From positions 1 to 64,000 of the forward strand of contig NZ_JAPWIJ010000013.1 in NCBI RefSeq assembly GCF_027270735.1: 64,000 bases of DNA, read 5' to 3'. Shown one piece after another: positions 1-64,000 of the stretch. The position numbers were made by a program, and so were the translations under genes. The notes beneath the pieces were generated by a model. It searched no databases, had not been told where the DNA came from, and saw nothing but the letters and a program-made list of their open reading frames with translations. Position 1 is the first letter of the stretch. Each line of letters begins with the position of its first letter. The DNA comes from Rhodococcus ruber (GTDB taxonomy: Bacteria; Actinomycetota; Actinomycetes; Mycobacteriales; Mycobacteriaceae).

Positions 1-2
1 GA

Positions 3-53
3 GCGGAAACGAGTCACACCTTCCACCTCGACGAACAACTCCAGTATCACTGA
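3..53 (+). CDS. Possible 3' end of an unidentified gene cut by the window edge
   Basis: A short open frame enters from the left edge and stops at a TGA at 51-53, encoding a tail ending in HLDEQLQYH. The other two plus frames stay open without looking protein-like, so this may be the C-terminus of a gene converging on the Nudix gene. Sixteen codons are too few to identify a family, and it could be chance. Confidence 0.25.
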   Translation, partial: AETSHTFHLDEQLQYH

Positions 54-86
54 GCAGAACCGACAAGCCGGCGAACGCCAGGTTCT

Positions 87-923
87 CTACAACCAGCCCA
101 GGACGGTCGACGGCGTCAACACCTGCACCGAATCGGGGAGGCGGTCGCGCAGTCCGCGGTCGGCCGTGACCAGCGCCGTCAGATCTCCGTCGAGTCGGGC
201 CTGATCGGCCAAGGTGTCGTCTCCGCTGCCGTTCGCAAGAATCGTCCGGGCACGCGGGTCGTTCACCACCGCTGTGCGGGCCTCGCCTTCGAGGACGGCG
301 TCGATTCGGGTGAGCCAGCCGTACTGGCCGCCGGGCAGTTCGACGGTCCGCGGCAGGGTCTCGGCAATCGAGGTGAGCAGTGCGCCGGTCGATCCGGCGC
401 GATCCTTCCACCAGCCGTTCGGTCGCGAACCGAGCACGTTGGCGGTGTCCAGCAGTACCCGCAGCGGCACGGTACGCAGCGCCGACCAGCTCGATGCGAA
501 CCCCGGGTGCAACGGGAGGTCGTCGACGGTCGATTCCGGTACCCAGCGCAGTTCGGTGCTCTCACCGTTGGGCACGGTGGTCAGTGGATGATCGGTATCG
601 GCGACGACGGTGGTGTACGACCAGCCGCTCGCGACACTCGCCGTGACCCGTTCGCTCCGAACGCACAGCTGCTCGGCAGTGATGCCGGCTTCCTCGTGCG
701 CCTCGCGTACGGCCGCGTGCTCGGTGCTCTCGTGAGAGTCACGGGCTCCGCCGGGCAGCGCCCACGTTCCACCCTGGTGGCTCCACAGCGCGCGGTGCTG
801 TAGCAGTACCAGCGGTTCTCCGGTGTTCGACGGTGCGCGGAGCAGCAGTCCGGCGGCCCCGTGCTTTCCCCAGTGGCGAGAACCGTCGTCACCGATCACC
901 CACCCGTCCCCGTCACCTCGCAT
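87..923 (-). CDS. mutT3: Nudix hydrolase fused to a PIN/NYN-like domain (MutT3-type)
   Basis: The N-terminal half is a Nudix hydrolase. The Nudix box is complete: G59, E65, R73-E74, E77-E78 and G80, so Mg-dependent hydrolysis of nucleoside diphosphate derivatives is expected. From about residue 155 a second domain starts with VLLDTANVLGSRPNGWW and ends near VTADRGLRDR, resembling the small PIN/NYN-like nuclease fold found as a separate protein in actinobacteria. The ATG at 923 is chosen, with GGTGG just upstream; an in-frame GTG at 932 would add three residues. The gene is divergent from glnX, as in mycobacteria, where the neighbour is mutT3. The symbol rests on position plus the Nudix box. 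The C-terminal domain makes it longer than the roughly 217 residues remembered for mycobacterial MutT3. Confidence 0.8.
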   Translation of the reverse strand: MRGDGDGWVIGDDGSRHWGKHGAAGLLLRAPSNTGEPLVLLQHRALWSHQGGTWALPGGARDSHESTEHAAVREAHEEAGITAEQLCVRSERVTASVASGWSYTTVVADTDHPLTTVPNGESTELRWVPESTVDDLPLHPGFASSWSALRTVPLRVLLDTANVLGSRPNGWWKDRAGSTGALLTSIAETLPRTVELPGGQYGWLTRIDAVLEGEARTAVVNDPRARTILANGSGDDTLADQARLDGDLTALVTADRGLRDRLPDSVQVLTPSTVLGWL

Positions 924-997
924 GCTCACCACCCTAGGGGAACGGTCCGCCGGTAGTGACTGTGCTGTAGTGGCTGCAGTACGGTCCGCCTGCTTAT

Positions 998-2310
998 ATG
1001 CTCGGTGACGTGATCGCGGCCGGCATTACCCCCTCCGCTGCCGTGCCTCCGACAACGGCCACTCCCGTCGGTGCCGTTGCCGGCAAGCCACCGGTTCGCT
1101 ACACGATGCGTTCGACGCCTGCGCGGTTGGTCGCGATGGGAACCGCGCTCGTGGTGTTGGCATTGACGGTCGGAAATCTGGCGTCCACGGCCGTCACCGA
1201 GCGGGTGGACACCTTGGGCACGCTGCTGGTGCGGACCGAACCGTTCGCGAACTCGGCGCAGAATCTGTACGGCGCACTGTCGGTGGCCGATTCCGCTGCC
1301 GCAACGGCGTTCATCGCCGGCGGTCTCGAACCGGCCGAGGTACGCGAGCGATACTCGCAGGCGCTCGGCGAGGCGTCGTCCGAACTGATCGCAGCCTCGG
1401 CCGGAGTGACCGAGAACGACGAGGCCACCAGCGCGGTACTGACGCAGATCGCCGCCGGACTGCCGGTGTACAGCGGGCTGGTCGAGACGGCCAGGGCCAA
1501 CAACCGAAGCGGAAACCCTGTGGGCGCGGCCTACCTCGGCGAGGCGTCGACCATGATGCAGACGAGTCTGCTGCCGCTGGCCGAGAAGTTGTACACCGAG
1601 CAGGCATCACGGGTGTCCGCCGATCAGGAACGGTTCACCAGCCCGCCGTTCTTCGCGATCGGGTCGGTGGTGTTCCTGCTGATGATGACCGGCCTGGCTC
1701 AGTGGTACCTCTCGCGAACCACGCGTCGAACGTTGAACGTCGGATTCCTCGGTGCCACGGCCGCTGTCGTCGGCCTGCTCGGCTGGATGCTGGTGGTGGG
1801 ACTGATCTCCTCGATCGCTACCGACCGCGCGCTCGATCGCGGTGTCGCTCCGCTCAAGTCGTACACGACGGGTTTCATCATGGCTCAGCAGGCCAGAGCG
1901 GACGAGACCCTCGATCTCGCGCGCCGCGGCGGCAGTCAGGATTACGGACAATCGTTCGACGCCAACGTCTCTCGCATGTCGGAGATGTTTCAGGGTGATA
2001 CCGCGGTGATCGACGCGCTGAACACATGGTCCGGCTCGCATGCCCGAATCGATTCCGCCCTCGAAGTCGGCGACTTCAACGGCGCAGTCGCCATCGCCAC
2101 CGGAACCTCGGAATCCGATTCGGCCGCCGCCTTCACTGCATTGGACAGTGTTCTGGTCGACGGAATAGAGAATGCACGAGCAGAACTACGGTCCAACATC
2201 GACCGCTCCGTTGGGGTGTTGTCCGGCTTGTCCAACGGTGCCTACGTGCTCACCGTCGTCGCCTCGGTGGCGTTCGGCGTCGGCCTGTTCCCGAGGCTGC
2301 GTGAGTACCT

Positions 2311-2314
<4 letters not shown>
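998..2314 (+). CDS. glnX: GlnX-type membrane sensor of the GlnH-PknG pathway
   Basis: This 438-residue membrane protein has four predicted helices, near residues 45-65, 215-237, 248-275 and 412-433. They flank two extracytoplasmic alpha-helical segments like chemoreceptor-type sensors. In mycobacteria GlnX links the periplasmic binding protein GlnH to the kinase PknG, and the same three genes follow here in one operon. The stop overlaps the glnH start as GTGA. The true start may be the GTG at 1010: a TATGCT element at 997-1002 lies seven bases before it, which would give a leaderless message, and no Shine-Dalgarno precedes the ATG at 998. Function is inferred from synteny and topology. Confidence 0.85.
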
Positions 2315-6905
<4,591 letters not shown>

Positions 6906-6909
<4 letters not shown>

Positions 6910-9032
6910 GATTCGCTGTTCTCCTTGGCTGCGTTGGCAATGCCCTGTGCCTGAATAGCCGTGATGGCAACGGTATTGACGATGTCCTCGACGAGTGCGC
7001 CGCGCGAGAGGTCGTTGACGGGCTTGCGCAGGCCCTGCAGAACCGGCCCGACGGCGACGGCACCGGCGCTGCGCTGGACGGCCTTGTAGGTGTTGTTGCC
7101 GGTATTGAGATCCGGGAAGATGAACACCGTTGCACGGCCGGCCACCTCGGAGTCGGGCAGCTTCGACGCGGCGACGGACGGCTCGATCGCCGCGTCGTAC
7201 TGGATCGGACCTTCCACGAGCAGTTCCGGATTTCGTTCGCGCACAATCGCAGTAGCTTGTCGGACCTTGTCCACGTCGGCCCCGGAACCGGATTCTCCGG
7301 TGGAGTAGGACAGCATCGCCACCCGCGGCTCGATGCCGAACTGGGCCGCCGTCTGTGCCGAGGACACGGCGATGTCGGCGAGCTGCTCGGCCGTCGGGTC
7401 CGGCACGACGGCGCAGTCGCCGTAGGCGAGTACACGATCGGACAGGCACATCAGGAAGATCGACGACACCGTCGACACGCCCTCGGTGGTCTTGATGATC
7501 TCGAACGACGGCTTGATGGTGTGCGCGGTGGTGTGCGCCGCGCCCGAGACCATGCCGTCGGCGATTCCCTTGTGCACCATCATCGTTCCGAAGTACGAGA
7601 TGTCGGCCATGATCTCGCGGGCGCGCTCGATCGTCATGCCCTTGTGCTTGCGCAGTTCGGTGTATTCGACCGCGAAATCCTCGGTGTACTCGCAGTTGTT
7701 GGGATCGAGCACAGTGGCTTTGTCCAGGTCGACACCCAGTTCCGACGCGCGTCGGCGAACAGGACCCTCCTCGCCGAGGATCGTGAGGTCCGCAACCTGA
7801 CGCTGCAGCAGTCGGCCGGCAGCCCGAAGGATGCGATCGTCGCCGCCCTCGGGCAGGACGATGTGCTTGCGGTCGGCGCGTGCCCGGTGGATCAGCTGGT
7901 ACTCGAACATCTGCGGGGTCGTGATGGTGGGGATGGCGATGTCGAGCCGTCCCAGAAGGGTTTTCGCGTCCACTCGCTGTTCCATCAACCCCAGTGCGGT
8001 GTCGACCTTGCGTTGCGATCCCACCGCGACACGGCCCCTGGTCTGCGCCGCGGCGGAGGCGGTGTCGAAGGTGCCGAGATCGGTGGTGAGGATCGGTAGC
8101 CGGGGGCCGAGTCCCGCCACCAGACGTGCGATGGCCGGATGGGGCTCGATGCCGCCGTTCATGATGATGCCGGCCAGCGACGGAAAGCCTTCGGCCTCAT
8201 GGGCATTGACCAGTGCGAGAAGTACGTCCGATCGGTCCGCAGGCGCGATGACGACGACGCCTTCGGTGAGGCGCTCGAGGATGTGCTCGGCTGTCATACC
8301 ACCTACCATGACCCGCAACGCTTCTCGCTGCAGCAGCGACGAGTCACCACTATAGAGGGTGCCGTCGACGGCGTCGAGCAGCTCGGCCATGGTCGGGGCG
8401 ACGAGGAGAGGGATCTCCGGCAGGCTCCACGCAGGCACCCCGACCGAGGCCAACGCATCGGTGACCGCATCGAGATCGTCGGGGGCACAACGGTTTGCTA
8501 CGATCGCGGCCAGATGAGCGTGATGCTGGCGTAGTTCGGCCTGGCACAGGGCAGCCAACTGCGCGATCTCGTCGGGTGTGCGGTCGGATCCACGCAGTGC
8601 GAGCAGCACCGGGGCACCGAGATTGACGGCGATTCGGGCGTTGAAGCCGAGCTCACTGGGGCTGCCGACATCGGTGTAGTCGCTGCCCACGATCACCACG
8701 GCGTCGCACTGAGCAGCAACCTCGTGATAGCGATTGACGATCTCGCTGAGCGCTGCATCCTGATCGGTGTGCACCTGCTCGTACGTGACGCCGAGCGACT
8801 GCTCGTACGTCAGATCTGCGGTGGTGTGCTCGACGAGAAGTTCCAGAATGTAATCGGGCTCGTCCGTGGAGCGAGCGATGGGCCGAAACACCCCAACCCG
8901 GGCGGCCGTCGCGGCGAGCATCTGCAGCACACCCAACGCAATGGTGGACTTGCCGGAGTCTCCTTCCGGTGACGCGACATAGATGCTGGAGGGATACATG
9001 TCCGACGCGTCGGTGCCGCTGGGCTCAGCCAT
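6906..9032 (-). CDS. pta: Phosphate acetyltransferase
   Basis: Pta converts acetyl-CoA and phosphate to acetyl phosphate. The 708-residue product is the long three-part form: an N-terminal P-loop-like domain with GDSGKST, a central DRTGG-type regulatory domain, and a C-terminal catalytic domain opening with [16 protein letters not shown]. tuberculosis Pta is of similar length. The ATG at 9032 begins [11 protein letters not shown]; the frame remains open further upstream but overlaps the divergent gene at 9094, so the internal start is used. It is co-transcribed with ackA. The 61-base gap to the divergent nitroreductase-like gene must hold both promoters. Confidence 0.95.
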
Positions 9033-9058
9033 GCCCGCCAGCCTAGTGGGTTGGGGTG

Positions 9059-9088
9059 TTGACACCGGGCGCGGTCGGGTTGTCCTAT
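9059..9088 (+). promoter_or_regulatory. Candidate promoter giving a leaderless F420-nitroreductase mRNA
   Basis: TTGACA at 9059-9064 is followed after 18 bases by TCCTAT at 9083-9088. Transcription would start about six bases later, at or beside the ATG at 9094, and no Shine-Dalgarno is present there. Leaderless messages are common in this group. Confidence 0.4.
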
Positions 9089-9093
9089 GAACC

Positions 9094-9606
9094 ATGGCCG
9101 ATTCACCGTTCCCGGACGTGCGCTGGGGCAGCGAGACCTCGTTCATCCGCAAGCCCGCCGTCAAGTTCGCGTCGACCAAGCCCGGTTCCTGGGTGATCAG
9201 GAATCTCGCGGGCGTCGACCGCTGGTTGTTGACCAAATCCGACGGCCGGTTCACCGTCCTCGGACCCATTGCGGCACCGGTGGTGTTGTTGACCACCACC
9301 GGCCGCAAATCCGGCAAGCCTAGGACGAGCCCGCTGCTCTACTACCGGGAGCGCGACAAGATCTATGTCGTCGGATCCAATTTCGGTCAGCAACATCACC
9401 CGGCATGGACGTCCAACCTCCTCGCCGATCCGAAGGCCGTGGTGGCCATCGGCGGCAAGAAGATTCCGGTGACGGCCACCAGAATCACCGGAGACGAAAA
9501 GGCTCGCATCTACCGGCAGTTCGACGCGATGGTCGAGGTGTACGGAGAGTACGAGACCAGGACCGACCGCGACATGCGACTGTTCGCACTCGCGGCCGAT
9601 CTCTAG
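9094..9606 (+). CDS. F420-dependent nitroreductase-family protein (Ddn-like)
   Basis: This 170-residue protein belongs to the deazaflavin-dependent nitroreductase family. It shows the characteristic core VLLTTTGRKSGKPRTSPLLY, then YYRERDKIYVVGSNFG and HHPAWTSNLLADP. Members use reduced F420 made by Fgd to reduce quinones or nitro compounds, and fgd lies directly downstream, converging on this gene with only 12 bases between the stops. The natural substrate cannot be read from the sequence. The ATG at 9094 appears leaderless. Confidence 0.88.
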   Translation: MADSPFPDVRWGSETSFIRKPAVKFASTKPGSWVIRNLAGVDRWLLTKSDGRFTVLGPIAAPVVLLTTTGRKSGKPRTSPLLYYRERDKIYVVGSNFGQQHHPAWTSNLLADPKAVVAIGGKKIPVTATRITGDEKARIYRQFDAMVEVYGEYETRTDRDMRLFALAADL

Positions 9607-9618
9607 CCTCTCGGGAAA

Positions 9619-10632
9619 TCAGCCGAGCTTGCGCAGGCGCGGCGCAAGGTCTTTCTCGAAGAGTTCGAGGAACCGCTTCTGATCGTGACCCGGAGCGTGG
9701 AACACCAAGTGGTTCAGGCCGGCGTCGGTGTACTGCTTGACCTTCTCCACGGCCTCGTCCGGGTCCGACGCGACGATCCACCGCTTGGCGACCTGCTCGA
9801 TAGGCAGCTCGTCGGCTGCTTTCTCCATCTCGATCGGGTCGTCGATCGAATGCTTCTGCTCGGGCGTCAGCGACAACGGGGCCCAGAAGCGGCAATTCTC
9901 CAGCGCCAGTTCGGGATCGGTGTCGTAGCTGATCTTGATCTCGATCATCTTGTCGATCTCACCGGCGTCGCGCTCGGCCTTGCCCGCGCCCTCTTCCACG
10001 GCCGGAAGCAGCTTGTCGGTGTAGAGCTCCATGCCCTTGCCCGAGGTGCAGATGAAACCGTCGCCCGCGCGTCCTGCATACCGCGCGACGACGGGTCCGC
10101 CGGCCGCAATGTAGACGGGAATGCCACCTTCGGGGACGTCGTAGATCGACGCTCCCTTGGTGGTGTAGTACTCGCCCTCGAAGTCGACGCGGTCGCCGAG
10201 CCAGAGCTCGCGCATCAAGCGCACCGACTCCCGCAGCCGCGCAAATCGTTCCTTGAACTCCGGCCATTCGCCGGTGAACCCGGTCGCGATCTCGTTGAGC
10301 GCCTCGCCGGTACCGACACCCAGCATGATGCGTCCGGGATACAGGCAGCCCATCGTCGCGAATGCCTGGGCGATGACCGACGGGTTGTAGCGGAACGTCG
10401 GCGTGAGCACCGAGGTACCGAGCTGAATCGTGTTCGTCCGCTCACCGACGGCAGTCATCCAGGCGAGCGAGAACGGCGCATGCCCGCCCTCGTGCCGCCA
10501 CGGCTGGAAATGGTCGCTGACCGTCGCGGAGTCCATTCCGTGCTGCTCGGCGAGAACACCGAGCTCCACCAACTCGCGCGGCCCGAACTGCTCCGCCGAT
10601 GCCTTGTATCCGAGCTTGAGACCCTGCGCCAC
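9619..10632 (-). CDS. fgd: F420-dependent glucose-6-phosphate dehydrogenase
   Basis: Fgd oxidises glucose 6-phosphate with F420 and is the main source of F420H2 in mycobacteria and relatives. The 337-residue product is a luciferase-fold enzyme that aligns closely with the 336-residue M. tuberculosis Fgd1, including Asp40, His41 and Glu110, the counterparts of catalytic Asp39, His40 and Glu109. It starts at GTG 10632 with AGGAG six bases upstream. In M. tuberculosis fgd1 lies beside pta-ackA, as here. The adjacent Ddn-like gene, and other luciferase-like genes in the window, may draw on this F420H2. Confidence 0.96.
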
Positions 10633-10696
10633 GCCGAACTCCTGTCGTTGGTCGTCCTAGTTCTTCGATTGTGCACCCGAGGTGGATGGCCTCGCG

Positions 10697-11029
10697 CTAC
10701 TGGATCCCCAGAACTGTGACGACCGCAGCGAGTACAGCCACCGCACCGATACCGATCGCGAAGATCCACAGGTCTCGAGACTCCGGCATCGGTGCACCGT
10801 TCTCGAGGGCATCGCGAACACGCATCCAGCGCCGCAGGCCGATGATCGGTGCCGCGGCGGCGAGTGCGATCAGAATCAGACCGAGTGCCGTGCGAACCCA
10901 CCCGGTACTGAAATCGGGAACCAGATGGACGATCGCGATACCGCCGGCCAGGAGCCCGAGTGAGGTCCGCAGCCACGCGAGAAAGGTGCGTTCGCTGGCG
11001 AGCGTGAACCGCTCGTCGGGGCGCGTCAC
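10697..11029 (-). CDS. DUF202 small membrane protein
   Basis: The 110-residue product has the DUF202 N-terminal signature RTFLAWLRTSLGLLAGG and three predicted membrane helices, at about 20-38, 45-63 and 88-107. DUF202 proteins (YidH-like) are inner-membrane proteins of unknown function. The GTG start at 11029 overlaps the stop of the small upstream ORF as GTGA, so the two are probably translated together. It lies 64 bases upstream of fgd on the same strand. Confidence 0.85.
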   Translation of the reverse strand: MTRPDERFTLASERTFLAWLRTSLGLLAGGIAIVHLVPDFSTGWVRTALGLILIALAAAAPIIGLRRWMRVRDALENGAPMPESRDLWIFAIGIGAVAVLAAVVTVLGIQ

Positions 11030-11238
11030 TGCCGTGCGGCCATGCGCTCGCGAATCAGATGGGCAACCAGTTCAGGATCATCGGGGGTGAAAACCGGCGA
11101 GATGCGGCGGATAGTCAGCACCACTGCAGTGTCCTTCTTGGGACGCATCACGTCCAGCGGAAGCCACTGATCTACTGTCGACGCGCCCCACAGCCGCCAC
11201 CGACCGTTCCAGTTGCCGGGAACGCTAGGTGTAGCCAG
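11026..11238 (-). CDS. Small protein coupled to DUF202, non-canonical start
   Basis: The frame encodes about 70 residues: it reads PGNWNGRWRLWG, then QWLPLDVMRPKKDT and PVFTPDDPELVAHLIRERM. Composition and codon use look coding, and its TGA overlaps the DUF202 GTG as GTGA, which is strong support for a real gene. There is no ATG, GTG or TTG between the preceding in-frame stop and the conserved-looking part. A CTG at 11238 has GGCAGGG five bases upstream and is the best candidate start; the first standard start would remove the N-terminal half. The family is not recognised. A sequencing error or mutated start codon is the alternative. Confidence 0.45.
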   Translation of the reverse strand: MATPSVPGNWNGRWRLWGASTVDQWLPLDVMRPKKDTAVVLTIRRISPVFTPDDPELVAHLIRERMAARQ

Positions 11239-11262
11239 ATATGCCCTGCCGGGGGTTCCGGG

Positions 11263-11751
11263 TCAGAATCCGAAGAATGAGCCGGTGGGGAGGCAGACGG
11301 AACCGGTGCAGCCCGGCGCTTCTGGTACGACCGGGACGACGAGTGTTGTCGGTTCGCGGTAGCTGTCGTCTCCGGTGTTGAACTTCGTGCCGTCCAGAAC
11401 GCCGCCCGAGTTCTGAAAGCAGACCCAGTCGATGGTGTAGGTGCCGGCAGGCACGGTCGTGTCCACGACCGTGATGGTGTTGGGTGTGGCGGTCGATGCG
11501 TAGGCGCTGCCGACCAGTACGAAGTTGCCTTCACTGACGACGCTGTTGTCGACCATCATGCAGTAAGCCGGCGCGGTTTCTCCCGTGGCGGTGAAGGTTC
11601 CAGTGACGGTACTGCTCCCGCCGCCGGGGTTGGGTGTCGTAACGAACACGGCGGTGACGTCACCGGGTGCCGCTGAGGCCGGCGCGGCGGCGAGTAGAAC
11701 GAGGGGTATCGCGGATGCCACGGCGAGGGCTGCGGTCAAAGATCTGCGCAT
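11263..11751 (-). CDS. Secreted protein of unknown function
   Basis: The 162-residue product starts MRRSLTAALAVASAIPLVLL and has a Sec signal peptide ending near ASAAP at residue 26-28. The mature part is rich in Thr, Val and Gly and beta-like. It contains four cysteines (CMMV, VCFQ and the pair in GCTGSVC), suggesting disulfides outside the membrane. The ATG at 11751 is chosen because it begins the signal peptide, although the frame is open to 11913. It stands alone on the minus strand, with its end 25 bases before the small DUF202-linked ORF. No family is recognised. Confidence 0.7.
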   Translation of the reverse strand: MRRSLTAALAVASAIPLVLLAAAPASAAPGDVTAVFVTTPNPGGGSSTVTGTFTATGETAPAYCMMVDNSVVSEGNFVLVGSAYASTATPNTITVVDTTVPAGTYTIDWVCFQNSGGVLDGTKFNTGDDSYREPTTLVVPVVPEAPGCTGSVCLPTGSFFGF

Positions 11752-11952
11752 CTGATCGGCTGCTTTCCGGTTCGTACGGTCCCCGACCGTCGGGGCTGAT
11801 TTTGTCAGACGCGCCGGCGGTGGGGTGCGGTTTTCGCAAGCGATTCGCCGGTTGTTCGCCAGGTCGCGAGAAGGTGGACGGAGCGGGCGAGTGTCGTTCA
11901 GTGGGGGCAGCACTGCCTGTCGAGGTCGGGTGTGACAGGTCGCGGCTTAAGC

Positions 11953-12007
11953 TGTACCTTTCGGTACAGACTGTACCTATCAGTACAACTTGAGCCGTTC
12001 GGTACAC
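11953..12007 (+). promoter_or_regulatory. Tandem TetR-type operators upstream of the DUF1348-tetR operon
   Basis: Two inverted repeats with four-base spacers lie 19 bases centre to centre: TGTACCTTTCGGTACA at 11953-11968 (perfect arms) and TGTACCTATCAGTACA at 11972-11987 (one arm position differs). A further half-site CGGTACAC follows near 12000-12007. The TetR gene at 12496 is the obvious candidate to bind them and regulate its own operon. Confidence 0.7.
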
Positions 12008-12028
12008 ATCTGCCCTCGAGGAGCCCTG

Positions 12029-12496
12029 ATGTCTCGTCCTCCGCTTCCGCCGTTCACCGAGGCCACGGCCATCCAGAAGGTCCGCGCCGCCGAAGATGCC
12101 TGGAACACCCGCGACCCCGAGCGCATCTCCCTCGCGTACAGCGGAGACAGCTGGTGGCGTAATCGCTCGACCTTCGTTCACGGCCGCGCCGCGATCGTCG
12201 AGTTCCTCACCGACAAGTGGGACCGTGAACTCGACTACCGGCTCATCAAAGAGCTATGGGCGTACACAGGCGACGTCATCGCCGTCCGCTTTGCCTACGA
12301 GTATCGCGACGTCGTCGGCCAATGGTTCCGCGCCTATGGCAACGAGAACTGGCAGTTCGACAAAGACGGCCTGATGACCCACCGCCACGCGAGCATCAAC
12401 GACGTCGCGATCGCGGAGTCCGATCGCAAGTTCCTCTGGGGCGCACCCGGCCCCCGTCCGGCCGACCACCCCGGCCTGAGCGACCTCGGACTGTAG
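12029..12496 (+). CDS. DUF1348 / NTF2-like protein
   Basis: The 155-residue product matches the DUF1348 group of the NTF2/SnoaL fold: [49 protein letters not shown] and [14 protein letters not shown]. These small cone-shaped proteins are of unknown function and often sit beside TetR regulators. The ATG at 12029 has CGAGGAG about six bases upstream; an upstream in-frame start at 11990 lies inside the operator region and is less likely. The stop overlaps the tetR GTG by one base (TAGTG), so the two form an operon behind the tandem operators. Confidence 0.9.
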
Positions 12497-13062
12497 TGGC
12501 CCGAACTGTCCTCGAGCGCTCGGATGCGGTTCGCGCCCTCGCCGATGTGTTCCGCAAGCGAGGTTTCGAAGGCGGCTCGCTGTCGGTCATCCAGCAGGAG
12601 ACCGGGCTCGGCCGCGGCAGCCTCTACCACTTCTTTCCCGAGGGAAAGACGGACATGGCCCGCGCAGTCCTCGACCAGGTGGCCGAGTGGTTCGAGGAAC
12701 AGGTCTTCGAACCACTGCGCACCACCGAGAACGCCACGAACGCGGTAGAGGCGATGTCGCGAAAGGTGGCCGACTACTTCATGTCCCGCGAAAGCGTGTG
12801 CCTGTTCGCGGCAATCACTCTTGGCCAGGAGAAGGAAACCTTCGCCGACGCGGTCCGAGGCTACTTCACGGACTGGGTCGACGCTCTCGCCGACGTACTG
12901 CAACGCGGCGGGCTCTCTACCCAGGAGGCGACAGACCGTGCTCTCGACGCGGTTGCGGCGATCCAGGGCGGGCTGATCCTGGCCCGTGCCTTCGGCGACG
13001 ACTCGATCATCCTGCGGATTATCGACCGCACCCAGCAGCACCTGCTCGCCCCCGCTCCCTGA
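12496..13062 (+). CDS. TetR-family transcriptional regulator
   Basis: The 188-residue product has a typical TetR N-terminus: ALADVFRKRGFEGGSLSVI, then the helix-turn-helix GLGRGSLYHFFPEGKTDM. A C-terminal ligand and dimer domain follows, like the YxaF/LmrA subgroup. The GTG start at 12496 shares its first base with the preceding TAG. It probably represses its own operon through the inverted repeats at 11953-11987. The inducer is unknown. Confidence 0.92.
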   Translation: MARTVLERSDAVRALADVFRKRGFEGGSLSVIQQETGLGRGSLYHFFPEGKTDMARAVLDQVAEWFEEQVFEPLRTTENATNAVEAMSRKVADYFMSRESVCLFAAITLGQEKETFADAVRGYFTDWVDALADVLQRGGLSTQEATDRALDAVAAIQGGLILARAFGDDSIILRIIDRTQQHLLAPAP

Positions 13063-13226
13063 GCGGGCTCCAGCGGTAGACCCACCCGCCGTCCCCGCGG
13101 ACACTCCGCGCGACCGATCGCCGGCATCGCCGCGTTCGGCGAACCGTCGTGGCCGAGCCGTCCACTCCTACCGACAGGCAAAGATCAATCGCCGGTGTCG
13201 CCGTTCGTAATGGCGGGTTTCAGAAC

Positions 13227-13249
13227 TTGTCGGCACCCTCCGATACTGT
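13227..13249 (+). promoter_or_regulatory. PafBC-type (RecA-independent damage) promoter of DUF222 gene
   Basis: TTGTCGGCA, eight bases, then TACTGT. This matches the mycobacterial RecA-NDp consensus (TTGTCRGTG, eight bases, TAnnnT), recognised with PafBC after DNA damage, except for the last two bases of the first block. Transcription would begin near 13256, about 43 bases before the ATG. Confidence 0.6.
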
Positions 13250-13258
13250 TCTTTCAGT

Positions 13259-13274
13259 TCGAACATGCGTTCTT
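13259..13274 (+). promoter_or_regulatory. LexA (SOS) box of DUF222 gene
   Basis: TCGAACATGCGTTCTT contains the GAAC-N4-GTTC core of the actinobacterial SOS box (TCGAAC-N4-GTTCGA) with a half-perfect flank. It lies just downstream of the predicted transcription start, where bound LexA would block initiation. The core is the exact reverse complement of the box at the second DUF222 gene. Confidence 0.65.
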
Positions 13275-13298
13275 GTTTCGGCTCACCGGGGGGTGAAA

Positions 13299-15506
13299 AT
13301 GGGTGCAGTACCGACCGTGTCGCTGGAGGCGTTGACCGCTGCCGCACAGGCAGAGAATCGACTTGCGTCTCGTAAGATTTCCGCCTGCTACGACGTCCAT
13401 CGGAGCTGGATCACCCACGACACCAAGTACAAGCACTACAGCCGGTACGGGCGCACCGAGATGGCAGTGGCGTTGGGATGTTCGGCGACGGTCGCCGAGG
13501 CGTATGTCTCCGTGGGCGTCGCCTTGCATACCCGACTTCCACTGCTGCGGGCAGCATTCGAGTCCGGGGAGATCGACCTCCCCCGAGTCCGGACGGTGTG
13601 CCGGATCCTCGACAACCTTTCCGACCAGATCGTGAACCTGGTCGAGAACGAGATCGTCGAAGCAGCCCGCAGGTCGTCACCGGGCCCCCTGGAGAAGGAG
13701 ATCTGGGACATCCTGCTGCGGGTCGCCCCGGAGGAAGCAGCAGCACTGCGGGAGTTCGCGAAACGATTCCGCACTGTCACCTACAGCCCCGCCGGGGAAC
13801 TGGCCCGCATCCGAGCGGAATTGACTGCCCCCGAGGCCGCGGCGGCATGGCAGCTCCTCGAGGAGATGGCCGACACCCTCTGCCCGAAAGACCCTCGCGG
13901 TAAGCAGGATCGTTTGTGTGATGCGTTCATGGCCCGCATGCACGGTGAACCCCACCTGGCATGTCTGTGCCACCGTGATGACTGCCCGAAAAAAGATGCG
14001 GCATTGCCGGATCGTCGGGTGCCGTTGACGATGGTCACCGTCGATATCGCCACCCTCATCGGGTTGCTGGCGAACCCGGCGTATCTGGCCGGGCACGGAT
14101 CGATCGACCCCGACCTCGCGCGTGAGTTGGCACGCAACAGTCAGTGGCAGATCCTGCTCACCGACGCAGTCACCCTCGCCGAGAAGTTGGGCCTGGCCGT
14201 GCAGAACCCGGAAACCGGGGAATGGGAGCGACGCTCGGACAGCGAGAAGGCAGGGGCTGCAACGAGACCCGAAGCGAGGGCTGGGACGGACACCGACGCG
14301 GCCGCTGATTCCGATACTGATAGTGAGGCCGGGTCGGCCACGAATTCGGGTAGGGCTGATTCCTCGACCGAACCGACTTCGGCCAGTGCACCTGCACCGG
14401 TACCGGGGAACACCTCGGCACCGGCACCAGAGCCACTGGTAGATGAGACCGGCGAGACCGGCGACGCCGAGGCGAACGACGAGTCCGGCGAGTCCACACC
14501 GATACCTGCAGCCGACCCGTCGGCAACTCCCGACCCAGGTGCCGCCGATCCCGTCCGTAAGCACGCAGCAACAGGCGCTCCGGCAGCTGCGCCTTCTGAA
14601 CCCGCGCCAGCTTCACCATCACCTGCGGACCAGGCCTCGCGAGCGACTGACCCTGCACGGGCCACTTCTCAATCACACACGTACACAACACCATCCGGCT
14701 CGGCAACATCCGGTCCGACGTCAGCCGAAAGCCCAGCGCCAGGAACAGCCCCCACTGCCGCTACCGCCAGCAACGACCAACGCCGCCGTCGCCTGGGATC
14801 ACTGACCTCCGCCGCGGCCTTGTTCTGCACCCACACACCAGTAGGCAAAGGACTACGGCACAGCTCTGCCCTCGACCTGTCCGGCTTGACTCTCCGAGGT
14901 GGCACGCTTGTTGGCCGTGAACTCGAAGTCCTCACAAGTCTTGCCTCACGGGGCATCTACCTCGGGAACGCCTCCCTCGCCGCAGCTCTCGAAGCCGCGA
15001 TCGCCGCCGACCCCACCCTCGGAAAATCCGTCGCACGCGACCCACTGACCGACCGCGCCCTGATCTACCGACCCGACACCCTCACCACCGCCGCCGTACG
15101 CCTCCGCGACCGACACTGCCGCTTCCCCGACTGCCACCGCCCCGCCGCACACTGCCAACTCGACCACTTCATCGCGTTCGATCACGCCAACCCCCTCGGC
15201 GGCGGCTGGACGACGGTCAACAACCTCCAATGCCTCTGCGAGTTCCACCACACCGTCAAAACCGCCGGCTACTGGACAGCCGTCATGCTCCCCGGCGGCG
15301 CGATCCTGTGGACCTCCACCTCCAAGACCACCCGAATCACTCTGCCCGCCAACGGCACAGCCGTCCCCGTCATCGGCAACGACCTGAGGCCACACATCCC
15401 CACCAAACCCAGACGATCCGGCATCATCACCTACCCCCACCCACCCGGCAACCCCGAGCCGGAATCGGACGCGACGTCCGAAGACACCGACGACCCACCC
15501 TTCTAG
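13299..15506 (+). CDS. DUF222/13E12-family HNH endonuclease-domain protein
   Basis: The 735-residue product has an N-terminal DUF222 helical domain (about 1-280). A very long low-complexity linker of about 180 residues rich in Ala, Ser, Thr, Pro, Asp and Glu follows (about 325-505). The C-terminal HNH nuclease domain has a zinc-type frame CRFPDC, the catalytic LDHFIAFDH, then CLCEFHH. The ATG at 13299 follows a GGGGGG run; a GTG two codons earlier is possible. The family (REP13E12 in M. tuberculosis) is multicopy in Mycobacteriales and several members are LexA-regulated there. Here both a LexA box and a PafBC-type promoter precede it. The biological role is unknown. A damaged paralogue lies at 34716. 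Confidence 0.88.
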   Translation: MGAVPTVSLEALTAAAQAENRLASRKISACYDVHRSWITHDTKYKHYSRYGRTEMAVALGCSATVAEAYVSVGVALHTRLPLLRAAFESGEIDLPRVRTVCRILDNLSDQIVNLVENEIVEAARRSSPGPLEKEIWDILLRVAPEEAAALREFAKRFRTVTYSPAGELARIRAELTAPEAAAAWQLLEEMADTLCPKDPRGKQDRLCDAFMARMHGEPHLACLCHRDDCPKKDAALPDRRVPLTMVTVDIATLIGLLANPAYLAGHGSIDPDLARELARNSQWQILLTDAVTLAEKLGLAVQNPETGEWERRSDSEKAGAATRPEARAGTDTDAAADSDTDSEAGSATNSGRADSSTEPTSASAPAPVPGNTSAPAPEPLVDETGETGDAEANDESGESTPIPAADPSATPDPGAADPVRKHAATGAPAAAPSEPAPASPSPADQASRATDPARATSQSHTYTTPSGSATSGPTSAESPAPGTAPTAATASNDQRRRRLGSLTSAAALFCTHTPVGKGLRHSSALDLSGLTLRGGTLVGRELEVLTSLASRGIYLGNASLAAALEAAIAADPTLGKSVARDPLTDRALIYRPDTLTTAAVRLRDRHCRFPDCHRPAAHCQLDHFIAFDHANPLGGGWTTVNNLQCLCEFHHTVKTAGYWTAVMLPGGAILWTSTSKTTRITLPANGTAVPVIGNDLRPHIPTKPRRSGIITYPHPPGNPEPESDATSEDTDDPPF

Positions 15507-15517
15507 GTCTGCGCTCT

Positions 15518-16219
15518 TCAGTCGGCATCCCCCGCGTTCGGTGCAGGCGTTCTCACCAACGTCAGGTGGGAGGTCCGACGCAGCTCGAATCCGATGGACA
15601 GGTAGAGGTCGATGGCGCGCACATTCGCAGCCGATGCATGCAGGAACGGCTCTTCGCCGCGGGCACGGATACCGTGACCGACCGCGCGCACCAGGTCCGT
15701 GGCCAGACCCTGCCCGCGGAATTCCGGGTCGGTGCACACCGCGCTGATTTCCGTCCACCCCGGTGGGTGCATGCGCTCCCCGGCCATCGCGATCAACGCC
15801 CCGTCGCGTCGAACACCGAGGTATGTGCCGAGTTCGATCGTTCGGGGCAGGAACGGCCCGGGCTCGGTGCGGCCGACCAGATCGAGCATCTCCGGGACGT
15901 CTGCTGCCGTGAGCGGGAGGGCATCGGCGAAAGGACGCGTCTCGAGGTGCGTGCCGACGAGTTGCACCAAACCGAAGGTCTCCACATGCGACCACCCCTC
16001 GGGCAATGCGCGTTCCGGTCCGTTCAGCGCCACCACAGTTCGGGGGCCGAACAGGGCCGCGATGTCGTCCCAGTCCTGCGGATCGAGAACGTCAGGGTGC
16101 ACCAGAAACGGAGAAACTTCGGGATCCGCCCGCATGACCCGTCCGCGCCGGACCGCAAAGCACGAGAGTGCGCCGTCGAGGGAATTGCGGACGGGGTCGT
16201 CGAGTGGATGAGCAGACAC
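15518..16219 (-). CDS. GNAT-family N-acetyltransferase
   Basis: The 233-residue product has a C-terminal GNAT domain. It carries the acetyl-CoA-binding motif VCTDPEFRGQGLATDLV followed by FLHASAANVRAIDLYLSIGFELRR. The N-terminal 90 residues are an extension seen in the FR47-like subgroup. It starts at GTG 16219, divergent from map across about 100 bases that hold a palindrome. The acyl acceptor is unknown. Confidence 0.88.
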   Translation of the reverse strand: MSAHPLDDPVRNSLDGALSCFAVRRGRVMRADPEVSPFLVHPDVLDPQDWDDIAALFGPRTVVALNGPERALPEGWSHVETFGLVQLVGTHLETRPFADALPLTAADVPEMLDLVGRTEPGPFLPRTIELGTYLGVRRDGALIAMAGERMHPPGWTEISAVCTDPEFRGQGLATDLVRAVGHGIRARGEEPFLHASAANVRAIDLYLSIGFELRRTSHLTLVRTPAPNAGDAD

Positions 16220-16280
16220 AGCAAATAGAGTCGCACGAACGGTCTACGGTCGACGCACCGTCAAGCCCGACACCAATACT

Positions 16281-16292
16281 TATACCGGTATA
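16281..16292. promoter_or_regulatory. Perfect palindrome in the GNAT/map divergent promoter region
   Basis: TATACCGGTATA, a perfect 12-base palindrome, lies in an AT-rich patch (TTATACCGGTATAGTTATT) 30 bases before the map ATG. It overlaps plausible -10 sequences in both directions, so it may be an operator or part of the promoters. Confidence 0.45.
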
Positions 16293-16321
16293 GTTATTCG
16301 TCAGACGACGAAAGGCATCAC

Positions 16322-17089
16322 ATGATCGAAATTCTCCCACCCAGCAAAATCCCCCTCGCACGCAAATCGGGCGCGTTGGTCGCCGAGATTCTCGAGACCG
16401 TCCGCGAGCGCGCCACCGTCGGCACCAACCTGCTCGAGATCGACGAGTGGACCAAAGAGATCATCCTCGGGGCCGGGGCAACGTCCTGCTACGTCGACTA
16501 CGCGCCGTCCTTCGGCCGCGGTCCGTTCGGCCACTACATTTGCACCTCCGTCAACGATGCTGTGCTGCATGGCCTTCCGCACGACTACGCGTTGACCGAC
16601 GGCGATCTGCTGACTCTCGATCTCGCCGTGGTCCTCGGCGGAGTCGCCGCGGACTCTGCCATCAGCTTCGTCGTCGGCGAGCCCCGAAAAGAAGACACCG
16701 CCATGATCGACGCCACCGAACGGGCTCTGGCTGCGGGGATCGCAGCGGCACGGCCGGGAAACAAGATCGGCGACATCTCGCATGCCATCGGCACCGTCCT
16801 CGGCGAGGCGGGCTACCCGATCAACATGCAGTTCGGCGGCCACGGTATCGGGTCCACCATGCATCAGGACCCACATGTGTCCAATAACGGGCGGCCAGGC
16901 CGCGGCTACGGCCTTCGCCCCGGCCTGATGCTGGCACTCGAGCCCTGGATCATGGAAGACACCGACGAGCTCGTCACCGACGACGACGGATGGACTCTGC
17001 GCAGTACGACGGGATGCCGCACCGCGCACAGCGAGCACACGGTGGTCATCACCGACGACGGAGCCGAGATCATGACCCTGCGGGCCTGA
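16322..17089 (+). CDS. map: Type I methionine aminopeptidase
   Basis: MetAP removes the initiator methionine from new proteins. The 255-residue product carries all five metal ligands (Asp100, Asp111, His174, Glu207, Glu238) and the active-site His83 in VLHGLP. Length fits the short bacterial form without the N-terminal SH3-binding extension. It is not next to ribosomal or adenylate kinase genes, so it is probably an accessory paralogue; the divergent palindrome suggests its own regulation. Its TGA directly abuts the stop of the convergent GNAT gene. Confidence 0.93.
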   Translation: MIEILPPSKIPLARKSGALVAEILETVRERATVGTNLLEIDEWTKEIILGAGATSCYVDYAPSFGRGPFGHYICTSVNDAVLHGLPHDYALTDGDLLTLDLAVVLGGVAADSAISFVVGEPRKEDTAMIDATERALAAGIAAARPGNKIGDISHAIGTVLGEAGYPINMQFGGHGIGSTMHQDPHVSNNGRPGRGYGLRPGLMLALEPWIMEDTDELVTDDDGWTLRSTTGCRTAHSEHTVVITDDGAEIMTLRA

Positions 17090-17617
17090 CTACAGGCGCT
17101 TCTCGAAGGTGTTCGAGAACGGCAGGACCTCGTAGGGAGGAAACACCGGGATTCGGGTGTAACCGCTCTTCTCGTACAGCCGAACTGCGTCGGGCTGCCT
17201 GTCCCCGGTCTGCAATATCAGCCGAGACAGGCCCTGGTCGCGGGCGGCATTCTCCGACGCCTCCAACAGGGCAGCCGATACTCCCGTGCCGCGATGGTCG
17301 GGATGAACGAACATGCGCTTGAGCTCGAGGTCGGGTCCGTTCCACCGCAGCGCTGCGTGTCCGACGGCGCGCTCGACCCCTTCCGAGTCACGGCGATACA
17401 CGACGTACGTCCGATGAACAGTGCTCTCGTCGACGGCGTTCGCCTGGGTCTTCGACATCAGAGCCGCCCGGTCCGCATAGCGGGGACCCACCTCGGCTGC
17501 CATCGCCGCGCGCAGCGCTTCGGCGTCGGGATGATCCCAATCGACGGCACGGGTGAACAGGACAGCGCGGGGTCGGCATACATCGGTCACGCCCGATCGC
17601 AACACTTCGTCGGTCAC
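17090..17617 (-). CDS. GNAT-family N-acetyltransferase
   Basis: The 175-residue product is a single GNAT domain with the acetyl-CoA loop MFVHPDHRGTGVSAALLEA and the closing motif QPDAVRLYEKSGYTRIPVF. Starts at GTG 17617. It ends back to back with map and shares no operon. It resembles, but is not a close copy of, the GNAT at 36991. The substrate is unknown. Confidence 0.88.
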   Translation of the reverse strand: MTDEVLRSGVTDVCRPRAVLFTRAVDWDHPDAEALRAAMAAEVGPRYADRAALMSKTQANAVDESTVHRTYVVYRRDSEGVERAVGHAALRWNGPDLELKRMFVHPDHRGTGVSAALLEASENAARDQGLSRLILQTGDRQPDAVRLYEKSGYTRIPVFPPYEVLPFSNTFEKRL

Positions 17618-17765
17618 CGGTCAACTGTTCCGATCACGATGAGCAGATCCCTGGCGCACGAGCCCGCCCTCGATCACCCTGTGACGGTGAACAAGAACTG
17701 TCGCTGCCCACGCTGACCAACTGCCCGGTATCCGCAGCACACCCTTGTCTCAGGAGCTCCCCGCC

Positions 17766-18245
17766 ATGACCACCGAAGCGACCGTCGTTGTCCACATCTC
17801 CGATTCCGGCACATCATCCCTTCAGGGATTGACCCGACCGCAGTTGCACGCACTTGCCGACGCGCTTCGCAGCGCCGCCAAAAGCTATGCGCCGCATGCA
17901 AAGATCCTCACGCGATTCGATGTACGGGTCAACGATCTGAACGCTCCCCTCGTCATCGACATCCCCGCCCGTGACGTGATCCTCGGCGGCAAGAGCGTGC
18001 GGCTCAGTCACACCGAGTTCGAGATTTTCGCATATCTGGCGCAGCATCCACGCGTCGTCGTTGCGAGATCCGAACTCAACACATCCGACGGCGGACGCAG
18101 CGTCGACGTCCACCTTTCCCGAGTGCGAACCAAACTCGGGCACTTCGGTCGGCTGATCACCACGGTCCGGGGGACGGGATATCGCTTCGACCCGGAACCC
18201 GGCATCCGCGTCATCACCCAACCGACGGTATTGCGAAGCGCTTGA
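17766..18245 (+). CDS. Orphan winged-helix DNA-binding protein (OmpR/PhoB type, no receiver)
   Basis: The 159-residue product has an OmpR/PhoB-type winged helix from about residue 70: VRLSHTEFEIFAYLAQHP, then VDVHLSRVRTKLG and ITTVRGTGYRF. The N-terminal 65 residues (TVVVHISDSGTSSLQGL) are not a receiver domain; no phospho-acceptor pattern is seen and no kinase gene is nearby. The ATG at 17766 has AGGAG nine bases upstream, so the short form is real rather than a truncation of the annotation. It probably regulates transcription independently of phosphorylation; targets are unknown. Confidence 0.85.
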   Translation: MTTEATVVVHISDSGTSSLQGLTRPQLHALADALRSAAKSYAPHAKILTRFDVRVNDLNAPLVIDIPARDVILGGKSVRLSHTEFEIFAYLAQHPRVVVARSELNTSDGGRSVDVHLSRVRTKLGHFGRLITTVRGTGYRFDPEPGIRVITQPTVLRSA

Positions 18246-18248
18246 CCG

Positions 18249-18773
18249 TTATTGCGGCAGAGCAGCAGTTCTGCGGCGACGGTTTCGCCGGACCACCACG
18301 AACACGAGCAGAGCAACGAGAACGACGGCGATGATCGCACCGAGTGCTGTCGCGCCGCGGAAGCCCGGCGCACTGGTGTCGAGGGTGCGTTCACCTGCGT
18401 GGGCCGCGTTGCTGGTACCGAGGACGATCGTGAGCGTCAACAGGTTCGGGATGGCGGTGACCACAGCCAGGATCACGGATCCGATGGCCAATGGCTTGCC
18501 CGCTCGACCCTTCCGGACCGACCAGGCGCTCCAGAAGAACACCAGCGGTGCGAAGGTACAGACGATGCCGAACAACAGGCCCCACAGAATGCCCTTGGTG
18601 AACGTACGGTCGGCCAGTTCTTCGACCCGAAGGCTCCACCAGCGCGGAAGAAACGCCGCCAGGACGAAGTACGCGATCAACAACAGGACGATGCCGGCTC
18701 CGACGAGGATGCCCCGCCTCTTCCAGTTCGCCGAGCTCGTCGACGGTGCGGGCGTGGTCGGATCGGCAGTCAT
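18249..18773 (-). CDS. Four-helix membrane protein of unknown function
   Basis: The 174-residue product has a short polar N-terminus and four predicted helices (about 20-42, 63-85, 95-118, 140-160). It ends in an Arg-rich cytoplasmic tail (VVVRRNRRRRTA). A segment between helices three and four carries AAHAGERTLDTSAPGFRG. It converges on the winged-helix gene with only three bases between the stops. No family is recognised. Confidence 0.7.
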   Translation of the reverse strand: MTADPTTPAPSTSSANWKRRGILVGAGIVLLLIAYFVLAAFLPRWWSLRVEELADRTFTKGILWGLLFGIVCTFAPLVFFWSAWSVRKGRAGKPLAIGSVILAVVTAIPNLLTLTIVLGTSNAAHAGERTLDTSAPGFRGATALGAIIAVVLVALLVFVVVRRNRRRRTAALPQ

Positions 18774-19253
18774 GAGGACATCGTAGATCGTGCAGAGCGG
18801 TACCCCACTCGAGTCGATACCTGATCGTTAGCTGGACTGTCCGCAGAGACGAACAGCGTTGGGCTTCGCTGCTCCACGGGACCGCGCCGGGACCCTCGCG
18901 TGGTTGCACGGGTCGTCCTCATTCAGCTCAGGTCTGGTTCGAGACCGACGTACTGGAGGGAAACGCTCGAAGTGGCTGACACTGATCGGAACCCGAGTGC
19001 GGACGTGGTGGGATTCCTACTACCGCTGATCGTGCCTGCGTGCGGCATGCAGTGACCGACTACATCAGTTTCGACGCCTCCCAGATCACCCGCGGATGCC
19101 GAATTCGACAGCAGCATGTGTGCAGGCGGACTGCGTTCCGAGGCGATCGATGATCGCCGTCAGTCGTGTTCTGAGCCAGGTCATGGACGCGACGCTAGGC
19201 TCGCCGCCCACATAGTGCACCCGTTTCGATCACGCTGATTCGAAGGCCAGGCG
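18774..19253. other. 480-base gap with decayed sequence
   Basis: No intact gene is visible. Both strands have short frames with poor composition. The only recognisable item is a LuxR-like C-terminal remnant at 19086-19220, so the gap looks like decayed coding DNA rather than a regulatory region. Confidence 0.55.
19086..19220 (-). pseudogene. Remnant of a LuxR/NarL-type helix-turn-helix C-terminus
   Basis: A 44-codon minus-strand frame reads VGGEPSVASMTWLRTRLTAI, continues IIDRLGTQSACTHAAVEFG and then stops. This resembles the end of LuxR-type DNA-binding domains (…RTxLxxIxxRLGxxSRTxAVxxAxRxG). The first helix-turn-helix helices appear shortened, and nothing recognisable precedes them. It is best read as a gene fragment, but the match is short. 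Confidence 0.35.
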
Positions 19254-19676
19254 CTACCGATCCTGTTTCGTCGACCTCCAGGAAGATCCGGTCTCCCGCT
19301 CGAAAGCCGGTCGCACCTCAACGGTGTCGTACACGATCGACAGTGTTGTGATGCGACCGTCGTCGTCGAGTTCGGCGACATCGACGACGTCGAACGGGGC
19401 AGCCACCCCGGAGGGTAGCCGCCAGTCGAAATGGAACCAGAAGGTGACGAGCCGTGTTCCTGCCGAGGTACGTCCCTCGGCCACACCCTTCGATGTCAGG
19501 TCGGCGCTTGCGGTATCGGTGAACAATGCCCGATAGAAGTCGAGTGCACGCATAGGACCGTACAACGGCGAATGCACGACGGCACCGGGCGCGAACAGAC
19601 TCACGATCGCATCGCGGTCGGCTCGATGCAGGGCGTCGAGATACTTGTTCACCAGGTCGTCGGTGGCCGAGTTCAT
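19254..19676 (-). CDS. NTF2-like (SnoaL-type) protein
   Basis: The 140-residue product has the small cone fold signature: DDLVNKYLDALHRADRDAIV, SLFAPGAVVHSPLYG and FWFHFDWRLPSG. Such proteins are often hydrolases, isomerases or ligand-binding partners; the substrate is not evident. The ATG at 19676 is chosen over upstream frame extension because it starts the fold. It lies 40 bases downstream of the TetR gene on the same strand and probably forms an operon with it. Confidence 0.8.
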   Translation of the reverse strand: MNSATDDLVNKYLDALHRADRDAIVSLFAPGAVVHSPLYGPMRALDFYRALFTDTASADLTSKGVAEGRTSAGTRLVTFWFHFDWRLPSGVAAPFDVVDVAELDDDGRITTLSIVYDTVEVRPAFERETGSSWRSTKQDR

Positions 19677-19716
19677 GTGCCCCACGCTATCCGATCGCAG
19701 CGAAAGTATCCGTCCG

Positions 19717-20310
19717 TCAACCGATCCCGGCAGGCTCCGTCGTGATATGCAGTCCTGCAACCAACACCCGCGCCATCTTTCGCGGGTCGTAGCGGGGATC
19801 TGTGGCACCGATACACAGGTTGCCGACCGCGCGCATCAGCTCCAGGGCGGTCTGCCCCGGTGCAATCTCCCCCGAGTCCGCAGCGGCGTCGAGCAGTGAC
19901 TCGCACACGGGGATCAGCCGATCCAGGAAGTAGCTGTGCAAGGTTTCGAATCCGGCGCTGTCCGACTGCATTGCCTCGGCCAGACCATGTTTGGTGACCA
20001 GGAAGTCGACGAACCGGTCGATCCAGAGCACCAACGCGGCGTGCGGTGATTCGCGGCCCGCGAGAAGCTCCTGACCCGCGACAGCGCACGCCTCCACCTG
20101 ATGCCGGAAGACGGCAACGACGAGATCACCACGCGTTGGGAAGTGCCGATAGATGGTGCCCACGCCGACGCCGGCCCGACGGGCAATCTCGCGCACCGGT
20201 ACCTCTATCCCCGAGTCGACGAACGCAGTTGCAGCCGCGTCGAGCAACGTCGCTTCGTTCCGCCTCGCATCCGCTCGCTTCCTGGGCTGCTCGGATTCGG
20301 CCTCGGTCAC
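19717..20310 (-). CDS. TetR-family regulator controlling itself and the aldo-keto reductase operon
   Basis: The 197-residue product has an N-terminal helix-turn-helix (PVREIARRAGVGVGTIYRHF) and the C-terminal fold of the TetR_C SbtR-like group. The GTG at 20310 is preferred because GGAGGG lies four bases upstream; an ATG at 20325 lacks a ribosome site. Two inverted repeats occupy the intergenic space to the divergent aldo-keto reductase, so it very likely represses both directions. Confidence 0.9.
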   Translation of the reverse strand: MTEAESEQPRKRADARRNEATLLDAAATAFVDSGIEVPVREIARRAGVGVGTIYRHFPTRGDLVVAVFRHQVEACAVAGQELLAGRESPHAALVLWIDRFVDFLVTKHGLAEAMQSDSAGFETLHSYFLDRLIPVCESLLDAAADSGEIAPGQTALELMRAVGNLCIGATDPRYDPRKMARVLVAGLHITTEPAGIG

Positions 20311-20332
20311 TGTCCCTCCAGGCATCGACAAA

Positions 20333-20374
20333 CGGAACGATGTTCCGTATGTTGGGTTACGGAACGTTGTTCCG
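20333..20374. promoter_or_regulatory. Paired operators between tetR and the aldo-keto reductase
   Basis: CGGAACGATGTTCCG at 20333-20347 and CGGAACGTTGTTCCG at 20360-20374 are perfect six-base inverted repeats with three-base spacers, 27 bases apart. The arms GGAAC/GTTCC differ from LexA boxes, which have four-base spacers and GAAC/GTTC cores. The adjacent TetR protein is the likely ligand. Confidence 0.75.
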
Positions 20375-20417
20375 CTTACTCACACAGTAGCCCCATAACG
20401 GCCAAGAGGAGATCACC

Positions 20418-21437
20418 ATGCAGTACCGCACACTGGGACGAACCGGCGTCCAGGTCAGCACGCTCTCGCTCGGCGCGATGAACTTCGGAGCTATCGGGCG
20501 CACCACGCAGGACGAGGCCACCGCAATCGTCGATGCTGCACTGGAGGGCGGCATCAACCTCATCGACACCGCGGACATGTACAGCCAGGGGCAGTCCGAG
20601 GAGATGGTCGGCAAGGCGATCGCAGGTCGGCGGGAGAACGTCGTGATGGCCACCAAAGTCTTCAACCCGATGGGCGACGAACGCAATCATCAGGGCAGCT
20701 CCCGCCGCTGGATCGTCACCGAACTCGAAAACAGCCTGCGCCGACTCGACACCGATCACGTCGATCTTTACCAGATACACCGCTGGGATCCCACGACGAG
20801 TGACGAGGAAACCCTCTCCGCCCTGACGGATCTGCAGCGAGCCGGGAAGATTCGCTACTTCGGCTCCTCCACCTATCCGGCTTACCGAACCGTGCAGGCG
20901 CAGTGGGCCGCGAAGGAACACCATCTCGCACGGTTCGTCACCGAGCAGCCGCCGTACTCGATCCTGCAGCGCGGCATCGAATCTCATGTCCTTCCCGTCG
21001 CCCAGGAATACGGAATGGGCGTACTCGTGTGGAGCCCCCTGGCCGGCGGCTTCCTCTCCGGTGCCATCCGCGCAGGACAAGCCGCCACCTCGAACCGCGC
21101 AATGATGATGCCCGAGCGCTTCGGAACCGACACTCCCACCGGCCAGGCCAAACTCGACGCTGTGGAGAAACTTGTCGCTGTCGCCGACGATGCCGGGCTG
21201 ACGTTGATCCAACTCGCGCTCGGTTTCGTGACGGCCCATCCAGGAGTCACCAGTGCACTCGTCGGGCCGCGTACTGTAGCCCACCTACACTCGCAACTCG
21301 CTGCTGCGGACACCGTCCTGACCGGCGATGTCCTCGACAGGATCGACGAGATCGTAGCGCCCGGTGTCGATCTCGCTCCCGGCGACAAGTTCGACACCCC
21401 ACCCGCGCTGCTCGACGCATCACTGCGGAGACGCTGA
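20418..21437 (+). CDS. Aldo/keto reductase
   Basis: The 339-residue product is an NADPH-dependent aldo-keto reductase of the YajO/Kvbeta-like group. Family signs are GGINLIDTADMYSQGQSEEM (catalytic Asp and Tyr), DHVDLYQIHRWDP (catalytic His) and the coenzyme segment LGFVTAHPGVTSALVGPR. The ATG at 20418 has GAGGAG upstream. It is divergent from tetR behind the paired operators and followed one base after its TGA by a luciferase-like gene, so the pair forms a regulated operon. Confidence 0.93.
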   Translation: MQYRTLGRTGVQVSTLSLGAMNFGAIGRTTQDEATAIVDAALEGGINLIDTADMYSQGQSEEMVGKAIAGRRENVVMATKVFNPMGDERNHQGSSRRWIVTELENSLRRLDTDHVDLYQIHRWDPTTSDEETLSALTDLQRAGKIRYFGSSTYPAYRTVQAQWAAKEHHLARFVTEQPPYSILQRGIESHVLPVAQEYGMGVLVWSPLAGGFLSGAIRAGQAATSNRAMMMPERFGTDTPTGQAKLDAVEKLVAVADDAGLTLIQLALGFVTAHPGVTSALVGPRTVAHLHSQLAAADTVLTGDVLDRIDEIVAPGVDLAPGDKFDTPPALLDASLRRR

Positions 21438-21438
21438 C

Positions 21439-22305
21439 ATGGCCAGTTTCGGGATCATGACCCCGCCGCAGAACGTCTCCTACACCGACCTTCTCCGGGT
21501 GTGGCGAGAGTCAGACAGCATTGCGGAGATAGAGCACGCGTGGCTGTTCGATCACCTCATGCCCATCGGGGGAGACCTCGACGGCCCGATCTTCGAAGGC
21601 TGGACCATGCTGTCCGCGCGGGCCGCTCAGACCGAGCGAATGAGACTCGGAATCATGGTCACCAGCAACCGCATTCGTCCACCGGCAATCCTCGCAAAGA
21701 TCGCCACTACGGTCGACGCGGTCTCGAACGGGCGGCTCGACTTCGGAATCGGTGCCGGGTCACGGCCGAGCGTGCCGATGGCGCGACGGGAGTACGACGG
21801 CAGCGGTTTGCCCTACAGCAACGCCGCGGAAGCCGTGGCGCGCTTGGGTGAATCGCTCACCGTCATTCGCAGGCTCTGGACCGAGGACGAACCCTTCGAC
21901 TTTCACGGTACTCACGTCGACCTCGTCGGGGCGTTCCAGAACCCGAAACCTGTTCAGCGACCCGGCCCACCGATCGTGATCGGTGGCCGAGCAGCAGGCG
22001 TGCTGCGTCTCGTCGCCGCGCACGCCGACACGTGGAACATCCCCGGCGGCGACCTCGACGACGCACTGGACCGAGCGAGACTGCTCGACCGGTTCTGTGC
22101 CGAGATCGGGCGCGATCCGGCGACCATCACCCGATCGGTCGCTCTCGGAGTGTCGTTCGAGGAACCCGAGAAGACGAGGAACGACATCGGTGACGCCGTG
22201 GCTGCGGGATTCGACCATGTCGTTCTCATCCTCCCGGGCCCCTACCCCGACGGCATCGCGCACCGAGTGACCGAGGAGTTCATCAGACCCAGCGGGAACT
22301 CGTGA
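21439..22305 (+). CDS. Luciferase-like (LLM class) oxidoreductase, possibly F420-dependent
   Basis: The 288-residue product has the LLM barrel: MASFGIMTPPQNVSYTDLL, HAWLFDHLMPIGG, RMRLGIMVTSNRIRPPAILA and GRLDFGIGAGSRP. The overall pattern fits F420-using members better than FMN two-component monooxygenases, but the cofactor cannot be decided from sequence reading. The ATG at 21439 follows the aldo-keto reductase stop directly, so both are in the TetR-controlled operon. Confidence 0.87.
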   Translation: MASFGIMTPPQNVSYTDLLRVWRESDSIAEIEHAWLFDHLMPIGGDLDGPIFEGWTMLSARAAQTERMRLGIMVTSNRIRPPAILAKIATTVDAVSNGRLDFGIGAGSRPSVPMARREYDGSGLPYSNAAEAVARLGESLTVIRRLWTEDEPFDFHGTHVDLVGAFQNPKPVQRPGPPIVIGGRAAGVLRLVAAHADTWNIPGGDLDDALDRARLLDRFCAEIGRDPATITRSVALGVSFEEPEKTRNDIGDAVAAGFDHVVLILPGPYPDGIAHRVTEEFIRPSGNS

Positions 22306-22329
22306 GACCCACTGCGCCCGGACTTTTCG

Positions 22330-23265
22330 TTACGGAATCAGGACGAACTTTCCGCGCGGGTGCGTCGATTGCAGTTCAACATGTGCCACGGCAGCCTCGG
22401 TGAGCGGAAAGCTCTTGGCGACCGTCACTTCGAACACACCTGCACCTGCCTGCTCCAGCAACACCGGTGATGCGAGGCGTCGACGCTCCATGCTCGCCGG
22501 CCCGCCGACGGTGAGGAACCCGTCTGCAGATGCCCGACCGAAGGCTGCCGTGCTGACCAATCGCGCTCTGTCCCTCAGTAATTCGAGAGACACATCGACG
22601 GCCTCATCGGTGCCCACCGTGTCGATTGCCGCATCGACCCCATTGGGTGCGGCTGCTCGTACACGGTCGATCAGTCCGTCGCCGTATTCGACGGGCTCGA
22701 CACCGTAGGCCCGCAGTGCATCGTGGTTCTGTCGGCGCGCAGTACCGATGACGGTGGCTCCGCGCTCCCGAGCGAGCTGAGCCACCACCGACCCGACGCC
22801 GCCTGCCGCTCCGTGCACAAGAACAGTGTCTCCGCTCTCGAGACCGACGGATTCCAGTGCGTCGTAGGCAGTTCCAGCCACGGCGAGCACACCCGCAGCA
22901 ACGTTCCAGTCCAGTGCTTCCGGCTTCGAGAACACGAACCGCGCGGCAACCAGAATCCGCTCGGCGTAAGTACCGTTCTGGCCCGACACGACAACCGCGT
23001 CGCCGACGGCGATAGGCCCGCTCGGGCCCTCGACGGTTCCGCCGACCGCCACCACGATGCCCGACGCCTCGCTGCCCAGCGCAATCGGAAGCTTCGACGC
23101 GTCCGTGCCGAACGCACCGCTGTAGCTCTTGTAGTCGAAGGGATTGACGCCGATTGCCCTGACCTCGACCAGAACCTCACCTTCGGACGGTTCGGGCAGC
23201 TCTCGTTCGACGATCTCGATCGCGTCCGGTCCACCGTAGGACGCTGCAACTGCAACTCGTGTCAT
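22330..23265 (-). CDS. NADP-dependent quinone-type oxidoreductase
   Basis: This 311-residue MDR-superfamily enzyme has an N-terminal GroES-like domain (IGVNPFDYKSYSG, LGSEASGIV) and a Rossmann domain with VLVHGAAGGVGSVVAQLA. No zinc ligands are visible, as in quinone oxidoreductases. ATG 23265 is chosen, and a GTG at 23283 is also in frame. It lies 37 bases downstream of the LLM gene at 23303 and is probably the last gene of the SAM-riboswitch operon that begins at 32653, where it may supply redox chemistry. Confidence 0.88.
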   Translation of the reverse strand: MTRVAVAASYGGPDAIEIVERELPEPSEGEVLVEVRAIGVNPFDYKSYSGAFGTDASKLPIALGSEASGIVVAVGGTVEGPSGPIAVGDAVVVSGQNGTYAERILVAARFVFSKPEALDWNVAAGVLAVAGTAYDALESVGLESGDTVLVHGAAGGVGSVVAQLARERGATVIGTARRQNHDALRAYGVEPVEYGDGLIDRVRAAAPNGVDAAIDTVGTDEAVDVSLELLRDRARLVSTAAFGRASADGFLTVGGPASMERRRLASPVLLEQAGAGVFEVTVAKSFPLTEAAVAHVELQSTHPRGKFVLIP

Positions 23266-23302
23266 GCGCGGTACAACGGTCACGACGACGCAAATGTTCC
23301 GC

Positions 23303-24427
23303 TCAGACCCGCAAGCGCGGCAGTCCCCATTCCTTACCGAGCAGTTCGTACGAGCGCAGCCGGTCCGCGTGGTCGTGCGTCGCCGAGGTGATCACCAGTT
23401 CGTCCGCGCCGGTTGCTTCCTGCAGCGCCTCCAACTTGGCCGACACCGTTGCCGCGGATCCGACGATCTGCGTGTCCACCCGATCGGCGACGAGCCGATG
23501 CTGCTCGTCGGTCAGCGGGGCGACACTCGTCGGATCCGGATACTCGATCGCACCTCGACCGCTGCGAATGCTGTGTACCCATTGTGGGAAAGACGCTGCC
23601 ACCTCTCGGGCCTGCGAATCGACCTCTGCAACAACCACATCGGCCGACACCGCCACATACGGCGAGGACAGCCGAGCCGACGGCACGAAAGCACGGCGAT
23701 ACTCGTCGATCGCCTCGAGAGTCGTCCCCGGGCTGAAGTGATAGCTCGCCGCGAACGGCAGACCGCGGGCACCGGCCTCACGGGCCGTCGGCCCAGCGCT
23801 GCTGCCAAACAGCCACACCGCCACGTCGGCCCCGACACCCGGGCGTGCCGTCAACGGCACCCCGTCGCGCTCGTAACTACCGGCAAGCAGCGCAACAAGG
23901 TCGTCGAGTTGATCGACGAATTCCGGGGACTGAGCGTGCGGCTGCTGCAGTGCAGCCAGAGACGCAGCCAGCAGCGGGGTCTTGCGCGGGGCCGCCGCAG
24001 CGGGGGCAACCGGGAACAGTCCACCGGGCTCCGAAGCCACCGCGCGTTCGGGCGCAGCCTGCTGCGCACCGGCCAGGGCTGCTGCTCTGCGCTGCCCGGA
24101 CCTACCGACACCCAGATCGATGCGTCCCGGATACAGGGCGTCGACTGTCCCGAAGGATTCGACGACGGCAGCAGCCGTAGTGAAACCGAGCTGGACCGCA
24201 GCCGACCCGACACGAATCCGGTTGGTGGCAGCGGCAATCAAACCGATCAACACTGCGGGTGAAGAACTGGCCGCCGCCACGAAGTGGTGCTCGGCCACCC
24301 AGTAGCGCTCGTAGCCCCACTCCTCGGTCTGGCGTGCAAGGTCGACCGTGTTTCGCAGCGCTTGCTGGACGGTCGACCCCTCGCTGATCGGGGACAGATC
24401 GAGAACGGACAACGGAACTCGCGTCAT
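23303..24427 (-). CDS. LLM-class flavin-dependent oxidoreductase
   Basis: The 374-residue product belongs to the MsnO8-like subgroup of bacterial luciferases: PLSVLDLSPISEGSTVQQAL, YWVAEHHFVAAASSSPAVLI, VDALYPGRIDLGVGRSG and a C-terminal GKEWGLPR. The middle segment around residues 120-170 is Ala-rich. Its ATG overlaps the stop of the DUF1684 gene as ATGA. It is within the sulfur-regulated operon, so oxidation of an organosulfur compound is a reasonable inference. Confidence 0.88.
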   Translation of the reverse strand: MTRVPLSVLDLSPISEGSTVQQALRNTVDLARQTEEWGYERYWVAEHHFVAAASSSPAVLIGLIAAATNRIRVGSAAVQLGFTTAAAVVESFGTVDALYPGRIDLGVGRSGQRRAAALAGAQQAAPERAVASEPGGLFPVAPAAAAPRKTPLLAASLAALQQPHAQSPEFVDQLDDLVALLAGSYERDGVPLTARPGVGADVAVWLFGSSAGPTAREAGARGLPFAASYHFSPGTTLEAIDEYRRAFVPSARLSSPYVAVSADVVVAEVDSQAREVAASFPQWVHSIRSGRGAIEYPDPTSVAPLTDEQHRLVADRVDTQIVGSAATVSAKLEALQEATGADELVITSATHDHADRLRSYELLGKEWGLPRLRV

Positions 24428-25164
24428 CTCGGGTTCTTCTCCCCTGCCTCGACGGCGACGGTCAGTCTGTTCTCGGCAGGCGCGACCGGGCACGTGGCGT
24501 AGTCGGTGAACGCACACGGAAGGTTGGATGCCCGGTTGAAATCGAGGACGACGGTGCCGTCCACCGGAGCGGGCACTGCCAGGATCCGCGCAGCCGGATA
24601 GGTGGTCACCCCGCTCGTGGCGTCGGTGAACAGGACCTTCAGACCATTACCGGTTCCGCCGAACGCAATCAGTTGCGCAGCGGTACCGGCCAACTCGAAG
24701 TCGAGAGTGCCCACGGCCGAGTGATGGTGTTCGAGACCTTCCACCACAGCCCCGGTGGTCACGGTGACCGGTGCGTCATAGGGAGTGAACGTGCCGGTAG
24801 CGACGAACTTCTCGCTCGGCTCGTAGGCGGGAATACCGTTGTAGGACTGCAGGGTCTGCGCTTCGGGGTCGTGTACCCGCAGCGCGACCGAAGCGGTGCG
24901 ACGGATCACCTCGATTCGCCGATCTCCGTCCTCGACCAGGATGCCCGGGGCACCCTCCACCGGATTCAGCGTCGTCACGCCGTCGAACCCCTCGACAGTC
25001 ACCGAATCGGCGTCGGCCTTCCAACGACCGGGAAGGTCTGCGACGGTCTCGAATTCATCGGTCAACCAATACAAACCGGTCAAGGACACCCAACCGAGGG
25101 GATCACCGTAGGACGCCTCTCGGTCGGCATGCCACTGCTTCCAGTCCTGCTCGAAATCACTCAT
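24424..25164 (-). CDS. DUF1684 protein
   Basis: The 246-residue product matches DUF1684 by its start (WKQWHADREASYGDPLGWVS) and by the conserved end FNRASNLPCAFTDYATCPVA followed by PAENRL. Its biochemical function is unknown. It is bracketed by luciferase-like monooxygenase genes with ATGA overlaps on both sides, which ties it to sulfur scavenging in this operon. Confidence 0.87.
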   Translation of the reverse strand: MSDFEQDWKQWHADREASYGDPLGWVSLTGLYWLTDEFETVADLPGRWKADADSVTVEGFDGVTTLNPVEGAPGILVEDGDRRIEVIRRTASVALRVHDPEAQTLQSYNGIPAYEPSEKFVATGTFTPYDAPVTVTTGAVVEGLEHHHSAVGTLDFELAGTAAQLIAFGGTGNGLKVLFTDATSGVTTYPAARILAVPAPVDGTVVLDFNRASNLPCAFTDYATCPVAPAENRLTVAVEAGEKNPR

Positions 25165-26516
25165 GATGCTCGCACTCCTTCACGCTGTTCGTACGGGTGC
25201 CGCAGACCGAGGTGGTCCCGCAAGGTGGTTCCGGCGTATTCGGTGCGGAAGCTGCCGCGATCCTGAAGTTCCGGAATCACTCTATCGACGAATTCATCGA
25301 GGCCGGCTGGGGTGATGTGCGGGACGAGAATGAAGCCGTCGCTCGCGTTGTTCTGCACGTAGCTGTCGATTTCCTCGGCCACGTGCGCAGGGGTTCCGAC
25401 GAACTGCTGCCGCGTCGTCATCGCGATGATCAGTTCACGAATGCTCAGGTTGTCTGCTTCGGCGCGCTCGCGGTACTGCTGAGCGATGGTTCTGGGGTCG
25501 CCGTGTCTCGCACGACCCCGGGTGATGGACACGTCGCCGCTGGGTTCGATGTCGGGTAACGGACCGTCCGGGTCGTACGCGGACAGGTCCTGTCCCCACA
25601 CCTGCTCGAGGAACGAAATAGCCGTCTTACCGCTGACCTGCTGATGCCGAATGTGATCCGCCTTCTCGACCGCGTCCTGTGCAGAATCGCCGAGCACGAA
25701 CGTCGCCGCGGGCAGCACCTTCAGGTCGTCGTGCTCGCGGCCGTACTTGGCGAGCCGACCCTTGACGTCGGAGTAGAACTTCTGACCGGCCTCGAGCGTG
25801 CCGTGGATGGTGAAGATGGCGTCGGCCTTCGCTGCACCGAACTCTCGGCCCTCGTCGGAGTCGCCCGCCTGCAACAGAACCGGATGACCCTGCGGACTGC
25901 GCGGCAGTGTGAAGCGGCCCTCGACATCGAATTGCGGCCCGGCATGCCGCACGGTTCGGATCTCGGACTCGCGACCGAAGATTCCCCGCTCCCGATCGAC
26001 GACTAACGCGTCGGACTGCCAAGAATCCCAGAGCTTTCGCGCGACGTCGATGATCTCGTTGGCCCGCACGTAACGGTCGGCACGATCGAGATAGCCGCCC
26101 CGGCGAAAATTCTCGCCGGTGAACGCGTCCGAGGACGTCACCATGTTCCATGCCGCCCTACCGTCGGACAGGTGGTCGAGCGACGAGAATTGTTTGGCGA
26201 GCTCGAACGGTTCGTTGAACGTGGTGTTGATTGTTCCGGCAAGTCCGAGCTTGGTCGTCACCGACGCAAGAGCGTTGAGGACGGTGAGCGTATCCGGTCG
26301 ACCGACCACGTCTAGATCGTGGATCTTGTTGCGGTGCTCACGCAGTCGCAGTCCCTCGGCGAGGAAGAAGAAGTCGAACAGACCGCGTTCGGCCGATTCG
26401 GCGAGGTGCACGAACGAGTCGAACTCGATCTGGCTCTTCGATTCCGGATCGGCCCAGACAGTCGTGTTGTTGACGCCGGGGAAATGGGCACCCAGATGTA
26501 TCTGCTTCTTCGTCAC
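25161..26516 (-). CDS. NtaA/SnaA/DszA-family flavin monooxygenase
   Basis: The 451-residue product is a two-component FMNH2-dependent monooxygenase. Signs are HLGAHFPGVNNTTVWADPES, FDFFFLAEGLRLREH, DGRAAWNMVTSSDAFTGENF and the family-typical HPVLLQAGDSDEGREFGA. Relatives oxidise nitrilotriacetate, dibenzothiophene sulfone or other sulfones. No flavin reductase gene is seen in the operon, so FMNH2 must come from elsewhere. Its ATG/TGA overlaps bind it tightly to the neighbours. Confidence 0.9.
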   Translation of the reverse strand: MTKKQIHLGAHFPGVNNTTVWADPESKSQIEFDSFVHLAESAERGLFDFFFLAEGLRLREHRNKIHDLDVVGRPDTLTVLNALASVTTKLGLAGTINTTFNEPFELAKQFSSLDHLSDGRAAWNMVTSSDAFTGENFRRGGYLDRADRYVRANEIIDVARKLWDSWQSDALVVDRERGIFGRESEIRTVRHAGPQFDVEGRFTLPRSPQGHPVLLQAGDSDEGREFGAAKADAIFTIHGTLEAGQKFYSDVKGRLAKYGREHDDLKVLPAATFVLGDSAQDAVEKADHIRHQQVSGKTAISFLEQVWGQDLSAYDPDGPLPDIEPSGDVSITRGRARHGDPRTIAQQYRERAEADNLSIRELIIAMTTRQQFVGTPAHVAEEIDSYVQNNASDGFILVPHITPAGLDEFVDRVIPELQDRGSFRTEYAGTTLRDHLGLRHPYEQREGVRAS

Positions 26517-27589
26517 AGGCTCCTCCCTTCGAGTGCAAAGCGATTGACGGGACGCGTCAGGCCGAGACGCTCGCGCAGAGTCGATCCGCTGCGAGTGTCC
26601 GTGGCCGGGAGAGCTGCTACTCCCGACGGCAACGCGAGCGGTACCAGAGTCACACCGTCCAGGCCGGCCGCTTCGATGGAACCGAGCAGGAGATGCAAGC
26701 CTGCCAGGTCACCGACATGCGACACGCTCCCAGCGGCTCTGACGTGCCCCGCCCAGTTGTCGAGCTGAGCGAGTTCTTCAGCGGCAGAATCGGATACCAA
26801 GGTCTCCACGTCCAACAGGACGAATACCTCGGCCGGGTCACGACCTTCGGCAACGACGGCCCGTCGAATGCGGGCGGCGGTCGTTGCCGCCTCCTCGACC
26901 GTGTCGGCGACGATTCGGACGATGTCGGCACGCGCGGCGGCCACCGATACGGACTCCGCGGAGTCGCCGCGAATCACGACGAGCGGCTTCCCCTGAGGAG
27001 ACCTCGGAGTGATCGACGGACCCTTGACCGAGAAGTTCTCACCCTCGAAGTCGATGTAGTGCAGCTTGTCTCGGTCGATGAACCGCCCCGACTCGACATC
27101 GCGGATCTCCGCGTCATCTTCCCAGCTGTCCCAGAGCCTGGTGACGACCTCGATTGCCTCGTCCGCCTCGCGCCACAGGCTGCCGTTGTCCTGCTCCGCT
27201 TTCCGGCCGAACAGCGCTGCCTGCTCGGCACCCGGACTCACCTCGACCTGCCATCCGGCCCGGCCGTGGGAAGCGAAATCGAGGCTCGCGATCTGCTTCG
27301 AGATGTGAAACGGCTCGGTGTGCGTGACGGTGATCGTGGGCACCAGCCCGATCTTCTCGGTGACGGCGGCTGCCCGTGCCGCGATGGCTGCGGCCTCGAG
27401 CGTCCGAGTGGCGAACGAATCGCCCAGGAACGCCAGATCGATACCCGCTCGGTCTGCGGCCTGGAGTTGGTCGATCCAGAACCCCGCTGTGAACAGGTCT
27501 TCGGCGCGAGAATCGGGACGGCGCCAGGCCTGCGGATGTGCGCCGGTGCCTTTCAGCTCTATCGCAGTCAGGAACAGCTTGTCAGACAC
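26513..27589 (-). CDS. LLM-class flavin-dependent monooxygenase
   Basis: The 358-residue product has the luciferase-like core [50 protein letters not shown] and the domain [18 protein letters not shown]. It is related to NtaA-type enzymes but shorter. Starts at GTG 27589, overlapping the end of the transporter ATPase gene by eight bases. It is the first enzyme after the transporter genes, so it may act first on the imported compound. Confidence 0.87.
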
Positions 27590-29180
27590 TGGTGCTCGCT
27601 TTCTCGTGCGCGCTTCCGGGAATGGCCCCGAGTAGCTCGCGGGTGTAGTCCTGCTGTGGATTGTCGAACAGTGCTGCGGTGTCGCCGTATTCCACGATGA
27701 CGCCGGATTGCATGACTGCCACGGTGTCGCTGATCTGACGGACCACGGCAAGATCGTGCGAGATGAAGAGGTAGCTCAGACCCAGCTCGGACTGCAGATC
27801 GTCGAGCAGCGTCAGGATCTGTGCTTGAACCGATACGTCGAGGGCCGAGACCGGCTCGTCGAGCACCACCAGTTCCGGCGCGAGAGCCAACGCTCGGGCG
27901 ATGGCGACGCGCTGGCGCTGCCCACCCGACAGCTCGGCAGGCCGGCGGGCCAGGTAGTCGCTGGTGAGTGCTACCTGATCCAGCAACGTCCGGGCACGCT
28001 CGGAACGCTCACGCGAGGAACCGACCTTGAACGCGTCCAACGGTTCTCGTACGATCTCGCCGACGCGCAGCTTCGGGTTCAGTGACGCGTACGGGTTCTG
28101 ATAGACGATCTGAACACGTCGCCGCAGTTCACGCCTGGCCTTGCCACGCAGACCTGTGATGTCCACGCCGTCGAACGTGACCGAACCCGACGACGCGGTC
28201 TCGAGACCGATCGCGATGCGCGCCAACGTGGACTTGCCGGACCCGGACTCGCCGACGAGCGAGACCGTCCGCCCGCGTTCGACGGTCAACGTGGCTCCCT
28301 TGACCGCATCGAGGTGGATGCCGCGGCCTATGGTGAACCGCTTCGAGACGTTGCTGACCGTGAGGATCGGTTCGGTTGCCGTGGTGCGCGCGGGTCGTAC
28401 GGTCGTATTCAGCGACGGCGCAGCGGCCAACAGTTGACGTGTGTACGCGTGCGTCGGATTCGCCAGTACCTCTGCGGTGGGGCCGGTTTCGACAATCCGA
28501 CCCGCGCTCATGACAATCAGGCGATCGGCTCTGTCCGCAGCCACGCCCAGGTCATGAGTGATCAGCAGGACAGCGGCACCGGTTTCGGCGATCCTGGCGT
28601 CGAGATGGTCGAGGATGCGTCGCTGCACGGTGACGTCGAGGGCGCTGGTCGGCTCGTCGGCGATCACCAGTTCCGGGCGGCACGCGAGAGCGATTCCGAT
28701 CAGTACGCGCTGACGCTGCCCACCGGACAGGTCCTGCGGATACTGCCGCGCCCGCACTTCGGGGTTGTCCAAACCGGCTTCGGTGAGGATGCGAATCGCC
28801 TCGACCTTCGCGGAGCGTCGATCGGCCAGACCGTGCACCCGCAGCACCTCGGCAACCTGATCGCCGACGCGAACCACCGGGTTCAGCGAGGTGGTCGGGT
28901 CCTGCGGGACGAGCCCGATATGGCGGCCGCGCAACCGGTTCAACGTCTTGTCCGAGGCTGTGTCGAGCCGCTGCCCGTCGAACGTCACCGATCCGCCAAC
29001 GATGCGGCCGGAACCCGAGAGCAGACCGATGAGGGCGTGGGCAGTCGTCGACTTTCCGGAACCCGACTCACCGACCACGGCCACCACTTCACCGCGGTCG
29101 ACGGTGAACCCGATGCCGGAGACGGCGGTCGTCTCACCGTAATTGACGTGCAGATTCTCTACTTCGAGAATGGGGCTCAT
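27582..29180 (-). CDS. Dual-ATPase subunit of a peptide/nickel-type ABC transporter
   Basis: The 532-residue protein carries two complete ATPase domains, like a DppD-DppF fusion. Each has a Walker [10 protein letters not shown] (about residues 36 and 307), a signature LSGGQRQR, and a Walker B followed by DEPTSALD or DEPVSALD. Each domain ends with the oligopeptide-type extension ([10 protein letters not shown] and [10 protein letters not shown]). It powers the two permeases encoded directly upstream. The ATG at 29180 overlaps the permease stop as ATGA. Confidence 0.94.
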
Positions 29181-30070
29181 TGTGATCGCCTCTCGAGTGC
29201 GTGCCCTAGGCGGTGCGCGGACACGACGACGGCCACGATCACCAAGCCCGGCAGTGTGGTCATCCACCAGGCGGTGGCCAGGAAGTTGCGGCCCTCGGAA
29301 ATCAGCGATCCCCACTCCGGGGTGGGCGGAGCGGCGCCGAAGCCGAGGAAGCTCAGCGCCGATACCGCGAGAACTGCCATACCGAATTCGACTGCAGCGA
29401 GGGCGATCACAGGGCCGTACGAGTTTCTGAGGATGTGCCTGCGGAACACATCGAACCACCGCACACCCGAGGCGTAGGCCGCTTCGACGTACAGTGATCT
29501 GCGCACCCGCAGCACCTCCGAGCGCATGACTCTCGCGAAATTCGCGATCAATGTCACACCGACGGCGATAGCGACGTTGACGGTGCCGAAGCCCAGAGCG
29601 GTCACCAGCGCCAGCGAGAGCAACAGCGTCGGAATCGACAGCAGCACATCGACGATGCGCATCAGCACCGCGTCGACTACTCCGCCGACGGCCCCCGAGA
29701 CCAGACCGATGATCGAGCCGACCACCAGGGCGATGCCGACTGCCAACAGCGTTGCCGTGAGAGACAGTCCGGAACCGTGGACCACTCGGGTGAAGACGTC
29801 GCGGCCGATGTTGTCGGTGCCGAACCAGTGCGACGCGCTGGGTGCCTGGAGCTTGTCGGCCGGTGTACCGACCAGCGGGTCGCCGCTCGCGAAAACGGAC
29901 GGGAACAGCGCGAACCCGAGAGCCAGCAACAGCACGATCACGGAGGCACCGAGCCAGATGTGCTTCAGCACGTCCCGCGGACCCCGGCGCCGCGTGGGTG
30001 CCGGTGCTTCGTCACCTGCCACGGGAATTGCCGAATAGACGGCAGGTTCACGAATCAATATGTCAGACAT
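29177..30070 (-). CDS. ABC transporter permease (DppC type)
   Basis: The 297-residue membrane protein has the DppC arrangement: an N-terminal cytoplasmic tail, a first helix at about 43-62, [19 protein letters not shown] typical of this family, five further helices and the ATPase-contact loop [20 protein letters not shown]. Start at ATG 30070 overlaps the end of the partner permease by eight bases. Substrate is inferred from the operon to be a sulfur-containing organic molecule or peptide. Confidence 0.92.
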
Positions 30071-31043
30071 GCGCTTTCTCCGGTTCTGCACTGGCCTGCG
30101 AGGGCCGGTATTCGCGCACGATGCGCGGATCGATCAGCGGATAGAGCAGGTCGACTGCGAGATTGACCAGGACGAAGACCAGCGATGTGAGAACGACGAT
30201 GCCTTGCACCACCGGAATGTCCTGGGCCAGCACCGATGTCTGGGTCAGCCGTCCGACTCCGGCGCGCGAGAACACCGTCTCGACCACCACCGATCCGGCC
30301 AGCAGGGTGCCCACCAAGACCCCGGCAATCGTGAAGGCGGGGATCGAGGACAGTCGCAGAACGTGTCGCGTCTGCACCCGAAGGCGTGAGACCCCCCTGG
30401 CCCGAGCCACATCCACGAACGGCTGCTTCCACGTGGTGGCCATGCTGGTAGCCAGGACCTGCGCGATGACAGCACCGGTCGGCAATGCCAGTGTCACCGC
30501 AGGCAGCACCAACGACGCTGCGCCTGCGTCACCGAACGCAGGGAACCAGCGCAGTCGGAACGAGAACAGTTGCAGCAGCAGTAGTCCTACCCAGAACGTC
30601 GGCACCGCCACCCCGAGCGGCGGGAGTGCGAGCAGCAGGTTCTTCAGCCATACGATCTGGGTGTACGTGGCTGCGTAGGCCACCGCGGATCCGAATACGA
30701 CGGCCAGCACCAGGGCCGTCCCCGCCAAGCCGAGCGTGCTGGGCACCGCGTCGAGAATGGCCGTCGTCACCGGCTGGCCGGTGGCGATGGACAATCCGAA
30801 GTCGCCCTGCACGGCCCCCACCAGCGAGTGCCAGTACTGCACCAGCACCGGCTGATCGAGACCGTAGCGGGCCTGGAGTTCAGCGATGGCCGCAGCGTCG
30901 GCCGGGGTGCCCGAGCCGGCCGAGTCCACGGCAAGACTGACCGGGTCCGAGGGAAGGAGGAAGAGCACGATGAACGAGATGGTGAACGCAGCCCACAGCA
31001 CTGCCAGTGCCTGCAGTACTCGCTGTCCGATGTAGCGGGTCAT
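30063..31043 (-). CDS. ABC transporter permease (DppB type)
   Basis: The 326-residue protein starts MTRYIGQRVLQALAVLWAAF, a typical DppB N-terminus. It carries a periplasmic segment (YGLDQPVLVQYWHSLVGAVQ), further helices and the cytoplasmic loop FVDVARARGVSRLRVQTRHV. It pairs with the DppC-type permease. Its ATG overlaps the binding-protein stop as ATGA. Confidence 0.92.
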   Translation of the reverse strand: MTRYIGQRVLQALAVLWAAFTISFIVLFLLPSDPVSLAVDSAGSGTPADAAAIAELQARYGLDQPVLVQYWHSLVGAVQGDFGLSIATGQPVTTAILDAVPSTLGLAGTALVLAVVFGSAVAYAATYTQIVWLKNLLLALPPLGVAVPTFWVGLLLLQLFSFRLRWFPAFGDAGAASLVLPAVTLALPTGAVIAQVLATSMATTWKQPFVDVARARGVSRLRVQTRHVLRLSSIPAFTIAGVLVGTLLAGSVVVETVFSRAGVGRLTQTSVLAQDIPVVQGIVVLTSLVFVLVNLAVDLLYPLIDPRIVREYRPSQASAEPEKAHV

Positions 31044-32653
31044 GCGCTCAGCCAGGTGTCGAAGAACTGGAGGCGAGCGGAGGCCTCGAATTTCAGATCC
31101 TGCACTGTCGACGCCGCGCCGACGGCCTGCGAGAGCTCGATCGTCGGAATCCACAGTCCGTTGTCGAGCACCTGCTGCTGCGCGGTTGCGAGGATCTCGT
31201 TGCGGGCCGCAACGTCGGTGGTCGAGAGCTGATCGGTCAACGAGGCGTCCAGATCCGGAATCGGGCCGCGCGCGTTCAAGTTCCGTCCGTCCACGGCAAA
31301 CGAGGTGCGCAGAATGTCGCCGTCGGCGCGGGTGCTGTTGTAGTAGGTGGAGTCGTAGTCCTTGGTGCCTTGCCGTGCCGTCGCCTCCGAAGTGGAGACC
31401 AGTTCGAGCTGTAGGTCGACGCCCACGGCACGCAGCTGCTGTTGGGTCAGCTCCAGAATCGCCTGGTTGCCGGCGAACACCGCTGAATACATGACCTTGA
31501 AACTCAGCTTCTGCCCGTCCTTTTCACGGATGCCGTCTCCACCGGGAGCCCAGCCTGCGGCGTCGAGCAGCGACTTAGACTTCTCGGGATCGTAGGTGAC
31601 ATCGGCGAGCTCGACGTACCCCGGGGTGGCGCTGGCCAAAGTGCTTGTCGCTGTGCGGAAGTCCGGTCCCAGGACCGTGTCGACGAGTTCCTGACGGTTG
31701 ATCGCCGGCACCAAGGCCGTCCGGACGGCGGGGTCCTGTAGCGCACCGCGAGTGACGTTGGGCTGAATGCCGAACGGAACACCCGGGTTGGATGCCGTCA
31801 GGATCCGGCCACCGGTCGCCTCGATCTGTGGAGCATCCTGCGGTAGCGCGTCGCTGACGGCGTCGAGCTGGTCGGAGGAAAGACTACCGGTACGTACACC
31901 CGACTCGGGCACGATGGTGAACTCGATGCGGTCCAGGTACGCCTCGCCCTCGTGTCCGAATACCGCAGAGCCCCAGTTGTATCCGCTTCGCTTGGCCAAA
32001 GCGACGGAACGGTCCTGTTGATAGTCCGCGTAGGTGAACGGTCCCGATCCGATGTTGGTGCCCAAGCACCGCGACTCGGCCGACTGTGCCGACGTCGCGG
32101 TGGCCTGGATGCCGAGCTGTGGTGTCGAACTCGCTTGCAGGAACTGCGCATTGGGTGCCGAGAAGTCGATGCGGACCGTGAGCGGGTCGACGACCGTGGC
32201 ACCTTGATATCCGGTCAGGTAACTCGCAGCCAGCGGTGCCTTGGCAGCACCGAGAGTGCCGGTGATGGCATCGAAATTGTCCTTCACGGCGGTGGCATCG
32301 AGCGCCGTGCCGTCACTGAACGTCACACCGTCCTTCAGCTGGAAGGTGAAGGACTTCGCGTCGGCACCGACCTCCCAACTCTCGGCCAACCATGGCTCGA
32401 CCTCTCCGGTTTCGGGGTTCTGGTCGGTAAGCGAATCGACCACCTGCCGGGTGACGTAGATGGTTTGATTTGTACCCGCCTGAGCCGGGTCGGAGCAGGT
32501 AGGAGCCCCGGACAGGCCGTAACGCAGCGTCCCTCCGGACTGGGGTGGGCCCGCGTCGGCAGCCGAGGTGGTGGCGCTACCTGCGCACCCGGCGAGCAAT
32601 GTGGCGGTGGCGGCGATTACTCCGGCCACCAAAAGAACAGGGCGAGTGGACAC
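31040..32653 (-). CDS. ABC transporter substrate-binding lipoprotein (family 5)
   Basis: The 537-residue protein is a family 5 (OppA/DppA-like) binding protein. The signal peptide ends in lipobox LAGC with the lipidated cysteine at residue 23. Family signs include TCSDPAQAGTNQTIYVTRQV, SLTDQNPETGEVEPWLAESW and VTFSDGTALDATAVKDNFD. The GTG at 32653 has GGAGA seven bases upstream. It is the first gene of the long minus-strand operon reaching 22330 and follows a 317-base leader with a SAM riboswitch and a Cys-containing leader ORF. The ligand is therefore probably an organosulfur compound. Confidence 0.93.
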   Translation of the reverse strand: MSTRPVLLVAGVIAATATLLAGCAGSATTSAADAGPPQSGGTLRYGLSGAPTCSDPAQAGTNQTIYVTRQVVDSLTDQNPETGEVEPWLAESWEVGADAKSFTFQLKDGVTFSDGTALDATAVKDNFDAITGTLGAAKAPLAASYLTGYQGATVVDPLTVRIDFSAPNAQFLQASSTPQLGIQATATSAQSAESRCLGTNIGSGPFTYADYQQDRSVALAKRSGYNWGSAVFGHEGEAYLDRIEFTIVPESGVRTGSLSSDQLDAVSDALPQDAPQIEATGGRILTASNPGVPFGIQPNVTRGALQDPAVRTALVPAINRQELVDTVLGPDFRTATSTLASATPGYVELADVTYDPEKSKSLLDAAGWAPGGDGIREKDGQKLSFKVMYSAVFAGNQAILELTQQQLRAVGVDLQLELVSTSEATARQGTKDYDSTYYNSTRADGDILRTSFAVDGRNLNARGPIPDLDASLTDQLSTTDVAARNEILATAQQQVLDNGLWIPTIELSQAVGAASTVQDLKFEASARLQFFDTWLSA

Positions 32654-32680
32654 GTGGGTGTCTCCGGTATCTGGTCGATC

Positions 32681-32731
32681 GCACGAGAACTCCCGCGTCC
32701 GAGCCACGTGTGCCCAGGAAGGAGTTCGTGC
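32681..32731 (-). promoter_or_regulatory. Hairpin in the operon leader before the binding-protein gene
   Basis: On the minus strand GCACGAACTCC (32731-32721) pairs with GGAGTTCTCGTGC (32693-32681) with a two-base bulge and a 27-base loop. It sits between the leader ORF stop and the ribosome site of the binding-protein gene, with no following U-run, so it may act as an attenuation or translation-control structure rather than a simple terminator. Confidence 0.45.
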
Positions 32732-32772
32732 AGATGATGAGGTGTGGTGTCGAAAAGTGCGGTGCCGAAATG

Positions 32773-32865
32773 TCAGCTAAGACAGGTCGAACCGTTCAGA
32801 CGGCACAGATCGACATGGATCCGACGGCATCCGTCGACGAAACCTGAGGCGACTCGGGTGTTCAC
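32773..32865 (-). CDS. Cysteine-containing leader peptide behind SAM riboswitch 1
   Basis: A 30-codon ORF starts at GTG 32865 with a perfect GGAGG seven bases upstream; an in-frame ATG at 32871 is too close to that site. It ends RRIHVDLCRLNGSTCLS and contains three cysteines (positions 13, 21 and 28). The RxHVDLCR...C pattern matches the short cysteine-responsive leader peptides described upstream of sulfur genes in mycobacteria and relatives. Its Shine-Dalgarno is continuous with the 3' strand of the riboswitch P1 stem, so SAM binding could hide it. It probably acts by ribosome progress through Cys codons. Confidence 0.65.
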   Translation of the reverse strand: MNTRVASGFVDGCRRIHVDLCRLNGSTCLS

Positions 32866-32872
32866 GTGCATT

Positions 32873-32963
32873 CCTCCATCGGTCCCGGCGGTAGCACCCT
32901 CACCCGACAAGCGGGGGGTTGCTGCGACGTCATAGAGCCAGGTCTCTCGGTCGCTCTGGATGG
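32873..32963 (-). ncRNA. SAM-I-type (S-box) riboswitch, copy 1
   Basis: Read on the minus strand: P1 is CCATC at the 5' end and GATGG at the 3' end. P2 is GCGAC...GTCGC enclosing the conserved GAGAGACC...GGCTC and ATGA kink-turn region. GCAGCAACC follows, then a P3 hairpin with arms CCCG/CGGG, and finally the conserved GGGTGCTACC. This is the SAM-I layout. A second copy at 41451-41541 has the same core but different, still pairing, P3 arms. It controls the 32653-22330 operon. Note that SAM-I is the best fit by eye; a covariance-model search was not possible. Confidence 0.8.
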
Positions 32964-32976
32964 TCCTACGTTCTCG

Positions 32977-33006
32977 ATACTACGAGAGGTTCGGCGCAGT
33001 TGCCAA
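32977..33006 (-). promoter_or_regulatory. Promoter of the SAM-riboswitch operon 1
   Basis: TTGGCA (33006-33001), 18 bases, then TAGTAT (32982-32977) on the minus strand. Transcription would start near 32970, a few bases before riboswitch helix P1. Confidence 0.5.
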
Positions 33007-33045
33007 CCGGGGTGGGAATTCCGCACGATGTGAGACCGTAGAAGC

Positions 33046-34281
33046 ATGAACGACGAGACGGAGATCCCGTTGCCCGGAGGGAACAGGACCGTCGTGCATC
33101 GGGTAGGCGAGACGGTACGTCGAGCAACGGGAGACCACTCGGCTGCCGTACACGATCTCCTGAAGGAGTTGGAGCGCATGGGTTTTCCCTACGCTCCGCG
33201 CTTCCTGGGAATAGATGATCGGGGCCGGGAGATACTCACGTACCGCCATGGGACTGCCGGCAACTACCCGATGCCGGCCGCAATTCGCAGCGTCGAAGCT
33301 CTGGAGAGCGCTGCCAGGATTCTACGTCGACTACACGACCTCACCGTCGGGTTTCGACTGCCCGACGGCCATGCCCGACACCTACCCGACGGCGTCGACC
33401 CCGAGGTGATCTGCCACTGGGATGCAGCTCCGTACAACTTCGTCTTCGAGGGTTCCGCAGCCGTCGCCTTGATCGATTTCGACGAAGCCGGGCCGGGGCG
33501 ACGCATCGACGATCTGGCCTACTTCGCCTATCGATTCGCGCCACTGTGCAGTGCCGACAACTTCCCCGACGGAGGATGGTCCCCGGACACCGATCGATGG
33601 GACAGGCTGCGCCGAATCTTCAGGATCTATCCCGACCCTCGGGCTGCCGAACTCCCAGACATCGTCATCGCCAGACTCGCGGCAATGAAACTCGCAGTCA
33701 GGGACGGGCCGAACCACGAGCACGGTGCCCTGTATTCGCGAGATCAAATGTTCGTCGATCGGAACCGAGACCGCATTGTCGACGCCATTACCTCCGCGGC
33801 GAAAGCTGCCCCAGGACAACGAGACGAGGAGGCCGCGCCTCCCAGTCGAACGGCTACCGACAGTTCAGCGCTCTCGCTGCCGTCGAGACCTGAATCATTA
33901 TGCTGCCCAGCTAAATTCGACTCACATCTGTTCACATACTCAACCCAATACGCGAGCGTGTCGCCATCGACGGCAAACCTGTCCAGCACATCCATGCACA
34001 GCCAGGTCGCGACCGAGAAGTCCTCTTCCACCCCGTCGAGCCCGATCAGTGCCAACTCGTCGCCCACGGCGATGACAGCGCGATCGACACCGGAACTACT
34101 ACGCTCGAGCCATCCCAACGCCCGCCGGAGATACTCCCAGTCGGCCGCGGGCACAGACTCGGTCGCCGATTGCCTGCACAGTTCCGCCGTCGCACCGAGT
34201 GCGTCCACAACCGGTGTCGACAGTGCACCGTCGAGTTCGACGAGTAAGCCCCGATCGGAATCTATGAGGTCGGCCATGTAG
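33046..34281 (+). CDS. Aminoglycoside phosphotransferase-like kinase with a run-on C-terminus
   Basis: Residues 1 to about 255 are an APH/choline-kinase-fold protein with catalytic HWDAAPYNF and the metal-binding IDFDEAGPGRRIDDLAYFAY. Such proteins usually end near 260 residues. The frame instead continues for about 155 more residues of Ser/Thr-rich low-quality sequence overlapping the opposite-strand gene. The original stop seems to have been lost, through deletion, frameshift or error near 33830-33900. Substrate unknown; antibiotic resistance should not be assumed. The ATG at 33046 is 40 bases from the divergent riboswitch promoter. Confidence 0.65.
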   Translation: MNDETEIPLPGGNRTVVHRVGETVRRATGDHSAAVHDLLKELERMGFPYAPRFLGIDDRGREILTYRHGTAGNYPMPAAIRSVEALESAARILRRLHDLTVGFRLPDGHARHLPDGVDPEVICHWDAAPYNFVFEGSAAVALIDFDEAGPGRRIDDLAYFAYRFAPLCSADNFPDGGWSPDTDRWDRLRRIFRIYPDPRAAELPDIVIARLAAMKLAVRDGPNHEHGALYSRDQMFVDRNRDRIVDAITSAAKAAPGQRDEEAAPPSRTATDSSALSLPSRPESLCCPAKFDSHLFTYSTQYASVSPSTANLSSTSMHSQVATEKSSSTPSSPISANSSPTAMTARSTPELLRSSHPNARRRYSQSAAGTDSVADCLHSSAVAPSASTTGVDSAPSSSTSKPRSESMRSAM

Positions 34282-34400
34282 CGCCAACGGGCCGGAAGGG
34301 CGACGTCCTCTGGCCACACGTCCGTCGTACCGAACTGAAGCCGGGTGATCAGTTCCTTCGGTGAACTGCAGGAAGCGGCAAAACGAAATGCGTCGTTCAT
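33744..34400 (-). CDS. Hypothetical protein, overlapping the phosphotransferase tail
   Basis: The first ~165 residues look coding and soluble (MNDAFRFAASCSSPKELITR, WPEDVALPARWRYMADLIDS, DWEYLRRALGWLERSSSGVD, YWVEYVNRCES). The remaining ~50 residues are merely the complement of the phosphotransferase gene. So this gene also seems to have lost its natural end in the same junction. An ATG nine bases upstream (34409) is an alternative start. No family is recognised. Confidence 0.5.
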   Translation of the reverse strand: MNDAFRFAASCSSPKELITRLQFGTTDVWPEDVALPARWRYMADLIDSDRGLLVELDGALSTPVVDALGATAELCRQSATESVPAADWEYLRRALGWLERSSSGVDRAVIAVGDELALIGLDGVEEDFSVATWLCMDVLDRFAVDGDTLAYWVEYVNRCESNLAGQHNDSGLDGSESAELSVAVRLGGAASSSRCPGAAFAAEVMASTMRSRFRSTNI

Positions 34401-34666
34401 GTCGATCATCCCCACTGGGTCTTAACACAACATCGAACACCGGCTCGACACTCGAGTTCGGAGACACTGCCAAGCGGTGGCTTTCGTCACCGATGCAAGC
34501 AACGCTGCCGTGGTCGTTACGTCCGCCTTGGGGATATTGAACGCCGCCACCAGCATCTACGCGACTCTTCGTTACCTAAAGTCGACAACGTCACACTTGT
34601 GGCCGATGTGTAATCCGCCACATAGTGCAGAGGTTCGACTTGGCATCCCGACAGCCGAGCGCGAGT

Positions 34667-34682
34667 AGGAACGCATGTTCGA
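34667..34682 (+). promoter_or_regulatory. LexA (SOS) box of the second DUF222 gene
   Basis: AGGAACGCATGTTCGA holds GAAC-N4-GTTC with the flank GA matching the TCGAAC-N4-GTTCGA consensus. The 12-base core is the exact reverse complement of the box at 13261-13272. It lies just upstream of the -35 element here, unlike the first gene where it follows the -10. Confidence 0.65.
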
Positions 34683-34686
34683 AAGT

Positions 34687-34709
34687 CTGTCGGTGGGTCG
34701 CGATAGATT
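34687..34709 (+). promoter_or_regulatory. PafBC-type promoter of the second DUF222 gene
   Basis: CTGTCGGTG, eight bases, then TAGATT. This matches the RecA-NDp/PafBC consensus (TTGTCRGTG, N8, TAnnnT) at all but the first base. Transcription would start about seven bases later, exactly at the ATG 34716, so the mRNA is probably leaderless. Confidence 0.7.
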
Positions 34710-34715
34710 CTGTTC

Positions 34716-36430
34716 ATGCTTTCGGGGGACGGCGGATCAGGGGTGGACGGCATCGAGACGGTGCCGCCTCCCTCGGTCGTGTCCGATCCCGGACTGTCGA
34801 TGCTGGTGGATCGGGTCGAGTCCGCTGTGGCGGAGTTGGCCGGGCAGGGGTCGGTGTCGTGGACCAATGCCGACCGGCGTGCGGTGATCCAACGCATGGA
34901 AACACTCACCCGATCGGTGACGGCGTATTCGTACACCTGGCTGAACGAGCTGATCGCTCAGCGCGGCCTGGATGCGTATCCGGGGTCGGTGCCGTGCTCG
35001 GTGGCGTGGATGCTGCGGATCACCCCACGCGCCGCCGGTGCACGAGTACGCCTGGCTGCGGAGTTGGGTGACCGCACCGCACTGTCCGGTGAGGCACTGC
35101 CGCCGTTGCTGCCGCACACCGCGGAAGCGCTAAGGGCGGGGTTGCTCGATGCCAAGCATGTGCAGATGATCCGCGAATTCTTCCGACATCTGCCCGCGAG
35201 TGTCGATCCGCAGACCCGCGACTTCGCCGAAGAGCAGTTGGTGGGCTTGGCCTCGACCAGACGGCCCGACGACTTCGCGCCGTTGGTCGCGCACCTGGAC
35301 TCGATCCTCGACCCTGACGGCGACTTCGACGAGGACGAAGACGAGGACAAGAACGCGAAGCCGAGGCCACGCAAGCGACGCGATGCCTTCTTCTACCTCG
35401 GTGAACAGGGTTCCGACGGTATGTCGGAAGGGAAGTTCTGTGTCGACCCCGAACTACGGGCCTACCTCGAAGCTTTGTTCTCGAAAGCTGCGAAACCGGG
35501 AGTCAACAACCCGGCCGATCCGACATCGGTCGTCCACGACGATGAAGATGGCGAGAACGACAGTGCCACAGCGCCGCAGCCCGAGCCGACCACCCACGAA
35601 GCAAACTCCCGCGATGCCGGGTCCAGTAATGAAGGCCTGCGGGATGAGACGAACAGCGACGATGAATTCGATGGCACTGCTGAATCAGACAACTCGCCTG
35701 GGTCCGATGCCGGCGGCGACGATGCAGGTCCGGACACCGCTAAGCGGGATGCTGCCGCCGCCCGGGATCGACGCACCCAGAACGAACGCCGTCACGACGC
35801 CTTGAAGATGGCACTGCGGCACACCCTCGCATCCGGGACCCTCGGCACCCACCGCGGACTGCCCGTCACCGCCATCGTCACCATGAGTTTGAAAGATCTG
35901 AACGCCGGCTGCGGATACGCCATGACCGGCACTGGATCCCGAGTGTCGATCCGCGATGCGATCCGCATGGCTTCGCACGCCCACCACTACCTGACCATCT
36001 TCGACGACCACGGCAGAGCCCTCTACCTCGGCCGATCCAAACGCATCGCCTCCGCCGACCAACGCATCGTCCTCATCGCCCGCGACCGCGGCTGCAGCTT
36101 CCCCTCGTGCACCCGCCCGCGACCTGGTGTCAGTCCCACCACGTCGACGACTGGGTCGACGGCGGGCCCACCGACATCGACGCCCTCACCTTCGGATGCG
36201 ACATGCACCACGCACTCGTCGGCACCGGCCCCGGCAAGTGGGCGACCACCAAAACCACCGCAGCACATCGCTATCCGGGCCGCACCCTCTGGCACCCACC
36301 AACCGGAATGGACCCAACACGCCGCGGGCTCATCAACCACGCACACCACCCCGAAGAAGTCCTCTACCCACCCGACCACCACCACGACACAGGCGATGCC
36401 GGCGACGAGGAACCACGACAACCCGCATGA
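34716..36430 (+). pseudogene. DUF222/13E12 HNH gene broken by a frameshift before the nuclease motif
   Basis: The N-terminal frame encodes a DUF222 domain (VAWMLRITPRAAGARVRLAA), an acidic linker (DEDEDEDKN and a Glu/Asp/Ser-rich stretch) and reaches the first zinc-type pair GCSFPSCTRP near 36118. There the frame shifts by one missing base in CCCGCCCGCG. The true continuation, ATWCQSHHVDDWVDGGPTDI then FGCDMHH, lies in another frame and ends at the TGA 36428-36430. The HNH catalytic centre is thus separated from the rest. It could be a real inactivation or a sequencing error in a GC run. Left in the first frame, translation would run on to 37226 through unrelated sequence. Confidence 0.8.
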
Positions 36431-36580
36431 CGACCCACCCAAGCGTCACGGCACAGCTCTGCTTGCTGCACAGACATGCGTCCGAGCCAACGGCATTTCA
36501 CACGGCGGGAGACCCACGGTTGCGCCCACTACCGATCAGGTCTTCGATGAGGGCAACGACCATCGGAGGGGTACGAGCAC

Positions 36581-36919
36581 ATGGCGTACGACGAGCTTCT
36601 TGCAGCTCGCATCCGCGACATCCTCTCGGGCCAGGAAAGCCTGCGCGAGCAGAAGATGTTCGGCGGTCTGGCGTTCCTGGTGCGAGACAAGATGGTGGTG
36701 TGCGTCGGCACCGGAAATCGTGCTCTGCTGGTTCGGGTGGATGGAGTTCGCGAACCCGAATACCTCCAGCGCGACGGAGCCCACCACGCTGTCATGGGCC
36801 GAGACCGCTCGATGGGCAAAGGGTGGATCACCGTCGACGCAGACGCGCTCACAAGCGAAAAGGCACTGGAATTCTGGATCGCCGCGGCGCTCGAACACAA
36901 CACCAACGCGACCGGCTGA
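36581..36919 (+). CDS. TfoX N-terminal-domain protein
   Basis: The 112-residue product is a single TfoX/Sxy N-terminal domain: KMFGGLAFLVRDKMVVCVG, then ALLVRVDG, VMGRDRSMGKGWITVDAD and a C-terminal helix. In gammaproteobacteria TfoX activates competence; actinobacterial single-domain homologues have no known role. The ATG at 36581 follows a weak GGAGG-like stretch. It stands alone after the broken DUF222 gene. Confidence 0.88.
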   Translation: MAYDELLAARIRDILSGQESLREQKMFGGLAFLVRDKMVVCVGTGNRALLVRVDGVREPEYLQRDGAHHAVMGRDRSMGKGWITVDADALTSEKALEFWIAAALEHNTNATG

Positions 36920-36990
36920 CAGGCATCGAAACAGTCCTCGCCAGTACCGGACCAACCTACGGAGTAAGCCGGGCACTCACTGCCGCGGAC

Positions 36991-37515
36991 TCATTCGAGA
37001 CTCTTCTCGAAGGGATGTGACCCGACAGTCCTGGACGGCAAGTTCCGGTCGTACAGCGGGGTGTATCCGGCTGCCAGGTACAGGGCAACTGCTTCGGGCT
37101 GATTCCAACCGGTCGTCAGATACACCCGACGATATCCGCGATCGCGTGCGCTGCGTTCCAACTCAGCCACGACGAGTTTGCCGAACCCCTTGCCACGGTG
37201 CTCTTTCGAGGTCCAGATACGTTTGAGCTCTGCGGTGGTCGAGTCGTACTGCCGGTACGCGCCGCCGGCAACCGGAACACCGTCGTCCAACGCCATCACC
37301 AGCACACCGCCCGGTGGGGCGAACTCTCGAGCGGGATAGGACTTCAATTCTTGATATTGAACGCCGGGACTGCGGCCGTACCTGGACGCGTACTCGATCG
37401 CCAGCTCCTGCAGCAGAGGCGTCGCAAGTGGATCGTCCTGATCGACTTCGACGAAGTTCAGCCGTACTGGACTGGTGTCGCCAGTGCGAGTGTTCAGATC
37501 GAACGTTGCGCTCAT
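36991..37515 (-). CDS. GNAT-family N-acetyltransferase
   Basis: The 174-residue product is a GNAT domain with the acetyl-CoA loop IWTSKEHRGKGFGKLVVAEL and the end GWNQPEAVALYLAAGYTPLY. The central LVMALDDGVPVAGGAYRQYD is the substrate-binding sheet. It starts 16 bases after the FAD oxidase gene on the same strand, so it is probably the last gene of SAM-riboswitch operon 2. It may acetylate an imported or processed amino compound. Confidence 0.88.
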   Translation of the reverse strand: MSATFDLNTRTGDTSPVRLNFVEVDQDDPLATPLLQELAIEYASRYGRSPGVQYQELKSYPAREFAPPGGVLVMALDDGVPVAGGAYRQYDSTTAELKRIWTSKEHRGKGFGKLVVAELERSARDRGYRRVYLTTGWNQPEAVALYLAAGYTPLYDRNLPSRTVGSHPFEKSLE

Positions 37516-37531
37516 GTGCTTCCTGTCTCGA

Positions 37532-38560
37532 TTATCCGTCGACCAGATCTGCGACCAATTCTCCGACCGCAGGGGCGAACTTGAATCCGTGTCCCGAGAA
37601 TCCCGCAGCGACAACGGTGTTGCCACTGCGTCCGATGGCGAAGTTGGAATCGGGAGTACTGGTGTACAGACACGTCAGCGGGTCGGCCGTATAGGCGTTC
37701 ACTCCCGGGAGCCACGTGCTCGCGTACTCGATCAGGCGATCGACTCCCGCGGGATCGGCCACGAAGTCGCGGGTGTGCGGATCGACGACCGGCCCGGTGG
37801 CATGCTCGCCGATCTTGACGCCGTCTGGCGAAGACAATCCATAGATGCCTGCAGTATCGAGAAGTGCACCGGGATGGTGGATGAAGCTCGGCCACTGTGC
37901 GTCTGGGCGCAATGGTGCGAAATGCGCCGGTTGTTCCTGGGTGGTGACCAGCGGCGGAGTTGCACCGTGCGGTGCGAACTCGGCCGTCCATGCTCCCGCC
38001 GCGAGAACGACCACGTCGGCCACGTAGGTGCGGGTGTCCGTCACCACGTCCGAGCCGGAGATCTCACGCACCGGAGTTTCGTATTCGACCGTCGTACCGC
38101 GAGAGCGAGCGGCCGCTATTGCTGCGGCGACGCTGCGATCGGCGTGAAGCCGCCCGGCCGCAGCATGGAACAGCACTGTGGTGTCGAATCGAAGTCCGGG
38201 CCACCGCAGCTGCGCAGCAACAGGTTCGAGAACCTCGAACTCCAGGCCTGCTCGCTTCAGTGCACCGATCCTCGGATTCACCGTCGCCGGATCTCCATGA
38301 TCGACTGCTCCCGTGATATCCAACAATGCTGTGGCGGTGGTGGTTTCGAGATCACGCCAGAGCGCGTGTGCCCTGGCAGCCAGTGAAACGTAGTAGTCGT
38401 CGGCGTACGCGTGCCGAAATATCCGCGAACTGCCATGCGAGGCACCGTTCTTGTGCCCCGGCTCGAATTGCTCGAGCAGAGTGACATCATGTCCACGTTG
38501 GGCGATCTGCCAGGCGGACGACGCGCCGATGATGCCGCCGCCGACGACTACTACTTTCAC
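37532..38560 (-). CDS. FAD-dependent amine/amino-acid oxidase (DAO family)
   Basis: The 342-residue product is a D-amino-acid-oxidase-fold flavoprotein of the sarcosine oxidase/SolA group. The N-terminal FAD motif is KVVVVGGGIIGASSAWQIAQ, with GASHGSSRIFRHAYADDYY and a C-terminal FSGHGFKFAPAVGELVADL that holds the covalent-flavin-type region (no cysteine is seen there). GTG 38560 has TAGGAG upstream. It follows the binding-protein gene by seven bases inside SAM-riboswitch operon 2, so it probably oxidises the transported amino compound or a derivative. Confidence 0.9.
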   Translation of the reverse strand: MKVVVVGGGIIGASSAWQIAQRGHDVTLLEQFEPGHKNGASHGSSRIFRHAYADDYYVSLAARAHALWRDLETTTATALLDITGAVDHGDPATVNPRIGALKRAGLEFEVLEPVAAQLRWPGLRFDTTVLFHAAAGRLHADRSVAAAIAAARSRGTTVEYETPVREISGSDVVTDTRTYVADVVVLAAGAWTAEFAPHGATPPLVTTQEQPAHFAPLRPDAQWPSFIHHPGALLDTAGIYGLSSPDGVKIGEHATGPVVDPHTRDFVADPAGVDRLIEYASTWLPGVNAYTADPLTCLYTSTPDSNFAIGRSGNTVVAAGFSGHGFKFAPAVGELVADLVDG

Positions 38561-38567
38561 TGCGCTC

Positions 38568-39545
38568 CTACGCTGCAGGCTTGCGAGGAAGCCCGGGCGG
38601 GTTGATGACGGACTCGGACACGGCCTCGGACTGCAGGCCCCACCGATCGATGACCCGCTGGTAGCTGCCGTCGTCGATGGCATGTTGGAGCGCCTCGCGG
38701 ATGGCCTCGATGAGACCGTTGTCCTTCTTGGTCAAGACCGCGATCTCACCCTGCAACGCATCGCCGGCCCCGGAGAACGTCCCGACAACCTTCGATTCCC
38801 CACTGGTTGCCGCGTGGTAGATGGCAGAGGGGTTCGGGCCGAGATAGCCGTCGATTCGCTTCGATCCCAGCGCCAGGTAGTAATCGGACGTGTTCTGGTA
38901 GTAGGCCAGCTCTGCCGGCGCGAGACCCTCGGCCACGTTCGCCTCGTTCCAGTCCACCAACAGCTGTTCCTGGTTGGTACCGGACCCGACGCCGATCTTC
39001 TTGCCGGCGATGTCCTGACGCTTCTCCACCTTCCAGTCGGTGTCCTTCTGGGTCTCGAAGGCAAGATTGTCGAGCCGGTAGGTGGCGAAGTCGTATTTGT
39101 CTTTTCGCTCCTCGGTCACCGTGACGTTGGAGATGAACACATCGTTCTCGCCGGAATCGATCTTGACGAAGTTCTGCGACCAGTCCGCAACCTGCAGATC
39201 GACGTCCAGCCCGAGAATATCGCCGACGAGGTAAGAGAAGTCGACCTCGGATCCGACGATGGTGGTGTCGTCGGTGGCGTAGAACCGCAGCGGCGGCGCA
39301 GTTCCGCCCGCGCCGGTGACGATCAGCGTGCCTCGATCTCGAATGGCCTGTGGCACTTTTGCGGCGATCTCGTCGACCTTGTCGACTCGGACTCTTTCGG
39401 TCTGCTCGGGCGTGAGGTCGAAGCTTTGCCCGTCCTCGGTGACGACCTGAGACTCGGCCTCGGGGTCGCTGCAGGCGGTCGCGGTGAGCGCCACGATGGC
39501 CAAAGCTGCGGCGACGACCGTCAGCCTGCGTGATGGTTTCGACAT
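38568..39545 (-). CDS. ABC transporter amino-acid-binding lipoprotein (family 3)
   Basis: The 325-residue product has a signal peptide ending TATAC with lipid-type Cys25, then the family 3 fold. Signs are RDRGTLIVTGAGGTAPPLRF, GSEVDFSYLVGDILGLDV and DVFISNVTVTEERKDKYDFA. The extended segment before the fold (residues 26-75) is longer than usual. It partners the permease and ATPase of the same operon. The SAM riboswitch upstream suggests a sulfur-containing amino acid or amine. Confidence 0.9.
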   Translation of the reverse strand: MSKPSRRLTVVAAALAIVALTATACSDPEAESQVVTEDGQSFDLTPEQTERVRVDKVDEIAAKVPQAIRDRGTLIVTGAGGTAPPLRFYATDDTTIVGSEVDFSYLVGDILGLDVDLQVADWSQNFVKIDSGENDVFISNVTVTEERKDKYDFATYRLDNLAFETQKDTDWKVEKRQDIAGKKIGVGSGTNQEQLLVDWNEANVAEGLAPAELAYYQNTSDYYLALGSKRIDGYLGPNPSAIYHAATSGESKVVGTFSGAGDALQGEIAVLTKKDNGLIEAIREALQHAIDDGSYQRVIDRWGLQSEAVSESVINPPGLPRKPAA

Positions 39546-39579
39546 GAGTGTTGTCCGTCTTTCGCTGAAGTGAGGTGGT

Positions 39580-40371
39580 TTACAGAACGTGGGAGAGGAA
39601 AGCTTTGGTCCGCTCGTGCTGTGGCGAATCGAGAAGTGCTGCAGGAGATCCCTGTTCGACGATGACGCCGGAATCCATGAAGACCACCGTGTCGGCGATT
39701 TCGCGGGCGAATCCGACCTCGTGCGTGACGATCACCAGCGTGGCACCATCGCGTGCAAGTCCGCGGATGACTTCCAGCACCTCGCCGACGAGCTCCGGAT
39801 CGAGCGCCGAGGTGGGCTCGTCGAACAGAATTACTTTGGGACGCAACGCCAGTGCCCGCGCGATGGCCACTCGCTGCTGCTGTCCCCCGGATAGCCGACG
39901 CGGGTAGTCGTGCACCTTCGCGCCGACACCGACCCGCTCGAGCAGCGCAAGGGCCTCGGGCTCGACGTCGACGCGTTTGCGCTTCTGCGCCGAGATCGGT
40001 GCCTCGATGACGTTCTCGAGTACCGTCAGGTGCGGAAACAGGTTGAAGTTCTGGAACACGAACCCGATCTGCGAACGCTGACGCAGAATCTCACGGTTGC
40101 TGAGCTCGTGCAGCTTGGCACCCTTGCGTTTGTAGCCCACCAGATCGCCGTCGACCCGGACAGTCCCCTGGTCGACTTTCTCGAGGTGGTTGATGATGCG
40201 CAGCAGGGTCGATTTACCGGATCCGGACGGGCCGATGACTGCGGTGACCTCCCCGGGCCGGACGGTGAGGTCGACGCCTTTGAGCACTTCGAGGGCACCG
40301 TAGGACTTGTGTACGCCGCGCACCTCGACGGCGTAGGTCTTCGCAGACATCGTGGCATCGAGCGTCGTCAT
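39580..40371 (-). CDS. Polar amino-acid ABC transporter ATPase (GlnQ/TcyC type)
   Basis: The 263-residue product is a canonical GlnQ-like ATPase: Walker [13 protein letters not shown] (about residue 45), signature [15 protein letters not shown], Walker [18 protein letters not shown], and the switch histidine in VTHEVGFARE. The ATG at 40371 overlaps the permease stop as ATGA. A 34-base gap separates it from the binding-protein gene. Confidence 0.94.
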   Translation of the reverse strand: MTTLDATMSAKTYAVEVRGVHKSYGALEVLKGVDLTVRPGEVTAVIGPSGSGKSTLLRIINHLEKVDQGTVRVDGDLVGYKRKGAKLHELSNREILRQRSQIGFVFQNFNLFPHLTVLENVIEAPISAQKRKRVDVEPEALALLERVGVGAKVHDYPRRLSGGQQQRVAIARALALRPKVILFDEPTSALDPELVGEVLEVIRGLARDGATLVIVTHEVGFAREIADTVVFMDSGVIVEQGSPAALLDSPQHERTKAFLSHVL

Positions 40372-41333
40372 CGTGTTGCTCCTCGCGGGGCGAGGGTGAT
40401 TTCGGCCAGTTTCTTCCGTAGCTTCTGGATCGGCGTCAGCTCGATGTTGCGGACAGCCCCCTTGGCGTAGTGCCGCTCTACGTAGTACTGCACCACCGAC
40501 AGAATCGAGGTGAGAATGATGTACCAGACGGTGGCCACCATGAGCAGCGGTACCACTCGGCCGCTTCGGCCGTAGATGACCTGAACCTGGTAGAACAGCT
40601 CGGCGATCGCCATGACGGAGACGATCGAGGTGCCCTTGAACAGGCTGATCACCTCGTTGGCCGCATTGGGCAAGATCCCCCGCATCGCTTGCGGAAGAAT
40701 GATCTCGAAGAACTCTCGCCTTTTCGGAATACCCAGTGCCGCAGACGCTTCCAGCTGTCCCTGATCTACCGAGATGATACCGGCGCGGACGATCTCAGCG
40801 GAGTATGCAGCCTGATGCAGAGCGAGTCCGACGATCGCTGCCGTCGACCCGCTGATGACGTTGTTGACGTCGAACTCGAAGAAGCTGGGCCCGAACGGAA
40901 TTCCTACCGACAGGGTTTGGTAGAGATACGCGATGTTGAACCAGAACAGCAGCTGCACGATCAGGGGAATGGATCGGAACGCCCAGATGTAGAACCACGA
41001 GATGATCTGCAGCACCGGATTGTTCGACAGTCTGGCCACCGCGAGTGCGATGCCGAGCGCGAAGCCGATCAGGGTGCCCCAGAACGTGAGCTGGATGGTG
41101 AGCCACAAGGCCGACAGCACCGATTGCGCGGTGAAGTACTGAGCGAACGTGCCCCAGTCCCATCCCGGATTGGTGGCGAAGCCGTGCAGGAACTGGGCAA
41201 CAACGACCAGGGTGGCGATGCTGATCACCCACCGCCACGGATGCCACTTCCGTGCTACGACCAGCTGCTCGTCGGGGACCTGCGCATCGTCACCCGGGTT
41301 CGAGGCCGCAGGTCGAGCTTGTAGTTGAGTCAC
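40368..41333 (-). CDS. Polar amino-acid ABC transporter permease (HisM type)
   Basis: The 321-residue permease has a first helix at about 35-52, then the family block ALWLTIQLTFWGTLIGFALG, IISWFYIWAFRSIPLIVQLL and the ATPase-contact loop EASAALGIPKRREFFEIILP. A periplasmic insertion (residues ~165-190, FEFDVNNVISGSTAA) is usual in this group. Starts at GTG 41333 without a strong ribosome site. It is the first gene of the operon behind SAM riboswitch copy 2 and leader peptide MNICTCTHA. Confidence 0.92.
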   Translation of the reverse strand: MTQLQARPAASNPGDDAQVPDEQLVVARKWHPWRWVISIATLVVVAQFLHGFATNPGWDWGTFAQYFTAQSVLSALWLTIQLTFWGTLIGFALGIALAVARLSNNPVLQIISWFYIWAFRSIPLIVQLLFWFNIAYLYQTLSVGIPFGPSFFEFDVNNVISGSTAAIVGLALHQAAYSAEIVRAGIISVDQGQLEASAALGIPKRREFFEIILPQAMRGILPNAANEVISLFKGTSIVSVMAIAELFYQVQVIYGRSGRVVPLLMVATVWYIILTSILSVVQYYVERHYAKGAVRNIELTPIQKLRKKLAEITLAPRGATR

Positions 41334-41412
41334 CGGAACCGCCGGGTCGGATGGGCAGCGATCATCGCCGTGTTGCCTTTCGGAGAATTCGAGCTGTGGG
41401 TACGCGAATCGG

Positions 41413-41442
41413 TCAAGCGTGCGTACAGGTACAGATGTTCAT
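41413..41442 (-). CDS. Nine-residue Cys-x-Cys leader peptide behind SAM riboswitch 2
   Basis: ATG at 41442 with GGAGG eight bases upstream encodes MNICTCTHA and stops at TGA 41413-41415. The two Cys codons and the position match the leader at 32773, although the two peptides do not align. The Shine-Dalgarno is again continuous with the P1 3' strand of the riboswitch. It lies 80 bases before the permease gene. Its small size makes it uncertain alone; the parallel architecture is the main support. Confidence 0.55.
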   Translation of the reverse strand: MNICTCTHA

Positions 41443-41450
41443 CAGGCGTG

Positions 41451-41541
41451 CCTCCATCGGTCCTGGCGGTAGCACCCACACGCCATAAGGCGGGGTTGCT
41501 GCGACGTCATCGAGCCAAGGTCTCTCGGTCGCTCTGGATGG
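41451..41541 (-). ncRNA. SAM-I-type (S-box) riboswitch, copy 2
   Basis: Minus strand: P1 is CCATC/GATGG and P2 is GCGAC/GTCGC enclosing GAGAGACC, TTGGCTC and GATGA. The core GCAGCAACCC is followed by a P3 hairpin with arms CGCC/GGCG and then GGGTGCTACC. Outside P3 it is almost identical to copy 1, including the junction GATGGAGG with the leader Shine-Dalgarno. The changed but still paired P3 arms support a conserved RNA fold. It controls the 41333-36991 operon. Confidence 0.8.
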
Positions 41542-41550
41542 TGACAGGAA

Positions 41551-41578
41551 TGTATAGAACTTCAGATTGAAAAGTCAA
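41551..41578 (-). promoter_or_regulatory. Promoter of the SAM-riboswitch operon 2
   Basis: TTGACT (41578-41573), 16 bases, then TATACA (41556-41551) on the minus strand. The start would fall near 41544, directly before riboswitch helix P1. This is one of the best sigma-A-like promoters in the window. Confidence 0.65.
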
Positions 41579-41596
41579 GTGCGAGTGCTACTTCGG

Positions 41597-41619
41597 GTTG
41601 AGATCACGATGATTCGAAC
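41597..41619 (+). repeat. 23-base element shared with the TauD leader region (copy 1)
   Basis: GTTGAGATCAC, then two variable bases, TGA, one variable base, TCGAAC. It recurs at 45483-45505 with 20 of 23 bases identical. In both copies a start codon lies inside it (ATG 41609, GTG 45495) followed by a similar beginning MIRT or MNRT. Here no suitable downstream gene exists on this strand, so it may be an orphaned leader or a protein-binding site. Confidence 0.4.
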
Positions 41620-41647
41620 CCTTGCCACGTATCCGACCGGGCTGGCG

Positions 41648-43003
41648 TCAGCTGAATGCACCCCGGTATCGGGCCGCCGGATGCGACGCGGGCAGCCTGT
41701 CCCGTCCGGTGAGTTTGCGTCGGACGGTGCCCTCTTCGTACTCGCGTTGCGCAAGACCGCGGCGTTGAAGAACAGGCGTCACGTGCTCGATGAACTCCAC
41801 GTAGCTACCAGGGATCGTCGAGTTGATGACGTTGATCCCGTCGACCCCGACGCCGCGCCACTGCTCGAGCCGATCTGCTATGGATTCCGGAGTTCCCACC
41901 ACACGGCCGCTACGACTACGCATCCGGGCGAGATCTCGGACGGTGGGTTCCCGGTCGGGTATGGCCTCTCGGAGCCACTGCAATGTACTCAGTGAACCTT
42001 GCGCCTCCACTTCCCCGATCGGCGTATCGAGATCGTAGAAACCGAGGTCCACGCCGATCCCGCCTGCCGCGTGCGCGATGATCGTGGACTCGTCGACGTA
42101 CTCGTCCAGTTCGGCGGCTTTACGTGCCGCTTCGGCCTCGGTGCTCCCGATGACGAACGACAGACCCTGGAAGAATTCGAGGTCCCCCGCGGACCTACCG
42201 GCCTCGACGACCAGACGGCGTGTGTCGGAGATGAGCGAGCGCGCAGCCTCGGGTGTCGGAGAAGCAATGAACTGGGCCTCGGCGTTACGCGCGGCGAAGC
42301 GTCGGCCCGTCGGAGATGAACCGGCCTGGAACAACAACGGCGTCCGCTGCGGAGTCGGAGCCACGAGATGCGGGCCCTCGACGCTGTAGCGCGCGCCGAC
42401 GTGATCGATCTTGTGCACCTTCGAGAAATCGCCGTGCCGACCGGATACTTTGTCCTGCAACAGCGCTCCGTCGTCCCACGAACCTTCCCACAGCTTGTAC
42501 ACAACATCGACGTACTCGTCCGCCCAGGCATATCGATCCTCGTGGAGAGCCATATCTCCGAAACCGAAGTTGCGCCAGGCGTTGGGCGACAGACTCGTCA
42601 CGATGTTCCAGGCGATGCGGCCGTCCGACGCGTGATCGAGCGTGGACATCTTGCGCGCGAAGTTGAACGGATGCTCTTGCAGAATCGAGGACGTCAGCGC
42701 GATCCCGAGATGCTCTGTCGCATAGGCGATCGCCGACGCGATCACGGTGGGATCGTTGCTGGGAATCTGCAATCCGGATTCGACGAACTTCTCCCACGAA
42801 CCCTGATAGTCGTCGTACAGTCCCACGACATCGGCGAAGAATATGAAATCGAACTTGCCGCGCTCGAGTTCTTTCGCCAACGACACCCAATGCTCCAACG
42901 AGGAGAAATCGGTCTGCTCCGCCTCCGGCTTGCGCCACGCACCGTGCACGATATGAGACGTGGTGTTCATGACGAATGCGGAAAACCTGAGCGGCCGAGT
43001 CAT
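41648..43003 (-). CDS. NtaA/SnaA/DszA-family flavin monooxygenase
   Basis: The 451-residue product is a second NtaA-type enzyme: SAFVMNTTSHIVHGAWRKPE, FDFIFFADVVGLYDDYQGSW, SDGRIAWNIVTSLSPNAWRN and TPLLFQAGSSPTGRRFAARN. It is clearly related to the protein at 25161 but not a recent duplicate. It is separated from operon 2 by that operon's own promoter and is transcribed toward it. Start at ATG 43003; an upstream ATG at 43069 would add 22 residues. No flavin reductase is seen nearby. Confidence 0.88.
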   Translation of the reverse strand: MTRPLRFSAFVMNTTSHIVHGAWRKPEAEQTDFSSLEHWVSLAKELERGKFDFIFFADVVGLYDDYQGSWEKFVESGLQIPSNDPTVIASAIAYATEHLGIALTSSILQEHPFNFARKMSTLDHASDGRIAWNIVTSLSPNAWRNFGFGDMALHEDRYAWADEYVDVVYKLWEGSWDDGALLQDKVSGRHGDFSKVHKIDHVGARYSVEGPHLVAPTPQRTPLLFQAGSSPTGRRFAARNAEAQFIASPTPEAARSLISDTRRLVVEAGRSAGDLEFFQGLSFVIGSTEAEAARKAAELDEYVDESTIIAHAAGGIGVDLGFYDLDTPIGEVEAQGSLSTLQWLREAIPDREPTVRDLARMRSRSGRVVGTPESIADRLEQWRGVGVDGINVINSTIPGSYVEFIEHVTPVLQRRGLAQREYEEGTVRRKLTGRDRLPASHPAARYRGAFS

Positions 43004-43166
43004 ACCGCCACCATGCCACGAACTCAGCGCACTGAGCAGAGCCCCTCGAATCACCCTGATTTCAACCATTGCGTCGCGCCCTCGACGCGGCGAGCCTTTT
43101 CGGTAGCGAATCGTTCTGTGCGGGCTGGGTCTCGCGCAGCGTCGACGAAAGGAATGGGTCGCCACG

Positions 43167-43505
43167 ATGCCGAACAGCTCTACCACGTCGAAGAACACCG
43201 CAATCGCCATGATCGAACGCAGAATCTCCTCCACCGCCGAATCCTGGGACTGGCAGATCGATGCACTGTGCCGAGGTCAGGACTCGGAGATCTTCTTTTC
43301 CCCGTCGGGTGAGGGGCGAACGGCGCGTCGCCAGCGTGAGGATCGCGCCAAGCAGGTGTGCGCCGGCTGCGGAGTGCTCGACGCATGCAAGCGGTTCGCG
43401 TTGGCAGCCAACGAACCGTTCGGAGTGTGGGGCGGCACCACTGCCCGCGAACGCCAGGTGCTCAGAGCCACCTCTCGACGTGCCGAAGAACGGCAGGCGA
43501 GTTAG
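43167..43505 (+). CDS. WhiB-family iron-sulfur transcription factor
   Basis: The 112-residue product has the WhiB iron-sulfur ligands Cys35, Cys65, Cys68 and Cys74, the spacing C-x29-C-x2-C-x5-C, and the turn FGVWGGTTARERQ, followed by a basic C-terminus. WhiB proteins bind a 4Fe-4S cluster and regulate transcription with the primary sigma factor. It does not match WhiB1-7 clearly enough to name. Start at 43167 has AAAGGAAT upstream; an internal ATG at residue 15 is possible. It is divergent from the NtaA-type gene, but a functional link is only a guess. Confidence 0.9.
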   Translation: MPNSSTTSKNTAIAMIERRISSTAESWDWQIDALCRGQDSEIFFSPSGEGRTARRQREDRAKQVCAGCGVLDACKRFALAANEPFGVWGGTTARERQVLRATSRRAEERQAS

Positions 43506-43576
43506 TAGCAGGGCGGAACGACCCGATAGTTCAGCGGTCCAGCCTGCGCGCGACCGGCGTAGTTCACAATGGACGG

Positions 43577-44374
43577 GTGAGCGAAACCGAGAAGCCCCAG
43601 CAGTGGACATATCTGATGGACATGGACGGTGTCCTCGTGCACGAGGATCACCTGATTCCCGGTGCCGACACGTTCCTCGCCGAACTGCAGGCCAACGAGA
43701 TTCCGTTCATCGTGCTGACGAACAACTCGATCCGCACCCCACGTGACCTGCGCGCACGTCTCGCATTCACCGGTTTGGACATTCCGGAGAAGTCCATCTG
43801 GACCTCTGCTCTGGCCACCGCGACGTTCCTCGGTAATCAGCGCCCCGGGGGCAGCGCCTATGTCGTCGGCGAGTCGGGGCTGACGACCGCCCTGCACGAC
43901 ATCGGCTACACCCTGACCGACTCCAGCCCCGACTACGTGGTGCTCGGCGAGACCAGGACGTACTCGTTCGAGGCCATCACCACCGCCATTCGTCTCGTCG
44001 AGAAGGGTTCGCGCTTCATCGCCACCAACCCCGACGCCACCGGACCGTCCCGTGAGGGTTCGCTGCCGGCGACCGGTTCGGTCGCCGCGCTCATCACCAA
44101 GGCGACGGGCAAGGAGCCGTACTACGTGGGCAAGCCCAACGCGTTGATGATGCGTTCGGCCTTGCGTGCGATCGGAGGGCATTCCGAGAACACGCTGATG
44201 ATCGGCGATCGGATGGACACCGACGTGCTCTCCGGTCTCGAAGCCGGGCTGCAGACCATCCTGGTCCTCACCGGAATCTCGACGGTCCAATCCGTCGAGC
44301 AGTATCCGTACCGACCGACCAAAGTCCTCGATTCCGTCGCCGACCTGGTGGGCCGCACTCAGAACCCGTTCTGA
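43577..44374 (+). CDS. HAD-superfamily phosphatase, class IIA (NagD-like)
   Basis: The 265-residue product has the HAD nucleophile motif MDMDGVLVHED, the second motif VLTNNSIRTP, the cap domain of class IIA (residues ~90-180), Lys in YYVGKPN and GDRMDTDV as the metal site. It probably hydrolyses small phosphoesters such as nucleotides or sugar phosphates. GTG 43577 is the chosen start. The stop overlaps the isochorismate synthase ATG (TGATG), so the genes are co-translated. Confidence 0.9.
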   Translation: MSETEKPQQWTYLMDMDGVLVHEDHLIPGADTFLAELQANEIPFIVLTNNSIRTPRDLRARLAFTGLDIPEKSIWTSALATATFLGNQRPGGSAYVVGESGLTTALHDIGYTLTDSSPDYVVLGETRTYSFEAITTAIRLVEKGSRFIATNPDATGPSREGSLPATGSVAALITKATGKEPYYVGKPNALMMRSALRAIGGHSENTLMIGDRMDTDVLSGLEAGLQTILVLTGISTVQSVEQYPYRPTKVLDSVADLVGRTQNPF

Positions 44375-45447
44375 TGACACTCGAATTCGTACTCTCCCGG
44401 CAGGATCACCATGTCGTCGGACTGGGCGTCCGGCACGCATTTCCCGATGTCGCCGACGCGGTGGCCGCGGTCCGCAAGGGCCGAAATGTCGTCGGCGCGC
44501 TGCCTTTCGACATGTCCGACGCCACCGCGCTGATCGAACCGGAGGAGTTCTACCGACTCGACGGACCCTGGTCGACACCGGACGAACTGCCGCCGCTACC
44601 GGCGGTCACCGTCGCGCGACAGATTCCCGATCCAGACGTCCATGTGCAGCGAGTGCGCGATGTCGTCGAGCAATTGAAAGCCGGTGTGGCCGAGAAGATC
44701 GTGCTCGCACGCTCCATCGAAGTGACCGCGGATGCACCGATCGATCCCGCCTCCGTGTTGAGCGCGCTGGTCACACGAGATCCGATGGGCAACGGCTTTC
44801 TTGCGGATCTGTCGCCCGCAGGTAAGACCGGCACGCACATCGTCGGCGCGAGTCCGGAACTGTTGGTTCGCAAGCGCGGCAACGTCGTCACCTGCCATCC
44901 GTTTGCCGGAACGGCTGCGCGTTCCACCGATCCAGACGAAGAAGCACGCATCTCCGCGGCCTTGGCGGCCAGCGCCAAGGATCAGGCCGAACATCGCTTC
45001 GTCGTCGACGAGATCCGCGCTGCGTTGGAGCCGTTCTGCGAGACGCTCGAGGTGCCCGAGTCACCCCAACTCAGCAGCACTCCACAGCTGTGGCACCTGT
45101 CGACACCCATCGTCGGCACCTTGGCCGATCCCGCGACTTCGGCGCTCGATCTCGCGCTGGCACTGCATCCCACCGCTGCCGTCGCCGGCGTTCCCCGAGC
45201 CGCGGCCATGGCTGCGATCGCAGACGTCGAGGGCTCCCGCGGCTTCTACGCCGGAGCCGTCGGGTGGACCGACGGCAGCGGCGACGGCGAATGGATGGTC
45301 ACGATCCGCTGCATCGAACTCGCCGCGGACGGACTTTCCGGAACGGCCACAGCGGGCGGCGGCATCGTCGCAGATTCCGACCCCGACGCCGAGCTGGACG
45401 AAACCACGGCCAAGTTCCGCACGGTACTCAGCGTTTTCGAGCACTGA
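44374..45447 (+). CDS. Isochorismate synthase
   Basis: The 357-residue product is a chorismate-utilising enzyme of the EntC/MenF/DhbC family. It shows VAEKIVLARSIEVTADAPID (substrate region), GASPELLVRKRGNVVTCHPF, AKDQAEHRFVVDEI and the C-terminal GWTDGSGDGEWMVTIRC and TATAGGGIVADSDPDAELDE. It makes isochorismate for siderophore or menaquinone synthesis; no other siderophore or menaquinone gene is in the window, so the branch is undecided. Co-translated with the HAD phosphatase gene. Confidence 0.9.
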   Translation: MTLEFVLSRQDHHVVGLGVRHAFPDVADAVAAVRKGRNVVGALPFDMSDATALIEPEEFYRLDGPWSTPDELPPLPAVTVARQIPDPDVHVQRVRDVVEQLKAGVAEKIVLARSIEVTADAPIDPASVLSALVTRDPMGNGFLADLSPAGKTGTHIVGASPELLVRKRGNVVTCHPFAGTAARSTDPDEEARISAALAASAKDQAEHRFVVDEIRAALEPFCETLEVPESPQLSSTPQLWHLSTPIVGTLADPATSALDLALALHPTAAVAGVPRAAAMAAIADVEGSRGFYAGAVGWTDGSGDGEWMVTIRCIELAADGLSGTATAGGGIVADSDPDAELDETTAKFRTVLSVFEH

Positions 45448-45482
45448 CGTCGCTCCGGACACCGCTACCGATCGCCCGTCGT

Positions 45483-45505
45483 GTTGAGATCACCGTGAAT
45501 CGAAC
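45483..45505 (+). repeat. 23-base element shared with 41597-41619 (copy 2)
   Basis: Same element as at 41597, 20 of 23 bases identical, lying 35 bases after the isochorismate synthase stop and spanning the start codon of the candidate leader ORF at 45495. Placement before a TauD gene suggests a role in its regulation. Confidence 0.4.
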
Positions 45506-45542
45506 TGTGTACATCGACGATCGACAATGGTCAGCTTGTTGA
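45495..45542 (+). CDS. Candidate leader peptide before TauD gene 1
   Basis: GTG 45495 encodes MNRTVYIDDRQWSAC and stops at TGA 45540-45542, so the only cysteine is the last codon. The ribosome site (TTGAGATCACC) is weak. By analogy with the Cys leaders at 32773, 41413 and 49780 it could sense cysteine supply for the TauD gene 57 bases downstream. A chance ORF is equally possible. Confidence 0.35.
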   Translation: MNRTVYIDDRQWSAC

Positions 45543-45599
45543 ATTCCGCACTGCACCGCCGCAATTCGGGCAGTTCTTCAACCAGCGAAAGGTACCGAC

Positions 45600-46541
45600 A
45601 TGTCGGTGGACACTCTTGTCGAGAATGACACAGCTCTGCGTGCGATCAAGATCGGCGGCAATCTCGGTGCCCGCATCGAAGGCGTGCGACTCGGTGGCGA
45701 CCTCGATGCCGGCACCGTCGAGTTCGTTCGGCGCGCTCTGCTCGAGCACAAAGTCATCTTCTTCAGCGGGCAGCACCACCTCGACGACGAAGGCCAGTAC
45801 GCGTTCGCGGAACTACTCGGATCACCGACCACTCCGCACCCCACGGTCACCTCTCGCGGCACCCGAACACTGTCCATCGACTCCGATTACGGCAAGGCCA
45901 ACAGCTGGCATTCGGATGTGACCTTCGTCGACCGCATCCCGAAGGCCTCGATCCTGCGTGCGGTCAGCCTCCCCGAATACGGTGGGAACACCACGTGGGC
46001 GTCACAGACCGCCGCCTACGCGCAGTTACCGGATTCGTTGAAGGCGTTGGTGGACAACCTCTGGGCCACGCACTCGAACTCCTACGACTATGCGGCGACC
46101 GCGGCGGAGAAGATTCAGAACTCGAAGACTGCGGAGTACCGGAAGGAATTCCAGTCCACCTACTTCGAGACCGAACACCCGGTGGTCCGAGTACACCCCG
46201 AGACCGGCGAGAAGACCCTGGTTCTCGGCCACTTCGTGAAGAACTTCATCGGGTTGTCGACCAAGGAGTCGCAGACCCTGTTCGATCTCCTACAGAATCG
46301 AGTGACCAAGCTGGAGAACACTGTTCGCTGGACGTGGAACCTCGGCGACGTCGCCATCTGGGACAACCGTGCCACCCAGCACTACGCTGTCGCGGACTGG
46401 GACGATCAGTACCGTCGCCTCGAACGCATCACCCTGGCGGGCGACGTACCGGTACACCCCAACGGAGAGAAGAGCCGAGTGGTCGCCGGCGATGCCGCGC
46501 ACTACTCGCTCATCGACAAGCCGGTACCGGTGACACTCTGA
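45600..46541 (+). CDS. TauD/TfdA-family 2-oxoglutarate dioxygenase
   Basis: The 313-residue product has the iron triad His104-x-Asp106...His261 ([17 protein letters not shown]) and the 2-oxoglutarate arginine region [13 protein letters not shown]. It is closest in pattern to the alkylsulfatase/taurine dioxygenase groups, which release sulfite or sulfate from organosulfur compounds. ATG 45600 has AAAGG upstream. It ends four bases before the convergent metZ. Sulfur scavenging is inferred from family and neighbours; the substrate is unknown. Confidence 0.9.
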
Positions 46542-46545
46542 CCCG

Positions 46546-47769
46546 CTACTTCAGTGCCTGATCCAGGTCTCCGATCAGATCCTCGGTGTCTTCGAGGCCG
46601 ATGGAAATGCGCACCACGCCGTCGGTGATGCCCACTGCTGCACGACCTTCCGGCCCCATCGCGCGGTGCGTGGTGGTGGCCGGGTGAGTGATGAGCGACT
46701 TCGAGTCGCCCAGGTTGTTGGAGATGTCGACGATACGCAACGCGTCGAGCACCTCGAAGGCGCGCTTCTTGCCCTCTCCCTCGGGGGCATCGAGCTCGAA
46801 GGTCACGACGGTACCCCCGCCCGACATCTGCGACTTCGCCAGTTCGTACTGCGGATGTGATTGCAGGAAGGGGTATTTCACCCAGCGCACCGCCGGGTGA
46901 GCTTCGAGGAACTCGGCGATCTGCAGCGCGGAGTTCACCGAATGGCGCACCCGCACCGGCATCGTCTCCAGACCCTTGAGCAGCGTCCAGGCGTTGAACG
47001 GACTCAGTGCAGGGCCGGTGTGCCGCATCAGAGTCTGCACCGGCCCTTCGATGTACTCCTTCGATCCCAGGATGGCACCGCCGAGCACCCGCCCCTGACC
47101 GTCGATGTGTTTGGTGCCCGAGTACACGACCACGTCGGCCCCGAGCTCGAGGCTGCGCTGCAGCAGTGGCGTCGCGAACACGTTGTCCAGCACCACCGTT
47201 GCTCCGGCCGCATGTGCCAGCTCGGAGACGCGCCTGACATCGACCAACGACTGCATCGGGTTGGACGGGGTCTCGAAGAACACCGCCGTCGTCGGCACCG
47301 ACAACGCCTGCTCCCACTGCTCGAGGTCTTCGCCGTCGACGAAGACGGTTTCGACACCCCAGCGCGGCAGAATCTCGTTGCAGACCACGAAGCACGACCC
47401 GAAAAGGCTACGCGCAGCGACCAATCGGTCGCCGGCCTTCAGCAGCGCACCGAGCGCGGTGAACACCGCGGACATGCCGCTGGACGTCCCGAAGCATGCC
47501 TCGGCACCCTCGATCAACCGCAGTCGCTCCTCGAACATCTTCACTGTCGGGTTGCCGTAGCGCGAGTACACGAAATGATCGATGTCGCCGGTGAAGGCCT
47601 GCTCGGCAGCGCCGGCACTCTCGTACACGAAACCCGAAGAGAGATAGAGCGCTTCGGCGTTCTCGTCGAACCCGGATCGCATCAGGCCGCCGCGAACTCC
47701 CAGCGTGGCCTGACCCACGCCCTCGGGCAAGGGCTTGTCGAATCCGCCGCCTTTGGGCATGTTCGTCAC
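46546..47769 (-). CDS. metZ: O-succinylhomoserine sulfhydrylase
   Basis: MetZ makes homocysteine from O-succinylhomoserine and sulfide, using PLP. The 407-residue product follows the mycobacterial MetZ almost block by block: GVRGGLMRSGFDENAEALYL, SRYGNPTVKMFEERLRLIEG, SLFGSCFVVCNEILPRWGVE, the PLP lysine in YSGTKHIDGQGRVLGG, and MSGGGTVVTFELDAPEGEGK. GTG 47769 overlaps the rhodanese stop as GTGA and is chosen over the ATG at 47760. The rhodanese-metZ pair is conserved in Mycobacteriales and may channel sulfane sulfur. Confidence 0.95.
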   Translation of the reverse strand: MTNMPKGGGFDKPLPEGVGQATLGVRGGLMRSGFDENAEALYLSSGFVYESAGAAEQAFTGDIDHFVYSRYGNPTVKMFEERLRLIEGAEACFGTSSGMSAVFTALGALLKAGDRLVAARSLFGSCFVVCNEILPRWGVETVFVDGEDLEQWEQALSVPTTAVFFETPSNPMQSLVDVRRVSELAHAAGATVVLDNVFATPLLQRSLELGADVVVYSGTKHIDGQGRVLGGAILGSKEYIEGPVQTLMRHTGPALSPFNAWTLLKGLETMPVRVRHSVNSALQIAEFLEAHPAVRWVKYPFLQSHPQYELAKSQMSGGGTVVTFELDAPEGEGKKRAFEVLDALRIVDISNNLGDSKSLITHPATTTHRAMGPEGRAAVGITDGVVRISIGLEDTEDLIGDLDQALK

Positions 47770-48179
47770 GACTGCCTCCAGGGCAACCCGACCGCACGCC
47801 AACCCGTGGCTCCGCGGTGGCCGTCGGCGTCGGTGGCGCCTTCGAAACCGTCGAGCACGTTGTAGGACGGACCGATGCCCGCTGCCGTCGCGGCTTCGGC
47901 GGCACCGATGGACCGCTGACCGGAGCGGCACAGGAACACCACCGGCCGATCGCCGTCCACGCCTGCGGCTTTCAGGTCGTCGACGAAGTTGGTGTTCCGG
48001 GCACCATCGGGGAAGCTGACCCACTCGATCAGGTGCGTAGGACGGTCGATACCGGACGTGTCCGGGACACCGACGTACTGCCACTCGGCGCGCGTCCGAA
48101 CATCCACGAGCACGGCCTCGGGGTTGCTCTGCAACAACTCCCAGGCCGCTTCCGGGGTTATGTCACCTGCGTAGGTCAC
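47766..48179 (-). CDS. Rhodanese-domain sulfurtransferase
   Basis: The 137-residue single-domain rhodanese has the catalytic Cys84 in FLCRSGQRS and the N-terminal VLVDVRTRAEWQYVG. It has the extended insert HLIEWVSFPDGARNTNFVDD typical of the type paired with metZ. It probably carries sulfur as a persulfide to homocysteine or cysteine synthesis. Translationally coupled to metZ by GTGA. Confidence 0.92.
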   Translation of the reverse strand: MTYAGDITPEAAWELLQSNPEAVLVDVRTRAEWQYVGVPDTSGIDRPTHLIEWVSFPDGARNTNFVDDLKAAGVDGDRPVVFLCRSGQRSIGAAEAATAAGIGPSYNVLDGFEGATDADGHRGATGWRAVGLPWRQS

Positions 48180-48213
48180 TGGATCAGCCTTCCGTCACTT
48201 GCCGTTACATCAC

Positions 48214-48265
48214 ACATACCGAGATCAGACATACCAAGATCAGACATACCAAGATCAGACATTGC
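48214..48265. repeat. Three and a half copies of a 15-base tandem repeat
   Basis: Unit ACATACC(A/G)AGATCAG repeats at 48214, 48229 and 48244, with a partial ACATTGC at 48259. The array fills the gap before the rhodanese gene and runs into the last codons and stop of the membrane protein gene at 48255. It is a simple slippage-type repeat; any role in termination or promoter spacing is unknown. Confidence 0.85.
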
Positions 48266-48782
48266 ACACCAGCCACTTGTCGTCGACGCGGACGAACTTC
48301 CACTCGTCGTCGGTCTGCACTCCGGATTTCGCTTCCTTCAGCGGGACGGTCACCCTGCCGCGGTCGCCGTTGACCTCGTACTCCGACGGCACCCCGTCGA
48401 TCGACGTCTCGCCGTTGCGCTCGACCTCGCCTGCTCGATCGGTTCGGTATTGCGCATCGTCGCCGGGGACGAGGAGGGCGACCTGGTCGAAGCACGTGTT
48501 CTCGCGCAGGAGATCTGCGTCGCCGGAGTTCTGTGCCTCGAGGAATCCGTCGACGGCGTCGGTCAGCAGCTGCGCCTGCGTCACGTTGTCCTCCGCGGGG
48601 GCGAACTTCGACGCAGCGAAGATGCCGACGAGCAGAACCACGACGATGCCCGCGGCGATGATGAACGGCCACGCGTTGGGCGGACGCTGCTCACCGGAGT
48701 CTGCGGCCGCTTCGGAAGCGTTGTTGCGCGCTTCCTCACGACTGTCGACCCACTGCTGCCTACGTTCACTCCACGACGCCAT
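48255..48782 (-). CDS. Single-pass membrane protein with an extracytoplasmic domain
   Basis: The 175-residue product has a polar N-terminus (WSERRQQWVDSREEARN), one helix at about 38-60 (AWPFIIAAGIVVVLLVGIFA) and an outside domain. That domain has the pattern of small NTF2-like or DUF4878-type domains (LTDAVDGFLEAQNSGDADLL, DEWKFVRVDDKWLVC). Its 3' end lies in the tandem repeat, which supplies the stop. It is conserved next to metZ-like loci in related genera as far as remembered; function unknown. Confidence 0.75.
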   Translation of the reverse strand: MASWSERRQQWVDSREEARNNASEAAADSGEQRPPNAWPFIIAAGIVVVLLVGIFAASKFAPAEDNVTQAQLLTDAVDGFLEAQNSGDADLLRENTCFDQVALLVPGDDAQYRTDRAGEVERNGETSIDGVPSEYEVNGDRGRVTVPLKEAKSGVQTDDEWKFVRVDDKWLVCNV

Positions 48783-48816
48783 GCGCCCAATCTTCCTCGA
48801 TCCGACGGGCCCGGCA

Positions 48817-49677
48817 CTATCGGGGTCCGACGGGAATGTCTCCTCGCAACGTGATGCGGTGCATCTTGCGGTGCTCGGTGCCGTAATCGCGATTGGCGTA
48901 GTGCGAGGTGCTCCGGTTGTCCCACAGCACCAGATCGCCGAGACGCCAGCGGTGCCGCACGACGTGCTCGGGCTTGGTGAGGTGCGCGTAGAGCAAGTCC
49001 AGAATTCCGCGGCTCTCGGCCTCCGAGACGCCCACGATGTGCGAGGTGAAGCCAGGATTGACGAACAGCCCCTTGCGGCCGGTTTCCGGATGCACCCGCA
49101 CGACGGGGTGTTCGACGGGGACCAGCGCGGTCACTTCCTTGCCGTCCCACACGTTGCCCTTACCGCCGCGCTTCTGCGCGAGGTAGTAGCCGAACTCCCG
49201 GTTGCCGTCGTGAATTGCTGTGAGCCCATCGATCATTCGGCGAACGGGCGCGGACAGTGACTCGTAGGCGAGTTGGCTGTCGGCCCAGTTGGTGTCGCCG
49301 CCGTGCGGTGGCAGGACGACGGGCCGCAGGATCGAACCCATCGGCGGACGTTCCATGAACGTGACGTCGGTGTGCCAGACGTCGGCGAACCCGTTGTCCT
49401 GACTGTCGAGCGCATAGACCTCGGGGGCGACGTGGCCACTGTCGTGTACCGGATGGCCGGCCGTGAGGTCACCGAGACGACGGCCGAATTCGACGTGTGC
49501 CGCGTCGTCGAGCGTCTGCCCGCGCAGCACCAGAACCTTGTGCTCGACGAGGGCTCGACGCACCGCGTGGATCTGCGCGTCGGACGCCGACGCGACATCG
49601 AGGCCGATGACTTCGGCACCGAACGACGGGCCGAGCTTGTCGAGCGCGAGGGTGATGGTCTGTTCCAGGGTGGTCAT
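48817..49677 (-). CDS. TauD/TfdA-family dioxygenase (sulfate-ester/taurine type)
   Basis: The 286-residue product has the iron triad His102-x-Asp104...His259 (WHTDVTF, STSHYANRDYG) and HRKMHRITLRGDIP for 2-oxoglutarate. The pattern resembles the M. tuberculosis sulfate-ester dioxygenase group, and it is only moderately similar to the TauD at 45600. It is preceded by the clearest poly-Cys leader peptide in the window. Its GAGGA lies three bases before the ATG. Sulfur release from sulfonates or sulfate esters is the likely role. Confidence 0.91.
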   Translation of the reverse strand: MTTLEQTITLALDKLGPSFGAEVIGLDVASASDAQIHAVRRALVEHKVLVLRGQTLDDAAHVEFGRRLGDLTAGHPVHDSGHVAPEVYALDSQDNGFADVWHTDVTFMERPPMGSILRPVVLPPHGGDTNWADSQLAYESLSAPVRRMIDGLTAIHDGNREFGYYLAQKRGGKGNVWDGKEVTALVPVEHPVVRVHPETGRKGLFVNPGFTSHIVGVSEAESRGILDLLYAHLTKPEHVVRHRWRLGDLVLWDNRSTSHYANRDYGTEHRKMHRITLRGDIPVGPR

Positions 49678-49779
49678 GTGTCCTCGAATCTGTGCACGGC
49701 GAAAGGGCTGATTCAGGCAGCGCTGCCGTCGAGAGAGGGATCCCGTCCTGTTCGAGGAGGGGAAGGGCGTCGGGTCAGG

Positions 49780-49854
49780 TCACCGACAACACATGTTGGT
49801 GCAGGTACGACAGAAGTCGACGGTGAACCGTCGGACCAGGTATGTCGTGTGCAC
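49780..49854 (-). CDS. Poly-cysteine leader peptide before TauD gene 2
   Basis: GTG 49854 starts a 24-residue peptide ending RRFTVDFCRTCTNMCCR, with four Cys codons, two adjacent. AGGA lies nine bases upstream. The RRxxVDxCR part matches the leader at 32773 (RRIHVDLCR) and the cysteine-responsive leader peptides known in mycobacteria. It ends 102 bases before the TauD ATG. The intervening RNA has the palindrome GGCAGCGCTGCC. Cysteine shortage probably stalls ribosomes here and raises tauD expression. Confidence 0.75.
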   Translation of the reverse strand: MHTTYLVRRFTVDFCRTCTNMCCR

Positions 49855-49901
49855 AGAGCAATTCCTACCGGAAACCGGGAAATACGGCAAGTTGCCCTCT
49901 G

Positions 49902-49935
49902 CCCCAGCTCAGGTAATGCTTAATTTATGCTGGGG
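49902..49935. promoter_or_regulatory. Inverted repeat in the tauD/fprA divergent region
   Basis: CCCCAGC (49902-49908) and GCTGGGG (49929-49935) flank a 20-base AT-rich centre with TAATGCT and TAATTTATGC, good -10 candidates toward fprA. It may be an operator or a structured 5' end. Confidence 0.4.
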
Positions 49936-49972
49936 TGTCCGCACTTCCCTCGAAGAAGGTAGCTCGCTGCAC

Positions 49973-51391
49973 ATGACTGATCAGACTCGTCCACTCCGCG
50001 TCGCCATCGTCGGTGCCGGACCGGCAGGCATCTACGCCGCCGACGCGCTCATGAAGTCCGACCACAATGTCAGCGGACCGGGCGTGAGCATCGATCTCTT
50101 CGAGCGGATGCCTGCACCGTTCGGGCTCATTCGCTACGGCGTGGCCCCCGACCACCCGCGCATCAAAGGCATCATCACCGCACTGCACAAAGTCCTCGAC
50201 AAACCCCAGGTACGCCTGCTCGGCAACATCGACTACGGCACCGACATCGACCTCGACGACCTACGCCGCTTCTACGACGCCGTCATCTTCTCCACCGGAG
50301 CCAACGCGGACCGCGCGCTGAACATCCCCGGCATCGATCTCGACGGCAGCTACGGCGCCGCAGACTTCGTTTCCTGGTACGACGGCCACCCCGACGTGCC
50401 GCGTACCTGGCCGCTCGAGGCCGAGAAGGTCGCCGTCCTCGGCGTCGGAAACGTCGCCCTCGACGTCGCACGCGTTCTCGCCAAGACCGGCGACGAACTG
50501 CTCCCCACCGAAATCCCCGCCAACGTCTACGAGGGTCTCAAGGCCAACAAAGCCCTCGAGGTGCACGTCTTCGGTCGCCGCGGACCGGCTCAGGCCAAGT
50601 TCACCCCGTTGGAGCTGCGCGAGCTCGACCACTCGCCGAACATCGAGGTCATCGTCGCCCCCGAGGACATCGACTACGACGAAGGTTCCGAGCAGGCCCG
50701 ACGCAACTCCAAGCAGGTCGACATGGTCGCCAACACCCTGCAGGACTGGGCCATCCGCGATGTCGGCAGCCGCCCGCACAAACTGTTCCTGCACTTCTTC
50801 GAAAGCCCCACCGAAATCCTCGGCGAGAACGGCAAAGTCGTCGGACTGCGCACCGAACGCACCGAACTCGACGGCACCGGCAACGTCCGCGGCACCGGCA
50901 CATACAACGACTGGGACGTCCAAGCGGTCTACCGCGCCGTCGGCTACCTCAGCCAAAACATCAGCGCCCTGCCCTTCGACGAACAAGCAGGCACCATCCC
51001 CAACGAAGCCGGACGAGTCGTCGGCCCTGCTGATGGTCATTCCGCAGGCTCCACTCCAGACCCGTCCTCCACCACACCGGTGCCCGCCACTTACGTCACC
51101 GGTTGGATCAAGCGCGGACCCGTCGGCCTCATCGGTCACACCAAGGGCGACGCCAACGAGACCGTCGCGAACCTGCTCGAGGATGCGCCGAGCTTCACCG
51201 GTGCAACCGAACCCGACCTCGACGCCGTCACCTCGTTCCTCGAAGGCAAGCAGGTTCCCTTCACCACCTGGGACGGTTGGTACCGCCTCGACGCGCACGA
51301 GCGTTCACTCGGTGAGCCCGAGGGTCGCGAGCGCGTGAAGGTCGTCGAGCGTGAGGACATGCTGAAGGCTTCCGAGCCCGACAAGGCCTGA
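49973..51391 (+). CDS. fprA: Ferredoxin-NADP+ reductase (FprA/adrenodoxin reductase type)
   Basis: FprA passes electrons between NADPH and ferredoxins, for example for P450s. The 472-residue product has the FAD motif VAIVGAGPAGIYAADALMKS, APFGLIRYGVAPDHPRIKGI, the NADP motif AVLGVGNVALDVARVLAKT and VHVFGRRGPAQAKFT, and the C-terminal TGWIKRGPVGLIGHTKGDAN. About 20 extra Pro/Ser/Thr residues (near 350-370) interrupt the loop before this block compared with the remembered M. tuberculosis protein of 456 residues. ATG 49973 has AAGG about a dozen bases upstream. Confidence 0.93.
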   Translation: MTDQTRPLRVAIVGAGPAGIYAADALMKSDHNVSGPGVSIDLFERMPAPFGLIRYGVAPDHPRIKGIITALHKVLDKPQVRLLGNIDYGTDIDLDDLRRFYDAVIFSTGANADRALNIPGIDLDGSYGAADFVSWYDGHPDVPRTWPLEAEKVAVLGVGNVALDVARVLAKTGDELLPTEIPANVYEGLKANKALEVHVFGRRGPAQAKFTPLELRELDHSPNIEVIVAPEDIDYDEGSEQARRNSKQVDMVANTLQDWAIRDVGSRPHKLFLHFFESPTEILGENGKVVGLRTERTELDGTGNVRGTGTYNDWDVQAVYRAVGYLSQNISALPFDEQAGTIPNEAGRVVGPADGHSAGSTPDPSSTTPVPATYVTGWIKRGPVGLIGHTKGDANETVANLLEDAPSFTGATEPDLDAVTSFLEGKQVPFTTWDGWYRLDAHERSLGEPEGRERVKVVEREDMLKASEPDKA

Positions 51392-51400
51392 GTGCCTGCG

Positions 51401-51448
51401 GCAGTGGTGTGGTTGAGTGCCCCCTGCGGCACATAACCACACCACTGC
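51401..51448. terminator. Bidirectional terminator between fprA and the SMP-30 gene
   Basis: A 14-base perfect stem, GCAGTGGTGTGGTT with AACCACACCACTGC, encloses a second small stem GTGCC/GGCAC. It sits ten bases after the fprA stop and ten before the end of the convergent gene. No U-run follows, as is usual in high-GC actinobacteria. Confidence 0.75.
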
Positions 51449-51458
51449 GCGCAGCGCA

Positions 51459-52328
51459 CTACACCCGAACCGCCAGCAGCTTTCCCTCGGTTTCTACCTT
51501 GCGCTGATGCTCGTTGAAATCCGGTGCAGCGCAGACGAACAGCGTGCGGCCGTCGGATCCGCCGAGTCCGCAGGCGAAGACCCCGAGATCGAAGTCGAGC
51601 TGGTCGAGAACCTCTCCACCCTGCGCGACGTGCAGCACCCGCTGACCCAGCGCATCGGCGATCCACATCGTGCCGTCGGTGTCGATGCAACATCCGTCGG
51701 CAGCCACTTTCACCTCGCCCAGGGCCGTCGCCATGTCCGTCGACGACGGCAGCTCACCGAACGTCGCCCAGTCACGCCGCTCCCCCAGTGACCCGTCCTC
51801 GGCGATGTCGAACGCACTGACCCGGTTACCGACCGTCTCGTCGACGAGCAGTTCACCCGAACCGGTGAACGCCATCCCGTTGGGGAAATACAGGTCCGAT
51901 GCCACGACGTGTGCAGAACCGTCGGGGTCGACGCGAATCAGATCGGCCGTTTCGACGGGAGCGAAGTTCATCAGGTCGAACCCGAAATTCCCGATGTAGG
52001 CGCGTCCCTGCGCGTCCACGATCATGTCGTTCAGGTTCGCGGACACGTACGTCGACAGGTCGGCGTGGACGGTCAGCGAACCGTCGTGTTCGCGCAGCAG
52101 CAGTTTGTGGTCGCGCATCGACACGATCAGCAGTCGGCCGTCGGGCAGCCAACCGAGCCCCGACGGCTGATTCGGCACCTCGGCCTCCACCCGCACGTCG
52201 GATCCGTCCTCTAGAGCAGATGCGACGCGGTGCGAATAGAAGTCCGATACCCAGATCCTCCCTTCGTGCCAGCGCGGACATTCGAAATAGGTGTAGCCGT
52301 CGAGAACGACAGTGGTCTCCGGTTTCAT
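51459..52328 (-). CDS. SMP-30/gluconolactonase-family lactonase
   Basis: The 289-residue product is a six-bladed propeller of the SMP-30/LRE group: FECPRWHEGRIWVSDFYSHR, EVPNQPSGLGWLPDGRLLIV, LNDMIVDAQGRAYIGNFGFD and SDLYFPNGMAFTGSGELLVD. The acidic and Asn residues in these loops bind divalent metal in the family. It probably opens a lactone; the substrate is unknown. Start ATG 52328 is preferred, and 52337 is in frame. It is divergent from the amidohydrolase. Confidence 0.9.
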   Translation of the reverse strand: MKPETTVVLDGYTYFECPRWHEGRIWVSDFYSHRVASALEDGSDVRVEAEVPNQPSGLGWLPDGRLLIVSMRDHKLLLREHDGSLTVHADLSTYVSANLNDMIVDAQGRAYIGNFGFDLMNFAPVETADLIRVDPDGSAHVVASDLYFPNGMAFTGSGELLVDETVGNRVSAFDIAEDGSLGERRDWATFGELPSSTDMATALGEVKVAADGCCIDTDGTMWIADALGQRVLHVAQGGEVLDQLDFDLGVFACGLGGSDGRTLFVCAAPDFNEHQRKVETEGKLLAVRV

Positions 52329-52383
52329 GTTTCGCATTCAAACACCGCGACACCGGGCCGCGACGGCGAATCCGCGAGCTGGC

Positions 52384-53130
52384 ATGCTGAGACCCGTGTT
52401 CGACGCCCACCTGCACATCATCGACCCCCGTTTTCCGCTGATCGAGAACCACGGATTCTTGCCCGATCCCTACACCGTCTCGAACTACCTGTACGACGTG
52501 GACGGGCTCGGTATCACCGGCGGCGCGGTGGTGTCGGGATCGTTCCAGGGCACCGACCAGAGCTACCTGCTCGCTGCGTTGGAGGCCCTCGGGCGCGGTT
52601 GGGTCGGCGTCACCCAGATCGATCCGGAATGCTCCGACGAGGACGTCGTCGCGCTCGACGCCGCGGGCGTGCGCGGTATGCGGTTCAACCTCAAGCGCGG
52701 CGAGACGGATGTCGAAATGCTGACCACCCAGGCACGTCGCGTGCACGAACTGGTCGGGTGGCATGCCGAGCTGTACGTCGATGCGTCCCTGCTGCTCTCG
52801 CTCGAACCCATCCTTGCGAAGTTGCCGGCGGTGAGCATCGATCACCTGGGCTTGTCCACTCAGGGTCTGCCGTACCTTCTGAACCTCGTCGACCGCGGAG
52901 TACGCGTCAAGGCAACCGGATTCGGCCGAGTGGATCTCGACATCGCCGACACACTGCAGCAGATCCATCGAGTCAACCCCGCGGCGTTGATGTTCGGCAC
53001 CGATCTACCCGGCACCCGTGCCCCACGCCCGTTCTCGGAGAACGACATCGACATCATCACCCACGCCGTCGGTGGCGACCTACCCGCCGTGCTCGACGGT
53101 AATGCCCGGGCTTGGTATCGGGTCTCTTGA
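52384..53130 (+). CDS. Amidohydrolase (ACMSD/LigI-like)
   Basis: The 248-residue metal-dependent hydrolase has the DAHLHIID motif (His9, His11), ITGGAVVSGSFQGTDQSYLL, VSIDHLGLSTQGLPYLL with a further His, and MFGTDLPGTRAPRPFSEND with the conserved Asp. It matches Amidohydrolase family 2 proteins acting on lactones or carboxylates. ATG 52384 is chosen, with a GTG at 52396 as the alternative. Pairing with a divergent SMP-30 lactonase may indicate a shared catabolic route. Confidence 0.88.
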   Translation: MLRPVFDAHLHIIDPRFPLIENHGFLPDPYTVSNYLYDVDGLGITGGAVVSGSFQGTDQSYLLAALEALGRGWVGVTQIDPECSDEDVVALDAAGVRGMRFNLKRGETDVEMLTTQARRVHELVGWHAELYVDASLLLSLEPILAKLPAVSIDHLGLSTQGLPYLLNLVDRGVRVKATGFGRVDLDIADTLQQIHRVNPAALMFGTDLPGTRAPRPFSENDIDIITHAVGGDLPAVLDGNARAWYRVS

Positions 53131-53152
53131 ATCAGCAGGGCCCTTAGTGCCC

Positions 53153-53635
53153 TCAGACGAGTACGGCTCCCCCGAGCCACACCGCTGAGGCGAGCAACGC
53201 GCCGAACAGTTCCACCAGGATCGATAGCCCCGCGGCCTTGGTGGCGTGCACGGTCGATCGCCAGGCCTCGGAGTGATTTCGGTGCCTGGGTACTTCGGCC
53301 ACGTAGACGCCTGCGATGAAACCGACGAACAGCCCGACGACGGGGATGACGAAGAATCCGACGATGCCGAGCAGGCCGCCGACCATGAGCGACCGCATCG
53401 GCACGCCCGCCTCCCGCATCCGACGGCCCGGCCAGGTGTATTTCACTACCCCGCTCAGAACCAGCAACACCGTCGCGATCGCGAACACCGTCCACGCGGC
53501 CGCTCCTCCGGTGATCCACGCCCACACTGCGACTGCCGCGAAGATCAGGATGGTGCCGGGCAGAATCGGGACGACGATGCCGACCAGGCCGACCAGAATC
53601 ACCAGGCCGACCAGAACTTCTCCGAGCGCGCTCAT
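53153..53635 (-). CDS. DUF456 membrane protein
   Basis: The 160-residue product belongs to DUF456 by its repeated Gly/Pro-rich helices: LVGIVVPILPGTILIFAAVA, PGRRMREAGVPMRSLMVGGL and FVIPVVGLFVGFIAGVYVAE. Four to five membrane helices are predicted. Function unknown. It lies 24 bases downstream of purT on the same strand and is likely co-transcribed. Confidence 0.85.
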   Translation of the reverse strand: MSALGEVLVGLVILVGLVGIVVPILPGTILIFAAVAVWAWITGGAAAWTVFAIATVLLVLSGVVKYTWPGRRMREAGVPMRSLMVGGLLGIVGFFVIPVVGLFVGFIAGVYVAEVPRHRNHSEAWRSTVHATKAAGLSILVELFGALLASAVWLGGAVLV

Positions 53636-53659
53636 GAGCTCAGTGTGCCCTGTGCCGGG

Positions 53660-54856
53660 TCAGACGACAGGACGAACCTTGCCTGCCGCCTCGCGGGCCC
53701 GGCTCCGCGCGGTCTCGATGTCCGACGCGGTCGACACCGCGACACCCATCCGGCGCCGGACGAAACTCGTCGGCTTGCCGAACAGGCGCAGGTCGGTCTC
53801 GGGAACCGCCAACGCATCGGCGACGCCTTCGAAGGAAATGCCGTCCGCATCGACACCGCCGTAGATCACGGCCGACGCACCCGGCGAAAGCAGGGTCGTG
53901 TCGATCGGCAAACCGAGTACGGCCCGGGCATGCAGCTCGAACTCCGAGAACCGTTGCGTGCGAAGCGTTACCAGACCCGTATCGTGCGGCCTGGGGCTGA
54001 CCTCGGAGAAGTACACGGTGTCACCCTGAACGAACAACTCGACGCCGAACAGCCCGCGCCCACCGAGCGCCGTCGTGATGCGCTCCGCGACGTCGCGGGC
54101 ACCGGCGAGGGCCGCGTCGGACATCGGCTGCGGCTGCCAGGATTCGATGTAGTCGCCGGATTCCTGCAGGTGGCCGATAGGCTCGCAGAAGAACGTTCCG
54201 TCGACGGCCCGAACGGTGAGAAGTGTTATCTCGTAATCGAAGTCGACGAATCCTTCGACGATGACGCGACCGAGGTCGACGCGGCCACCCTTCAGTGCGT
54301 ACTCCCAGGCCGCCTCGACATGGGCGTCGCCGCGAACAACGGACTGCCCCTTGCCCGACGAAGACATGACCGGCTTGATGACGGCCGGAAAACCTATGGT
54401 GGACAATGCTTGTCGAACGTCGTCCAGCGAATCGGCGAAAGCGTAGGGCGAGGTCGGCAGCCCGAGTTCCTCGGCTGCCAATCGCCTGATGCCCTCGCGG
54501 TTCATCGTCAACTGCGTCGCCCGAGCCGTGGGAATCACCACGCTTCGGCCTCGGGCCTCCACCTCGGCGAGGGCATCGGTGGCAATGGCCTCGATCTCCG
54601 GGACCACGAAATCGGGCTGCTGTGAATCGATCAGCGCCAGAAGCTCTTCCGGGTCGCTCATGTCGATGGTGAACGCATGATGGGCCACCTGATGGCCGGG
54701 AGCATTGTCGTAGCGATCGACGGCGATCACCTCGACACCGAGGCGTTGGAACGCGATGATGACTTCTTTGCCCAGCTCACCCGAGCCGAGCAGCATGACC
54801 CGGGTCGCGCCGGGAGTCAGTGGAGTACCGATGCGGACGGGATCTGGGGCAGTCAC
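53660..54856 (-). CDS. purT: Formate-dependent GAR transformylase (PurT)
   Basis: PurT uses formate and ATP to make formyl-GAR, the third step of purine synthesis. The 398-residue ATP-grasp enzyme shows [49 protein letters not shown] (nucleotide loop), [17 protein letters not shown] and [23 protein letters not shown] 54856 is chosen over an upstream start at 54877. purT is near metZ in mycobacteria too. It is divergent from the racemase gene across a palindrome. Confidence 0.95.
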
Positions 54857-54880
54857 AGCCCTATTATCCACACCCACATC

Positions 54881-54896
54881 ACTAGGACGCCCTAGT
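54881..54896. promoter_or_regulatory. Palindrome between purT and the racemase gene
   Basis: ACTAGGACGCCCTAGT: perfect six-base arms with a four-base spacer, 25 bases upstream of purT and 56 bases upstream of the racemase gene. It resembles a TetR- or MarR-type operator. No dedicated regulator is adjacent. Confidence 0.5.
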
Positions 54897-54951
54897 ACAA
54901 GTTAGTCTCCATTCACTATCGCAGCTGACGAGTCGGAACGAGGCAACAAAC

Positions 54952-56028
54952 GTGGCTAACACTGGTGGACCGCTCGCAGGACTGCGCGTCGTCGAACTCG
55001 CAGGCATCGGCCCCGGCCCGCACGCCGCACTGCTGCTGGCCGACCTCGGCGCAGACGTCGTGCGCGTGCAACGCGCCGGACAGATCTCTCCCCACGACCA
55101 CCAGCTGCGCAGTCGCACCATCGTCGAGGCGAACCTCAAGGACCCCGCCGACATCGAGAAGGTTCTCGGTCTCGTCGAGCGCGCCGACGTGCTGATCGAG
55201 GGATTTCGCCCCGGTGTCACCGAGCGACTCGGACTCGGACCCGACGACGCCTTGGCCCGCAACCCGCGCCTGGTGTACGGCCGCATGACCGGCTGGGGCC
55301 AGGAGGGCCCCTGGGCACAGACCGCCGGCCACGACATCAACTACATCTCCGTCACCGGCGTCCTCAACGCCATCGGCCGTGACGGCGAACGGCCGGTGCC
55401 GCCGCTGAACATGGTCGGCGACTTCGGCGGCGGCTCGATGTTCCTCGTCTTCGGCATCATGGCAGCGCTCTACGAGCGACAGAACTCCGGGCAGGGCCAG
55501 GTGGTCGACGCAGCCATGGTCGACGGCACCGCCGCACTCTCGCACATGATCTGGGCCTGGCGTGGCGTCGGAGCGTGGAGCGATGACCGTGGCACCAACC
55601 TCCTCGATACCGGCGCACCGTTCTACGACACCTACGAGACCTCCGACGGCCAATACATGGCAGTCGGCTCACTCGAGCCGCAGTTCTACGCGCAGCTGCT
55701 CACCGGACTCGGTCTCTCCGAGGCCGACCTACCGTCGCAGATGGACAAGTCGCGCTGGCCGGAACTGCGCGAGAAGTTCACCTCGACATTCCTGACCAAG
55801 ACGCGGGACGAATGGGCCGCGATCTTCGACGGCACCGACGCGTGCGTATCGCCGGTTCTCACCTTCGCCGAGGCCCCGAACCACCCGCACATGAAGGATA
55901 GAGACTCGCTCATCGACGTCGGCGGCGTCACCCAGCACCGTCCGGCACCGCGGTTCTCGCGCACCGAAAACGGAGTCCCGACGCCACCGCCGTCCACCGC
56001 AACCGACATCGCGTCGGTCTGGAGCTGA
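54952..56028 (+). CDS. Alpha-methylacyl-CoA racemase (CaiB/BaiF superfamily)
   Basis: The 358-residue class III CoA-transferase-fold protein carries the racemase pair His127 (AGHDINY) and Asp157 (GDFGGG), equivalent to His126 and Asp156 of the M. tuberculosis racemase, rather than only the transferase aspartate. It interconverts 2R- and 2S-methylacyl-CoA in branched fatty-acid or sterol side-chain breakdown. Starts at GTG 54952 with CGAGG upstream. It ends at a strong bidirectional hairpin. Confidence 0.93.
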
Positions 56029-56036
56029 CGTGTGCC

Positions 56037-56090
56037 GAACTCGAAGTTGCGGACGGTTTTCGGCTGATTTCCGTCCGTAACTTCGAGTTC
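56037..56090. terminator. 20-bp bidirectional terminator hairpin
   Basis: Positions 56037-56056 (GAACTCGAAGTTGCGGACGG) pair with 56071-56090 along all 20 positions, one of them a G-U pair in RNA, around a 14-base loop. It lies between the convergent racemase and MocR genes and should stop transcription from both. Confidence 0.85.
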
Positions 56091-56109
56091 GCCGTCAGCA
56101 CGCAGCCGC

Positions 56110-57591
56110 TCAGAACACCAGGGCCGGCTGTTCCGCTTCGGCGCTCGGGGCCAAGGCTCGATATGCCGCCGCCGTCGCCGCAACTGCGGCCCGAAGTTCT
56201 TGCGGCTCACGGGTGTACGGCAGCCTGAGGTAGCGCTCGAAGGCACCCTCCACGCCGAATCGTGGTCCTGCTGCCAGCACCGCTCCAAATGCGGGAGCCG
56301 TGGCGGCCAGCGCACTCGATACCGGCGCGGGCAGCTGCAACCACAGCGACATGCCGCCCTCGGAACGGCGATAGCGCCAGTCCGGAACATGTTCGGCCAG
56401 AGCATCTTCGAGAACGTCTCGACGCTCACGCAGTTGGGACCGACGCAGGTCGAGGGCCGGTTCCGCGTCCTGAAGCAGAAATGACGACGCCAACTGGTCC
56501 ATGATCGAGGTACCGAGGTCGTGTGCTGCCCGCGATCCTGCGAGCTGCGAGACCAACGACGGGTGCGCCCTGATCCACCCGATGCGGAGGCCACCCCAGA
56601 ACGACTTGGACGCCGAACCGATCGTGACGATATCCGAACCGGAGACCCGCCCGAACGATGCGACCGGCGGTGGCGGCGGCGCGTCGAGCCACAGATCCAC
56701 CATGGTCTCATCGACGATGAGTGTCATCCGGGTGTCGCGGGTGATGCGCGCGAGTTCGGCTCTCCCCTCGGCACCGAGCACCTGACCGGTCGGGTTGTGG
56801 AAGTCCGGAATCAGGTATGCCACCTTGGCTGCTGTCTGCCTTGCGGCACTGCGAATTCCGTCGAGATCCCAGTCGCCGTCCGCGGGGCGCACCGGCACCG
56901 GCACGGGCCGGGCCCCCACCCGCCTGATCGCCTCGAGGGCGTTGGGATAGGTCGGATGATCGATCAGCACACGGTCGCCGGGCGAGGTCAGTGTGCCCAG
57001 CAGTAGTCGAACTGCTTGCTGCGCACCGGACGTCACCATGATCTGGTCCGCAGTTGTCGGTAGGCCACGTTCGATGAAGCGCTGTGCGATGGCCTCGCGC
57101 AGCATCGCCAAACCGATGGGCTCCATACCGTGCGTCGGGAGATACGCCGGAAGTGCTTGCAGCGCAGACTCGTACGCGGCCGTCATGGTGCCGTCCGCGG
57201 CCGACATCGCCGCGTGAGACATGTCCACTACCGGACCCGAAGGCGACGTCGACTGGATCAACATGCCATTGGGCGTCGGCGCGGAAGGCAACGCGACCGT
57301 ACTGCGCGAGCCCTGTTTACTGATCAGGTATCCCTCGTCGCGCAACACCGAATACGAGGAGGTGATCGTCGTGCGACTCAGATCGAGTGCCGCCGACAGA
57401 TCGCGTTCGCTCGGCAGCCCCACACCGAGCGGAATTCGGCCGTCGTGAATGAGCAGACGGACGCCGTCTGCCAACGCCCGATACGTCGGACGCGAGGCCT
57501 TGCGCTTACCGGATCCATCCGCGGTCGCGTCGGCGCGCCAGCTACCCAAATCACGGGCCAGTGACGTTGCATTGAGAACTCTCGAGGCCAT
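56110..57591 (-). CDS. MocR/PdxR-type GntR regulator with aminotransferase domain
   Basis: The 493-residue product joins an N-terminal GntR winged helix (YRALADGVRLLIHDGRIPLG, LSRTTITSSYSVLRDEGYL) to a fold-type I aminotransferase domain. The latter has SGAQQAVRLLLG, IPDFHNPTGQVLG, VDETMVDLWLD and the PLP lysine in GSASKSFWGGLRIGW. Such proteins regulate genes in response to PLP or an amino compound. The target is not obvious, since ogt upstream is divergent. ATG 57591 is chosen, with 57624 in frame. Confidence 0.92.
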   Translation of the reverse strand: MASRVLNATSLARDLGSWRADATADGSGKRKASRPTYRALADGVRLLIHDGRIPLGVGLPSERDLSAALDLSRTTITSSYSVLRDEGYLISKQGSRSTVALPSAPTPNGMLIQSTSPSGPVVDMSHAAMSAADGTMTAAYESALQALPAYLPTHGMEPIGLAMLREAIAQRFIERGLPTTADQIMVTSGAQQAVRLLLGTLTSPGDRVLIDHPTYPNALEAIRRVGARPVPVPVRPADGDWDLDGIRSAARQTAAKVAYLIPDFHNPTGQVLGAEGRAELARITRDTRMTLIVDETMVDLWLDAPPPPPVASFGRVSGSDIVTIGSASKSFWGGLRIGWIRAHPSLVSQLAGSRAAHDLGTSIMDQLASSFLLQDAEPALDLRRSQLRERRDVLEDALAEHVPDWRYRRSEGGMSLWLQLPAPVSSALAATAPAFGAVLAAGPRFGVEGAFERYLRLPYTREPQELRAAVAATAAAYRALAPSAEAEQPALVF

Positions 57592-57682
57592 GCTCCCCAG
57601 TATTCGCGCACTGGCATCGAACATTCAAGTCCATTCAGCGATCAACTGGACTGCTCTGCCACAACGGGTGGATACTGGAGCC

Positions 57683-58207
57683 ATGCCGAGCAGCACGCTC
57701 TTCGACACCGCCATCGGACGCTGCGGTGTCGCGTGGACCGATGAGGGGATAGTCGCGGTTGCCTTGCCGGAACCTTCGGACGAGGCAATGGACGACTACC
57801 TGGCCAGCTTCGGCGCGGCGCACGGGCAGGTGGACGCACTCGCCGCCGATGCGATCGACCGGATAGTCGGCCTGCTCGACGGACGGGCCGTCGACATGAG
57901 ATCGATTCCGCTGGTTCTGGACGTCTCCGAGTTCGACGCTTCGGTGTACACGGTGTGCAGCGAGATTCCCCGAGGCTCGACGCTTACGTACGGCGACATC
58001 GCTCGCCGACTCGGCCATCCCGGTGCGGCCCAAGCAGTCGGCGGAGCGCTCGGTCGAAACCCCGTGCCGATCATTGTCCCGTGCCACCGAGTACTCGGCG
58101 CGGGCACCGAGGTGGGCGGATTCTCGGCACCGGGTGGGGCGAACACCAAACAGCTAATTCTCGGCATAGAGGGAGTGCCGGGGTTCGGCGAGCCGACGTT
58201 GTTCTGA
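57683..58207 (+). CDS. ogt: Methylated-DNA-protein cysteine methyltransferase
   Basis: Ogt repairs O6-methylguanine by moving the methyl group to its own cysteine. The 174-residue product has the active site PVPIIVPCHRVLGAG with Cys134, the helix-turn-helix LTYGDIARRLGHPGAAQAVG and GGFSAPGGANTKQLILGIEG at the end. GGAG lies just before the ATG at 57683. It stands alone and divergent from the MocR gene; no LexA or PafBC-type element was noticed upstream. Confidence 0.94.
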   Translation: MPSSTLFDTAIGRCGVAWTDEGIVAVALPEPSDEAMDDYLASFGAAHGQVDALAADAIDRIVGLLDGRAVDMRSIPLVLDVSEFDASVYTVCSEIPRGSTLTYGDIARRLGHPGAAQAVGGALGRNPVPIIVPCHRVLGAGTEVGGFSAPGGANTKQLILGIEGVPGFGEPTLF

Positions 58208-58223
58208 CCCAGTTTCGGCAGCG

Positions 58224-59714
58224 CTACCGGCGCGTCGCTGCAACTACAGTTGTCGCCTGCCCCTCCGGAGTCAGCACCGGCACCCACACTCCGTCCACTG
58301 TCGACGTAGCAACGCCGGCTGATGTCAGCGCAGAGCCCATCGCACCGATAGAAGTCCCGTCGTCACAGGCCAATTCGACGGTCCCCGAGTAGTCCGCGTC
58401 CACGGGTGCGCGGCAGACGACACCGCCCTTCAGCGTCAGTGCTTCCACATTTCCGTCGGCCGGTCCCGTGAACACCGTCGGCAGGTCCGGTGGTTGGGTC
58501 GTCGTAGTCGGCGGGGTTGTAGTCGTTGTCGGCAGGGCTGTGGTCTGCGTCGGATTGTCTGTCGTCGCGGGAGGCGTTGTCTCTTCGACCTCGGGCACGA
58601 CCGGAATTTCCGGCTCGTCGGACGCAGTTTCGGGCGCCGTCGTTTGTGGAGCCGTCGTGCCGGAAGCAGTGGTCTCAGGGGCCACTGGTTCGGCAATTTC
58701 GGCGGGCATGGGAGGTGCTTCGGAGGAGCTTGCCGGAAGAACAGAATCTGGCTGAGCCACTCCCCGCGCTAGGGGCTGCACCGTGGCAGCGGACGCCGGC
58801 ACTGACCCTGGCCCACACTGAGCTGAAACCAGATCTACGTTGAACGTCAGCGGAAGAAGTCCTGAATTCAGCAGGCTAACCGTGCCCGTGAGGTTCAGTT
58901 TGGTGAAACCGGTCGACGAAGAAGGGGCAGAGGCCGAGCTTTCGAGACTGACGTTCGAATATCCCAACAACAGCCGGTCGCTATAACTCACGGGAGGTGT
59001 GGGCCCAACGTTCGCATTCGGAATCGCGATCGACCGCCCTCCCACGACAACGGAACCGTTGCCAGTTCCCGTCCCCGCTTTCGGCTGTGCAAACGTGTTG
59101 GTACCTGCGACGAGGTCACAGCTGACCGACGTGGTGAGCGCCTGCGTCGAACCATTGATGTTGACGATATTCGTGTTCACGAGGCCGACAAGCTCGACGA
59201 GACTCAGCACACTTCCGAGCAACAGCATGGATGTGACGCTTGCTGACGCACTGGCCGTGGGAGTTCCGGTGGTGCAGTATGTCGGAGTGCCGACGACCCC
59301 AACGACATAGGATCCACAAGCGCTTGCACCCACAGCCGACGTGTTAGAAGTTGCGCTCGACATGGCAAGCCGATTGACGCCGGCCACCGCCGACGACGCA
59401 AATGGCCCACTGCCAGTTACAGTTACGGTTCCCGGGTTCGTCGAGTCGCGCCCTACCCGAGCGCCATTCCACGGCAGGGGCGTCGGATTCGAGGGAAGTA
59501 TCGACACTCCTCCCGCGCTATTGACGCGTGATGCGCTGCCGAGTCCGTACCCGCTGGTCGGCCACGTTCCCGACGTCACGGTTGCCGACGTGTGCTCTGG
59601 GTCCGTCCAGACCGCCTCGGTTTCCCCGATAATTCCGCGTGATTGGCCGAGTGATGCTGCAGCGAGCAACGCAATGCCCAGTATCAAGGCTGACCTACGC
59701 CTCGTGTTTTGCAT
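58224..59714 (-). CDS. Large surface protein with alternate (SipW-dependent) signal peptide and Pro/Thr stalk
   Basis: The 496-residue product starts MQNTRRRSALILGIALLAAA and has EAVWTDPEHTSATVTSGTWP soon after, the hallmark of SipW-dependent alternate signal peptides. The Ser/Thr/Gly-rich beta-like body contains four to six cysteines. Residues about 350-425 are a Pro/Thr/Glu-rich stalk (TTTTTPPTTTTQPPD), followed by a small C-terminal domain with two cysteines and no obvious sorting signal. Its ATG overlaps the signal peptidase stop (TGATG). It is probably an exported surface or fibre-like protein; function unknown. Confidence 0.78.
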   Translation of the reverse strand: MQNTRRRSALILGIALLAAASLGQSRGIIGETEAVWTDPEHTSATVTSGTWPTSGYGLGSASRVNSAGGVSILPSNPTPLPWNGARVGRDSTNPGTVTVTGSGPFASSAVAGVNRLAMSSATSNTSAVGASACGSYVVGVVGTPTYCTTGTPTASASASVTSMLLLGSVLSLVELVGLVNTNIVNINGSTQALTTSVSCDLVAGTNTFAQPKAGTGTGNGSVVVGGRSIAIPNANVGPTPPVSYSDRLLLGYSNVSLESSASAPSSSTGFTKLNLTGTVSLLNSGLLPLTFNVDLVSAQCGPGSVPASAATVQPLARGVAQPDSVLPASSSEAPPMPAEIAEPVAPETTASGTTAPQTTAPETASDEPEIPVVPEVEETTPPATTDNPTQTTALPTTTTTPPTTTTQPPDLPTVFTGPADGNVEALTLKGGVVCRAPVDADYSGTVELACDDGTSIGAMGSALTSAGVATSTVDGVWVPVLTPEGQATTVVAATRR

Positions 59715-60292
59715 CAGTGCCGCTCGATCTCGAGCTCATCGTCCGCGAAGGATTCCTCGTGCTCGTCGCCGTCTTTTCCCCGCGGCCAGAACACACCCAC
59801 CACGAGAGCTGCCATGGCTAGCGTGATCCCGCCCAGGACATAAGGATTGGAGAAGTACACGATCACTCGTGCTAGGCCAGGCACCGACCACAGTACCTTT
59901 CGTACCTCGTCGACCTGGTACAGACCCTGGTCGGCGTATTCGTTGGCGTCGCCCTTGAGTTCGAGATACATTGCGCCGGAATCCGGTAGCGCGTTCGTGG
60001 TGACTACTCGGTGGGTGACCGGAAGTTCGCCAGGCCTGTCGACGGTCACCACGTCACCCACCTGCACCGAGTCCGCTGAGACTTTTTGCACGACGGCCAG
60101 TGATCCAGTCGGAATTGCCGGTGACATGGACCCGGTCTTGAACATGATGAGGGTGATGTTGAACGCGAAGGCACAGATGACCAGAGCTATGCAGACAACT
60201 CCGCCGACAGCCAAGATGTTCAAGAGCCAATCGCCGGCTCTCGACCACAGCGAACGCTTCGCTTCGGCGTTTCCGTGTCGCGCTTGTGTCAT
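59714..60292 (-). CDS. sipW: SipW-type signal peptidase I
   Basis: The 192-residue membrane protein is an ER/archaeal-type signal peptidase I. It has an N-terminal helix (about 22-48), catalytic Ser55 in TGSMSPAIPTGS, and His94 in PVTHRVV where classical bacterial enzymes have Lys. KGDANEYADQG is the usual box E form, and a C-terminal helix spans about 150-172. SipW in Bacillus processes TasA and TapA. Here it is flanked by three genes for proteins with alternate signal peptides, all in the same direction, so it is almost certainly their dedicated peptidase. Confidence 0.9.
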   Translation of the reverse strand: MTQARHGNAEAKRSLWSRAGDWLLNILAVGGVVCIALVICAFAFNITLIMFKTGSMSPAIPTGSLAVVQKVSADSVQVGDVVTVDRPGELPVTHRVVTTNALPDSGAMYLELKGDANEYADQGLYQVDEVRKVLWSVPGLARVIVYFSNPYVLGGITLAMAALVVGVFWPRGKDGDEHEESFADDELEIERH

Positions 60293-60302
60293 GGTGTCTT
60301 TC

Positions 60303-60938
60303 CTAGGAAGTGCCGACGAAAGCCCAGTCGGGGGTTGCAGTTTTTCCTTGCAGCGCTGAATTGGTCCAGTTGGCGGGAGTGGCAGGCAAGCTGATCTCGA
60401 AGCACACCGTGGTTGCTGCGCCTTCACTTGCCGTAGTGGCGGCAGCAAGTGTGAAGACGTTCGGGGCTGAGCCGGTCGTCAAACTCACTGCGCCGGCACT
60501 ACCGACGACCCACGAGGGTGTACCGGTGAAAGCCGCACTGGTACAGGGTGACCCAGCTGTTTCAAGCTTGACCGCACGATATACAAGCGCACCTCCGAGC
60601 GCCGCATCGCCCGACAGTTGCGCACCGCCGAGCTGGATCTTCGCAGCGAGCGAACCCACGTCGGTCCGTAGCCGAATGGGCGCGTAGGAGACCACACCAG
60701 GAACCACTGCGCTCACGGTAGGGGTGAACGACAACTGATTGTTGGTGCCGGTGACCGGGTGCGAGCTCCACGTCACCCCATTGTCGACGCTGGACTGGAT
60801 ACCGAAACGCCCCGACTGGAAGTTGGCGAAGCCCAGTACGTTGTCGGTCCAGCTGGCGGCAACGAGAACAGCCCCGAAACCCAGGACTATTCCCCCTGCC
60901 GCCAGTGCTCGACGCTGCCTCGAACGAACAGTCGACAC
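60303..60938 (-). CDS. Exported protein with alternate (SipW-type) signal peptide
   Basis: The 211-residue product has the signal region RRALAAGGIVLGFGAVLVAA followed by SWTDNVLGFANFQSGRFGIQ, matching the SipW-substrate pattern. The mature protein is Thr/Ala/Ser/Val-rich with three cysteines and predicted beta sandwich character, like TasA-type or actinobacterial alternate-signal proteins. It is a paralogue of the next gene (60946). It ends ten bases before the sipW start, in one transcript. Confidence 0.82.
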   Translation of the reverse strand: MSTVRSRQRRALAAGGIVLGFGAVLVAASWTDNVLGFANFQSGRFGIQSSVDNGVTWSSHPVTGTNNQLSFTPTVSAVVPGVVSYAPIRLRTDVGSLAAKIQLGGAQLSGDAALGGALVYRAVKLETAGSPCTSAAFTGTPSWVVGSAGAVSLTTGSAPNVFTLAAATTASEGAATTVCFEISLPATPANWTNSALQGKTATPDWAFVGTS

Positions 60939-60945
60939 CGAAGAG

Positions 60946-61602
60946 CTACGCGGTCGATGTGCCGGCGAAGTCCCAGACGAGCTGGCCCGTGCTCTGGCCC
61001 GACACCGCGTTCGTCGTACCGGCCGGCAAGGTCACCACGAAGCACAGCTCAACAGGCGTTCCGGCAATAGCCGGTGCGCCACTGGGCAACACGATCGGAG
61101 CTGTTGTGCCGGTACCCAATGGCGAGTTGGGTGCCACGACCGTTGTCGAGCCCAGATTGCCTGCGACGCAGTCTGTTGCGGTGACGCCGGAGTAGACCGT
61201 GTAGCGAAGCGCGGTGGCAAACGTGGTCGTTGCCGGGGGAACGGGCGCAGGAATGGTAGGACCGGTCAATGTGATGCTCGCACCCAATGCTTGCCCGGGT
61301 TCGAGCCTCAAACCGACAGGCGCACGGACGACGTCTCCGGGGGTCATGTTGTCCTTGAGCGGAATCGCGAACTGCAGACCGCCGCCTGGGGAGACGTCGT
61401 ACTCGTCCCAAACGGCGGCCCCCGTCGCGAAGTTTCCCTGCAGATTCCACGGTTCGTCGCCGGAGGCGAACTCGGCATTACCGAACACGTTGTCGGACCA
61501 CGCAGCCAACGTCACCGCCGCCCCGATACCGAGGACGAGACCACCTGCGAGTAATGCGCGGACTTTACGCTTACGGTTGGAATTCTGAATGCTCTCGGAC
61601 AT
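60946..61602 (-). CDS. Exported protein with alternate (SipW-type) signal peptide
   Basis: The 218-residue product starts with a polar stretch, then RALLAGGLVLGIGAAVTLAA and WSDNVFGNAEFASGDEPWNL, the alternate signal hallmark. Both this and the 60303 protein end in a C-x-E/V-type strand and a WDFAGTS or WAFVGTS tail, showing they are paralogues. It is the first gene of the cluster: 60946, 60303, sipW, 58224. Its promoter region holds a perfect palindrome at 61689-61705. Confidence 0.82.
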   Translation of the reverse strand: MSESIQNSNRKRKVRALLAGGLVLGIGAAVTLAAWSDNVFGNAEFASGDEPWNLQGNFATGAAVWDEYDVSPGGGLQFAIPLKDNMTPGDVVRAPVGLRLEPGQALGASITLTGPTIPAPVPPATTTFATALRYTVYSGVTATDCVAGNLGSTTVVAPNSPLGTGTTAPIVLPSGAPAIAGTPVELCFVVTLPAGTTNAVSGQSTGQLVWDFAGTSTA

Positions 61603-61688
61603 GGCCCCGGCTCTTTTCTGAGGGTGTGGTGGTGAATGCCGTTTGCACTCACTGCACCAGATGTCGAAGCATAGGGCACGCGCGTTAC

Positions 61689-61705
61689 ACGTTTTCATAA
61701 AACGT
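61689..61705. promoter_or_regulatory. Perfect palindrome upstream of the SipW cluster
   Basis: ACGTTTTCATAAAACGT has perfect seven-base arms with a three-base spacer, about 87 bases upstream of the first cluster gene in an AT-rich patch. On the minus strand a TATGCT element at 61673-61668 is a possible -10, with GAAAAC 17 bases upstream inside the palindrome, so a protein bound here would cover the -35. Confidence 0.55.
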
Positions 61706-61794
61706 AAAAGCAAGATTTTCGAAGGTCCTTCACGACGCTTATCTATTCGCCGACAAAGAAACCGAGACCTTTTGTATCGTGACCGCAACCGGGA

Positions 61795-61822
61795 ACAAAT
61801 AAAGCGAACTCGCTCTATTTGT
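61795..61822 (-). terminator. Terminator hairpin of the LGFP-like gene
   Basis: ACAAATAAAGCG and CGCTCTATTTGT form a 12-bp stem with one mismatch and a four-base AACT loop, 17 bases after the stop of the gene at 61840. The minus-strand 3' side reads TTTATTTGTT, a partial U-run. Confidence 0.55.
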
Positions 61823-61839
61823 ACCGGAGGTTCGTGAGG

Positions 61840-62277
61840 TCACGCGAAAGCGGAACTGGTGTCCACCCCTGCTGTCAGGACGGCGGCTTGCGCACCGGGT
61901 CCGGGCGAAACCTCGTCTCGCTCAGGCCTACCGCCAATGACGAACGCCCCTGTCTCCGGAAGCCAACCCAACGCCCCCCGCTGAAACAGGTTGTAGCGGC
62001 CAAAGCCCGTCGGCGTCGGCCGTTCGTCGCTGATTGGATAGCCGAGAGTGCCATACGGCCCTCCGTGCGCCAGGTACCACTCGAGAATTGGACCGTGCAC
62101 CTCGTGCGCTCCGCCCTCGGGAAGTGCGAACACCGTTGCATTCCGGTACTCGAGCATGCCGCCCCCGCCCGGGCCGAGCATGAACTCACCGACCTGCTCG
62201 CCGATCCAAGAATGTTCGTACGCAAAGCGATCGAATTGATAGGCAAACACTTCGAGACCGTTGTACGGAGCGGACAT
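61840..62277 (-). CDS. LGFP-repeat-like protein without a signal peptide
   Basis: The 145-residue product contains one to two LGFP-type units: ILEWYLAHGGPYGTLGYPIS and RYNLFQRGALGWLPETGAFV, as in actinobacterial cell-wall-associated proteins. The N-terminal third (FAYQFDRFAYEHSWIGEQVG) is degenerate. No signal peptide or membrane helix is visible, unlike most LGFP proteins. The ATG at 62277 has GGGAGG nine bases upstream, so the start is well supported. It may work with the neighbouring surface cluster, or be cytoplasmic. Confidence 0.75.
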   Translation of the reverse strand: MSAPYNGLEVFAYQFDRFAYEHSWIGEQVGEFMLGPGGGGMLEYRNATVFALPEGGAHEVHGPILEWYLAHGGPYGTLGYPISDERPTPTGFGRYNLFQRGALGWLPETGAFVIGGRPERDEVSPGPGAQAAVLTAGVDTSSAFA

Positions 62278-62416
62278 GAGCAGCGCCTCCCTTACTTACA
62301 CAACGTCGAGTATCCCTCGATTCCTCGCTTTCGATACGGAAATTCGGGCACATCGGCCCAATTCGGATGTTGCAAACCGCGCGATCGAACCGGGCGGCAT
62401 AAAAAAACAGCGCAAA

Positions 62417-62448
62417 AAAGCCCCGCACTCCGGAAAGTGCGGGGCTTT
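62417..62448 (-). terminator. Intrinsic terminator of purA
   Basis: AAAGCCCCGCACT and AGTGCGGGGCTTT form a perfect 13-bp stem with a six-base loop. On the minus strand it is followed by TTTTTTGCGCTGTTTTTTT. It begins 17 bases after the purA stop. This is the most classical terminator in the window. Confidence 0.95.
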
Positions 62449-62465
62449 CGAGTCGATTGACCCGA

Positions 62466-63818
<1,353 letters not shown>

Positions 63819-63956
63819 TCACCATTTGTCGCAGGCGCGACAGTGGCCGGGAGAACAGTCTAGCCGAGGCGGTGAGCTGGCCCGCATGCCGCTACGGTCG
63901 GCGACAAACGAGGGCACTATGGTTTGACGAGGATTCATCGCAGACCTAGGAGCGCC

Positions 63957-64000
63957 GTGACACCGTTCGTTCTGCAGTGCGGCAACCCGCTGCTGCCGAT
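63957..64000 (+). CDS. Start of an unidentified gene divergent from purA (cut by window edge)
   Basis: GTG 63957 has AGGAG five bases upstream, and begins MTPFVLQCGNPLLP before the edge. In M. tuberculosis a conserved protein gene of unknown function lies divergent from purA at this place, and this is probably its counterpart. Only fourteen codons are visible, so no function can be stated. Confidence 0.6.
   Translation, partial: MTPFVLQCGNPLLP

Follow-up and report, generated by a model that had tools for sequence, protein, structure and literature searches.

Mycobacterial cysteine leaders are reportedly leaderless and polycysteine, as the title of Canestrari 2020 has it. The base stems of actinobacterial riboswitches lie over start sites, according to the passages of PMC1262725 that treat them. 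The same paper describes short ORFs that respond to cysteine and precede the cys operons of mycobacteria, and it proposes loading of Rho for these leaders, a prediction that is called rather weak there. In Salmonella, the mgtCBR leader carries tandem attenuators formed by two short ORFs whose effects are independent and additive (relevant passages of PMC3641672). The SAM riboswitch and the cysteine leader are each known singly, and we found no report in the open-access literature searched, a scope outside which the key mycobacterial paper falls, of a SAM riboswitch that gates a cysteine leader. This agrees with a preliminary description of the DNA studied here, in which the combination was called undescribed.

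The window, a stretch of 64,000 nucleotides from Rhodococcus ruber that was analyzed as a whole, carries two SAM-I riboswitches (RF00162) on its minus strand. Both were detected by cmscan of the 64 kb above the gathering score of 44.4 bits, and both matches are full length (model positions 1-108). Beyond these two copies no SAM-I riboswitch was found in the 5.86 Mb assembly among the 150 of 384 candidates that were scored. In the minimum free energy fold of the first copy the P1 stem is formed by CCATC and GATGG, and the GG of the 3' strand GATGG provides the first two bases of GGAGG, the Shine-Dalgarno (SD) sequence of a 30-codon ORF whose GTG start follows 7 nt downstream. The junction reads GATGGAGG-AATGCAC-GTG and the translated ORF is MNTRVASGFVDGCRRIHVDLCRLNGSTCLS. 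The fusion of a SAM riboswitch to a cysteine leader that the preliminary description had put forward is thus present. The second riboswitch and its leader, which that description did not include, are joined by GATGGAGG-CACGCCTG-ATG, leading into MNICTCTHA. Sigma-70-like promoter matches end a few bases 5' of each aptamer (at 32977, 10 nt away, and at 41549), so each aptamer is probably near the 5' end of its own transcript. The features are collected in Table 1.

Table 1. Coordinates of the two riboswitch-leader loci and associated features in the window.
Feature	Position	Strand	Basis or remarks
SAM-I aptamer RF00162, predicted SAM sensor	32873..32966	-	55.0 bits; P1 = 32963-32959 with 32880-32876
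Shine-Dalgarno GGAGG of leader ORF, two bases common to P1 3' strand	32873..32877	-	sequence
Sigma-70-like promoter TTGGCA-18-TAGTAT	32977..33006	-	consensus match only; 1 found vs 0.1 expected in shuffles
Cys leader ORF, 30 codons + stop, GTG start	32773..32865	-	Cys TGC 32829-32827; motif Cys TGC 32805-32803, TGT 32784-32782
C-rich, G-poor stretch 3' of leader stop, candidate Rho loading site	32713..32772	-	C-G excess 0.25
Hairpin without T-run, not an intrinsic terminator	32681..32731	-	-25.2 kcal/mol, z -2.8
First structural gene, SBP_bac_5 lipoprotein, peptide/nickel-type ABC importer	31040..32653	-	GTG 32653, SD GGAG 32665-32662
Remaining likely operon: two permeases, fused double ABC ATPase, two luciferase-like FMN monooxygenases	25161..31094	-	membership inferred from gene order
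Second SAM-I riboswitch	41451..41544	-	55.4 bits
Second sigma-70-like promoter TTGACT-18-TACATT	41549..41578	-	consensus match only
Second Cys leader MNICTCTHA	41413..41442	-	SD GGAGG within P1 3' strand; Cys codons TGT, TGT
Small ORF MIAAHPTRRFR, TGA overlapping permease GTG start	41330..41365	-	sequence
Amino-acid-type ABC importer, similar to cystine systems (permease, ATPase, SBP_bac_3)	38568..41333	-	families

The first leader was compared with two leader-peptide families. Against NF042934 (cis_reg_atten, cut-off 27) it scored 27.6 bits when translated from 32862, with the start codon omitted, to the ORF end, and 27.3 bits from 32868, with one codon added before the start. In the genome search the same leader reached 24.1 bits, below the cut-off, and the match is therefore marginal. 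The model of the Cys-rich Ms5788A leader (NF042933) gave only 10.1 and 9.9 bits against a cut-off of 45. For the second leader, which at 9 aa is too short for a direct scan, the own-genome search returned no NF042934 match at E <= 10 among the 150 of 254 candidates scored. The genes behind both leaders are candidates for sulfur acquisition, as far as their families allow substrates to be predicted. A box of the form AGAT[AC]..GGAG (32662-32672(-) in the window) recurs across distant Rhodococcus relatives of the first operon (operon A). The MIAAHPTRRFR ORF lies between the second leader and the permease, and its start is conserved in the aligned loci of related genomes, so that translational coupling of the permease to this ORF is possible.

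To establish how widespread the arrangement is, genomes of the genus were searched with the Rfam model, which finds aptamers regardless of downstream sequence. SAM-I was present in 22 of 37 genomes with 51 matches, of which 50 were examined and one 28-bit match (G033:C20:7915-7996) was left out. An SD-like sequence coincided with the P1 3' strand in 50/50 aptamers. Behind them were 37 short ORFs (<=60 aa) with Cys and 13 structural genes that followed directly; short ORFs without Cys were not seen behind any of the 50, so that Cys is present in 37/37 leaders. The gene for the substrate-binding protein (SBP; E <= 1e-150) occurred in exactly those 22 genomes that have SAM-I, and in 18 of these the riboswitch-leader pair stands at the SBP operon. 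In four genomes a different reading frame closely precedes the SBP gene, and neither SAM-I nor an acceptable leader was seen before this gene. Upstream of the seven SBP genes without an adjoining SAM-I there was no Rfam match in any case, and no acceptable leader was seen upstream of four single orthologues (G011, G012, G016, G019) or of three second paralogues (G004, G031, G036). Three small Cys-containing ORFs at L205 were not accepted as a leader.

A pattern scan of genome contigs gave 109 named stretches. The pattern demands GATGGAGG, and the P1/SD overlap is there by construction while the downstream sequence is unconstrained. Together with the window and those genus loci that fit the aptamer pattern of the script (non-fitting ones are absent), this yielded 126 distinct loci; the genome searches score part of the first-look candidates and the numbers found are lower bounds. 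The 126 loci comprise 74 Cys leaders, 37 long ORFs directly behind the aptamer and 15 short ORFs without Cys. The Cys leaders are from Rhodococcus/Rhodococcoides (48), Nocardia (18), Plantactinospora (3), Cellulomonas (2), Micromonospora (1), Williamsia (1, from a record marked UNVERIFIED_CONTAM) and a Mycobacteriaceae MAG (1). Direct long ORFs were found in Nocardia (17), Rhodococcus/Rhodococcoides (11), Nesterenkonia (7), Yaniella (1) and Boudabousia (1), and the short ORFs without Cys in Nocardia (14) and an Enteractinococcus MAG (1).

The short peptides are strongly enriched in cysteine. Among the 72 distinct sequences, a set in which a few short ORFs from Nocardia are possibly not leaders, 62 contain Cys and 60 contain two or more, as compared with 3 of 36 distinct N-termini (first 30 aa) of directly controlled structural genes, each of the three having a single Cys. 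In residues, this amounts to 166/2088 (8%) versus 3/1080 (Fisher p 4.7e-27, a value that overstates independence since the sequences are related). The two other reading frames would encode 95 and 54 Cys, and mononucleotide shuffles 63.7 +/- 7.8. The riboswitch-Cys leader arrangement is thus confirmed as real, recurrent and more frequent than chance.

Since 13 of the 50 genus riboswitches are leaderless and 14 Nocardia short ORFs lack Cys, riboswitch and leader are separable modules. Conservation of the Cys codons across Rhodococcus riboswitches, as raised in the preliminary description, holds wherever a leader is present and does not extend to these two groups. Leaders have been gained or lost at homologous operons: in G035 this concerns the permease, and in Nocardia L066 the SBP gene lies directly behind the aptamer. 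Six Nocardia loci (L083, L085, L090, L125, L133, L153) have a Cys-less short ORF, VIIEDPS, that separates the riboswitch from the following long ORF and is perhaps a decayed leader. In sister species, extra SAM-I copies (L032, L039, L042-L047, and L041, L048, L049) lie directly on structural-gene starts. The genes under these copies encode, labeled by eye, an acetyltransferase-like 170-aa protein and a protein of ~620 aa with a dinucleotide-binding-like N-terminus.

The leader coding sequence was analyzed for signs of selection. Nine distinct DNAs of the 30-codon type differ by 16 synonymous and 11 non-synonymous changes where 71% non-synonymous would be expected (p 0.001), and their variable sites are distributed over codon positions 1, 2 and 3 as 5, 2 and 14. 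This substitution pattern indicates that the frame of the 30-codon-type leader is under purifying selection. The same test on the Nocardia leader frames (17 synonymous, 28 non-synonymous) was not significant (p 0.086).

A motif [VIL]-D-[LQN]-C was found in 56 distinct leaders, with a second Cys exactly seven codons past the first. A single Cys tRNA reads both TGC and TGT. The second motif Cys is encoded by TGT in 56/56 of these leaders, while the first is TGC in 52/56 and TGT in 4/56, and in neighboring ORFs TGT accounts for 50 of 332 Cys codons (15%). Counting one leader per cluster, the second Cys is TGT in 13/13, among them L003 which has lost the first motif Cys, and L020 likewise keeps TGT with Ser in place of the first Cys. 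All 15 distinct leaders that lack the motif use TGT for their last Cys, and over all Cys codons such leaders have 13 TGC and 25 TGT; L022 and L029 (MNTCIRTPA) retain one of two Cys codons. Elsewhere codon use is mixed, with 9 TGC and 7 TGT before the motif and 13 and 9, respectively, at other positions after it; a further Cys follows the TGT in 7 of the 56 motif leaders. Residues beyond the Cys are also kept (R-x-H-x-D), and the N-termini differ in length and sequence.

The fixed codon is not confined to riboswitch-associated leaders. Class-wide, TGT occupies the same position in 26/26 scored NF042934 family members; 30 loci were fetched, of which L177, L180, L191 and L192 were clipped and remained unscored, and an earlier stricter motif that scored 9/30 loci was superseded by the one used for this count. 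On other contigs of the R. ruber genome, four NF042934 matches (L162, L164, L165, L166) also have TGT at this position, with L162 alone exceeding the family cut-off and L164 and L166 lacking the first Cys. The codon rule is therefore a property of the leader family that the window leader, with its TGT Cys seven codons past D-L-x, obeys; this feature was found here and is not part of the published definition of NF042934. No SAM-I occurs within the stretches examined at the four own-genome loci, and at L165 a SAM-IV riboswitch lies about 1.4 kb upstream, not adjacent. A second HVDLCR-like pattern match in the genome (L161) falls inside a long coding region, transporter-like by eye, and was dropped. 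We did not meet the TGT rule in the literature passages on Cys leaders that were covered, a scope outside which the mycobacterial study of Canestrari 2020 falls. The rule offers a codon-level handle on why attenuation leaders favor particular synonymous codons.

At 29 of the 30 class-wide NF042934 loci the stretch examined holds no SAM riboswitch over the cut-off. At the remaining one, L173 (G082), a SAM-IV riboswitch (103.6 bits) immediately precedes a Cys leader that ends in ...RRHVDLVRVASCTCR with TGT last, and a second class of SAM aptamer is thereby joined to this leader family. Two further SAM-IV riboswitches (L236 in G109 and L237 in G137; 74.6 and 69.4 bits) precede NF042934-type leaders without any Cys that read ...LTRRLHIDLLRVSSAY, so that some members of the family may have a role other than reading Cys-tRNA. 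The sequence of these Cys-less leaders is RRLHIDLLRVSSAY. Judged by such sequences, SAM aptamers have been joined to these leaders more than once, but some of the family members so placed are unable to read Cys. In a sample of the best-scoring SAM-IV loci (30 fetched, 28 scored, L207 and L219 being clipped), a short ORF with at least two Cys lies <=80 nt away in 3/28, and only in L206 (MCIRRMCCR) is this the first SD-led start. At ten of the 28 scored loci (L206, L208, L209, L212, L214, L216, L220, L225, L226, L228) the first SD-led start opens an ORF of 6-9 codons with an Arg-Met pair, such as VSKRMR, VNQRMR, VSCQRMPRR, MTCRMPF and MCIRRMCCR; these ORFs have the look of a short leader that is conserved downstream of SAM-IV.

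To examine how translation of the leader could be transmitted to the operon, the sequences downstream of the leader stop were inspected. A consensus scan found no intrinsic terminator behind either window leader, such as a classical attenuator would have. The window leader is followed by the C-rich, G-poor stretch that would mark a Rho-dependent attenuator. Over the 60 nt 3' of the leader stop the mean C-G excess was 0.148 (n = 67, leaving out L120, L062, L068 and L055 where the leader frame continues into the gene), and it was strongest in the first 30 nt. For comparison, 1320 gene windows gave 0.015 (sd 0.088; p 2e-21) and the regions upstream of the aptamers 0.020 (p 2e-11). By composition the stretch suits Rho loading, but C-rich UTRs can have other origins, which we counted against this reading. 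Furthermore, the C-G excess is below 0.1 in 13 of 15 Nocardia leaders, and taken with the non-significant selection test in this genus it implies that the Rho step is not the same everywhere, or wrong. Several Nocardia loci, e.g. L075, L078, L103 and L151, have a recurrent stretch near GCACCCGTCGCTGGCCGGGTG past the leader stop in place of the C-rich one, which could form a CACCCG/CGGGTG hairpin. The hairpin that the preliminary description had noted before the first structural gene does fold stably (Table 1); a regulatory role is not borne out, as a comparison of 9 close sequences showed one pair in which both partners had changed, and we do not count it as functional evidence.

The data are best accommodated by a serial two-input leader in which SAM gates ribosome entry, Cys-tRNA is read next, and the outcome is passed on by Rho-type antitermination, with the operon ON only when SAM and cysteine are low. 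We favor this model with modest confidence. P1 and the SD sequence cannot both be free, and SAM should thus decide ribosome entry. The anatomy suggests that SAM would stabilize P1, which holds part of the leader SD, so that ribosomes would not enter and the operon would be off. The same type of aptamer sits directly on structural-gene starts in the 13 leaderless genus cases, which makes SAM-controlled ribosome access the shared step. At low SAM the leader would be translated, and a shortage of Cys-tRNA would cause stalling at the conserved Cys codons, above all at the invariant UGU close to the stop. In the least certain step, the stalled ribosome would cover or block the C-rich stretch, Rho-dependent termination would be prevented and the sulfur-acquisition operon transcribed. 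With plentiful cysteine the ribosome would leave at the stop codon and Rho would act; the operon would be fully on only if SAM and cysteine were both low. As to the two-sensor interpretation given in the preliminary description, the SD at P1 in every aptamer examined, the Cys in every genus leader, the selection on the 30-codon frame and the fixed TGT speak for it, and the riboswitches without a leader restrict it to part of the aptamers. Evidence against the serial model comes from the leaders in which a Cys codon has been lost (L022, L029, L020, L003), from the Cys-less short ORFs of Nocardia and from the two Cys-less family members behind SAM-IV.

The last step might instead be translational attenuation, in which leader codons around the first motif Cys (Cys1) would pair with a box before the structural-gene SD and a Cys stall would free this SD, leaving SAM gating unchanged. 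This is the stated mode for the cys genes of M. smegmatis in the relevant passages of PMC13236596. The AGAT[AC]..GGAG box was looked for in 32 operon-A loci and lies ahead of the SBP start in 28, and RNAalifold on 9 close sequences predicts a duplex between the leader segment GTCGATC and GATCGAC, which adjoins the box. For four R. jostii/opacus-type loci (L121, L124, L135, L145), masking Cys1 raises SD accessibility from about 0.1 to 0.3-0.4, as compared with 0.07-0.19 for a mask at the stop; however, L107 of the same type moves oppositely (0.50 to 0.42). Averaged over loci, ribosome-mask folding changed SD accessibility only weakly (0.27 without a mask, 0.33 at Cys1, 0.27 at Cys2 and 0.27 at the stop), and other ribosome positions did as well as Cys1. 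A duplex permutation test showed that a leader pairs no better with its own SD box than with that of another species (P 0.26 and 0.45). The box is absent from the R. erythropolis type (L059, L077, L137), and as AGATCCGGAG it persists in G019, where neither riboswitch nor leader was seen. The mask folding and the RNAalifold pairing thus speak weakly for a translational attenuation step, and the permutation test and the retention of the box in G019 speak against it; on balance it is not well supported and we regard it as unlikely. For these reasons Rho-type antitermination at the UGU stall was placed first.

Two other explanations dispense with the reading of Cys-tRNA. If the riboswitch alone mattered, the leader would be a cheap translated spacer that keeps Rho off at low SAM, with Cys codons that are incidental or relics. 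This would account for the 13 of 50 genus aptamers without any leader, for leaders that come and go at homologous operons and for the 14 Nocardia short ORFs without Cys. Cys in 37/37 genus leaders, the overall Cys content of 8% and the seven-codon spacing with TGT in all 56 motif leaders make it improbable. Nor do we give much credence to the view that the peptide itself acts, as an arrest peptide or as a small metal- or thiol-binding protein. The conserved R-x-H-x-D residues and the two family members behind SAM-IV that keep RRLHIDLLRVSSA without any Cys would fit such a function. However, the second window leader, of 9 aa, lacks the R-x-H-x-D motif, the N-termini vary in length and sequence, and constraint on synonymous codon choice is not predicted by a peptide function. 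Returning to the serial model, we lean, if only slightly, towards viewing the element as a riboswitch that directly controls a second sensor: SAM would decide whether the ribosome is admitted, and this ribosome would then measure Cys-tRNA via the invariant UGU.

If this is true, the leader would form a serial AND-type gate on one mRNA that occurs in several actinobacterial genera and was joined at least once to SAM-IV, and it would connect two branches of sulfur metabolism, methionine/SAM and cysteine, with no protein regulator involved. Natural controls exist in the form of the same aptamer with and without a leader in one genus, and of same-family leaders in loci without a SAM riboswitch. 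The overlap of the P1 3' strand with an SD sequence is as in SAM-I (S-box) riboswitches whose base stem lies on the start region and agrees with the actinobacterial cases in the passages of PMC1262725; the start controlled here belongs to a Cys leader peptide and not to a structural gene. The first leader shares with NF042934, at whose cut-off it scores marginally, the TGT position common to all scored class-wide members, and differs from nearly all of these in standing behind a SAM riboswitch. Like the mycobacterial cys short ORFs in those passages of PMC1262725, it has Cys codons near the stop, no obvious terminator and sulfur genes downstream. The mycobacterial leaders are, by the title quoted above, leaderless and polycysteine, in contrast to the SD under an aptamer and the spaced Cys codons found here; the Ms5788A model scores ~10 bits versus 45. 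The cysS attenuator uORFC-8-2 likewise uses a short ORF with Cys codons as sensor, but it is from Alphaproteobacteria and has an intrinsic terminator, and the passages of PMC8632094 on it mention no riboswitch. In the metA leader of Sinorhizobium, an SD and a first AUG likewise stand between a SAM aptamer and the working start, but the aptamer is SAM-II, one signal is read and an intrinsic terminator lies between the two AUGs; a Cys leader is not mentioned in the relevant passages of PMC9373788. Two-signal leaders are rare, and what would be new here, if the model holds, is a serial instead of a parallel two-signal logic, present in many species. With mgtCBR the element shares that one leader mRNA reads two different signals; according to the passages of PMC3641672 these signals are independent in Salmonella, whereas here a small-molecule aptamer would gate the ORF, placing the two sensors in series.
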